The translations under genes and the position numbers were made by a program. A model generated the notes under the pieces. The model had not been told where the DNA came from. It did not search any database and saw only the letters and a program-made list of their open reading frames with translations. A stretch of 39,846 nucleotides of DNA from Flavobacteriales bacterium (GTDB lineage: Bacteria; Bacteroidota; Bacteroidia; Flavobacteriales; BACL11): assembly GCA_002705205.1 (NCBI GenBank), contig PAHP01000019.1, positions 1 through 39,846 of the forward strand, given 5' to 3'. Every line of letters begins with the position of its first letter. Position 1 is the stretch's first letter. Of this stretch, positions 1-39,846 are shown piece after piece.

Positions 1-293
1 ATGATTGGAAGTATGGAAATAATTATCTTTCTGTTAATCCTATATCATTTAATATTGATGTTGAATGGAGTGATAGAAGTCACCACATGGGGGTTTTATT
101 TCCAAATCAAAAAATTTTACTTAAAAAAACTTTGTCAGCAAAAAATGAAAAAGGTATACTTTGGATTAATTTCAACAAAAATGTCTTTTTAAATAGATTT
201 AAGCGTAATTCATATCATAACGCAGACTTTAATTTATTTTGGATAAATATTAGAAAAAATTTAATTAAAAGATTTGAAGATAATTCTATTTAA
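1..293 (+). CDS. C-terminal end of an unrecognised protein (5' truncated by window edge)
   Basis: An open frame enters from the left edge (first full codon at base 3) and runs without a stop to a TAA ending at 293, giving about 96 residues. The visible part is basic and rich in Asn, Lys, Phe and Ile, with no membrane segment or motif I recognise. The internal ATG at 87 would give only 68 residues, and the frame stays open upstream of it, so I read this as the tail of a longer gene, not a small gene. Its function cannot be told from this fragment. Confidence 0.5.
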   Translation, partial: DWKYGNNYLSVNPISFNIDVEWSDRSHHMGVLFPNQKILLKKTLSAKNEKGILWINFNKNVFLNRFKRNSYHNADFNLFWINIRKNLIKRFEDNSI

Positions 294-327
294 CTGTTTA
301 TAATCCTGCTAACCCGACTTTTTTCTC

Positions 328-359
328 TTGAAAAACCCCATAAATTTTCTGTATTATTG
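328..359 (+). promoter_or_regulatory. Putative Bacteroidota promoter for the gene at 364
   Basis: A TATTATTG element at 352-359 (one mismatch to the -7 consensus TAnnTTTG) lies 21 bases downstream of a TTG at 328-330 that could serve as the -33 element. The -7 box ends four bases before the ATG at 364, so the transcript would be essentially leaderless. This also argues against the TTG at 328 as a start codon, since it lies inside the promoter. Confidence 0.4.
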
Positions 360-363
360 TTGT

Positions 364-714
364 ATGAAAAAACTACTATTTATATTAATGACATTAATAA
401 CAATTACAAACTTTAGTTATGCTTCTTTTCCTGTTACAGGAAGTAATACTGAAATACTAAATACTGTAGTGTCTGAAGATACTGAGGAAGATGAACCTTC
501 ACTTCTTGAAGCTATTCTTATGGTAATTTTGGTGGTTTCAATATTAGGATTTGCTTCATACTTTTTAATTAAGGCATGGTGGAGGGCTTGGAGAGATGAA
601 GTGAAATGGGTTAGAATATTCACCTATGTAATCTTAGGTATTCTTTCATTAATGCTATTATTAGGTATTATTTGTGGTACTGTTAAAGGAGGATGTGTAT
701 ACAATATGCAATGA
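364..714 (+). CDS. Small membrane protein with signal peptide, function unknown
   Basis: This 116-residue protein begins with a basic, hydrophobic signal sequence (MKKLLFILMTLITITNFSYA, likely cleaved after SYA). A short acidic segment follows (about residues 38-46), then two hydrophobic helices (about 48-68 and 80-103) joined by a Trp/Arg-rich loop containing WWRAWRD. I do not recognise a family. A longer reading from a TTG at 328 is possible, but it would start inside the apparent promoter and spoil the signal peptide. The gene stands alone on the plus strand before an SRPBCC-type protein. A role in the inner membrane is all that can be inferred. Confidence 0.7.
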   Translation: MKKLLFILMTLITITNFSYASFPVTGSNTEILNTVVSEDTEEDEPSLLEAILMVILVVSILGFASYFLIKAWWRAWRDEVKWVRIFTYVILGILSLMLLLGIICGTVKGGCVYNMQ

Positions 715-835
715 TTTTGATATATTTGGCGTGTAGTTTTAATGTATAAAAATAGCAAGGAATTAGGATTCCCTTTGAGCTTTCATCTCTAGTAATATTT
801 AGTATTTCCACCTCAAAAATTAAATAAATTAAAAT

Positions 836-1345
836 ATGAAAAAGATAATACTTATAATTTTAAGTTTTCCAATAACACTAGTATTATATATACTATTATT
901 TACAGGGAATGTAAAATATACTGAAGAAATAGAAATAAACTCTAATATAGACACTTTAACAGTATTATTTGATAACCCATACAATATGAAAGAATATATG
1001 GAGGGTATTGAAAGTTATGAATTAATTAGTGGAGAACTTAGAGAGACTGGAGCAAAAGCAGAGATAACTGTTGTAATGGGAGAAAATAAAATTATAATGA
1101 TTGAAGAAATTATCACAAATAATCTACCAGAAGGTAAAAAAGTAACATATACAACTGATGGAGTATATAATATTGTAACAAATAGATTTGTAAAAATTTC
1201 TAATAATAAAACTAAATTCATTAACGAACAAGAGTTTGAATTCAAAGGATATATGAAAGTTATAGGATTCTTTATGCCATCAGCCTTTAAACAACAAAGT
1301 AGAGTATATCTAAAAGACTTTAAGGAATTTTCCGAAAACCGCTAA
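836..1345 (+). CDS. Membrane-anchored SRPBCC (START-like) domain protein
   Basis: This 169-residue protein has an N-terminal hydrophobic helix (about residues 3-23) followed by a domain that resembles the SRPBCC/polyketide-cyclase fold: EIEINSNIDTLTVLFDNPYN at the start, a middle of alternating beta strands, and a C-terminal amphipathic helix (KQQSRVYLKDFKEFSE). Members bind hydrophobic ligands in a deep cavity, but their substrates vary and nothing here identifies this one. The N-terminal helix suggests attachment to the inner membrane with the domain in the periplasm. The gene is monocistronic and converges on the TPR gene downstream. The family call rests on overall pattern, not on a catalytic motif. 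Confidence 0.65.
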   Translation: MKKIILIILSFPITLVLYILLFTGNVKYTEEIEINSNIDTLTVLFDNPYNMKEYMEGIESYELISGELRETGAKAEITVVMGENKIIMIEEIITNNLPEGKKVTYTTDGVYNIVTNRFVKISNNKTKFINEQEFEFKGYMKVIGFFMPSAFKQQSRVYLKDFKEFSENR

Positions 1346-1428
1346 TTACTAGATATAAAACCAATATTTACAAACACCCACTATTGTCCTATAATTAATA
1401 TTATGTTAAATTATAAGACCTAAATAAA

Positions 1429-1446
1429 TGGGAGTACTATCTCCCA
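1429..1446. terminator. Short hairpin between convergent genes
   Basis: TGGGAG at 1429-1434 and CTCCCA at 1441-1446 form a 6-bp GC-rich stem with a 6-base loop in an otherwise AT-only region between two convergent genes. The position fits a terminator usable from either side. There is no long T run, so efficiency is uncertain. Confidence 0.5.
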
Positions 1447-1459
1447 CTTAAATATTATC

Positions 1460-2671
1460 TTACTGCAAAGATGCTATCTGCTTCTTCATTTCTTCTGATT
1501 TTTTATAATCACCATTCATATAATATAATTGCTTTAGTGATAATAAGGTGTTTTTATCTTTAGGATCAATCTCATATGCTTTTTCTAAATATGGAAGTGC
1601 TTGTCCAAATAAACCTTCAGCTTTAGATTTTAGATTCTTATATATTGAATTATTTGATGTTGCATTAGCTTTATTATTCTGCTCAATAGCTAAATTAAAA
1701 AAGAGAGCCCCTAAGTTATAGTTAGTTCCAAATGCCTCAGGGTTTATCTCTAAAGATGCTTTATAATCTTTCTCAGCATTTAAGAAATCTCCCTCCTGAT
1801 CATAAATAGTTCCTCTGTTAAATAATAATAAGTCATTCTCTGGATCAATTTCTAGCGCTTCATTTAACTTTACAATTAACTCAGAAGTTCTTCCAAGCTG
1901 AATATATAAGTTAATCTCTGTATTAATTAATCCTTCATCATTTTCAAACATATCCCTTCCAAGAGACAGATATTCTATCGCTTTGTCAGTATCTCCCTCT
2001 CCAATATAAATATTACTCATATGAATATAAATCGCAGGTTGATTAAAATTCATGTCTATTAACTCCTGTAATAATTCTTTTGATTTAATATTATCTTTCA
2101 GCTTACTAGATGCAAAGAATGAATTATATAATATTGTTTCTTTAGTAATATTTCCTCTCTTTAATTGATCCTCTATATCATAAGGTATAATATCAAAAAT
2201 AGTATTGTAATAGACAAGTGCTCTTGAATGATTATTCTCCTGATATGAACCAACCCCTAGATTAAAAAGTTTATTTCCACATTGTAACAAGCCTTCTAAA
2301 ACATCTTCTTTAGACCATTTCTTGTAAATAATTATCTTATTTTTTTTCTTTGGATGAGGCTGCATACATTTTAAATGAGATTCAGTTGCTTTAAATATAG
2401 CATTAGAATCAAGAGAAGCATGGTAAAAAGAGATCATCTTATATATCTTTGCTCTATACATCCACATCTTAGGATCATTAAATGTACTCTGATTTTCATA
2501 AGCCTTGTCAATATATTCTTTAGCTTCTGCAATTTTTAAACCTTTTATTGATTTATCTTTCTCAGAATTATATTGCTTTAATAATATTGCTGATGATGTT
2601 ACATTCTGTGATTGTGCAAAAACTAAATTAGTCATTGCTAACATTACTATAATTAAAATCCCTTTTCTCAT
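1460..2671 (-). CDS. Secreted tetratricopeptide repeat protein
   Basis: This 403-residue protein starts with a signal peptide (MRKGILIIVMLAMTNLVFAQ, cleavage probably after FAQ or shortly beyond). The rest is helical and contains several TPR units, the clearest at roughly residues 210-310, where A-x-x-x-Y and N-x-G patterns recur every 34 residues (AIEYLSLGRD, NDLLLFNRGTIYDQEGDFLN, AEKDYKASLEINPEAFGTNY). It likely acts in the periplasm as a protein-binding scaffold. It is the last gene of a unit behind gyrA and an M16 peptidase, four bases after the peptidase stop codon. From memory, a TPR gene just downstream of gyrA is common in Flavobacteriia, but its partner is unknown. Confidence 0.85.
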   Translation of the reverse strand: MRKGILIIVMLAMTNLVFAQSQNVTSSAILLKQYNSEKDKSIKGLKIAEAKEYIDKAYENQSTFNDPKMWMYRAKIYKMISFYHASLDSNAIFKATESHLKCMQPHPKKKNKIIIYKKWSKEDVLEGLLQCGNKLFNLGVGSYQENNHSRALVYYNTIFDIIPYDIEDQLKRGNITKETILYNSFFASSKLKDNIKSKELLQELIDMNFNQPAIYIHMSNIYIGEGDTDKAIEYLSLGRDMFENDEGLINTEINLYIQLGRTSELIVKLNEALEIDPENDLLLFNRGTIYDQEGDFLNAEKDYKASLEINPEAFGTNYNLGALFFNLAIEQNNKANATSNNSIYKNLKSKAEGLFGQALPYLEKAYEIDPKDKNTLLSLKQLYYMNGDYKKSEEMKKQIASLQ

Positions 2672-2675
2672 ATCC

Positions 2676-5501
2676 TTAATATTTAATTTCTGTTATTTTA
2701 TATCCCAAACCCTTTAATTCTTCTTGTATTACATATTTATTGCCAGCAATAACAATAATAAATTCATTAGGATTTATACTCTCTTTAGCTAACTTATCAA
2801 TATTAGACCTTTGCATATTATTTATAATAACCTTTTGCTGCTCTGAATAATCTTTTGGTAAATCATTTGAAATAATAGATAATAACAAGAATAATTTATC
2901 ATAATTAGATTCATAACCCATCAATTCGCTATTAATCATATTCTGTTTTGTTAAACTAAGCTCCTCTTCGCTAACACCATTATTAATATATTCTTCTGTT
3001 AGCTCAATAAGCTCAGCAATAGATTTAACAGTTCCTTTCGTGCTTATATTACTTCCAATCGTAAAAGAGCCTCCATATTTATCATTACTAAAATAAGAAC
3101 CAACTCCATAAGTTTCACCACCCTCTTCCCTTATTTTTGACAATCTACTTGTAAGGCCATTACCTCCTAAAGGATAGTTTAGAATCTTATTTCTAAAAGC
3201 CTCTCCATTGTAATCATATTTAACTGATCTATGACCTATCAAAACAGTTGATTGAGTAGCACCAGGAAAATCACATATATAAATTTGTGTTGGCTCTTCT
3301 ACTGGAAAATCAAAAGCAGATGAAATAATTACTTCTTTTGTTTTCCATTTTCTCAAAAAATCTAGTTTATTCAGAATATCTTCTCTACTAAAATTACTTA
3401 CAATTACTATATCCGTGACATTTGGCGAATAATTTGATGTATAGTATTTTTGTAAATCTTTTATTTTAATCTTCTTTATATTCTTTTTTACAGGATGACC
3501 GCCATACGGATTATCTCCAAAAAGTTTTTTTCTAAAAACCCTAGATGCAACTGCTTGTCTATTCTTTTCTACATTCTCTTCATCTTGAATTTTATTCTTT
3601 TTTAAACGCTCAAAATCTTCTGTATTAAAACCAGGATTAAATAACTTCTCTTCAAGTATCTCAAGTGTTTTGTCAATATTCTCACCCAATGATGAAATAA
3701 GAATACTATTTGAAGTTCTTCCAGACATAAAAGAAATACTACTTCCAATCTTATCTAATTCTTTACTTATATCTTCAGTGGTAAAATTCTTTGTTCCTTC
3801 ATTCATAAGTGAAGCTGTCATACCTGCAATACCTTTCTTACTCTCAACTAAACGCCCCCCTTCAATATCAATCAAAATCTTAATAATAGGAGATTCAGTA
3901 TGCATACCTATTATATCAATTCCATTCTCAAACTTATCAATATAATATTCAGGTACTTTAACAGATTTTGGAGCAAGTATATTAGGCGGGTTATTCCTGT
4001 CAATTTCCTCAACTGGCCTATGGTATTCCAACCCTTCATATTGAGGGTCTCTTTTTATTACTTCTGGCATATAAGGATTAAAACTTATCAAAGAATCTTT
4101 TTGCTCAGAAAAAGGATTAGACGTTTTTATATCTAAAATTACAGCATTCTTATTTTTTATATATTTAGTATAAACCCTCATAATATCTTCTTTTGTAACT
4201 GATAAATAGCCATTTAATTCATCCGAAACATTAATTCTATTACCATTATATATAGAATAAGAAGTAATGGCTTGCGCCTTTCCTGCTACAGTTTCATACC
4301 CCTCAATAAAACTTGCCTCATATTGACTTTTGATACGCTGTAGATCTTCATCCGAAAATCCTTCTTTCTCAAAATCATCAAGTGCCTTTCTAAGGCTATT
4401 ATTAATATCACTAAAAAAGTTTGCTTCATCTGTATACATCTCCATACTTGGTCTTGGAATATACTGTACAGCCAATAATCCTGCAAGCTCTAACTGAAAA
4501 GGAGAAATAGATGCTTGTATAGCTTTATCTGATTTTACAAACTTTTGATAAAAAGGAGAGCTCTTCCCTCCTGCTAAAAGCTCAGCTAATAACTCAATTG
4601 CAGGTGCATCTTTATGACCATCATGTACAGTAGGAAAAGCCATTATAGTCATTGGTACTCCTGTATAAGGATCAACATAAGAAGTATAAATATCAGAAGA
4701 CAACCTTACTGGCTGTTTTCTCATTTTTCTCACTGGCTCACCTCTAGGTATACCAGAAAAATATTTATTAGCTAAAGCTATAACCTCTTTTGTATTTACA
4801 TCACCTGAAACTACCAAAGTTGCATTATTTGGACCATACCATCTTTTTAACCAATCTCTCATATCATCCAGATTTGCTCTATCTAAATCCTCAACATAAC
4901 CAATTATAGGCCAGTTATAAGGATGATCAGCAGGGAAAAAATCTACAAATAACTTCTCTAAGATCATAAACATCGAAAGAGGAGTGTGACATCTCTCAAT
5001 TTTCTCATTTTTTACAGCACCTCTTTGCGCTTCAAAAGCTTTCTGATTAAACTCATTGTAGCAGTACCCCATTCTATCTGACTCCAAAAACATAATACGT
5101 TCTAAATAATTTGAGGGGAAAACTTGAAAATAATTAGTCTGATCCCAACTAGTACTTGCATTTGTCATACCTCCTGCTTGCTCTACAAAATTCCATTGTC
5201 CTTTATCTGGAGCATGTTCTGATCCCATACAAAGTATATGCTCAAAAAAATGTGCATAACCAGTTTTTCCGTGAGTTTCTCTTGCGGAACCAGTATGGTA
5301 AGTTACCCCTAGATAAACAATAGGATCTGAATGATCTTCATGCACTAAAATAGTTAACCCATTTGGCAACTCCCATTTTTCATAAGGAATATCTAACTGA
5401 TTATCTCCATATTTAGCAATAAATGTTGGCTCTGTTATATCTTGCGCAAATAAAAATCTTACTAAAAGTAATAACGCTACAAATAGATTAATTTTCTTCA
5501 T
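2676..5501 (-). CDS. M16 family zinc metallopeptidase (pitrilysin/insulinase-like), secreted
   Basis: This 941-residue protein has an N-terminal signal sequence ending near FAQ (residue 20) and two tandem M16 halves. The first half carries the inverted zinc motif HxxEH as HFFEH at residues 84-88, with the third ligand probably Glu166 in VKNEK. The second half (from about residue 510) lacks the motif, as is usual for the inactive partner half in this family. The length fits two-half bacterial M16 proteins. It should degrade peptides in the periplasm or at the cell surface. Its first 14 bases overlap the end of gyrA, which indicates co-transcription, and a TPR protein gene follows 4 bases after its stop. 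Confidence 0.92.
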
Positions 5502-8079
5502 TAGTCTGATCTTTTAAATTATTATCTGTATTTTCTGAATCTGTATCAGCATCTTTTTCAATACTGACATCACCCTCTACAGGTTCATTCTGTATAATTA
5601 TATTACCATCTTCATCTAATAAAGACTCATCCTGAGCTTCCCATTTTGAGACTTTAGCTACAGAAGCAATCTTATCTTCATCTCTCAACCTGATAACCTT
5701 TACGCCTTGTGTTGCTCTTCCCATCACTCTTAATGTATCCACACCAATCCTGATGGTAATACCTGACTTATTAATCACCATTAGATCATCTAAATCAGTA
5801 ACGTTCTTAAGAGCAATAAGGCCACCTGTTTTCTCAGTAACATTAATAGTCTTAACTCCCTTACCTCCTCTATTAGTAATTCTATAATCTTCAACTGCTG
5901 AGCGTTTACCATAGCCATTCTCTGAAACTACCAATACTGATGACTCCATATTATCTACACATATCATACCAATAACCTCATCATTATCATTAGCTAATCT
6001 AATACCTCTTACCCCAGCAGCAGTTCTTCCCATTGACCTTACCTTCTCTTCTTCAAATCTAATTGACTTGCCTGACTTAACTGCCATCATTATCTGAGAA
6101 TTACCAGTAGTCATCTTTGCTTCTAGTAATTGATCCCCTTCACGAATAGTAATCGCATTAATACCATTTGTTCTTGGCCTAGAATACTGCTCTAGCGATG
6201 TCTTCTTAACAACACCTTTTTTAGTACACATTACGATATAATGAGAATTAATATACTCTTCATCTTTTAAATCCTTAGTATTGACATAAGCCATTACCTT
6301 ATCGTCCTTAGGTAAATTAATCATATTTTGTATTGCTCTCCCCTTAGATGTCTTACCTCCCTCTGGAATTTCATATACCTTTAGCCAAAAACACCTACCC
6401 CTCTCAGTAAAAAACAACATATAATCATGATTATTAGCCATCACCATTTCTTCCACGAAGTCCTCATCTCTTGTTGTAGCCCCTTTAGAACCAACCCCTC
6501 CTCTACCTTGCGCTCTATACTCTGATAAAGAAGTTCGTTTAACATATCCAAGATGAGAAATTGTAATTAAGACCTCCTCATTAGGGATCATATCTTCAAT
6601 ACTAACCTCTGAAGATGAATATTCAATATTAGATCGTCTTTCATCACCATACTTCGCTTTTACTTCTTCTAAATCTTCAACTAAAAGATTAAGTCGTAAA
6701 TCCTCATTATTAAGAATCTCTTGAAACCTCTTAATCTTTTCCATAATCTCAGCATGCTCTTCTTTTATTTTATCCATTTCGAGACCAGTAAGTTTTTGTA
6801 GCCTTAAGTCAAGAATTGCCTTAGCTTGGATTTCTGATAATTTAAAGTTAGATATTAATCCATTCCTAGCGTCTTCTGGCGTTCTGGAGGCTCTTATTAA
6901 TTGTATTACTGCATCTAGATTATCTAATGCAATAATTAATCCTTCAAGAATATGCGCTCTTTTTTCTGCTTGAGCTAATTCAAAATTAGTTTTCCTAATC
7001 AGAACTTCATGACGATGAGCAACAAATAATTGAACTAACTGCTTTAAGTTTAATAGCTGAGGCCTTCCCTTTACAAGAGCAATGTTATTGACTGAAAATG
7101 AAGACTGTAGAGCTGTATATTTATATAGTTTATTCAACACAATATTAGGTATTGCATCTCTTTTTAAATCATAGACAATTCTCATTCCATTTCTATCAGA
7201 CTCATCTCTAATATCAGCAATACCTTCCAGTTTCTTACTATTTACTAAGTCGGCAGTTTGTTTAATCATATTTGATTTGTTCACCATATAAGGGATCTCA
7301 TCTACAATAATCTGCTCCCGGGTTGCAGTTTCTTCAAAACGAACTTTTCCTCTAATAACAATACGCCCTCTACCTGTTTCAAATGCAGATTTTACCCCAT
7401 CATAACCATAGATTATTCCTCCAGTTGGAAAATCAGGAGCCTTTACATATTCCATTAAGTCAGAAACCTCAATATCTCCCTTTCTCTTAATGTAAGCAAT
7501 AATCCCCTCAACAACCTCAGTAAGATTATGTGGCGGCATATTTGTCGCCATACCTACTGCAATCCCTGTTGTTCCGTTTAAAAGCAAATTAGGCAATCTA
7601 GAAGGCAATACAGACGGCTCCTTTAAAGTGTCATCAAAATTTAAATTCCAATCGATTGTTTCTTTATCAATATCCATCAACATATCTTCAGAAGACTTTC
7701 TCATCCTAGCTTCTGTATAACGCATTGCAGCAGGATTATCTCCATCAATAGAACCAAAATTTCCCTGACCATCTACCAACATATAGCGCAAACTCCAATC
7801 CTGAGCCATACGAACCATAGCATCGTAGACTGAAGTATCACCATGTGGATGAAATTTACCTAACACCTCTCCTACAATTCTTGCTGACTTCTTATAAGCA
7901 GTATTGGACCTCACCCCTAACTCATGCATTCCAAATAAAACCCTTCTGTGTACTGGCTTTAACCCATCCCTAACATCTGGCAAGGCTCTTGAAACAATGA
8001 CCGACATTGAATAATCAATGTACTTTGACTTCATTTCCTCCTCAATATTGATAGGTATAATCTTCTCTCCTAATGACAT
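5488..8079 (-). CDS. gyrA: DNA gyrase subunit A
   Basis: This 863-residue subunit cuts and rejoins DNA in the GyrA2GyrB2 complex to introduce negative supercoils. The N-terminal winged-helix/tower region contains the catalytic Tyr121 in RYTEARM. The quinolone-determining region reads [10 protein letters not shown], placing Thr82 and Asp86 where E. coli GyrA has Ser83 and Asp87. The C-terminal pinwheel of about 320 residues contains a degenerate GyrA box (QGRGGVG, consensus Q(R/K)RGG(R/K)G) and repeated GxG strands, and the protein ends in an acidic tail of about 50 residues. The N-terminal motif order and the GyrA box favour GyrA over ParC. It leads the unit gyrA-M16 peptidase-TPR and is divergent from clpC across 192 bases. 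Confidence 0.98.
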
Positions 8080-8271
8080 AATCTAATTCTTATTATTTAT
8101 AAGGTAACAAATTAAAGAAATTTGCGTATTCTATAATAGTAAATCGCGTTATTCTTATATAGTGAGTTATGAACAATTTTTGTTAAAAAAATTGACTTGA
8201 TTCAATAGTGAAAACCGCAATTTTAGTAGGTATCTTGCAACAGATTTTTAATAACCTAAAATTATTGGATT
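8080..8271. promoter_or_regulatory. Divergent gyrA/clpC control region
   Basis: These 192 AT-rich bases must hold the promoters of both genes. On the minus strand, TTAATTTG (one mismatch to TAnnTTTG) lies about 28 bases before the gyrA ATG. On the plus strand, TATCTTGC, resembling a -7 box with one T missing, lies near 8230 before clpC. A perfect inverted repeat with arms CAATTTTT (8174-8181) and AAAAATTG (8187-8194) sits near the middle and could bind a regulator or simply form an AT-rich hairpin. I found no clear heat-shock element such as CIRCE. Confidence 0.4.
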
Positions 8272-10842
8272 ATGAATACAGGATTTTCAAACAGAATGAA
8301 GGAGGTTTTTACATATGTAAGAGAGGAAGTACTTAGACTAGGAGATTCTAGCATTGGTGTTGATCACCTATTCTTAGGAATCATAAGAGAAGGAGAGGGA
8401 ACAGCAATAAAGGTATTAAAAGGACTAGCAATCGACACTAGAAAACTAAGAGTTATTATTGAGAATAATATTTCTAAAAAACATCACGCAATAAACATTG
8501 AGAAAAATAACATTGAATTTAAAAAACAAACTGAAAGGATTCTGAAAAAATCAATCCTAGAACAAAAAAGTCTTGGGGAGAATGAGATTAAAACAATTCA
8601 TGTTCTGCTAGCTATCTTATTAGATCCTAATAATACAGTAACTATATCATTCAAACATATTAATATAAATTATGAAACAATATTAAGCGAATACGAAAGA
8701 CAAATTGAACTAAATATTTCTTCAAAAATAGATGACGAAATTGAAGGGTCTGATAATGATGATGATATTTTTGGACCAAGCCAGCCAGAAAAAACAACAA
8801 GTCAAAAAATAAAAAGCGCGACACCTGTTTTGGATAACTTTGGAAGAGATCTCACAAAATATGCAGTTGAAGGTAAATTAGACCCTATTGTTGGTAGACA
8901 TAAAGAAATTGAACGAGTATCACAAATACTTAGTAGAAGAAAAAAAAACAATCCCATATTAGTTGGTGAGCCTGGAGTTGGTAAGTCTGCTATTGCAGAA
9001 GGGTTAGCTTTAAGAATCATACAGAAAAAAGTATCAAGAGTGCTTTTTCATAAAAGAATTATAATGCTTGATTTAGCAGCCCTTGTCGCCGGAACAAAAT
9101 ATAGAGGCCAATTTGAAGAAAGAATGAAAGGAATTATTGGGGAGCTAGAGAAAAACCCAAACATTATTCTATTTATTGATGAAATACATACTTTAGTTGG
9201 TGCTGGAGGAGCTTCAGGATCTCTTGATGCGTCAAACATGTTCAAGCCAGCTCTAGCAAGAGGAGAAGTTCAATGTATCGGAGCCACTACACTTGATGAG
9301 TATAGACAGCATATTGAAAAGGACGGAGCTCTTGAAAGAAGGTTCCAGAAAGTAATCATTGAACCAACATCTATTGATGAGACTATTCAGATACTTAATA
9401 ATATTAAAATCAAATATGAAGAACACCACAATGTCATTTACACCGATGATGCTATTAAATCTTGTGTTATTTTAACTGATAGATATATGAATGACAGATT
9501 TTTACCTGACAAAGCTATTGACGCTTTAGATGAAGCAGGATCACGTGTTCATATTATTAATGTTAAAACACCTGACAACATTACTCAGTTAGAATCTAAA
9601 TTATCTAACATTACTACTGATAAGAAATCAGCAATAAAAAAACAAAAATTTGAAACTGCCGCTGAATTAAGAGACACAGAAAAGAAAATACAATCCCAAC
9701 TCGAACATGCGCAAAATATTTGGGAGAACAAATTAAAGCAAAATAAAGAAACAGTTTCAGAGGAAAATGTTGCTGATGTTGTTTCAATTATGACTGGAAT
9801 TCCAGTAAATAGAATCGCCTCTCAAGAGAAAAAGAAACTTTCTTTAATGACTGAAAACATTAAGAGCAAGATTATTGGTCAGGATGAAGCAGTAGTCAAA
9901 ATTGTTAAGGCAATAAGAAGAAATAGAGTTGGACTAAAAGACCCTAACAAACCTATCGGATCTTTTATATTCTTAGGACCAACTGGAGTCGGAAAGACCC
10001 AACTCACCAAAGTTTTATCAGAAGAGATGTTTGATTCACAGGACGCTCTTATTCGAATTGACATGAGCGAATACATGGAAAAATTTGCTGTCAGCAGACT
10101 AATCGGAGCACCACCAGGATATGTAGGATATGAAGAGGGAGGGCAATTAACTGAGAAGGTAAGAAGAAAGCCATATTCTGTTATCTTAATGGATGAAATT
10201 GAAAAAGCCCATCCTGATGTTTTTAACCTGTTACTCCAAGCATTAGACGATGGAGAAATGACTGATAGCTTAGGAAGAAAAATAAGTTTTAAGAACACTA
10301 TCATCATCATGACCTCAAATATTGGTGCTCGACAATTAAAAGATTTTGGGCAAGGAATTGGATTTAACACCTCATCTAAAAAAGAAAATGAACAGAATTA
10401 CAGCAAGGGAGTTATTGAAAAGGCTTTAAAAAGAGCATTCTCACCAGAATTCCTGAACCGAATTGATGATATTGTATTATTCAATAACCTCACTAAAGAA
10501 AATATCAATAATATAATTGATATTGAAATGAACAGCTTGCTTAACAGAATTCATACATTAGGATATAAAGTCACAATGTCTGAGGATGCCAAGGATTTTA
10601 TTGCAGAAAAAGGATTTGACTCTAAGTTTGGAGCTAGACCATTAAAAAGAGCTATTCAGAAATATTTTGAAGACCCTTTATCAGAAGAAATTATCAACTC
10701 AAAAGTATCCGAGGGAGATACAATTAAGGTTAATCTGAATAAAGAAAAGACTGAACTAATAATGAGAATTTCAAAACCAAAAAAGACAAAAAAAAAGAAG
10801 GTGATAAAGAAAATAACAAAAAACAGCAACCAGAAGACATAA
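8272..10842 (+). CDS. clpC: ClpC-type AAA+ unfoldase, ATP-binding subunit of Clp protease
   Basis: This 856-residue class I Clp ATPase unfolds proteins and feeds them to ClpP. Domains in order: Clp N-domain (about 1-145), an acidic linker (151-166), AAA1 with Walker A GEPGVGKS (232-239) and Walker B IILFIDEIHT (298-307), a short middle domain with a UVR-like helix (about 445-485), and AAA2 with Walker A GPTGVGKT (569-576) and Walker B VILMDE (637-642). The ClpP-docking tripeptide IGF is at 696-698. The short middle domain and the IGF loop separate it from the disaggregase ClpB. An unusual Lys-rich tail follows residue 835. The gene is monocistronic and divergent from gyrA. ClpA-type naming would also be defensible. 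Confidence 0.93.
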   Translation: MNTGFSNRMKEVFTYVREEVLRLGDSSIGVDHLFLGIIREGEGTAIKVLKGLAIDTRKLRVIIENNISKKHHAINIEKNNIEFKKQTERILKKSILEQKSLGENEIKTIHVLLAILLDPNNTVTISFKHININYETILSEYERQIELNISSKIDDEIEGSDNDDDIFGPSQPEKTTSQKIKSATPVLDNFGRDLTKYAVEGKLDPIVGRHKEIERVSQILSRRKKNNPILVGEPGVGKSAIAEGLALRIIQKKVSRVLFHKRIIMLDLAALVAGTKYRGQFEERMKGIIGELEKNPNIILFIDEIHTLVGAGGASGSLDASNMFKPALARGEVQCIGATTLDEYRQHIEKDGALERRFQKVIIEPTSIDETIQILNNIKIKYEEHHNVIYTDDAIKSCVILTDRYMNDRFLPDKAIDALDEAGSRVHIINVKTPDNITQLESKLSNITTDKKSAIKKQKFETAAELRDTEKKIQSQLEHAQNIWENKLKQNKETVSEENVADVVSIMTGIPVNRIASQEKKKLSLMTENIKSKIIGQDEAVVKIVKAIRRNRVGLKDPNKPIGSFIFLGPTGVGKTQLTKVLSEEMFDSQDALIRIDMSEYMEKFAVSRLIGAPPGYVGYEEGGQLTEKVRRKPYSVILMDEIEKAHPDVFNLLLQALDDGEMTDSLGRKISFKNTIIIMTSNIGARQLKDFGQGIGFNTSSKKENEQNYSKGVIEKALKRAFSPEFLNRIDDIVLFNNLTKENINNIIDIEMNSLLNRIHTLGYKVTMSEDAKDFIAEKGFDSKFGARPLKRAIQKYFEDPLSEEIINSKVSEGDTIKVNLNKEKTELIMRISKPKKTKKKKVIKKITKNSNQKT

Positions 10843-10845
10843 CTC

Positions 10846-10861
10846 ATTAGTATTAACTAAT
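10846..10861. terminator. AT-rich hairpin between clpC and the aminotransferase gene
   Basis: ATTAGT (10846-10851) and ACTAAT (10856-10861) form a 6-bp stem with an ATTA loop, placed between two convergent stop codons only 35 bases apart. The stem is weak and not followed by a T run, so this is a tentative terminator call based mainly on location. Confidence 0.3.
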
Positions 10862-10877
10862 AAATCCTTGAATTAAT

Positions 10878-11774
10878 CTAAAAAGGAATACACTCTCCAT
10901 CTGTTTCTGTAAGTTGCTTAAATAAATTCTGAAGCCTAGCTAAAAGCCCGCCTTTATTTTTGATCTTTCTTCTATCAATCTCATTGACTCTTGCTAACTC
11001 TCCCATGGTACCTGTTGTAAATACCTCATCAGCATTATACAGTTCGGTTACTGAAATATCTCTTTCTAGTATGTAAATATTATTTCTTTTGCAAATCTCT
11101 ATAACCAAACCTCTAGTTATCCCGGGCAAACAGGCGTTAGGAAGAGGGGTAATAACAACCCCACCTTTAATCATAAATATATTTGTAGAATTAGTCTCTG
11201 CTACAAAGCCATTTAGATCTAACATCACAGCATCATCAACTCCTGCGTGATTAGCCTCAATCTTTGCCAAGATATTATTTATTAAGTTAGCATGATGAAT
11301 CTTTGAATCTAAACAAAGTGGCGAATTTCTTCTAATGTTTGACGTTACTAAAGAGAGTTCTTTACCATAAAATATTGATGATTTCCATTCTGCCAGCACA
11401 ATTAGAGTACATCCAGATTGATTTAATTCTGGATTCATTCCTGAGGTAATCTTTTTACCTCTAGTCAAAGTCAATCTAATATGAACTTCTGACTTCATCA
11501 CATTAGCTTTAAGTGTAGAAAAGACTGCTTCTTTAACTTCTTTAACTGTAGGAACATTAACAAAATTCATACTTTTTGCTGACTCCATTAATCTATCTAT
11601 ATGCTTATCAAAATAAAATATTCTACCGTTATACACCCTTAACCCTTCCCAAACAGCATCACCACCCTGAACAACACTATCAAAAACAGATATCTTTGCA
11701 TAATCTCTATGTAGCAAAACTCCATCAATCCATACTTTAATATCCTTATTTCTATCATTAAACTTCTGTATCAT
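10878..11774 (-). CDS. Class IV PLP-dependent aminotransferase (branched-chain-like)
   Basis: This 298-residue protein has the fold-type IV layout: an N-terminal WIDG strand, QGGDAVWEGLR (36-46), the PLP-binding lysine Lys158 in LDSKIHHANLINN, and the VAETNSTNIF motif (191-200) containing Glu193. The series NNILAK and ITPLPNACLPGITRG fits the branched-chain aminotransferase / D-amino-acid aminotransferase / ADC lyase family, in that order of preference. Transamination of branched-chain or related amino acids is inferred from the family. It starts two bases after the stop of a sulfotransferase-like gene, so the two are almost certainly co-translated. In plants the same two domains, in the same order, occur fused in one protein (my recollection), which suggests a shared but unknown pathway. 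Confidence 0.85.
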   Translation of the reverse strand: MIQKFNDRNKDIKVWIDGVLLHRDYAKISVFDSVVQGGDAVWEGLRVYNGRIFYFDKHIDRLMESAKSMNFVNVPTVKEVKEAVFSTLKANVMKSEVHIRLTLTRGKKITSGMNPELNQSGCTLIVLAEWKSSIFYGKELSLVTSNIRRNSPLCLDSKIHHANLINNILAKIEANHAGVDDAVMLDLNGFVAETNSTNIFMIKGGVVITPLPNACLPGITRGLVIEICKRNNIYILERDISVTELYNADEVFTTGTMGELARVNEIDRRKIKNKGGLLARLQNLFKQLTETDGECIPF

Positions 11775-11776
11775 AG

Positions 11777-12487
11777 TTATACCGCTTTAGTTATTAAGAA
11801 ATCATAATATGGCTTGCACTCCAATGCTAATTCTAAATTATTCCCTTTCAAGTTAATTTCCTTTTCAACATATGGAATAAATCCTGTAGAAGCATGAACA
11901 TTTGAATACCAATATTTTGCCCAAACCCCATCCTCATTTTTCACTCCCTTTTTCCATTTTAACATGCTATTATCAAAAGGAATTTCTAATAGAGAACAAA
12001 GTTTATTAAGAGCTAACTTTGGATCACGCAATAAGTATTTTGAATCCAAAACAATAGGATTTGGTCCCCTATCCTTTAAATATAAATACAACTCATACTG
12101 TTGCTTAACACCAATATCTTTCATTTTAGGGTTTGGAATTACCTTGTTATATGATTGAATAATCTCTTTAGGATTCCTAATAAAGATAATATTCTTAACC
12201 TCTAAGAGAAACTCTTTATCAAGATCAACTAAAAAATGAGTCATTAGCTTATGAAATAATATATCCTTGCTTTTTTGAAGGATCACTTCTTTCACTACTC
12301 TACCCCCATCGTTATCCAAAGAATCTAGAACTTGTTGCCTGCCTGGATGTTTTGCTCCACTTACCGTAAGATAATGAGCATATAAAGGCTCATCATAAAC
12401 CTGAGTATCTTCTCTTTGAGCAAAAGAATACATAAGTGCTGTTGAGACATTTCTAGGGCAAGACCATAAACAAATTGGTTTATTCAT
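11777..12487 (-). CDS. Sulfotransferase-like P-loop protein
   Basis: The protein is 236 residues long if it starts at the ATG at 12487. A P-loop-like 5'-phosphosulfate motif, CPRNVSTALMYSF (residues 10-22), takes the place of the usual PKSGTTW of sulfotransferases. A later FIRNPKEIIQSYNK resembles the 3'-phosphate site (R-N-P...S). These suggest PAPS binding, but the substrate is unknown, and the variant P-loop may mean a different nucleotide or activity. A longer reading from a TTG at 12496 would start inside a perfect -7 promoter box, so I prefer the ATG. The gene is immediately followed by the class IV aminotransferase, and a methyltransferase and fabI lie upstream on the same strand. Confidence 0.78.
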   Translation of the reverse strand: MNKPICLWSCPRNVSTALMYSFAQREDTQVYDEPLYAHYLTVSGAKHPGRQQVLDSLDNDGGRVVKEVILQKSKDILFHKLMTHFLVDLDKEFLLEVKNIIFIRNPKEIIQSYNKVIPNPKMKDIGVKQQYELYLYLKDRGPNPIVLDSKYLLRDPKLALNKLCSLLEIPFDNSMLKWKKGVKNEDGVWAKYWYSNVHASTGFIPYVEKEINLKGNNLELALECKPYYDFLITKAV

Positions 12488-12493
12488 AATAGC

Positions 12494-12501
12494 CAAAAAT
12501 A
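12494..12501 (-). promoter_or_regulatory. -7 promoter box for the sulfotransferase-aminotransferase pair
   Basis: On the minus strand TATTTTTG matches TAnnTTTG exactly and ends six bases before the ATG at 12487, in the short gap after the methyltransferase gene. It predicts a separate, nearly leaderless transcript for the two downstream genes in addition to read-through. No good -33 element was found. Confidence 0.5.
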
Positions 12502-12519
12502 AATAAAAGAATCCTTTTA

Positions 12520-13329
12520 TTATTTATTTACCTGACAATATGCACTATAATAACACATATAACCATCCTTAAAAGATTGATTCACCTTACTACCATCAAT
12601 AGCCGCAAAAGATTCCAGGACTTTCTTAAACCAACGATTTACTCTTAAGTCTCTGATAGTAGACTTGCGTTCTTTCGTCATTTTTCTTGAAGCCTGAATG
12701 ATATTATTAGTAATATCATTTTTCTCTATTAACGTAAATCCGTTTGAGTTAATAGAAACTAACATTTCTTCTAAATATTCCTTCCTTCTTAAATCACAAA
12801 AAAGAAAAGATCCTTTTACTTTGATTACTCGCTTTACTTCAGATAAAAAATTATCCATTGAAGAATAACAGTGTGAAGATTCAACATTAATAACAACATC
12901 AAAACTATTATCCTCAAAAGGAAGGCTCTCAGAATCACCAACTTTAAAGCTTAAGTTATTGATATTGTATATTTTATTACACAAATCAACAGCGGTAGGT
13001 GAAATGTCAACCCCTAACATATTTTCAACATTATGATATCTTGCTATATATGAAGAGCCGCCTCCTCTTCCAGATCCAATTTCTAGAACCTTCAATCCTT
13101 TTAAGTTAACTTGAGAAGCAACATGATGGTACAGCTGAATAGAATACCTATCCTTTTCATCTTCGTCACTTAGGTCTAATGCAATCTTTTCACTAAAGTA
13201 CCCATAATTCATGAACCTTAAATCAGGATCATTAACCTTACTTGCCAAAATAGTATACCACTTTTTCCAAAACCACCTTTTTAACGCTGGAAAAAGCTGA
13301 AAAATAAAATACACTATCTTATAAAGCAT
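12520..13329 (-). CDS. SAM-dependent methyltransferase, class I
   Basis: This 269-residue protein has a Rossmann-like methyltransferase core: motif I VLEIGSGRGGG (81-91), the acidic ribose-binding position at Asp108 in LGVDIS, motif II/IV around LPFEDNSFDVVINVESSHCY, and the post-core strand SFLFCDLRR. The N-terminal stretch (1-30) is hydrophobic and basic and may bind membrane. It resembles the methyltransferase_11 / phthiotriolone-methyltransferase-like group acting on small molecules or lipids, but the substrate is not evident. It begins one base after the fabI stop codon, so it is coupled to fatty-acid elongation at least in expression. Downstream lie a sulfotransferase-like gene and an aminotransferase gene, perhaps transcribed from their own promoter too. 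Confidence 0.82.
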   Translation of the reverse strand: MLYKIVYFIFQLFPALKRWFWKKWYTILASKVNDPDLRFMNYGYFSEKIALDLSDEDEKDRYSIQLYHHVASQVNLKGLKVLEIGSGRGGGSSYIARYHNVENMLGVDISPTAVDLCNKIYNINNLSFKVGDSESLPFEDNSFDVVINVESSHCYSSMDNFLSEVKRVIKVKGSFLFCDLRRKEYLEEMLVSINSNGFTLIEKNDITNNIIQASRKMTKERKSTIRDLRVNRWFKKVLESFAAIDGSKVNQSFKDGYMCYYSAYCQVNK

Positions 13330-13330
13330 A

Positions 13331-14170
13331 TTATTTTACCTTCTTCTCATCTTCCATTACCTTTATATAAGTTTCCATTGCTGTTTCACTCATTCCAGTA
13401 AATGAAAACCCTCCATCATGGAATAAATTCTGCATTGTCACTTTTTTTGTATAATCAGAAAATAATGAAATACAATAATCAGCACAATCATCAGCCGATG
13501 CATTACCTAAAGGAGATAAATCATTTGCAAAACGATAAAACCCATCAAAACCATCTACTCCACTACCTGCCGTAGTATCAGTTGGAGATTGAGAAATAGT
13601 ATTTACCCTTACCTTCCTTCTTATGCCATAATGATAACCAAAACTTCTAGCTATTGACTCAAGTACAGCTTTATTATCAGCCATATCATTATAAGTGTGA
13701 AAAACTCTTTGAGCTGCAATATATGATAATCCTACAACAGAACCCCATTCACTAATAGCATCTAACTCCCAAGCAGCCTGCATAGTTTTATGAAATGACA
13801 TAGCAGAAACATCATACCCCTTCATAGTCCAATCATAGTTCTGCTCATAATAAGCCTTCCCTTTTCTTACATTCACTGACATACCAATAGAATGTAATAC
13901 AAAATCAATTTTACCACCTAATTCGCTTATAGCTGCTTCATAAAGCTCTTTTAAATCATCCATTGAAGTTGCGTCAGCAGCAATAACTTTTGACCCTGTC
14001 TTCTCTGCTAATTCATTAATTGTACCCATTCTTAAAGCAATTGGAGCATTTGTAAGAATAAATTTAGCTCCTTCAGCATGAGCATGCTCAGCAACCTTCC
14101 AAGCAATTGATTTACTATCAAGAGCTCCGAAAATTATCCCTCTTTTTCCTTTTAAAATATTATTTGACAT
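13331..14170 (-). CDS. fabI: Enoyl-[acyl-carrier-protein] reductase (NADH), FabI type
   Basis: This 279-residue short-chain dehydrogenase-like enzyme catalyses the last reduction in each round of type II fatty-acid elongation. The nucleotide site reads GIIFGALDSKSIAWKVAEHA near the N-terminus, with the long FabI-type SIAW spacing. The catalytic set Tyr150, Tyr160 and Lys167 keeps the 10 and 7 residue spacings of E. coli FabI Tyr146-Tyr156-Lys163. SQSPTDTTAGSGV matches the substrate-binding loop region, although TPIRTLA-type wording is absent, which I take as lineage variation. It has its own -7 box in the gap behind recN, and the methyltransferase gene follows one base after its stop. Confidence 0.93.
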   Translation of the reverse strand: MSNNILKGKRGIIFGALDSKSIAWKVAEHAHAEGAKFILTNAPIALRMGTINELAEKTGSKVIAADATSMDDLKELYEAAISELGGKIDFVLHSIGMSVNVRKGKAYYEQNYDWTMKGYDVSAMSFHKTMQAAWELDAISEWGSVVGLSYIAAQRVFHTYNDMADNKAVLESIARSFGYHYGIRRKVRVNTISQSPTDTTAGSGVDGFDGFYRFANDLSPLGNASADDCADYCISLFSDYTKKVTMQNLFHDGGFSFTGMSETAMETYIKVMEDEKKVK

Positions 14171-14189
14171 CTTATTATAATTTATTATG

Positions 14190-14197
14190 CAAATATA
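14190..14197 (-). promoter_or_regulatory. -7 promoter box for fabI
   Basis: TATATTTG on the minus strand matches TAnnTTTG and ends 19 bases before the fabI ATG, inside the 30-base gap after recN. It suggests fabI and the genes behind it can be transcribed independently of the recN operon. Confidence 0.55.
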
Positions 14198-14200
14198 GAA

Positions 14201-15838
14201 TTATTGACTTAATAATACCTTCGCATTTTCTAATGCTGCAGCCGTCACTTCTTTTCCGCTTAATAATTTCGCAATCTCCTTAACTCTTTCTTGGTCACTT
14301 AACTCAACAACACTAGATACAGTATGAGATCCTACAACTGACTTTGTTATCTTTAAATGTTGAGTAGCTTTTGAAGCTATCTGCGGTAAATGAGAAATTG
14401 ATATCAATTGATTATTTCTACTTATCTCTAGCATCATATCCCCCATTAATGATGCTATCTCACCACTTACACCAGAATCTATTTCATCAAAAACTAACGT
14501 ACTCACTTCTGATGATTGTGCAGAAATGTATTTAATTGCAAGCATAAGCCTAGATAATTCACCACCAGAAGCAACTTTAGACATCGGCTGTAATTCGCTT
14601 CCTTTATTTGCTGAAAATAAAAATTGCACCTTTGTATTTCCTAAATCATGATAACTCCCAAAAGGATCAATCTTAACCTCAAAATTAGCAAATTGCATGC
14701 CTAGTTTTCTTAAGTAAAGTTCAATATCTCTCTTAACTTCTGGCAAAACCTTGTTGCGTTTTTCATTTAAATCAAGTACTAACTTACCCAAAATAATATA
14801 CTGTTGGTCTATCTGAATCTGCTTATTATTTAACTGCTTATCAAAAGACAAAGAGACACTAATCTTATGCTTAATTTTATCTTTATAGTCAATTAAATCT
14901 ATTACTGATTGTTTCTTATGTTTATGCAGTAAAGTATTTATTAGATCTAGTCTTTTATTTAATCTAGACAACTCGTCTGGATTAGCTTCTAAGTCACTAA
15001 AAATAGAAGATAATTCTGCGCTAATATCATTAACCTCTATTAAGATACCATCAATCCTATCTGATAAATCTCCAAAGACATCAAAATCAACAAGTTTACG
15101 TTTTATAGAGGAAACTTGTGATATTACACCCTTTTCATTATTAAACAGACTTTCACTATCCGAGACTGCTTTTGCAATTCCTTCAACATTTTCTAATAAC
15201 AAAATCTTTCTCTCTAAAACCTCTTTCTCACCAGCAAGCAAATTAGCCTCTTCTAGCTCATCTAATTGATATCTTAAAAAATCTAACTCAGACTCAGATA
15301 GAGTACCTGAATCATTAATAATATTTAATTCAGATTTTAATTTATTGTATATCTTAAAACTCTCTTTATAAGCAAACAACTCATTATCTGATTTTGCTAG
15401 ATTATCTATAAACGTAAATTGTGCTATTTCATCTTTAAATAAGATGGATTGATGCTGTGCGTGTATTTCAATAATACGCTGGCCAAATATAGCTAATACA
15501 CTCAGTAGAACTGGAGTATCATTAATAAAAGCTCTACTCTTACCATTAGAATTTATTTCTCTTCTTATCACAGTCTCTTCGTCAAAATCAATATTATGAC
15601 TCTCAAAAAAAGATTTTTTTGATTGATCAATAAAGAAGACTCCTTCAATAATACTTTTTGGAACATTGTCATCTATAGTTAATCTTTCTACTCTTTTTCC
15701 TAAAAGCAAAGAAAGTGCATCAAGCATTATAGATTTACCTGATCCAGTTACTCCAGAAATAACCGTAAACCCTTCCTTAAAATCTATGAATATATCTTTT
15801 AATAGAGCATAATTCTTAATCTTGAGACTTTTAATCAT
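14201..15838 (-). CDS. recN: DNA repair protein RecN (SMC-like ATPase)
   Basis: This 545-residue protein is close to the usual 550 of RecN, which tethers DNA ends during recombinational double-strand-break repair. The Walker A motif is GVTGSGKS (29-36), the central region (about 150-370) is coiled coil rich in Leu, Glu and Lys, and the C-terminal ATPase half contains the ABC signature ASGGELSRLMLAIKY and Walker B LVFDEIDSGVSGE. The canonical P-loop GETGAGKS has Val for Glu and Ser for Ala here, both compatible with nucleotide binding. Its ATG overlaps the stop of the DUF4835 gene by four bases (ATGA), indicating coupled translation in the bamD-rpoZ-coaBC-DUF4835-recN operon. Confidence 0.96.
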   Translation of the reverse strand: MIKSLKIKNYALLKDIFIDFKEGFTVISGVTGSGKSIMLDALSLLLGKRVERLTIDDNVPKSIIEGVFFIDQSKKSFFESHNIDFDEETVIRREINSNGKSRAFINDTPVLLSVLAIFGQRIIEIHAQHQSILFKDEIAQFTFIDNLAKSDNELFAYKESFKIYNKLKSELNIINDSGTLSESELDFLRYQLDELEEANLLAGEKEVLERKILLLENVEGIAKAVSDSESLFNNEKGVISQVSSIKRKLVDFDVFGDLSDRIDGILIEVNDISAELSSIFSDLEANPDELSRLNKRLDLINTLLHKHKKQSVIDLIDYKDKIKHKISVSLSFDKQLNNKQIQIDQQYIILGKLVLDLNEKRNKVLPEVKRDIELYLRKLGMQFANFEVKIDPFGSYHDLGNTKVQFLFSANKGSELQPMSKVASGGELSRLMLAIKYISAQSSEVSTLVFDEIDSGVSGEIASLMGDMMLEISRNNQLISISHLPQIASKATQHLKITKSVVGSHTVSSVVELSDQERVKEIAKLLSGKEVTAAALENAKVLLSQ

Positions 15839-16746
15839 CGACCGTCTCCTTCTAATTTGCTTATTAACTGGTATTTTGTAGAATGTGATGGATCTATCTC
15901 AACTAATGTTTTAATTATTCTAGCCTGCTCATTAGGAAATGCTTCAGAATAAATATTAACAATCTCATCAACTTTTGCATCAAAGAATAATTTTAAAATG
16001 AATGCTGAGGAGTTTTCTCGATAGATAGCCTTTAAAGACTCCAAAGCTTCAGTAATCTCAAACCTAGCATCTTCCGGCTCTTCTCCCAATTTGTCAAGCC
16101 CCAATCTATGATACCTGTACATACTCATATGAAAATCAGAATACCTTTGATCCATTAAATCATGAACCAACCAATACCTATTCTTATCACTCTCAAATGC
16201 TTTCCATCCTTTCTCAGGAGAATTTTGAGCATTATTTACAATTCTCTCTGCTATAGTGAGATATTCATTTCCTCCTTCTTCGGAGAAAGTAGCAAAGTCT
16301 AATCCTAAAATGATATTTACATAAAATGCTAACACTGAAGTCAAGTTTGAAACATGAGTTGTTTCTGAGAAATCCAAAGGTTGATACTCTAAATATTTAA
16401 ACCTAAAATTATTATCTAAATAATTAAATAGAGTAGACTTATAAGAAGTTCCATATACAGGCCTTGTACTTTGTATTTGAATAGACCCTTCAAATTCGTC
16501 ATTTGAGACTTTCCTGCTGATATTGATCATTATTGTGCATTCAATGCGTTCCTCACTCTGAATATTAGTAGATGTCCATTTCCTATTATTTATAAACTCA
16601 TAAATCTCAGTTTGCATAGTCTGAAAAACTTTCCTATCACTAGTCTGGACTTGAGAAGAATTCACTCTAACAGTACACAACAACTCTTGTGCACCTACTA
16701 AAAGTGTAAGAATAGAAAATATAACAGATAACAGATAATTCTTCAT
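15835..16746 (-). CDS. DUF4835 family protein (T9SS-associated, PorD-like)
   Basis: This 303-residue protein begins with a signal peptide ending near LLVGAQ (residue 20) and then ELLCTVRVNSSQ, the hallmark N-terminal strand of DUF4835 proteins of Bacteroidota. Other typical segments are RKWTSTNIQSEERIECTI, RPVYGTSYKSTLFNYLDNNF and LAFYVNIILGLDFATFSEEGG. From memory, some databases now name the family T9SS protein PorD, and sorting domains of T9SS cargo elsewhere in the window show that the system is present, but I see no direct proof of that role in the sequence. It overlaps coaBC by one base and recN by four, a gene order conserved in the phylum. Confidence 0.88.
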   Translation of the reverse strand: MKNYLLSVIFSILTLLVGAQELLCTVRVNSSQVQTSDRKVFQTMQTEIYEFINNRKWTSTNIQSEERIECTIMINISRKVSNDEFEGSIQIQSTRPVYGTSYKSTLFNYLDNNFRFKYLEYQPLDFSETTHVSNLTSVLAFYVNIILGLDFATFSEEGGNEYLTIAERIVNNAQNSPEKGWKAFESDKNRYWLVHDLMDQRYSDFHMSMYRYHRLGLDKLGEEPEDARFEITEALESLKAIYRENSSAFILKLFFDAKVDEIVNIYSEAFPNEQARIIKTLVEIDPSHSTKYQLISKLEGDGR

Positions 16747-17942
16747 TATTTTAATTCAATAATCCTAGCTACAATATCTTTAGCTACCTCTGATTTATTC
16801 TTTAAATCAAAATCTATAATATTGTTTCCTTTTTCAATAATAGTAATTTTATTTGTATCAGATTGGAAACCTGCCCCTTCATTATTCAATGAATTTAAAA
16901 CAATCATATCAAGACCTTTTCTTTTTAATTTTTCTTTAGCATTCTTAACTTCATTTTCTGTTTCTAAAGCAAAACCAACAACAAATTGACTATCTTTCTT
17001 ACATGAAGACATCTCAGATAATATGTCAATCGTCTTAATTAATGAGATTGATATCCTTTTTTGAGACTTCTTGATCTTGTTCTCAGATATCACCTCTGAA
17101 GAATAATCAGAAACTGCTGCAGCAAATATTGATATCTTAGAATTAATAAAATGCTTTTTTACAACATCATACATTTCTTTGGCTGATTCAATTCTATGAA
17201 TAATAATATTTGGATGTTTACACTCTAGATGTGTTGGACCCAGCACTAGATTAACCTTTGCTCCATTATTAGCACATTCCAATGCAAGTTCAATTCCCAT
17301 TTTACCAGAAGATCTATTTCCAATATACCTAACAGGATCAATTGCTTCATAAGTAGGACCAGCAGTAACCAAAACCTGAATACCACTTAATGGTAAATCT
17401 TTAGACAAATCAGAAATAATATACTCAACTATTTCTAATGGCTCAGCCATTCTACCTTCTCCAAATAGACCACTAGCTAATTCACCAAAGCCTGAAGGAA
17501 TAAGTTTATTGTGATAAGATTCTAGTTTTTTAATATTATCCGAAGTCGATGGATGTTGGTACATGTCAAGATCCATTGCAGGAGCAAAATACACAGGACA
17601 TTTTGCTGATAAATATGTTGCTAAAAGTAAGTTATCACACTCACCTATTACCATTTTTGCTATTGTATTAGCGGTAGCTGGTGCAATAACCATAAGGTCT
17701 GCCCACAAACCTAATTCAACATGGTTGTTCCAATCATTAGTATCTTGATCAACCATTTTACTTAAAACCTGATTTTTTGACAAGGTAGAAAGAGTTAATG
17801 GCGCAATAAAATGTAAAGACGCCTCAGTTTGTATTACTTTAACTGAAGCGCCTAATTTAGTCAATAAACGAACTAGATCCGCAGCTTTGTAAGCTGCTAT
17901 ACTAGCAGATATCCCTAATAATACTTTCTTACCCTTAAGCAT
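16746..17942 (-). CDS. coaBC: Bifunctional phosphopantothenoylcysteine decarboxylase / phosphopantothenate-cysteine ligase
   Basis: This 398-residue enzyme performs two consecutive steps of coenzyme A synthesis. The N-terminal CoaC flavoprotein half (1-180) has GISASIAAYKA at the FMN site, the active-site His74 in NNHVELG, and the PAMDLDMY motif (120-127). The substrate-clamp segment reads GELASGLFGEGRM, so Ser156 stands where E. coli has the catalytic Cys158. The C-terminal CoaB half (from about 185) begins VLVTAGPTYEAIDPVRYIGN and includes GKMGIELA and the Lys-rich AKEKLKRKG region. The gene lies 6 bases after rpoZ, and its stop overlaps the next ATG as TAATG. Length and both halves are complete. 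Confidence 0.96.
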   Translation of the reverse strand: MLKGKKVLLGISASIAAYKAADLVRLLTKLGASVKVIQTEASLHFIAPLTLSTLSKNQVLSKMVDQDTNDWNNHVELGLWADLMVIAPATANTIAKMVIGECDNLLLATYLSAKCPVYFAPAMDLDMYQHPSTSDNIKKLESYHNKLIPSGFGELASGLFGEGRMAEPLEIVEYIISDLSKDLPLSGIQVLVTAGPTYEAIDPVRYIGNRSSGKMGIELALECANNGAKVNLVLGPTHLECKHPNIIIHRIESAKEMYDVVKKHFINSKISIFAAAVSDYSSEVISENKIKKSQKRISISLIKTIDILSEMSSCKKDSQFVVGFALETENEVKNAKEKLKRKGLDMIVLNSLNNEGAGFQSDTNKITIIEKGNNIIDFDLKNKSEVAKDIVARIIELK

Positions 17943-17948
17943 CTAACT

Positions 17949-18281
17949 TTAATCTTCTTCCTCAGACACATTAGCATCCCTAATATATAACTCATCATTC
18001 AACAATTCTTTCATCGCAATAGCCCAAGGTTTTGGTAAACTCTCGTAAAACTTTGAAACAGCAATCTGCTCTTGATTTTCAAAAACTTCATCTAACTGTT
18101 CCTGAGAAATAGCAAACTCTTGTAACTTCTCCAATAATTCCTCTTTCATTTTTTCATTTACCTGATAAGATCGTTTTGCCATTATAGAGACAGCTTGAAA
18201 TATATTATCAGTTTTATCCATAAAATCATTTATATTTCTAGTAATTGTTGTTTTCTCAGCTCCTGTGTTTTTAAATTTCAT
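17949..18281 (-). CDS. rpoZ: RNA polymerase omega subunit, Bacteroidota type
   Basis: This 110-residue protein matches the omega-like RpoZ family of Bacteroidota: a central helical core, NIFQAVSIMAKRSYQVNEKM (residues 27-46), carries the conserved ARR-like segment in the form AKRS, followed by a long acidic helix and an acidic tail (SEEED). Omega assists assembly of the beta' subunit into RNA polymerase. Its start lies inside the last 11 bases of bamD and coaBC follows after a 6-base gap, so it is embedded in an operon. The family is divergent from proteobacterial omega, and gene order supports the call as much as sequence. Confidence 0.9.
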   Translation of the reverse strand: MKFKNTGAEKTTITRNINDFMDKTDNIFQAVSIMAKRSYQVNEKMKEELLEKLQEFAISQEQLDEVFENQEQIAVSKFYESLPKPWAIAMKELLNDELYIRDANVSEEED

Positions 18282-19083
18282 TTTTTTCCTTTTTTAATTG
18301 AATTAATGCCTCTTGTGTATTATTATAAGTAGATTCTAGCTCTTTTAAATATTGACTCTTAGGGTAATTATCTTTAAATTGAGAGTACACATCTAATGTT
18401 TCCTTTAATCGTTCTTCAATTTTAGTACTAATGCTATTTTTTGCTAATAAATAAGAAGACCGAACAATAAGATAGTGAACCTCCTCTCTATTATTAAAAG
18501 AAGGAAAATCAATTAATACATTATCTAAAGCAATAATTGCAGACTTATAACTCTCTGTTCTATAATATTGTTTTGCATTCTCAAATGCTTTTCTAGATAA
18601 TTTACCTCTTAGTTCATCTATTAAATCATTGCAGCGTAAAACTCGATCACTAGAAGGATATCTATCAATAAATCCTTGTAGTTCTTTAATAGCTTTACTA
18701 GTATTTGTTGCATCCAAAGAATAAACAGGTGCCTCATTATAATAACAAAATGCACTCATAAAAGCACACTCTTCAGTATGCTTACTATTTGGAAAATTTA
18801 TTGTATAATTCCGAAAAAGGTAAGCGGCCATTAGATTCTCTCCAACTGAATAATTACAGTATGCATAATAATAACTTACCTCCTGTATTTTAGAAGTTCC
18901 TCTCATCACAGTAGAAAGCTCATTAAATAATGGCATCGCCCTATTGTATTGATCAGACTCATAATAAGATACAGCTTTCTCATATTTATAATTGTAATCA
19001 TCACTTTTGAGTACTTTTTGAAATTCCCCACAAGAAGAAATAATTAAAGAAACTAATAATATTTGTAAAAACTTTCTCATCAT
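18271..19083 (-). CDS. bamD: Outer membrane protein assembly factor BamD (lipoprotein)
   Basis: The protein is 270 residues long from the ATG at 19083 (the next codon is also ATG, at 19080). A short signal with lipobox LIISSC places the lipid-modified cysteine at residue 18. The body consists of TPR-like helical repeats (YEKAVSYYESDQYNRAMPLF, KAFENAKQYYRTESYKSAII), as in BamD, the scaffold that works with BamA to insert beta-barrel proteins into the outer membrane. An upstream reading from a TTG at 19113 would start 5' of the promoter's -7 box and add ten residues before the signal peptide, so I reject it. The 3' end overlaps rpoZ by 11 bases. Membership in the bamD-rpoZ-coaBC operon is typical of the phylum. 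Confidence 0.93.
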   Translation of the reverse strand: MMRKFLQILLVSLIISSCGEFQKVLKSDDYNYKYEKAVSYYESDQYNRAMPLFNELSTVMRGTSKIQEVSYYYAYCNYSVGENLMAAYLFRNYTINFPNSKHTEECAFMSAFCYYNEAPVYSLDATNTSKAIKELQGFIDRYPSSDRVLRCNDLIDELRGKLSRKAFENAKQYYRTESYKSAIIALDNVLIDFPSFNNREEVHYLIVRSSYLLAKNSISTKIEERLKETLDVYSQFKDNYPKSQYLKELESTYNNTQEALIQLKKEKNEI

Positions 19084-19098
19084 ATTTTTAATAGCTAG

Positions 19099-19106
19099 CA
19101 AAGATA
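19099..19106 (-). promoter_or_regulatory. -7 promoter box for the bamD operon
   Basis: TATCTTTG on the minus strand is an exact TAnnTTTG, followed by the C often seen at this position and ending 15 bases before the ATG at 19083. TTTAGG about 20 bases upstream could serve as a poor -33 element. It separates dapA and upstream genes from the bamD-rpoZ-coaBC-DUF4835-recN unit and decides the bamD start. Confidence 0.6.
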
Positions 19107-19167
19107 AATGCAATAATTGGATATTCCTAAATTATTTTTATATCTAGTAAACTGCTTTTTTTATAAA

Positions 19168-20040
19168 TTATTGTTCAATTAACTTCTTTAAATCTTGTGT
19201 TATTTTCTCAGAAGCTTTTACCAGTGGTAATCTAACCTCACTTTTACAAATACCTAAAACCTGCAAGCAAGCCTTCACTCCTACTGGATTTCCTTCTTCA
19301 TATAACGGTTGATAGAAAGCATATAATCGTTTATGTAATTCGCCTGCTATTACATTATTCGCTGAAATACCAAAAGAAACCATATCCGAATACTCTTTTG
19401 GATGAGTTTGACCAATTACTGATATGACTCCCTCTGCTCCCATATAAATCATTGGCAAAGTAAGACCGTCATCACCTGACAATACTATAAATCTGGATGG
19501 CTTTCCTTGTATTATTTTCATAATCTGATCCATATCTCCAGAAGCTTCCTTAATTGCAACAATATTTTCAAATTCACTAGCTAATCTCAAAGTAGTCTCA
19601 GCACTTATGTTGCTAGCTGTACGTCCAGGAACATTATACATAATTATTGGTAAAGGACTATTTTTACTAATCATTTTATAATGCTGATAAATCCCCTCCT
19701 GACTAGGCTTATTATAACAAGGAGAGACAGATAATATAGCATCAATCCCATCTAAATTAGTACTCTGCAGATCTGAAACAATTTGCATCGTATTGTTTCC
19801 TCCAATGCCTAAAACAATAGGTAATCTTTCTTTATTTATCTCTTTACAGAAATTAACAACCTCTATCTTCTCTTCTTTACTTAAGGTTGCACTTTCACCA
19901 GTTGTCCCCATTAAAACTAAATAATCAACTCCTCCATCGATCACATGTGTCAGTAAGCTCTCTAAACCCTTATAATCAATTGATTTATCAGCGTTAAAAG
20001 GAGTAACTAAAGCTACCCCAGTTCCTTTTATTTTTTCCAT
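19168..20040 (-). CDS. dapA: 4-hydroxy-tetrahydrodipicolinate synthase
   Basis: This 290-residue TIM-barrel enzyme condenses pyruvate with aspartate semialdehyde, committing carbon to diaminopimelate and lysine. Key positions are all present: GTTGES (45-50) with Thr46/Thr47, Tyr135 in MYNVPGRT (134-141), and the Schiff-base Lys164 in VAIKEASGD. The spacing follows E. coli DapA (Thr44, Tyr133, Arg138, Lys161). The product feeds peptidoglycan synthesis, consistent with the nearby envelope gene bamD. It starts two bases after the DUF6913-like gene, so it belongs to the operon led by prmC or ligA. Confidence 0.97.
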   Translation of the reverse strand: MEKIKGTGVALVTPFNADKSIDYKGLESLLTHVIDGGVDYLVLMGTTGESATLSKEEKIEVVNFCKEINKERLPIVLGIGGNNTMQIVSDLQSTNLDGIDAILSVSPCYNKPSQEGIYQHYKMISKNSPLPIIMYNVPGRTASNISAETTLRLASEFENIVAIKEASGDMDQIMKIIQGKPSRFIVLSGDDGLTLPMIYMGAEGVISVIGQTHPKEYSDMVSFGISANNVIAGELHKRLYAFYQPLYEEGNPVGVKACLQVLGICKSEVRLPLVKASEKITQDLKKLIEQ

Positions 20041-20042
20041 TC

Positions 20043-20584
20043 TTACTTATTTATTAAATTGATATAATGTTTTATTTCATGTATCAGCCTCTGCATACTC
20101 CTGTCCTCTTTTAAGGAAATCATCAAATCATAAATCTCGTAATCTTCCTCATATATGCCTATCTTAAAATGTGCAATAGAACTTGCTACTAAATACTTAA
20201 TTGGAATTGTAGTGCTATCACATAAATTTATTAAAATATCATATTCTTTTGTTATAAAATTATCAATAATATAATTCTGAGGTTTATAATACCAATTCAA
20301 GTCTTTCTGATAAAAAAAATCATATTGCAATTTTGGTGTATGACAATAAGAAAGCTCTTTAGCATTTACATAGCCCAGAGCTTTAACATCCTTTTTTAAA
20401 TCAAAAAAATAAGAGACAAAAGGCTGTATTATCTTTATCTGATTTTCAGATGTAGCATCATACAAGATTCCAATTGATTTTGCATCATCAAGATTACAAA
20501 CCTCTTTGATTCTTGAGTTTGTTTGTAATTCTCTTTGAAAAACCCATTTCCCTACCTTTTGTTTAAAATCTTCAAGAAACTGCA

Positions 20585-20585
<1 letters not shown>
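20043..20585 (-). CDS. DUF6913-like hypothetical protein
   Basis: This 180-residue soluble protein has no signal peptide or membrane helix. Sequence features such as SIGILYDATSENQIKIIQPF, FFDLKKDVKALGYVN and DILINLCDSTTIPIKYLVAS agree with what I remember of DUF6913, a Bacteroidota family of unknown function often found between ligA and dapA. The central part looks like an alternating alpha/beta fold, and FYQKDLNWYYKP is a typical aromatic-rich stretch. Its ATG shares one base with the ligA stop codon, and dapA begins two bases after its end, so it is translated together with both. No function can be assigned. Confidence 0.75.
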
Positions 20586-22576
<1,991 letters not shown>

Positions 22577-23044
22577 TTATTTTTGATAAGGCAAGTGTGA
22601 GTCGTGTAAAATAATCTTTATGCTACCACAATCATCTTTCTTATATACAAAAGAAAACTCAACTTTCAAATTACCATCAGCATTCTTAAAATAATAGTTA
22701 CCCATTGCAATAGCAATATTATCAAAAACCTGAATACCAGTATTCTCCCACCTTACACTCTCCCATCCTTTAAGTGCAAAACCATCATCTTCTCTGAAAT
22801 TAGAATTGCCAGCAATAAAATATGAAAGAGCTGACTCTTTTGTTTTCCTGAACTGAATATCAGAAGCAAGAGTTGGTTTAAATAATACCTTAGATGAATC
22901 ATACGCATAAAGTCTATCAATAAAATTAGATGCTTCAATTATGTAATCCTTATTTTCTTGATGTTTTGAAACTATTTTTAACAATCCATCTGACCATTGT
23001 TTCTGTATGTCTAAAACTTCTTCTTTTGTTATCATGTGACACAT
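22577..23044 (-). CDS. SnoaL/NTF2-like fold protein
   Basis: This protein of about 155 residues begins with ITKEEVLDIQKQWSDGLLKI and contains LYAYDSSKVLFKPTLAS, ALSYFIAGN and the ending KIILHDSHLP. These are typical of a small cone-fold (NTF2/SnoaL or CaMKII-association-like) family that is often mislabelled phosphoribosyl-AMP cyclohydrolase. No catalytic residues can be named. Three starts are possible: a TTG at 23059, which is part of a -7 promoter box, and ATGs at 23044 and 23035. I use the first ATG after that box. It lies between prmC and ligA, directly abutting the ligA ATG. Confidence 0.7.
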   Translation of the reverse strand: MCHMITKEEVLDIQKQWSDGLLKIVSKHQENKDYIIEASNFIDRLYAYDSSKVLFKPTLASDIQFRKTKESALSYFIAGNSNFREDDGFALKGWESVRWENTGIQVFDNIAIAMGNYYFKNADGNLKVEFSFVYKKDDCGSIKIILHDSHLPYQK

Positions 23045-23056
23045 ATTTATATTTAT

Positions 23057-23064
23057 CAAAAATA
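23057..23064 (-). promoter_or_regulatory. -7 promoter box before the NTF2-like gene and ligA
   Basis: TATTTTTG on the minus strand matches TAnnTTTG exactly and ends 12 bases before the ATG at 23044, between the prmC stop and the NTF2-like gene. It may let the ligA-dapA segment be transcribed without prmC. No -33 element is evident, so the match could be chance in AT-rich DNA. Confidence 0.4.
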
Positions 23065-23065
23065 A

Positions 23066-23899
23066 TTATTTCTTTACAGATTTTATCATTCTATCTTTAC
23101 CGTTTACATCTTTTTTCAACTCAATATCAACAAAACCAATCTGAGATAATATTAATATGATTTCTTTTCCAAATTGCTCATTAATCTCAAAAAACAACTT
23201 ACCATTAATATTAAGACTCTCAAATGCTAATTCAGAGATCTTTTGATAGAAAGCAAGTGGATTTTTATCATCCACAAAAAGTGCTAAACTAGGTTCAAAA
23301 TTAAGAACATTATTATTCATATTTACTTTCTGAGTGTTTAATACATAAGGAGGATTACTTACAATAAGATCTACTGCTTCTAAAGTATTTAACTTAAATA
23401 TATCTTGCTGTATAAAGTGAATGTTTTGCTGATTTTTTTCAGCATTCTCTCTAGCAATCTTAAGCGCATTACTAGAAACGTCTAACGCATATATTTTAGC
23501 CTGAGAATTTCTAGCTAATGCAATAGAAATACAACCGCTACCCGCACCAATATCTAAAGCACTTTCAAAATCTTCTTTAAGAATCCAATCAACTAACTCT
23601 TCCGTCTCTGGTCTAGGAATTAAGGTATGTTGATTAACTTTCAGCTCTAACCCATAAAAATATGCTTTACCTAATATATACTGAATTGGTTTATTCCTTT
23701 TTAAATCAATTATTATTTGATGTAATCTTGTAACAGTATCACTAGTCAACTGCTGATTAGCATTTATAATACAATCAGAACGACTATAACCTAAAAGATG
23801 ATTAATTGCAATGTACGCAAAAGAAGTTATCTCTCTTTGTTCAACAGTTCCTAAAAGCTCTCTCTTAAAAAATGGCAAAATATTGCTGACTTTTTGCAT
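23066..23899 (-). CDS. prmC: Peptide chain release factor N5-glutamine methyltransferase
   Basis: This 277-residue enzyme methylates the Gln of the GGQ motif in release factors RF1 and RF2, which is needed for efficient translation termination. The N-terminal helical domain (1-75) recognises the factor. The SAM-binding core has ALDIGAGSGCISIALA (114-129), Asp140 at the ribose position, and the catalytic NPPY at 182-185. IPRPETEELVDW just before the core is diagnostic of PrmC/HemK. The gene is divergent from ribD across 34 bases that hold both promoters, and its own -7 box ends four bases before the ATG. Confidence 0.96.
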   Translation of the reverse strand: MQKVSNILPFFKRELLGTVEQREITSFAYIAINHLLGYSRSDCIINANQQLTSDTVTRLHQIIIDLKRNKPIQYILGKAYFYGLELKVNQHTLIPRPETEELVDWILKEDFESALDIGAGSGCISIALARNSQAKIYALDVSSNALKIARENAEKNQQNIHFIQQDIFKLNTLEAVDLIVSNPPYVLNTQKVNMNNNVLNFEPSLALFVDDKNPLAFYQKISELAFESLNINGKLFFEINEQFGKEIILILSQIGFVDIELKKDVNGKDRMIKSVKK

Positions 23900-23903
23900 G
23901 CTA

Positions 23904-23911
23904 CAAATGTA
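23904..23911 (-). promoter_or_regulatory. -7 promoter box for prmC
   Basis: TACATTTG on the minus strand is an exact TAnnTTTG and ends four bases before the prmC ATG, which predicts a leaderless transcript. It lies 10 bases from the ribD -7 box on the opposite strand, so RNA polymerase should not be able to occupy both at once. Confidence 0.6.
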
Positions 23912-23921
23912 TTCATTTTGC

Positions 23922-23929
23922 TATTTTTG
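23922..23929 (+). promoter_or_regulatory. -7 promoter box for ribD
   Basis: TATTTTTG is an exact TAnnTTTG ending four bases before the ribD ATG at 23934. A TTTG at 23893-23896 lies 25 bases upstream, a little far for a -33 element. No FMN riboswitch (RFN element) precedes ribD, as there are only 34 bases between it and prmC. Confidence 0.6.
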
Positions 23930-23933
23930 ACGT

Positions 23934-24965
23934 ATGCAAAATCATGAGTTTTTCATGCAAAAATGTATTGAACTGTCAAAGAATGGGATTGGGTCAGTTT
24001 CACCAAACCCTATTGTTGGCTCTTTAATTGTTTATAATGGAAAAGTTATCGGTGAAGGATACCATGAAAGACCTGGTTCAAATCATGCAGAAGTAAATGC
24101 TATAAATAGTGTAAAAGATAAATCTCTTCTATCAAAATCTACTTTATATGTAAACTTAGAGCCCTGCTCACATTTTGGAAAAACCCCACCATGTTCAGAT
24201 CTTATTATTAAATGCAAAATCCCTACTGTTGTAGTGGGGTGTATAGACACTTATTCAGAAGTATCTGGAACCGGAATTGAGAAATTGAGGAAAGCTGGAA
24301 TTGATGTGAAAATTGAAATTATGAAAAAAGAAAGCAGAGAACTGAATAAAAGATTTTTCACTTTCCATGAAAAAAAAAGGCCTTACATCATATTAAAATG
24401 GGCAGAGAGTAAAGATGGGTTTATTGCTCCTAAATATCAAACTGGACCTTTTTGGATGACTTCTGCTAAATCAAAGAAATTAGTACATAAATGGAGATCA
24501 GAAGAAGATGCAATATTAATAGGAAGAATTACTGCTGAGAAAGATAACCCATCTCTAACAGTTCGTGAAACCAAAGGAGACAACCCAATCCGAATTATAA
24601 TTGACAAAGATTTAAAACTATCCTCAAATCTTAAATTATTTAACTCTAAATCTGAAACCATTATAATTAATGAAATAAAAACAGATTATAAATCTAAGAA
24701 TAATAATTATATTAAAGTAGATTTCAATGGCTTGATTAACAACATGCTATATGAATTATATAAGCGAAGAATTCAATCATTAATCATTGAGGGGGGAGCT
24801 ACTACCATACAATCTTTTATTGATAAGAATATTTGGGATGAAGCAAGAATATTTAAGGCAAATAAAAATATAGAAAATGGGGTAAGACCACCAAAAATCA
24901 ATGGCAAAATATCATCTGAAATACAAATAGATACAGATTCCTTAAAAATCATTATAAATGATTAA
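23934..24965 (+). CDS. ribD: Bifunctional riboflavin biosynthesis deaminase/reductase
   Basis: This 343-residue enzyme carries out the deamination and side-chain reduction steps between GTP cyclohydrolase II product and the ribitylamino intermediate of riboflavin. The deaminase half (1-145) has zinc ligands His51, Cys78 and Cys87 in HAEVNA and EPCSHFGKTPPC, with Glu53 as the proton shuttle. The reductase half (from about 150) starts RPYIILKWAESKDGFI and contains EDAILIGRITAEKDNP and IEGGATTIQSFI, the NADPH-binding signatures. It heads a plus-strand unit: its last 8 bases overlap a transporter gene. No other riboflavin genes are in the window. Confidence 0.97.
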   Translation: MQNHEFFMQKCIELSKNGIGSVSPNPIVGSLIVYNGKVIGEGYHERPGSNHAEVNAINSVKDKSLLSKSTLYVNLEPCSHFGKTPPCSDLIIKCKIPTVVVGCIDTYSEVSGTGIEKLRKAGIDVKIEIMKKESRELNKRFFTFHEKKRPYIILKWAESKDGFIAPKYQTGPFWMTSAKSKKLVHKWRSEEDAILIGRITAEKDNPSLTVRETKGDNPIRIIIDKDLKLSSNLKLFNSKSETIIINEIKTDYKSKNNNYIKVDFNGLINNMLYELYKRRIQSLIIEGGATTIQSFIDKNIWDEARIFKANKNIENGVRPPKINGKISSEIQIDTDSLKIIIND

Positions 24966-25827
24966 TGTATTATATACTATATTTCTTTTTAATATTATAA
25001 TTATTCTATTTAAGATGCTCAAGAAATATAAAGTAGATAATCTACAAACATTAATTGTCAATTATTTAACAGCTGCAATATTATCGTATTTCTTGTTAGA
25101 ACAAGATTTCTCTATATATCACATCTTGCAATCTGACTGGATAATGCATTCAATTATAATTGGATCACTATTTATTATTGTATTTAACTTTTACGCGTTC
25201 GGAATACAAAAAGTAGGAATTTCAGTAACTACAGTTGCGAATAAGATATCTTTAATTATACCTGTATGTACCGCACTAATATTATATCCTAAAGAAAATA
25301 GCTTTGATGAATTAAAAGTAATAGCATTATTCTTAGCTCTTATTGGGATATATTTATCAACCACTAAAGGTGGCAAAATCACATTTGACAAAAAATATTT
25401 ATGGATTATTATTTTAGTCTTTACAGGGCAAGGGGTCTCAGATGCAATATTTAATGATTTTGCCCAAAGATTCCCCAATGAAGGAGGTTATTTATTCTTC
25501 ATGTCATTATTCCTTTTCGCTAGCATTACTGGAATTTTATTATACATCTTCTCAGGAAAATATATTAAATTAAAGAATCCATTACAATTAAAAAGTCTTT
25601 CTTGGGGTATTCTTCTTGGCATCCCTAACTTCTTTTCTTTAGTATTCTTTTTAAAAGCGTTAAATGATCCTGAACTAGCAAGCTCAATTATTTTTCCTCT
25701 TGTAAGCATGGGGGTTATTATAAGTTCATCTATTATAGGAACAGTTCTTTTTAAAGAAAAATTAAGCAACAATAATTGGATTGGGATACTGCTTTCTATT
25801 TGTGCTATTTATATCTTATCAATCTGA
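24958..25827 (+). CDS. DMT superfamily (EamA-like) transporter
   Basis: This 289-residue integral membrane protein has about ten hydrophobic segments spread along its length, arranged as two five-helix halves, as in drug/metabolite transporters. The end of each half shows typical ALFLALIGIYLSTTKGGKI and NWIGILLSICAIYILSI helices following a short basic turn. The substrate is unknown. The link with ribD (8-base overlap) and a YigZ gene (shared base in TGATG) shows co-translation but does not itself identify a substrate, although flavin export or uptake would be one idea to test. Confidence 0.88.
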   Translation: MINVLYTIFLFNIIIILFKMLKKYKVDNLQTLIVNYLTAAILSYFLLEQDFSIYHILQSDWIMHSIIIGSLFIIVFNFYAFGIQKVGISVTTVANKISLIIPVCTALILYPKENSFDELKVIALFLALIGIYLSTTKGGKITFDKKYLWIIILVFTGQGVSDAIFNDFAQRFPNEGGYLFFMSLFLFASITGILLYIFSGKYIKLKNPLQLKSLSWGILLGIPNFFSLVFFLKALNDPELASSIIFPLVSMGVIISSSIIGTVLFKEKLSNNNWIGILLSICAIYILSI

Positions 25828-26438
25828 TGTTTAACAACAATTATAAAGAAATAAAAAATCCAACAATAGGATTTTATAAAGAAAAGGGGAGTAAATTTAT
25901 CTCATATCTATTTCCTGTTTATTCAGAAGAAGATGTAAAAGAAAAACTAGTGAAAATCAAGAAACTTGAACATGCTGCAAGACATCATTGTTATGCCTAT
26001 ATTATAAATTCTGATAAATCAGAACAAAGAGCAAATGATGATGGAGAGCCATCATCTACTGCAGGAAAACCAATTTTAGGACAGATACAATCTAACAACT
26101 TAACAAATACTCTAATTATTGTAGCTAGATATTTTGGAGGAACAAAACTTGGCGTGCCTGGATTAATACGTTCTTACAAGAAAGCTGCTTCAGATGCAAT
26201 ATCTAGCGGTATTATTCTCAAAAAAACTATAAAAGAAGAATATAAAGTAGATTTTAAATTCCCACAAATAAATAATGTAATGCGCCTGATAAAAGAAAAT
26301 GAACTAGAAGTGGTAAGCACTAACTTTAAAACAGATTGCACCCTCATATTTACAGTTCCAAAGAACAAGGCCGATAATATTGTATGTAAATTTAAAAATA
26401 ATCATAAACTAAAGTTAAAATACTTAAAAACGATATAG
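25827..26438 (+). CDS. yigZ: YigZ/IMPACT family protein
   Basis: The protein has 203 residues, the usual family size, when started at the ATG at 25827, which shares its A with the TGA of the transporter. Signature segments of the UPF0029/IMPACT domain are clear: HHCYAYII, DDGEPSSTAGKPIL (about 74-87) and IVARYFGGTKLGVPGLIRSY, followed by a C-terminal ferredoxin-like domain. Bacterial YigZ is of uncertain function; the eukaryotic relative IMPACT regulates Gcn2. A start at 25776 inside the transporter would add 17 unrelated residues and is rejected. The next gene begins immediately after its stop codon. Confidence 0.93.
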   Translation: MFNNNYKEIKNPTIGFYKEKGSKFISYLFPVYSEEDVKEKLVKIKKLEHAARHHCYAYIINSDKSEQRANDDGEPSSTAGKPILGQIQSNNLTNTLIIVARYFGGTKLGVPGLIRSYKKAASDAISSGIILKKTIKEEYKVDFKFPQINNVMRLIKENELEVVSTNFKTDCTLIFTVPKNKADNIVCKFKNNHKLKLKYLKTI

Positions 26439-27350
26439 ATGGAACTACTAAAAGAAATATGCAAAATACATGCTCCCTCAGGAGAAGAACTGGCTATGAG
26501 TAAATTCCTACTCAAATACATCAAACAGAATCAAAACAAATGGAAAATAAAACCAAAAATTCATTTTGGAGATGGATTCCAAGATAATATTATTCTAGTA
26601 TTTGGAGATAACCCTAGGACCGCAATTTTTTCTCATATGGACTCAATTGGTTTTACAGTAAAATATGATAATGAGATTGTCAAAATTGGAGGACCAATAA
26701 CTACTGAAGGAATTATTTTAGTCGGAGAAGATAGTATCGGTAAGATTGAAGGAAAGCTAACTACGAAGAAAAACAGACTATTTATTGATTTTCACAGAAA
26801 TATTGAAAGAGGAACCTCGCTAACCTTTAAAATAGATTTTAGAGAAACTGAGGACTTTATTCAATCCTGCTATATAGATAATAGATTAGGAGTCTGGAAC
26901 TGCCTACAGATAGCAAAAACACTTGAAGAAGGAATAATTGTATTCTCATCATGGGAAGAGCATGGTGGTGGCTCTGTTGGTTATCTAGGTAAATTTATCT
27001 ACGATACGTATAATATTAACCAAGCTTTAATCTCTGATATTACCTGGATAACCAAAGGAGTAAAGCATGGAAAAGGATGCGTCATTTCCTTAAGAGATAG
27101 TGGGATCCCAAGAAAATCATATGTAAATAAGATTATAGATATTGCTAAAGAAGCTGCAATACCTTTTCAGCTAGAAGTAGAAAGTACAGGAGGAAGTGAT
27201 GGGAACGGGTTACAAAAAAGTGACTACCCTTGGGACTGGTGTTTTGTTGGGGCTCCAGAAGACAATGTACACTCACCAGATGAGAAAGTTCATAAAAAAG
27301 ATATTGATTCTATGGTAAGACTGTATAAGCAGCTATTGAAAAAACTTTAA
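26439..27350 (+). CDS. M42/M20-like zinc aminopeptidase
   Basis: This 303-residue cytoplasmic metallohydrolase shows a co-catalytic di-zinc pattern: His66 and Asp68 in FSHMDS, Asp147 in CYIDNRLG, Glu173-Glu174 in SWEEHGGG, Asp200 in LISDITW and His278 in APEDNVHSPDEK. This is the ligand order of clan MH enzymes (M20, M28, M42). The NVHSP-type ending and DNRLG favour an M42-like aminopeptidase, although the protein is shorter than typical M42 enzymes (about 340-360). It lacks a signal peptide. It is the last gene of the ribD unit and abuts yigZ with no gap; it converges on the small gene at 27381. Confidence 0.85.
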   Translation: MELLKEICKIHAPSGEELAMSKFLLKYIKQNQNKWKIKPKIHFGDGFQDNIILVFGDNPRTAIFSHMDSIGFTVKYDNEIVKIGGPITTEGIILVGEDSIGKIEGKLTTKKNRLFIDFHRNIERGTSLTFKIDFRETEDFIQSCYIDNRLGVWNCLQIAKTLEEGIIVFSSWEEHGGGSVGYLGKFIYDTYNINQALISDITWITKGVKHGKGCVISLRDSGIPRKSYVNKIIDIAKEAAIPFQLEVESTGGSDGNGLQKSDYPWDWCFVGAPEDNVHSPDEKVHKKDIDSMVRLYKQLLKKL

Positions 27351-27380
27351 GAATCCTTTTTGATGACTTTTAGTTGGCTC

Positions 27381-27524
27381 CTACACACCAAAGTCAGACA
27401 GTGGTTTTTCCATTGGATTAAATCCAGGGTCTAAATACCAACAATAAATTGGAGCTAATATTCCAAGTATAATACAAAAAATAAGATAAGCCCTTCGTAA
27501 CAGCTTAACTTTCACATACTTCAT
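27381..27524 (-). CDS. 47-residue membrane protein, translationally coupled to the lipoprotein gene
   Basis: A short gene whose ATG overlaps the stop of the upstream lipoprotein gene (ATGA at 27521-27524). The protein has a basic start (MKYVKVKLLRR), one hydrophobic helix (AYLIFCIILGILAPIYCWYL) and a short tail ending NPMEKPLSDFGV. The coupling, the proper topology (positive inside) and the non-random tail argue that it is real. The tail, with its Asn-Pro and Ser-Asp-Phe-Gly, looks as if it might continue into a larger membrane protein, so a truncated remnant is also possible. It would be expressed under the cobalamin riboswitch. I do not recognise a family. Confidence 0.6.
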   Translation of the reverse strand: MKYVKVKLLRRAYLIFCIILGILAPIYCWYLDPGFNPMEKPLSDFGV

Positions 27525-28594
27525 TGATAAAAATTAATATTGCTTACATTACCAGCAACAATAATCGTATCAATAAACTGATCTGTATCTATATTATACT
27601 TATATATTGTATTCTTGCTATTTTCTGAATCATTAATGTATAAAACATTCCTTGTGTAATACTGCGTTAATGAATCACTTACAACCTCAGAATACTCCTC
27701 TTCTTGATAGTACAAGACATCAGAAATAGTATTAATAATATTAGTATAGTCAGTTCCATTTGAATTGACACTATAGATACCATCAGATGCCGTAAAATAG
27801 TATTTATTATCATCATTGTCGGACACTAGATTTTTAGCATTATAAACATCATCTAATTGCTGCGTCCAAATCACTTCCCTATTCAAGGGATTAACGCTTA
27901 CCAATGTTGCATTTGTATTATAATCCATATTATTTGGATCATAGATACCTTTACATAGAACCTTTAGGTTATTAACCCATACGGCAGAATTAGGATTATC
28001 TCCAATAGTTATACTACCCCAGGAATCAGCCAATGGAACTAAGTCATCTCTATAATCTATAATAAAAATAGTCGAATCTTTTAACGAATCAGCAATAGCA
28101 CCTCCATTCATAACAAATGAGCGATATAAATTTTTAATAATAGAGATAGGCTTGGTACTATCTCCTGTTTCTATATCTGAAGTAATCTCCATTACATCAA
28201 GATTAACAACCTTTACCTTTGAATCTCCCATATCAACTACAAACATTCTGTCTTCTGGACTCACAAACTCAAAATCAATTGCATCTACAAATCCACCAGT
28301 CCAATCACCTTTTTCAAAGGTTTTAACATTTGCTGTAAAAAGATTATTATCAGTTAAAATATATGCTCTTGTTGTTTTGAATTTAATCCTTTTAACATTA
28401 GACAATGTAGTATTATTTACCGTTGCATATATTTGATTCTTAACCGTATCTCCATCAAAAAAACTAACTCCATTATCAGTAGCTATATACAAACCAACAC
28501 CATAATTATTACTAAGTATTGGACTTTCTTCATTCTCTTCTTTACAAGAAGAAATAAACACTAGAGCAAGAAGAAAATAGTTAATTAATTTCAT
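27521..28594 (-). CDS. Surface lipoprotein with beta-propeller-like repeats (BtuG-like candidate)
   Basis: This 357-residue lipoprotein has a lipobox FISSC, with the cysteine at residue 17 followed by KEENEE, matching the K-(D/E)2 export signal that sends Bacteroidota lipoproteins to the cell surface. The mature part is made of short beta strands with recurrent patterns (DRMFVVDMGDSKVKVVNLD, SKNTIYKYNIDTDQFIDT) like YncE/DUF5074-type propellers. It lies second in a unit headed by a cobalamin riboswitch, and gut Bacteroides use a propeller lipoprotein, BtuG, to bind vitamin B12 at the surface (established knowledge). A B12-binding role here is inference from context and fold impression. A near-consensus -7 box (TATCTTTA) upstream may give extra expression. 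Confidence 0.72.
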   Translation of the reverse strand: MKLINYFLLALVFISSCKEENEESPILSNNYGVGLYIATDNGVSFFDGDTVKNQIYATVNNTTLSNVKRIKFKTTRAYILTDNNLFTANVKTFEKGDWTGGFVDAIDFEFVSPEDRMFVVDMGDSKVKVVNLDVMEITSDIETGDSTKPISIIKNLYRSFVMNGGAIADSLKDSTIFIIDYRDDLVPLADSWGSITIGDNPNSAVWVNNLKVLCKGIYDPNNMDYNTNATLVSVNPLNREVIWTQQLDDVYNAKNLVSDNDDNKYYFTASDGIYSVNSNGTDYTNIINTISDVLYYQEEEYSEVVSDSLTQYYTRNVLYINDSENSKNTIYKYNIDTDQFIDTIIVAGNVSNINFYQ

Positions 28595-28654
28595 ATTCTA
28601 TTTTTTTGGTAAAGATAAGAAAATGAAATGAATCTAAAATATTTTCCAGCTATT

Positions 28655-29857
28655 CTAATAATCAGATTTACTTATATAAACCTTCTGATTATTCTTAATA
28701 TAAACTCCAGAAGGCAGATCTTTTTCATTCAAAATAACTCTTCCTGAAAGATCATAAAGAATCGTATTCTTTTCAGAGTCTAATACAATTGACTCATCAA
28801 TAGATGTGATATTATTTCTTATATCAAATACAATCTTTCCTGGAGATATTCCACAATTAAAGCTTTCTATCATTACATTAGCAGAATCATATATTTCAAC
28901 AGATCCATAAGAGAAAAAATCTGTAGAAGAAGTATATAAATAGTTATTTATATTATCCATCTGTAGAGTATAAAAGTTCTGAGCAAATCCTATTGGAATT
29001 CCTGAAATTGGCATCGTTGCAGGGTCCCATTCATATAAATCTGTATCTCCTGATATTTGATACACAACCTTATTATCTCTAAGACATGATGTCCCACAAC
29101 CTGTACTAACCATAGACATATTAACTGTTGTTGGTGTTGATGTAGCTAAATCTAATTTAGAGATAGATGCACCTGACCAATCTTTATTATTTACAGTATA
29201 GATATTAGTGCCATCAAATAGCATATTATCTGGATTTTTTGCATCAGGACCTAAATCAATCTCACCCGTATAATACATTGTTGACATATCTACAACACCA
29301 ACTATTCCTTTCTCGTTTCCCCATTCATAAGCATTATTTACTGCAACGTATAACATATCATTATTTACAATCATGTTTTGAGTAGACCATTTAGGACCAG
29401 AGATTGTATCAAATTGCATATAAAAACTTAAATCTGATGTATTAAATATCTGTAGATATGAATTAAACAATACTGGCATAAAGGTTGTGTTATCATAATC
29501 ACCTCTAGTGACAATAATTTTATCATTCCATATTGCTAAATTTCTTATACCATCTACTTGCTGATTATTTATTGCTGCCATAGTATATTTATCATATTTA
29601 TAAAGCATATTATCAGCTGCTATATATATATAATCTCCATCTATAATCATATCAGAAGCAAATCTTGATCCTGATAGAGTATCTATTGATGTGTACACTT
29701 GAGTTAATGGATCGTAACTTCCAATTGTTGGAGGCACAATTATTTGATTTGTGGTGAAATCGAAATAACCCTCATTTAGTATTAATACTTGATGCACATA
29801 GTTTTGTGCAAATACTGTGTGCGTTAACACTACTGATAATAATAAAATTCTTTTCAT
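28655..29857 (-). CDS. Secreted propeller-like protein with T9SS sorting domain, riboswitch-controlled
   Basis: This 400-residue protein has a signal peptide ending TVFAQ (about residue 18), then VLILNEGYFDF, which resembles the start of YncE/DUF5074 and BtuG-type propellers, followed by repeated short strands such as DGDYIYIAADNMLYKYDKYT, NNDMLYVAVNNAYEW and DGTNIYTVNNKDW. The last 60 residues are a T9SS type A sorting domain (TILYDLSGRVILNEKDLPSG), so it should cross the outer membrane by T9SS and be surface-attached or released. It is the first gene after the cobalamin riboswitch, about 80 bases from the aptamer. Capture of cobalamin or a related corrinoid is the simplest inference; no TonB receptor or B12 ABC transporter is in the unit. 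Confidence 0.78.
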   Translation of the reverse strand: MKRILLLSVVLTHTVFAQNYVHQVLILNEGYFDFTTNQIIVPPTIGSYDPLTQVYTSIDTLSGSRFASDMIIDGDYIYIAADNMLYKYDKYTMAAINNQQVDGIRNLAIWNDKIIVTRGDYDNTTFMPVLFNSYLQIFNTSDLSFYMQFDTISGPKWSTQNMIVNNDMLYVAVNNAYEWGNEKGIVGVVDMSTMYYTGEIDLGPDAKNPDNMLFDGTNIYTVNNKDWSGASISKLDLATSTPTTVNMSMVSTGCGTSCLRDNKVVYQISGDTDLYEWDPATMPISGIPIGFAQNFYTLQMDNINNYLYTSSTDFFSYGSVEIYDSANVMIESFNCGISPGKIVFDIRNNITSIDESIVLDSEKNTILYDLSGRVILNEKDLPSGVYIKNNQKVYISKSDY

Positions 29858-29897
29858 AATTCTTTTTTTACATTAAACATTAAAAATATACACTAGT

Positions 29898-29917
29898 TCT
29901 GAATGACCTTATCCAGA
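29898..29917 (-). terminator. Candidate expression-platform hairpin of the cobalamin riboswitch
   Basis: On the minus strand TCTGGAT and ATTCAGA form a 7-bp stem (one G-U pair) around a 6-base loop, followed after a few bases by a U-rich stretch. It lies between the aptamer and the first gene, where an intrinsic terminator would act. The stem is AT-rich, so control at translation is also possible. Confidence 0.35.
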
Positions 29918-29936
29918 GATCACACAAACATGTCTG

Positions 29937-30096
29937 AGATAGCAGGTCTTCTGACTTAGTCCTTTTTAGAATGGCCTTCCCATCAACAAGATAGTGGCAC
30001 ATGAAGTATCCAAAATTATAGAGGACTTTACAGCTTCTGGTAAAGTTAAGGATTCTCACCCTATTCCCTTTTCAACACTATTAATAAGCGTATCTA
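29937..30096 (-). promoter_or_regulatory. Cobalamin riboswitch
   Basis: Read on the minus strand, the conserved blocks of the AdoCbl-type aptamer appear in order: GGGAATAGGGTGAGAATCC, AGAAGCTGTAAAG, GCCACT, GATGGGAAGGCC and AAGTCAGAAGACCTGC (the B12 box). AGATA near 30092 and TATCT at 29938 could close P1. The spacing and order match Rfam-type cobalamin riboswitches. It should shut off the downstream surface genes (28655-29857, 27521-28594 and the small gene) when cobalamin is plentiful. Confidence 0.93.
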
Positions 30097-30105
30097 AACT
30101 CGTTA

Positions 30106-30113
30106 CAAAACTA
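30106..30113 (-). promoter_or_regulatory. -7 promoter box for the riboswitch transcript
   Basis: TAGTTTTG on the minus strand is an exact TAnnTTTG placed just upstream of the 5' strand of the predicted P1, so transcription would start at about 30100 and include the complete aptamer. No clear -33 element was seen. Confidence 0.55.
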
Positions 30114-30220
30114 TCTTTTTAAATTTAATACGATCATTTATTAACATCTAAAATTAATCTAAATTTATTGACAAGTTTCAAACATTTTATTCTAAGAGAT
30201 AAGATCACCAAAAGAATACT

Positions 30221-31063
30221 CTATCTAGCATTAAAAACAGAACTAGTTAATCCCAATGCTTTATCAAACTCTTTCTTGTTCAGCGTCAAATCTTTTGTAA
30301 AATAAGTAATAACCTTTTCTGTTGGCATATTTCCAGTAAGCTTTTCCTTAGCCATCGGACACCCTCCATACCCCTTCATTGCAGTATCAAATCTTCTACA
30401 TCCATTCTTGTAAGCTGAAGCTATTTTTTCCTCCCATTTCTCTTTAGTAGTATGAAAATGCGCACCAAACTCAATTGACGGATATTCATCTATTAAAGTG
30501 CTAAATAGTGGCATTATATTTTTAGGATTAGACACTCCTATGGTGTCAGATAATGAAATAATACTAACCTTTAGCTTGTGCAATTTATCTGTGAGTTCAG
30601 CAACAATATCAGGATGATAATTCTCCCCATATGGATTGCCAAAAGCCATAGATATATAAACTACTAACTGCTTGTTATTCTTGTACAATAAACTCTGAAT
30701 TTCCTCAACAATTTCAAGTGATTCATCAATAGTTTTATTTGTATTTCGTTTTTGGAAATTATTAGAAACTGATAGAGGAAATCCTAGATAATCAATTTGC
30801 TCAAAATTACAAGCATTAATAGCTCCTCTTAAATTTGCGATAATGGATAATAATTTACTGTTTGTATTCTGCAGATCTAACCCTTCCAATACTTCATAAG
30901 TATCTTTAAGCTGTGGAATAGCCTTAGAAGACACAAAAGAACCAAAATCAATAGTATCAAAACCTACTTTTAATAACTGATTAATATATTCAATCTTCTT
31001 AGCAGTAGGAATAAAGTTATTAATTCCTTGCATTGCATCTCTAGGGCATTCTATTATCTTCAT
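30221..31063 (-). CDS. Hydroxymethylglutaryl-CoA lyase
   Basis: This 280-residue HMGL-like TIM barrel cleaves HMG-CoA to acetoacetate and acetyl-CoA at the end of leucine degradation. It opens with ECPRDAMQG, where most family members have PRDGLQ. The metal-binding FGAHFHTT and the flexible catalytic loop [13 protein letters not shown] with Cys235 are present, and [13 protein letters not shown] corresponds to the conserved VSPKWVPQ region. These favour HMG-CoA lyase over citramalate or isopropylmalate synthases. Its ATG overlaps the pyrD stop (ATGA), so the two are co-translated although their pathways differ. The cobalamin riboswitch transcript begins about 110 bases beyond its stop. Confidence 0.88.
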
Positions 31064-32088
31064 CTATTCAAGATTGCCTTATTAATTCTTTTTACAAGAG
31101 CAGGTCCTTCATAAATAAAGCCAGTATATATCTGTAACAAAGCAGCCCCTGCCTCTAATTTTTCTATTGCATCTTCTGCTGAATGTATACCACCTACTCC
31201 AATAATTGGAAAAGCTTTATTTGATTTTTCTGACAAGTACCTAATCACCTCTGTTGATCTCTTTTTAAGAGGTACACCACTTAAACCACCATTCCCAATT
31301 GATTCTATTTTATAATCCTTTGTTTTAAGCTGTCTTCTATCAATAGTAGTATTAGTTGCAATCACACCGTCAATCTTTGTGTCTGAAATAATTAGAATAA
31401 TATCATCTAATTGCTTATTTGTTAAGTCGGGAGAAATTTTAAGTAAAATTGGTTTTCTTATATCTTTTTTTGAATTTAACTCTTGTAATCTGAATAAAAG
31501 CTCTGTTAGAGGTTTTCTCTGCTGTAACTCTCTCAAACCAGGAGTGTTTGGGGAACTAACATTCACTGTAAAATAATCTATATAAGGAAAAAGTTTCTCG
31601 AAACATATCTCATAGTCATTTACTGCTCTTTCATTTGGAGTTTCTTTATTTTTCCCAATATTTCCTCCAATAATAATGTTAGATTCTTTTCTTCTCAGTC
31701 TAGCAATAGCAGCCTCAATTCCTTCATTATTAAAACCCATTCGATTAATAATTGCATTATCCTTTTTTAATCTAAACAATCTTGGCTTAGAGTTGCCACC
31801 CTGAGGCAATGGTGTAACCGTTCCTATTTCTAAAAAACCAAAACCAAAAGAAGATAACTGATCAAATAATTTAGCATCTTTATCAAAACCAGCAGCTAAT
31901 CCAACAGGATTAGAAAATTTTAGCCCAAAGACTTCTCTTTCTAGTCTATCATCGCTTATGTTAAACAAAAATCTCCAAAACCAAGTCTTTCCAGGTATAA
32001 TAGATCCAAACTTAATTAATTTGAAAGAGACATGATGAATAAACTCAGGATTAAAAAGGAACAAAAAAAAACGAACTATTTTATACAT
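31060..32088 (-). CDS. pyrD: Dihydroorotate dehydrogenase (quinone), class 2
   Basis: This 342-residue flavoenzyme oxidises dihydroorotate to orotate in pyrimidine synthesis, passing electrons to quinone. The hydrophobic N-terminal extension (1-45) marks the membrane-associated class 2 form. FMN-site features include [13 protein letters not shown] (60-72), [15 protein letters not shown] and [10 protein letters not shown]. The catalytic base is the Ser178/Ser179 pair in [14 protein letters not shown], and the C-terminal [20 protein letters not shown] binds the FMN phosphate. The gene has its own -7 box in the gap behind the XRE regulator and is coupled to the HMG-CoA lyase downstream. Confidence 0.97.
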
Positions 32089-32102
32089 TTAAAATTTTTA
32101 TG

Positions 32103-32110
32103 CAAAAATA
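32103..32110 (-). promoter_or_regulatory. -7 promoter box for pyrD
   Basis: TATTTTTG followed by C on the minus strand is an exact TAnnTTTG, ending 14 bases before the pyrD ATG and lying just beyond the stop of the upstream XRE gene. It predicts a leader of about ten bases. Confidence 0.55.
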
Positions 32111-32127
32111 GAAAATGTAGTCAGAAT

Positions 32128-32427
32128 TTAAGAATTTACCTCCTCAAATGAAGCATCATCATAAAAGACTACAACTTTCTCTATTTTTTTAGAAACCTCT
32201 ATTTCTTCAGCCTCATTCTTAACATACATATATCCAATACCTGTTATCAGCCAATTAGAATTTAAATCTGTATATCTATTTAGTAATTTCTGGAAAAAGT
32301 CAATACTTGGTCTATTACGACCTGAGAGAATATGAGAAATCGTTGCTCTATTTACACTAATATTATCAGCAAGTTGAGATGCTTTTAAGCCCTCAGAAAC
32401 CATCCATTTCTTCAATCTAACATGCAT
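32128..32427 (-). CDS. XRE-family helix-turn-helix regulator
   Basis: This 99-residue protein is a Cro/C1-type DNA-binding domain over residues 5-60: the turn LKASQLADNISVNRATISHI with recognition-helix residues near NRATISHILSGRNRPS, then LLNRYTDLNSNWLITGIGYM, which is typical of the end of these domains in Bacteroidota. The remaining 35 residues are acidic and may mediate dimerisation. Members often control stress or phage-type functions, but the target is not evident. Inverted ACAAAT/ATTTGT half-sites flank its own -7 box, which suggests autoregulation. pyrD follows on the same strand with its own promoter. Confidence 0.88.
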   Translation of the reverse strand: MHVRLKKWMVSEGLKASQLADNISVNRATISHILSGRNRPSIDFFQKLLNRYTDLNSNWLITGIGYMYVKNEAEEIEVSKKIEKVVVFYDDASFEEVNS

Positions 32428-32440
32428 TAATTAATTATTT

Positions 32441-32471
32441 ACAAATGTTAATGGCAAAAGTACATATTTGT
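32441..32471 (-). promoter_or_regulatory. Promoter and possible autoregulatory operator of the XRE gene
   Basis: TACTTTTG (minus strand, 32455-32462) is an exact -7 box. It is bracketed by ACAAATGT (32441-32448) and ACATATTTGT (32462-32471) on the plus strand, an imperfect inverted repeat with half-sites about 20 bases apart, in position to block RNA polymerase. The leader to the ATG is about 27 bases. Confidence 0.4.
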
Positions 32472-32654
32472 TTTAAATTTTAGGTAAATTATTGTTAATT
32501 ATCTCTAAAAAACAACCACTTAAAGTTTATATAAAAACCATAAAACATTGAAATAGAATTATTTACAATTAAATATGTAAAAAAAATAAAAAAAGGGAAA
32601 CCTAACAGCAATACAAGTGTAAAATAATTAACATACGTAAACTTTCTCAGAAAA

Positions 32655-34958
32655 TTAGAATGACTTCAGCGCTAATCCAACAAAGATAGTTCTTGGCAAA
32701 CTAGGACCGTATATAAAGTTACTATCCCTGTTTTTTAGAGTGTCAAAATATTTCTGATATGAGTCTGTCAAATTCTTAACTCCAAAACTATATTCTAATT
32801 TTGCACCTACTCGACCCAATTTATGCAGATAAGTAATCTTTAAGCCAACCGAATTAAAAGAAGGAGATACTACAAAGTCATCTTCAGCTTGCTCCGGAGC
32901 TCCTGAAAAATGAATTAAATCCATTTCCCCTGTATGAAGCAGATTTGCTGAAAAAGCTATTCTACCAGAAGGATTATAAGTGAGAGTCGCATACCCATAC
33001 CTGGCTGGGGTCCTTAAAAAAACCCTCCTACCTGGCAAGTAATCAGAATAACTAACTGACTCATCATACATTGAGCTCTGCAAGGTTATACCAGATTCTA
33101 CATGTAATTTCTGTGCGAAATTTAGCCTAAACTCCGTCGCAACACCCTTTACAATCGCTCCTGACCCATTACGCTTCACAAAAATGCTTCCAAACTCATC
33201 TTCTCCAGAAGGGTCTTGATAATAAGCTCCATCTAAATAAGTATAAAAACCCTCAAAAGTAAACCCATAAATATAATACTCAGCAGCCTTATCATAATTA
33301 ACTGATGCACTGAAACTTTCCGAACGCTCTTCTTTCAAATTATCAGAAAGTATTATGCGTGAAACCCCTCCTCCAGAGAACGCAATATGTAAATCTGTAT
33401 CAAAAGCTTGTGGAGCCCTAAAACCTGTACTATAAGAAACTCTAAATTGTGTTTCTTGTCTTAATTTGTACAAGAATGATACTCTAGGACTAACAATAAT
33501 ATTATCAAGCAAAGAATGTTTATCAAATCTTACGCCGCTCAACAAACTAAAATGACCTGTTAAATCCCAATCAGACTGAATGAACGATGCTATATTTGCA
33601 ATCTTTTGATCTATCAAATAGTTATAAGCTGCTATCTCATCCATCACATCATCAGAAACATACTCAGAACCAAAGGTCATTATATTCGATCCAAAAAAGT
33701 TATTTATCTTATAATTCAACTGTACACCAGCCTGCTTTGTATAATTTAAAGAAGATCCATAAGGAGGATTAGACAAATGCTCAATATCTTGCAAACTACC
33801 AACTTCCGGCCTAATACCTGTGTAATGTTCACGCTTCGTTTTCTGAGAAGCAAAATAGGCAATAAAAGATGAGCTGCCATCATTAAATTCTAACTTATAA
33901 TCTATACTGCCCAGAAGAACATCGTGCACTCTTTCTTCTGACTGCATAGCAAGATGAGGAGCGCTACCCACCATTTCCCCTCCATAACGATACTCATGCA
34001 AGCTACCCATATTTATTTCTATCTTTTGATTGTCAGATGGCACAAAAAAAAGAGTAGCCCCAAAAGTATTATCTCTTAACACAGGTAACTCTGAATAATT
34101 GTCAGCATTATGATCATACCACATTCTATCACGATTATTAACAAAAAATGTAGCCCCAGATTGCTTTTTATCAGAAATAATAGTTGCATTTCCATAAATA
34201 ATCTTATCATCAGCAGAAAAATTTATAGTACTATAATCAAAACCTAATATATAATTATTGGAGGTCGGCAATTTAGTAATCACATTTACGACACCACCAA
34301 CAGCAGAAGATCCGTAAAGCGAACTACCTCCACCCCTAACAACCTCAATCCTCTCAATCATATTGGCAGGGATTTGGTCCATACCATACAAACCAGTTAG
34401 CGGACTAAAAATAGATTTCCCATTTATAAGAATCTGAGAATAACCTCCAGACAAACCATTCATTCTTAATTGCGTATAATTACATGTTTGGCAATCAGTC
34501 TCAACTCTTAATCCAGTCTGAAAATTAAGCCCCTCTGCTAAATTACACGCTTGAACACTCTCCAACTGCCTGCTATCAATCACACTCACAACCACAGGAG
34601 ATTGAGTTCTTCTCTTAACAGTTTTTGTAGCTGTAACTACAACTTGATCTAAGCTATAAATAGATATATCTAACGTAACATCAATAACATTTACCCCCTT
34701 ATTAATTTCATAATAAGACCTCTTACTCCTCATACCTATAGCTGAAAAAGAGATATAACAACCTCCTAACGGAACATTATCAATAACATAATCTCCATTC
34801 TCATCAGCAGAAACACCCAAGCCGACCCCCTCAATCATAACATTTGCGAATGACACAACTCCGCTCGCTGACACTACACTCCCTTTTACAGTTTGAGAAT
34901 CTGCATTTAGCGAGAAAAATATAAAGGTAATTATTACTAGATACGTTAATCTACACAT
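32655..34958 (-). CDS. TonB-dependent outer membrane receptor with carboxypeptidase-like N-terminal domain
   Basis: This 767-residue receptor has a signal peptide ending NADSQ (about residue 22) and a carboxypeptidase-like regulatory domain (23-98). A TonB box-like DQVVVTATKT (104-113) precedes the plug domain (about 115-235), which contains ILINGKSIFSPLTGLYGMDQ and RIEVVRGGGSSLYGSSAVGG. The rest is a 22-strand-type barrel ending in the aromatic LKSF. The plug carries Cys156 and Cys159 in TDCQTCNYTQLRMNGL. The substrate is not encoded in any clear motif, but the divergent DtxR-type regulator, the ZIP transporter and the palindrome in its promoter indicate transport of a metal or metal complex (iron, manganese or zinc). 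Confidence 0.9.
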   Translation of the reverse strand: MCRLTYLVIITFIFFSLNADSQTVKGSVVSASGVVSFANVMIEGVGLGVSADENGDYVIDNVPLGGCYISFSAIGMRSKRSYYEINKGVNVIDVTLDISIYSLDQVVVTATKTVKRRTQSPVVVSVIDSRQLESVQACNLAEGLNFQTGLRVETDCQTCNYTQLRMNGLSGGYSQILINGKSIFSPLTGLYGMDQIPANMIERIEVVRGGGSSLYGSSAVGGVVNVITKLPTSNNYILGFDYSTINFSADDKIIYGNATIISDKKQSGATFFVNNRDRMWYDHNADNYSELPVLRDNTFGATLFFVPSDNQKIEINMGSLHEYRYGGEMVGSAPHLAMQSEERVHDVLLGSIDYKLEFNDGSSSFIAYFASQKTKREHYTGIRPEVGSLQDIEHLSNPPYGSSLNYTKQAGVQLNYKINNFFGSNIMTFGSEYVSDDVMDEIAAYNYLIDQKIANIASFIQSDWDLTGHFSLLSGVRFDKHSLLDNIIVSPRVSFLYKLRQETQFRVSYSTGFRAPQAFDTDLHIAFSGGGVSRIILSDNLKEERSESFSASVNYDKAAEYYIYGFTFEGFYTYLDGAYYQDPSGEDEFGSIFVKRNGSGAIVKGVATEFRLNFAQKLHVESGITLQSSMYDESVSYSDYLPGRRVFLRTPARYGYATLTYNPSGRIAFSANLLHTGEMDLIHFSGAPEQAEDDFVVSPSFNSVGLKITYLHKLGRVGAKLEYSFGVKNLTDSYQKYFDTLKNRDSNFIYGPSLPRTIFVGLALKSF

Positions 34959-34976
34959 ATTTTAATTATAAGTTTG

Positions 34977-34984
34977 CAATTATA
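34977..34984 (-). promoter_or_regulatory. Putative -7 box for the TonB receptor
   Basis: TATAATTG on the minus strand has one mismatch to TAnnTTTG. The operator-like palindrome begins 8 bases upstream, between the -7 and -33 positions, the ideal place for repression. Confidence 0.4.
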
Positions 34985-34992
34985 TTTAAATT

Positions 34993-35008
34993 TTTAGACA
35001 TGTCTAAA
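34993..35008. promoter_or_regulatory. MntR/DtxR-type operator palindrome
   Basis: TTTAGACATGTCTAAA is a perfect 16-bp palindrome in the 90-base gap between the TonB receptor and the DtxR-family gene. It matches the TTTAG-N6-CTAAA pattern bound by manganese- and iron-dependent regulators of the family in Gram-positive bacteria (established knowledge). It lies 8 bases from the receptor -7 box and 28 bases upstream of the regulator's own -7 box, so it could control both. Confidence 0.72.
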
Positions 35009-35036
35009 TTTATATTTATATTAATTTAATTATTGG

Positions 35037-35044
35037 TACTTTTG
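35037..35044 (+). promoter_or_regulatory. -7 promoter box for the DtxR-type regulator and ZIP transporter
   Basis: TACTTTTG is an exact TAnnTTTG ending four bases before the ATG at 35049, predicting a leaderless mRNA. Confidence 0.6.
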
Positions 35045-35048
35045 TCAA

Positions 35049-35705
35049 ATGATTACGTTATCAGAAGAAAATTACCTGAAAGCAATTTTTTTGCTCAGCT
35101 TAAATACTAACGAGAAAGTTTCCACTAATATTATCGCTGCTGAAATCGGCACTTCTGCTGCGTCAGTATCAGATATGCTCAAAAAATTACAAGAAAAAAA
35201 ACTAGTAGAATATGAGAAATATAAAGGAGCATATTTGACTAAAAAAGGAAGAGCTCTAGCATCCTCAGTTGTAAGAAAACATAGGTTATGGGAAACATTC
35301 TTAGTTAACAAGCTAAACTTTGATTGGGGAGAAGTACATGATGTTGCAGAGCAATTAGAACATATAAAATCAGAAAAGCTAGTAGACAGATTAGATTCTT
35401 TCTTAAAATATCCAAGCTTTGACCCTCATGGAGAACCAATCCCAACAAAGAATGGAGAAATCCCAGATACAAATACAGTGCCTTTAAATAAACTAAAAAC
35501 AGGAACAGCAGGAAAAGTAATGGGAGTCACAATAGATGAAAAATATTTTCTAGACTACCTTACAAAATTAAACATCAGTATAGGGACAGAAATTAAGCTC
35601 CTTGAAAAGATAAGTTTTGACCAGTCGCTAAACATAAAAATAGAAACGACTAATCAACACATAAGCCATGAAGTAGCAAAACACCTTTTAATTAAAATGA
35701 TATAA
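35049..35705 (+). CDS. Metal-dependent transcriptional regulator, DtxR/MntR family
   Basis: This 218-residue protein has the three-part layout of DtxR relatives: a winged helix-turn-helix (about 1-65; STNIIAAEIGTSAASVSDML), a metal-binding dimerisation domain (66-140) with HRLWETFL, EVHDVAEQLEH and FDPHGEPIP carrying the His and Glu ligands, and a C-terminal SH3/FeoA-like domain (about 145-218). Such regulators bind DNA when loaded with Fe2+ or Mn2+ and repress uptake genes. The metal cannot be fixed from these residues. The gene is divergent from a TonB receptor, with a palindromic operator between, and is followed after two bases by a ZIP transporter. Confidence 0.93.
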   Translation: MITLSEENYLKAIFLLSLNTNEKVSTNIIAAEIGTSAASVSDMLKKLQEKKLVEYEKYKGAYLTKKGRALASSVVRKHRLWETFLVNKLNFDWGEVHDVAEQLEHIKSEKLVDRLDSFLKYPSFDPHGEPIPTKNGEIPDTNTVPLNKLKTGTAGKVMGVTIDEKYFLDYLTKLNISIGTEIKLLEKISFDQSLNIKIETTNQHISHEVAKHLLIKMI

Positions 35706-35707
35706 AA

Positions 35708-36568
35708 ATGGAAAATTACGATTTATATAAATGGTTCATTGAACAACACCCTGCATTCCAAGGACTATATGCAGGATTATTTACTTGGATATTAACAGCA
35801 CTAGGTGCAGCACTAGTATTCTTATTTAACTCATCAAATCGTAAAGTTTTAGACTGTGCACTAGGATTTACTGGAGGAGTAATGATAGCCGCGAGCTTCT
35901 GGTCACTTCTTTCTCCTGCCATATCTTATGTTGAATTACAAAATGAGATAGGACTAAGTAACATGCCAGAGTTCTTACCACCTGCAATTGGCTTTTTTCT
36001 AGGTGCATTATTCTTATATATTTTAGATAAGATAATCCCACACTTACATTTATTTGAAAAAAGAGAGAAAGCAGAAGGTGTAGAAACAAATTGGAAAAAA
36101 ACAATATTATTGGTACTAGCAATAGCACTACACAACATACCTGAAGGATTAGCAGTAGGAGTTGCATTTGGCGCATTAGCAAGCCCTGAATTAACAGGTA
36201 TAAACGAAGTCTTCTCAATTGGATCCGCCATAGCTTTAGCAATTGGAATTGGAATACAAAATTTCCCTGAAGGATTTGCAGTATCTATGCCACTAAGAAG
36301 ACAAGGCGTTAGTAAATGGAATTCATGGAAGTGGGGACAATTGTCTGCTATTGTTGAGCCTATATTCGCAGTAATAGGAGCTTTAATAGTAATGACAGCC
36401 TTACCCATACTACCTTATGCCTTATCATTTGCAGCAGGAGCAATGATATTTATAGTGGTAGAAGAAGTTATACCTGAGAGCCAGAAAGGCGGCAATACGG
36501 ATTTAGCTACAATGGGATTAATAGCCGGTTTTATAGTTATGATGGTACTTGACGTATCTTTAGGATAA
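35708..36568 (+). CDS. ZIP family divalent metal transporter
   Basis: This 286-residue membrane protein has about eight transmembrane segments and the two metal-site motifs of the GufA-like branch of ZIP proteins: HNIPEGLAVG (142-151) in TM4 and QNFPEGFAVS (184-193) in TM5. A short cytoplasmic loop with HLH (112-114) and charged residues lies between TM3 and TM4. ZIP proteins move zinc, iron or manganese into the cytoplasm. Co-transcription with a DtxR-type regulator (two-base gap) and the divergent TonB receptor suggests that the receptor brings the metal across the outer membrane and this protein across the inner membrane. Confidence 0.93.
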   Translation: MENYDLYKWFIEQHPAFQGLYAGLFTWILTALGAALVFLFNSSNRKVLDCALGFTGGVMIAASFWSLLSPAISYVELQNEIGLSNMPEFLPPAIGFFLGALFLYILDKIIPHLHLFEKREKAEGVETNWKKTILLVLAIALHNIPEGLAVGVAFGALASPELTGINEVFSIGSAIALAIGIGIQNFPEGFAVSMPLRRQGVSKWNSWKWGQLSAIVEPIFAVIGALIVMTALPILPYALSFAAGAMIFIVVEEVIPESQKGGNTDLATMGLIAGFIVMMVLDVSLG

Positions 36569-36629
36569 TGCTTTACCATAAATTAAACTAACAATTACAA
36601 ATTAACTAATCAACACACATATTCTTTTT

Positions 36630-36637
36630 TATCTTTG
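36630..36637 (+). promoter_or_regulatory. -7 promoter box for smpB
   Basis: TATCTTTG is an exact TAnnTTTG, followed by C and ending five bases before the smpB ATG, which predicts an almost leaderless transcript. Confidence 0.6.
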
Positions 36638-36642
36638 CAAGC

Positions 36643-37095
36643 ATGTCAACTAAGATAAATATAAAGAATCGAAAAGCATCTTATGAATATCAATTTATAA
36701 ATACTTTTATCTCTGGAATAATACTAGTAGGGACAGAAATAAAATCAATTCGTAATAATAAAGCTAATATTTCTGATGCGTATTGCGCTTTTAATGGAAG
36801 CGAACTTTTTGTGCGAAACTTACATATTGGAGAATACAGCAATGGAGGGAAAAATAATCACGAACCAAAAAGAGAAAGAAAACTTCTACTAAATAAACAG
36901 GAATTAAAAAAGATGTTAAATAAGGTAAAAGAAAAAGGAAACTCAATCATTCCGATTCGATTATTTATTAATGAGAAAGGAAAAGCTAAACTAGAAATAG
37001 CTTTAGCAAAAGGAAAGAAGATATATGATAAGAGAGAAAGTTTAAAAGAAAAAGATCTAAAAAGAGACATAGAAAGAATAAAGAAAATAAACTAA
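36643..37095 (+). CDS. smpB: SsrA-binding protein SmpB
   Basis: This 150-residue protein binds tmRNA and delivers it to stalled ribosomes for trans-translation. The conserved opening NRKASYEYQFINTFISGIIL, then GTEIKSIRNNKANISDAYC and FVRNLHIGEYS are the RNA-binding OB-fold signatures; the basic, helical tail (GKKIYDKRESLKEKDLKRDI) is the part that occupies the empty mRNA channel. Length is normal. No ssrA gene was seen in the window. Its TAA overlaps the ATG of the beta-helix lipoprotein gene by one base. Confidence 0.97.
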   Translation: MSTKINIKNRKASYEYQFINTFISGIILVGTEIKSIRNNKANISDAYCAFNGSELFVRNLHIGEYSNGGKNNHEPKRERKLLLNKQELKKMLNKVKEKGNSIIPIRLFINEKGKAKLEIALAKGKKIYDKRESLKEKDLKRDIERIKKIN

Positions 37096-38552
37096 TGTAC
37101 AGAATCTCTATTGCTATAATTCTCTTTACGATTCTTTTTTCCTGCAAAAAAGAAGATCTCGAAAACAATAAAAACAAAACAGCAACGCTACAATTTTCTA
37201 GTGACACGATTACCTTTGACACACTCTTCACATCAATTGGCTCTCCTACAAAAATGCTAACAGTTTACAACAACAATAACTTTGATATACAAACAAATAT
37301 AAATCTAAAAGGAATATCTCAAGGACATTTTAGAATTAATGTTGATGGGATACCAGGCAACCAGCATGATAACATTGAAATCTCCGCTAATGACAGTATT
37401 TTTATCTTTTTGGAAGTTACAATTGACCCCACACAAACAAATACACCATACATTGCAGCAGACACATTAGAATTTACAACAGGAACAAAGCAACAATATA
37501 TTGATTTAATAGCTTGGGGACAAGATGCTTATTTTCATACTGCTAACAATTTCGGTATTATTATTGAAGGAACTGACACCACTCTATTTCCTTATCATGA
37601 AATAGACTGCACAAATCCATGGGAGAACGACAAACCCCATGTTATCTATGGCTATGCAGTTATTAATCCTCAACAAACACTTACTATTAATGAAGGGTGT
37701 AATATTTACTTTCATAAAAACTCAGGAATATTAGTAGGGAACCCCTTCTCAAGTTCTTTAGGAAGCAGTATAAGGGTAAATGGAACTCTTGGTAATGAAG
37801 TTGTTTTTCAAGGAGACAGACTAGATTCATGGTACACAGTCTCACCAAAACCAGCTGGACAATGGGATAGAATTTGGATAATGCCAGGAAGTGTTAATAA
37901 TAAAATAAATTATGCAATTATTAAAAACGGAAATGTAGGAATTCATGCTGATTCATCATTAATAAACGAAACAACTATAGAAATCAACAATACAATTATT
38001 GAAAACATGTCTGCTATTGGTATTTTAGGTCAAGGCGCTCGTATTACAGCCACCAACACCATTGTAAGCGAATGCGGGCAATATACTGTAGCTTGTAATA
38101 TAGGAGGAGACTACAACTTCACACATTGTACTTTTGTAAATTATTGGAATAACAGCCAAAGAACCACTCCCTCTATCTTGCTTAACAACTTCTATGAAAG
38201 CGCTAACGGACCAATTCCTCGTGAATTAAATAATGCCTATTTTAAAAATTGTATTATTGATGGAAGCCTATCTACTGAGCTTAGCTTACAAAACCAAGAA
38301 GGGATCGAATTTAATTATACTTTCGACCATTGTCTTATAAAGCTAGACCCTACTTTAAATACCAATAACTCTCATTATGAAAATGTCATAATTAATCAAT
38401 CCCCAAAGTTTATAAATAATACGCTAAGCAACTTCCATTTAAAAGAAGAATCACCCTGCATTAACACCGGAAACAATGCAACTGAAGGATCCTTTGACAT
38501 TGAAGAGAATATCAGAAATAATCCTGACATAGGCACTTATGAATTTAAGTAA
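37095..38552 (+). CDS. Beta-helix lipoprotein, probably surface-exposed
   Basis: This 485-residue protein has lipobox LFSC at Cys17 followed by KKED, fitting the K-(D/E)2 surface-export signal. Residues about 30-140 look like an immunoglobulin-type or abnormal-spindle-like beta sandwich (SSDTITFDTLFTSIGSPTKM, NISTND-type strands). From about 190 it has short strand repeats of a right-handed parallel beta helix (NYAIIKNGNVGIHADSS, TIEINNTIIENMSAIGILGQ, ITATNTIVSECGQYTVACNI), ending in NPDIGTYEF, a common terminus of these proteins. Binding or cutting of polysaccharide is possible, but no catalytic residues are evident. It is translationally coupled to smpB. Confidence 0.85.
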   Translation: MYRISIAIILFTILFSCKKEDLENNKNKTATLQFSSDTITFDTLFTSIGSPTKMLTVYNNNNFDIQTNINLKGISQGHFRINVDGIPGNQHDNIEISANDSIFIFLEVTIDPTQTNTPYIAADTLEFTTGTKQQYIDLIAWGQDAYFHTANNFGIIIEGTDTTLFPYHEIDCTNPWENDKPHVIYGYAVINPQQTLTINEGCNIYFHKNSGILVGNPFSSSLGSSIRVNGTLGNEVVFQGDRLDSWYTVSPKPAGQWDRIWIMPGSVNNKINYAIIKNGNVGIHADSSLINETTIEINNTIIENMSAIGILGQGARITATNTIVSECGQYTVACNIGGDYNFTHCTFVNYWNNSQRTTPSILLNNFYESANGPIPRELNNAYFKNCIIDGSLSTELSLQNQEGIEFNYTFDHCLIKLDPTLNTNNSHYENVIINQSPKFINNTLSNFHLKEESPCINTGNNATEGSFDIEENIRNNPDIGTYEFK

Positions 38553-39557
38553 CTACAAGCTCCTTAAGAACTCTACTGTATCCACCCCATCTGCATAATC
38601 CCAAAGCTTTGGCTTTTGAGTATGACCAAATGGCGTTTTTTCATTAGAAACTACACACTGTAGAATATCTGAATTATCTTTAATAAAATCTTGCACTAAA
38701 TCAATATCTGTATAATATTCATAATATAACATTGCTACAGGAGAAAGCAATGATTTATCTTCTTTTAAAAGCAAGAAACCATTTTCCACCAAATCATTAT
38801 TACCCATCAAAAAAATAGCCTTATTATAATCGTAATTATTTGCATACTTCTTATGTTCTATTATACCACTGTATGCATAAAACACTTTAAATAATCTGTT
38901 CAAGTCATATCCTTCAGGAAGAAATATTTTAGAAACATTTCTACAGCCTAAGCCAAAATACGAAAATACGTCATCAGCCAGCCCCTGTAACTCGCTATTA
39001 GTTTCTTCTCCGGTTAATACAGCAATCGATCTTCTGTTTTTTCTAATAATCTTTTCTACATCCTTAAAATAATACTCAAAATACTTAGATGAATTATCAT
39101 TACCTGTAGTAATTACAGCATCAAATCGCTTTTCTTTTATATTCTCAACAGACTCAATCTGACTTTTAAAATAAGGGGCAATCTTAAGTAATCTTTCAAT
39201 TATTACTGGCATCAATACTTTATCATTTGACGATAATTTAATTACTGCTCGATGACCTGTTATTAGAACTGATAATAAATCATGTAAACCGACCAATGGA
39301 ATATTGCCAGCCATAACAATCAACACCTCCCTTCTTGATTCCGGCTCTACTAAAGCATAAGGATTCAACCAAGATCTTAATGCCTCATCTGTTAACAGAT
39401 CACCCCAAGCAATTATTACTTTATTAATATTAGAGATGGTAAACCATTGGTTTTCTAGTTTTGACTGATTAATCTTCTGCTGCTGACTTTTAAAGAAACT
39501 TTCTCTCAAATAATTTCCTAATTGTATAAACGCTCTTATTCTGTTTTCTAAATTCAT
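38553..39557 (-). CDS. Acyl-CoA reductase (LuxC-like)
   Basis: This 334-residue protein resembles the short acyl-CoA reductases of Bacteroidota, related to LuxC of luciferase systems. The aldehyde-dehydrogenase-like core shows IVMAGNIPLVGLHDLLSVLI (80-99) at the nucleotide site, VIKLSSND, a FDAVITTGND segment and the probable catalytic Cys205 in YFGLGCRNVSKIFLPEGYD. It should reduce acyl-CoA to aldehyde with NADPH, perhaps for storage lipid or modified-lipid synthesis. The other lux genes are absent. Its stop codon touches the stop of the beta-helix gene on the other strand, and a hairpin terminator lies just upstream, separating it from the T9SS gene. Confidence 0.88.
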   Translation of the reverse strand: MNLENRIRAFIQLGNYLRESFFKSQQQKINQSKLENQWFTISNINKVIIAWGDLLTDEALRSWLNPYALVEPESRREVLIVMAGNIPLVGLHDLLSVLITGHRAVIKLSSNDKVLMPVIIERLLKIAPYFKSQIESVENIKEKRFDAVITTGNDNSSKYFEYYFKDVEKIIRKNRRSIAVLTGEETNSELQGLADDVFSYFGLGCRNVSKIFLPEGYDLNRLFKVFYAYSGIIEHKKYANNYDYNKAIFLMGNNDLVENGFLLLKEDKSLLSPVAMLYYEYYTDIDLVQDFIKDNSDILQCVVSNEKTPFGHTQKPKLWDYADGVDTVEFLRSL

Positions 39558-39578
39558 TATATAAAACTCCTATTTATA

Positions 39579-39610
39579 AAAAACTCCTAACATTAATGCT
39601 AGGAGTTTTT
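39579..39610. terminator. Strong bidirectional terminator
   Basis: AAAAACTCCTA at 39579-39589 and TAGGAGTTTTT at 39600-39610, with inner CATT/AATG and one A-C mismatch, form a 15-bp stem flanked by an A run on one side and a T run on the other. It should terminate the T9SS gene on the minus strand just before the acyl-CoA reductase gene. Confidence 0.85.
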
Positions 39611-39631
39611 ATAACCTAATTTTACTTTCTT

Positions 39632-39846
39632 CTATTGAAGAATTAATTTTTTATTAATTATCCCATCATTGGTTTCTATTTCTAAGAAATAAATTCCTTT
39701 TGCATTACCCTCTAAATTAATCTTCTTAGTGTACTCACCAACAAACTGTTGTAGATCATCACTTACAAGCTCCTCTCCTATTACATTAAGCACTCTCACC
39801 TTTAAGTCTTGTATCGACTCAGATGTAAAACTAATATTAAATACAT
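39632..39846 (-). CDS. C-terminal T9SS sorting domain of a secreted protein (5' part beyond window)
   Basis: An open frame enters from the right edge (first full codon at 39844) and gives 70 residues before a TAG. The sequence has the pattern of a T9SS type A sorting domain: VRVLNVIGEELVSDDL, then INLEGNAKGIYFLEI and the ending NKKLILQ (consensus ...GxYFLxI...xxKLIxx). The protein would be exported across the outer membrane by T9SS. The functional part lies outside the window, so nothing more can be said about it. It is terminated by the hairpin 22 bases beyond the stop. Confidence 0.85.
   Translation of the reverse strand, partial: VFNISFTSESIQDLKVRVLNVIGEELVSDDLQQFVGEYTKKINLEGNAKGIYFLEIETNDGIINKKLILQ

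Follow-up and report, generated by a model that had tools for sequence, protein, structure and literature searches.

A riboswitch-controlled BtuG-like propeller of a type IX-sorted family at the site of BtuB-BtuG in Flavobacteriales

Organization of the cobalamin riboswitch locus

The window, that is, the whole stretch of DNA that was analysed (39,846 nucleotides), carries on its reverse strand a cobalamin riboswitch followed by the genes of a propeller protein (T9) and a propeller lipoprotein (LP) and by a short reading frame. The features of the locus, and a receptor gene considered below, are as follows.

29924..30113, (-) strand: cobalamin riboswitch aptamer (RF00174), located by cmscan
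30106..30113, (-) strand: TAGTTTTG, candidate -7 element (TAnnTTTG) at the 5' edge of the aptamer, from the sequence
28655..29857, (-) strand: T9, a predicted BtuG-like beta-propeller of 400 aa with a Sec-type N-terminus and a shortened T9SS-type C-terminus (open reading frame, AlphaFold2 model, profiles)
29768..29776, (-) strand: T9 residues N28-E29-G30, invariant in T9 and in BtuG-like lipoproteins (alignment, profile comparison)
28658..28762, (-) strand: T9 residues 366-400, C-terminal remnant similar to the final part of a T9SS type A sorting domain (family matches to PF18962/TIGR04183)
27521..28594, (-) strand: LP, a predicted BtuG-like propeller lipoprotein of 357 aa (lipobox SSC, Cys17, then KEENEE; AlphaFold2 model, profile)
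27381..27524, (-) strand: 47-aa truncated 5' remnant of a DUF998 membrane-protein gene (identity to the intact gene)
32655-34958: 767-aa TonB-dependent receptor beside a DtxR-type regulator and a ZIP transporter

The cobalamin aptamer of the original prediction was recovered by Rfam as a full-length match to RF00174 (positions 1-189), scoring 75.8 bits (gathering score 31.5; E 4.4e-17; cmscan), and it is the sole cobalamin riboswitch found in the 1.21-Mb, 73%-complete window genome. Aptamers homologous to it lie upstream of T9 orthologues and, in relatives, at the equivalent site upstream of BtuB. The -7 element of Bacteroidota promoters has the consensus TAnnTTTG, which is fitted by TAGTTTTG at the edge of the aptamer; the element recurs in most aligned T9 leaders and may have promoter activity. 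In the window, the unit contains neither a TonB receptor nor a B12 ABC transporter, in agreement with the original prediction.

The 47-aa reading frame, which had been taken for a mini membrane protein, starts with an ATG that overlaps the LP stop codon, and in the window its own stop lies only ~30 bp from where the convergent peptidase gene ends. Its product is 64% identical to the N-terminus encoded by the DUF998 gene that is intact at the corresponding place in the relative G009 (197 aa). The gene is also intact there in G164 (204 aa), where it likewise stands behind the riboswitch, T9 and LP. Against the DUF998 model PF06197, the reading frame scores 12.9 bits versus a cut-off of 30 bits, which the copy of G164 passes with 45.3 bits. 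Judged by these comparisons, the reading frame is a decay remnant, the truncated 5' end of a DUF998 gene, and not a membrane protein in its own right.

Predicted folds and export signals

When T9 and LP were searched as single sequences against Pfam, NCBIfam and the PDB, nothing useful was returned, and neither protein could be named in this way. AlphaFold2 models were built from orthologue alignments, with a mean pLDDT of 76.9 for T9 and 87.1 for LP, and were then compared with the PDB. For both models the first 13 fold matches are all BtuG, most of these structures containing bound cobalamin, so that the propeller-like character proposed for the two proteins is upheld at the level of structure prediction. 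The best match of the T9 model is 8okv (E 2e-15, TM 0.79 on the target), and the next other fold follows more than five orders of magnitude behind it (E 8.5e-10). The best match of the LP model is 8p97 (E 3e-15), and its next non-BtuG match is ~1000-fold weaker in E-value than the last BtuG. Similarly, the lipoproteins of relatives that served as a reference, themselves BtuG by sequence (8p97, E 2e-89), are matched by the T9 profile with E 3e-13 (E 9.5e-14 with 53 members) and by the LP profile with E 4e-39, and the T9 profile finds the BtuG structure 3dsm at the sequence level (E 1.9e-5). In a phylogenetic tree, T9 forms one clade separate from BtuG and LP (support 0.83).

The residues with which BtuG binds its ligand can be compared with T9 through sequence profiles only. 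In BtuG2 it is the loop Asn54-Thr64 that grips the ligand (PMC10404256), and the invariant NEG of BtuG-like lipoproteins would sit at this loop. The same NEG is invariant in T9 (N28-E29-G30), and LP has TDxG at that place. Like BtuG, both T9 and LP are acidic (pI 4.1-4.4 across the three, with 4.1 for T9), as is expected for the capture of a positively charged corrinoid.

T9 had been described as exported by the type IX secretion system (T9SS), and this description holds for the family more firmly than for the window protein itself. A T9SS type A sorting domain (PF18962 and TIGR04183) is present in 40 of 53 T9 homologues, and the T9SS translocon protein SprA is encoded in the window genome (2668 bits). 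In T9 of the window and of its small-genome relatives, however, only the last part of the tail is kept (YDLSGRVI...LPSGVYIKNNQKVYISK), which falls below threshold, and the window protein is therefore only presumed to take this route. T9 has no lipobox cysteine or surface-lipoprotein signal. LP, on the other hand, has the lipobox SSC with Cys17, followed by KEENEE, an arrangement that fits the surface-lipoprotein signals of Bacteroidota (PMC6143338) and is consistent with the surface-type lipoprotein originally proposed.

Replacement of BtuB-BtuG and distribution of the riboswitch-T9 pair

In the family to which the window belongs, the gene order HTH-DHODH-HMGL, riboswitch, variable segment, LP and M42 peptidase is conserved. 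The variable segment consists of BtuB and a BtuG lipoprotein in one set of genomes (G009, G021, G012, G016, G008, G020, G001, and G011) and of T9 in the window genome (G000) and in G005, G013, G014, and G024. A swap is also found within a single genus (g23 of family f9), where BtuB-BtuG is present in G099 and T9 in G032, G056, G064, and G072. The order in G099 is HMGL, CobT, CobS, CobC-like phosphatase, riboswitch, BtuB, BtuG and antiporter; the CobT, CobS and CobC-like phosphatase genes of nucleotide-loop assembly, which here lie between HMGL and the riboswitch (L123:8910-11220), are not at that place in the T9-bearing species of the genus.

Among 398 sampled genomes of the order, mostly incomplete metagenome assemblies, 19 encode T9 and 201 encode BtuB, and the overlap is 0 (Fisher p 1e-6). 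The exclusion is also seen within the window's own family (p 1.7e-4), and T9 genomes of 97-99% completeness (G024, G032, G045, and G056) conform to it as well. The absence of BtuB originally remarked on for the unit thus extends to all 19 T9 genomes tested. The partnership proposed between T9 and LP fares less well as a general rule: T9 occurs without LP in family f9 and in most of the wider loci described below, and LP also accompanies BtuB, so LP is not essential to T9 in general, and a two-stage hand-over between the two proteins is possible only for the window's family.

With the single T9 sequence as query, a pattern scan of the genome collection gave no match. An alignment-based scan of 84,980 genomes yielded 97 T9 relatives, 80 of which were kept; they come from metagenome-assembled genomes of Flavobacteriales, which often bear the title Crocinitomicaceae or Cryomorphaceae. 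A B12 box lies 42-139 bp before the T9 start codon in 78 of the 78 loci with upstream sequence, and the pattern has no other match in 2.08 million strand-bases. Rfam confirms the riboswitch in 24 of 24 loci with upstream sequence (25 submitted). T9 is mostly a lone gene in these loci and has varying neighbours (pnp/rpsO/pyrR, DHODH/HMGL, an ~800-aa TonB receptor, and others), and neither BtuB nor a BtuG lipoprotein is found beside it in any of the 80. The only members for which no riboswitch was detectable belong to four f7 and two f15 genomes. Small-genome T9 members from four families cluster in the tree, which suggests, with modest support (0.79), that T9 has been transferred between lineages.

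B12 is used in the window genome by a methylmalonyl-CoA mutase and an IcmF-like fused mutase, and MetH is encoded in several T9 genomes, its presence not separating the T9 group from the BtuB group. FecCD/BtuC-type permeases are missing in nearly the whole family (relatives G000-G022 and G024), BtuB-bearing genomes included, and their absence is uninformative on T9, since it is found with or without BtuB. In family f15, T9 directly follows the gene of a DUF6580 membrane protein (L120:6504-8227, L121:6774-7265) and overlaps it in G109, and in G031 a DUF6580 gene (L084:5804-6346) also adjoins that of BtuG; in genomes that lack BtuCD, DUF6580 may supply the missing inner-membrane B12 transport.

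Probable corrinoid capture and alternative readings

Taken together with the sorting domain of the family, the observed riboswitch, the two predicted BtuG-like folds, the syntenic replacement and the exclusion of BtuB lead us to read T9 as a substitute for the BtuB-BtuG cassette, and the unit, with a probability of roughly 0.7, as a B12-repressed corrinoid-capture locus in which this cassette is replaced by a T9SS-tailed propeller of the BtuG superfamily. We infer the steps of export, binding, hand-over and transport as follows. By analogy with known cobalamin riboswitches, low B12 would permit expression of T9, and of LP where present. T9 would leave the cytoplasm via Sec and would most likely then be carried by the type IX system to the cell surface or into the medium, where it could bind corrinoid on a conserved acidic face, as the modelled BtuG fold and the invariant NEG loop suggest. 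LP would probably bind either corrinoid or T9 at the outer membrane, and passage through this membrane would depend on a receptor other than BtuB. A more far-reaching form of this reading, which we put forward tentatively and somewhat short of even odds, is that T9 could act as a 'corrinophore', either secreted or anchored to the surface: exported by the type IX system, the propeller would collect extracellular B12 and pass it to an outer-membrane route independent of BtuB. It would then be a lone-gene, riboswitch-controlled alternative to BtuB-BtuG across several Flavobacteriales lineages.

It is also conceivable, although unlikely, that T9 binds corrinoid within an ordinary BtuB-BtuG pathway whose divergent BtuB lies elsewhere in the genome and was missed. 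Receptors are not scarce, with at least 11-16 plug-domain receptors in each T9 genome among the matches listed, and nine wider loci have T9 ~300 bp downstream of an ~800-aa TonB receptor. The BtuB profile, however, reaches at best 41-70 bits in T9 genomes, as it does with generic receptors, compared with 300-900 bits for BtuB elsewhere (40 relatives). Moreover, the ~800-aa receptor group is found equally in genomes with BtuB, and no second cobalamin riboswitch is found in T9 genomes. When ~80 of the TonB receptors among those listed were clustered, none was shared by T9 genomes while missing from those with BtuB.

In the nine loci (L264, L265, L269-L273, L258, and L261), the ~800-aa receptor gene, of a widely shared group, ends upstream of T9 with the riboswitch lying between them, and this receptor is a possible partner of T9. 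The 767-aa receptor of the window (32655-34958) was weighed as a candidate for the missing partner but discarded, because it is conserved in BtuB-bearing as well as T9-bearing relatives, lying upstream in the former too (e.g., G009), and because it adjoins the DtxR-type regulator and the ZIP transporter; a metal or siderophore role is likely for it. On contig 25 of G015, a short contig, a riboswitch is followed by a receptor unlike the BtuB of the family (L080:651-2606), and this contig looks like contamination from another phylum.

A change of ligand is a quite unlikely explanation, according to which T9 would be a BtuG-like surface protein that is made under B12 limitation, binds something else (such as another tetrapyrrole, a cobamide precursor or a metal complex) and helps the cell to cope with B12 shortage without importing B12. 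Several features would accord with such a change: structure alignments give only ~15% identity between the T9 propeller and BtuG, the conserved polar set of T9 is shared with BtuG in part only, and some f7 and f15 members lack the riboswitch. DUF5074 (PF16819), which is matched by the BtuG lipoprotein of G009, has no match in T9 or LP of the window, and 51 of the 53 T9 members fall outside it, the other two matching weakly. Set against this, T9 occupies the exact place of BtuB-BtuG behind an equivalent riboswitch and never occurs with BtuB in the sample, it retains the NEG loop and the acidic charge, and its host genomes need B12. The idea that genome reduction alone removed BtuB from small genomes, such as those of the window's relatives (1.0-2.0 Mb), and left T9 as an unrelated surface protein under a leftover riboswitch is very improbable and already contradicted, because riboswitch and T9 occur together in several unrelated gene neighbourhoods, some of them outside the small marine families, and a leftover switch cannot account for this.

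The preferred reading, T9 as a substitute for BtuB-BtuG, can be set beside the B12 capture systems already described. BtuG1-3 of Bacteroides thetaiotaomicron (PDB 3dsm, 8bmy, 8p97, and 8okv) share with T9 a seven-bladed propeller as the best-matching fold, control by a cobalamin riboswitch, the conserved NEG at the first loop, strong acidity and an expected surface location. BtuG is a surface lipoprotein encoded beside BtuB, with 106 BtuG in 106 of 109 btuB operons (PMC6143338), whereas T9 lacks a lipobox and belongs to a family with T9SS sorting; it also falls outside DUF5074 in Pfam, and in the sample it excludes BtuB. The BtuB-BtuG outer-membrane complexes (PMC10404256) correspond to an equivalent riboswitch-controlled site in relatives, but their TonB-dependent barrel is missing from the T9 locus and from the T9 genomes tested. 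Accessory surface B12 binders are also encoded in riboswitch-controlled loci, as is T9; these are BtuH, which binds via its C-terminal domain and is found in BtuB loci, and the DUF4465 proteins BtuJ1/J2, which are jelly-roll B12 binders (PMC8941943, PMC13398666). In contrast to them, T9 is a predicted propeller and mostly a lone gene. The BtuG of G028 (L085:7765-9057) resembles the T9 family in being a BtuG-like propeller that is encoded behind a cobalamin riboswitch and ends in a full T9SS type A tail, but it differs in belonging to DUF5074 and adjoining BtuB; to judge by its sequence, T9SS export of a BtuG-like protein has apparently arisen outside the T9 family too. In the open-licence literature, no report was found of a BtuG exported by the T9SS, nor of a BtuG relative under riboswitch control in the absence of BtuB.

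B12 uptake in Bacteroidota has so far been described via BtuB capped by the lipoprotein BtuG, whereas in the B12-using genomes considered here this pair is replaced at the riboswitch by a single T9SS-type relative of BtuG. BtuB is consequently unusable as a marker of B12 scavenging in these aquatic lineages, and an outer-membrane route without BtuB becomes a concrete question. The pattern points to another mode of B12 capture at the cell surface, and it offers a hypothesis of function for a propeller family that has no Pfam or NCBIfam model of its own in the libraries searched. In G004 (L013:8843-10441), a T9 protein is extended past the propeller to the contig end by further domains, which include a segment that by eye is cupredoxin-like.
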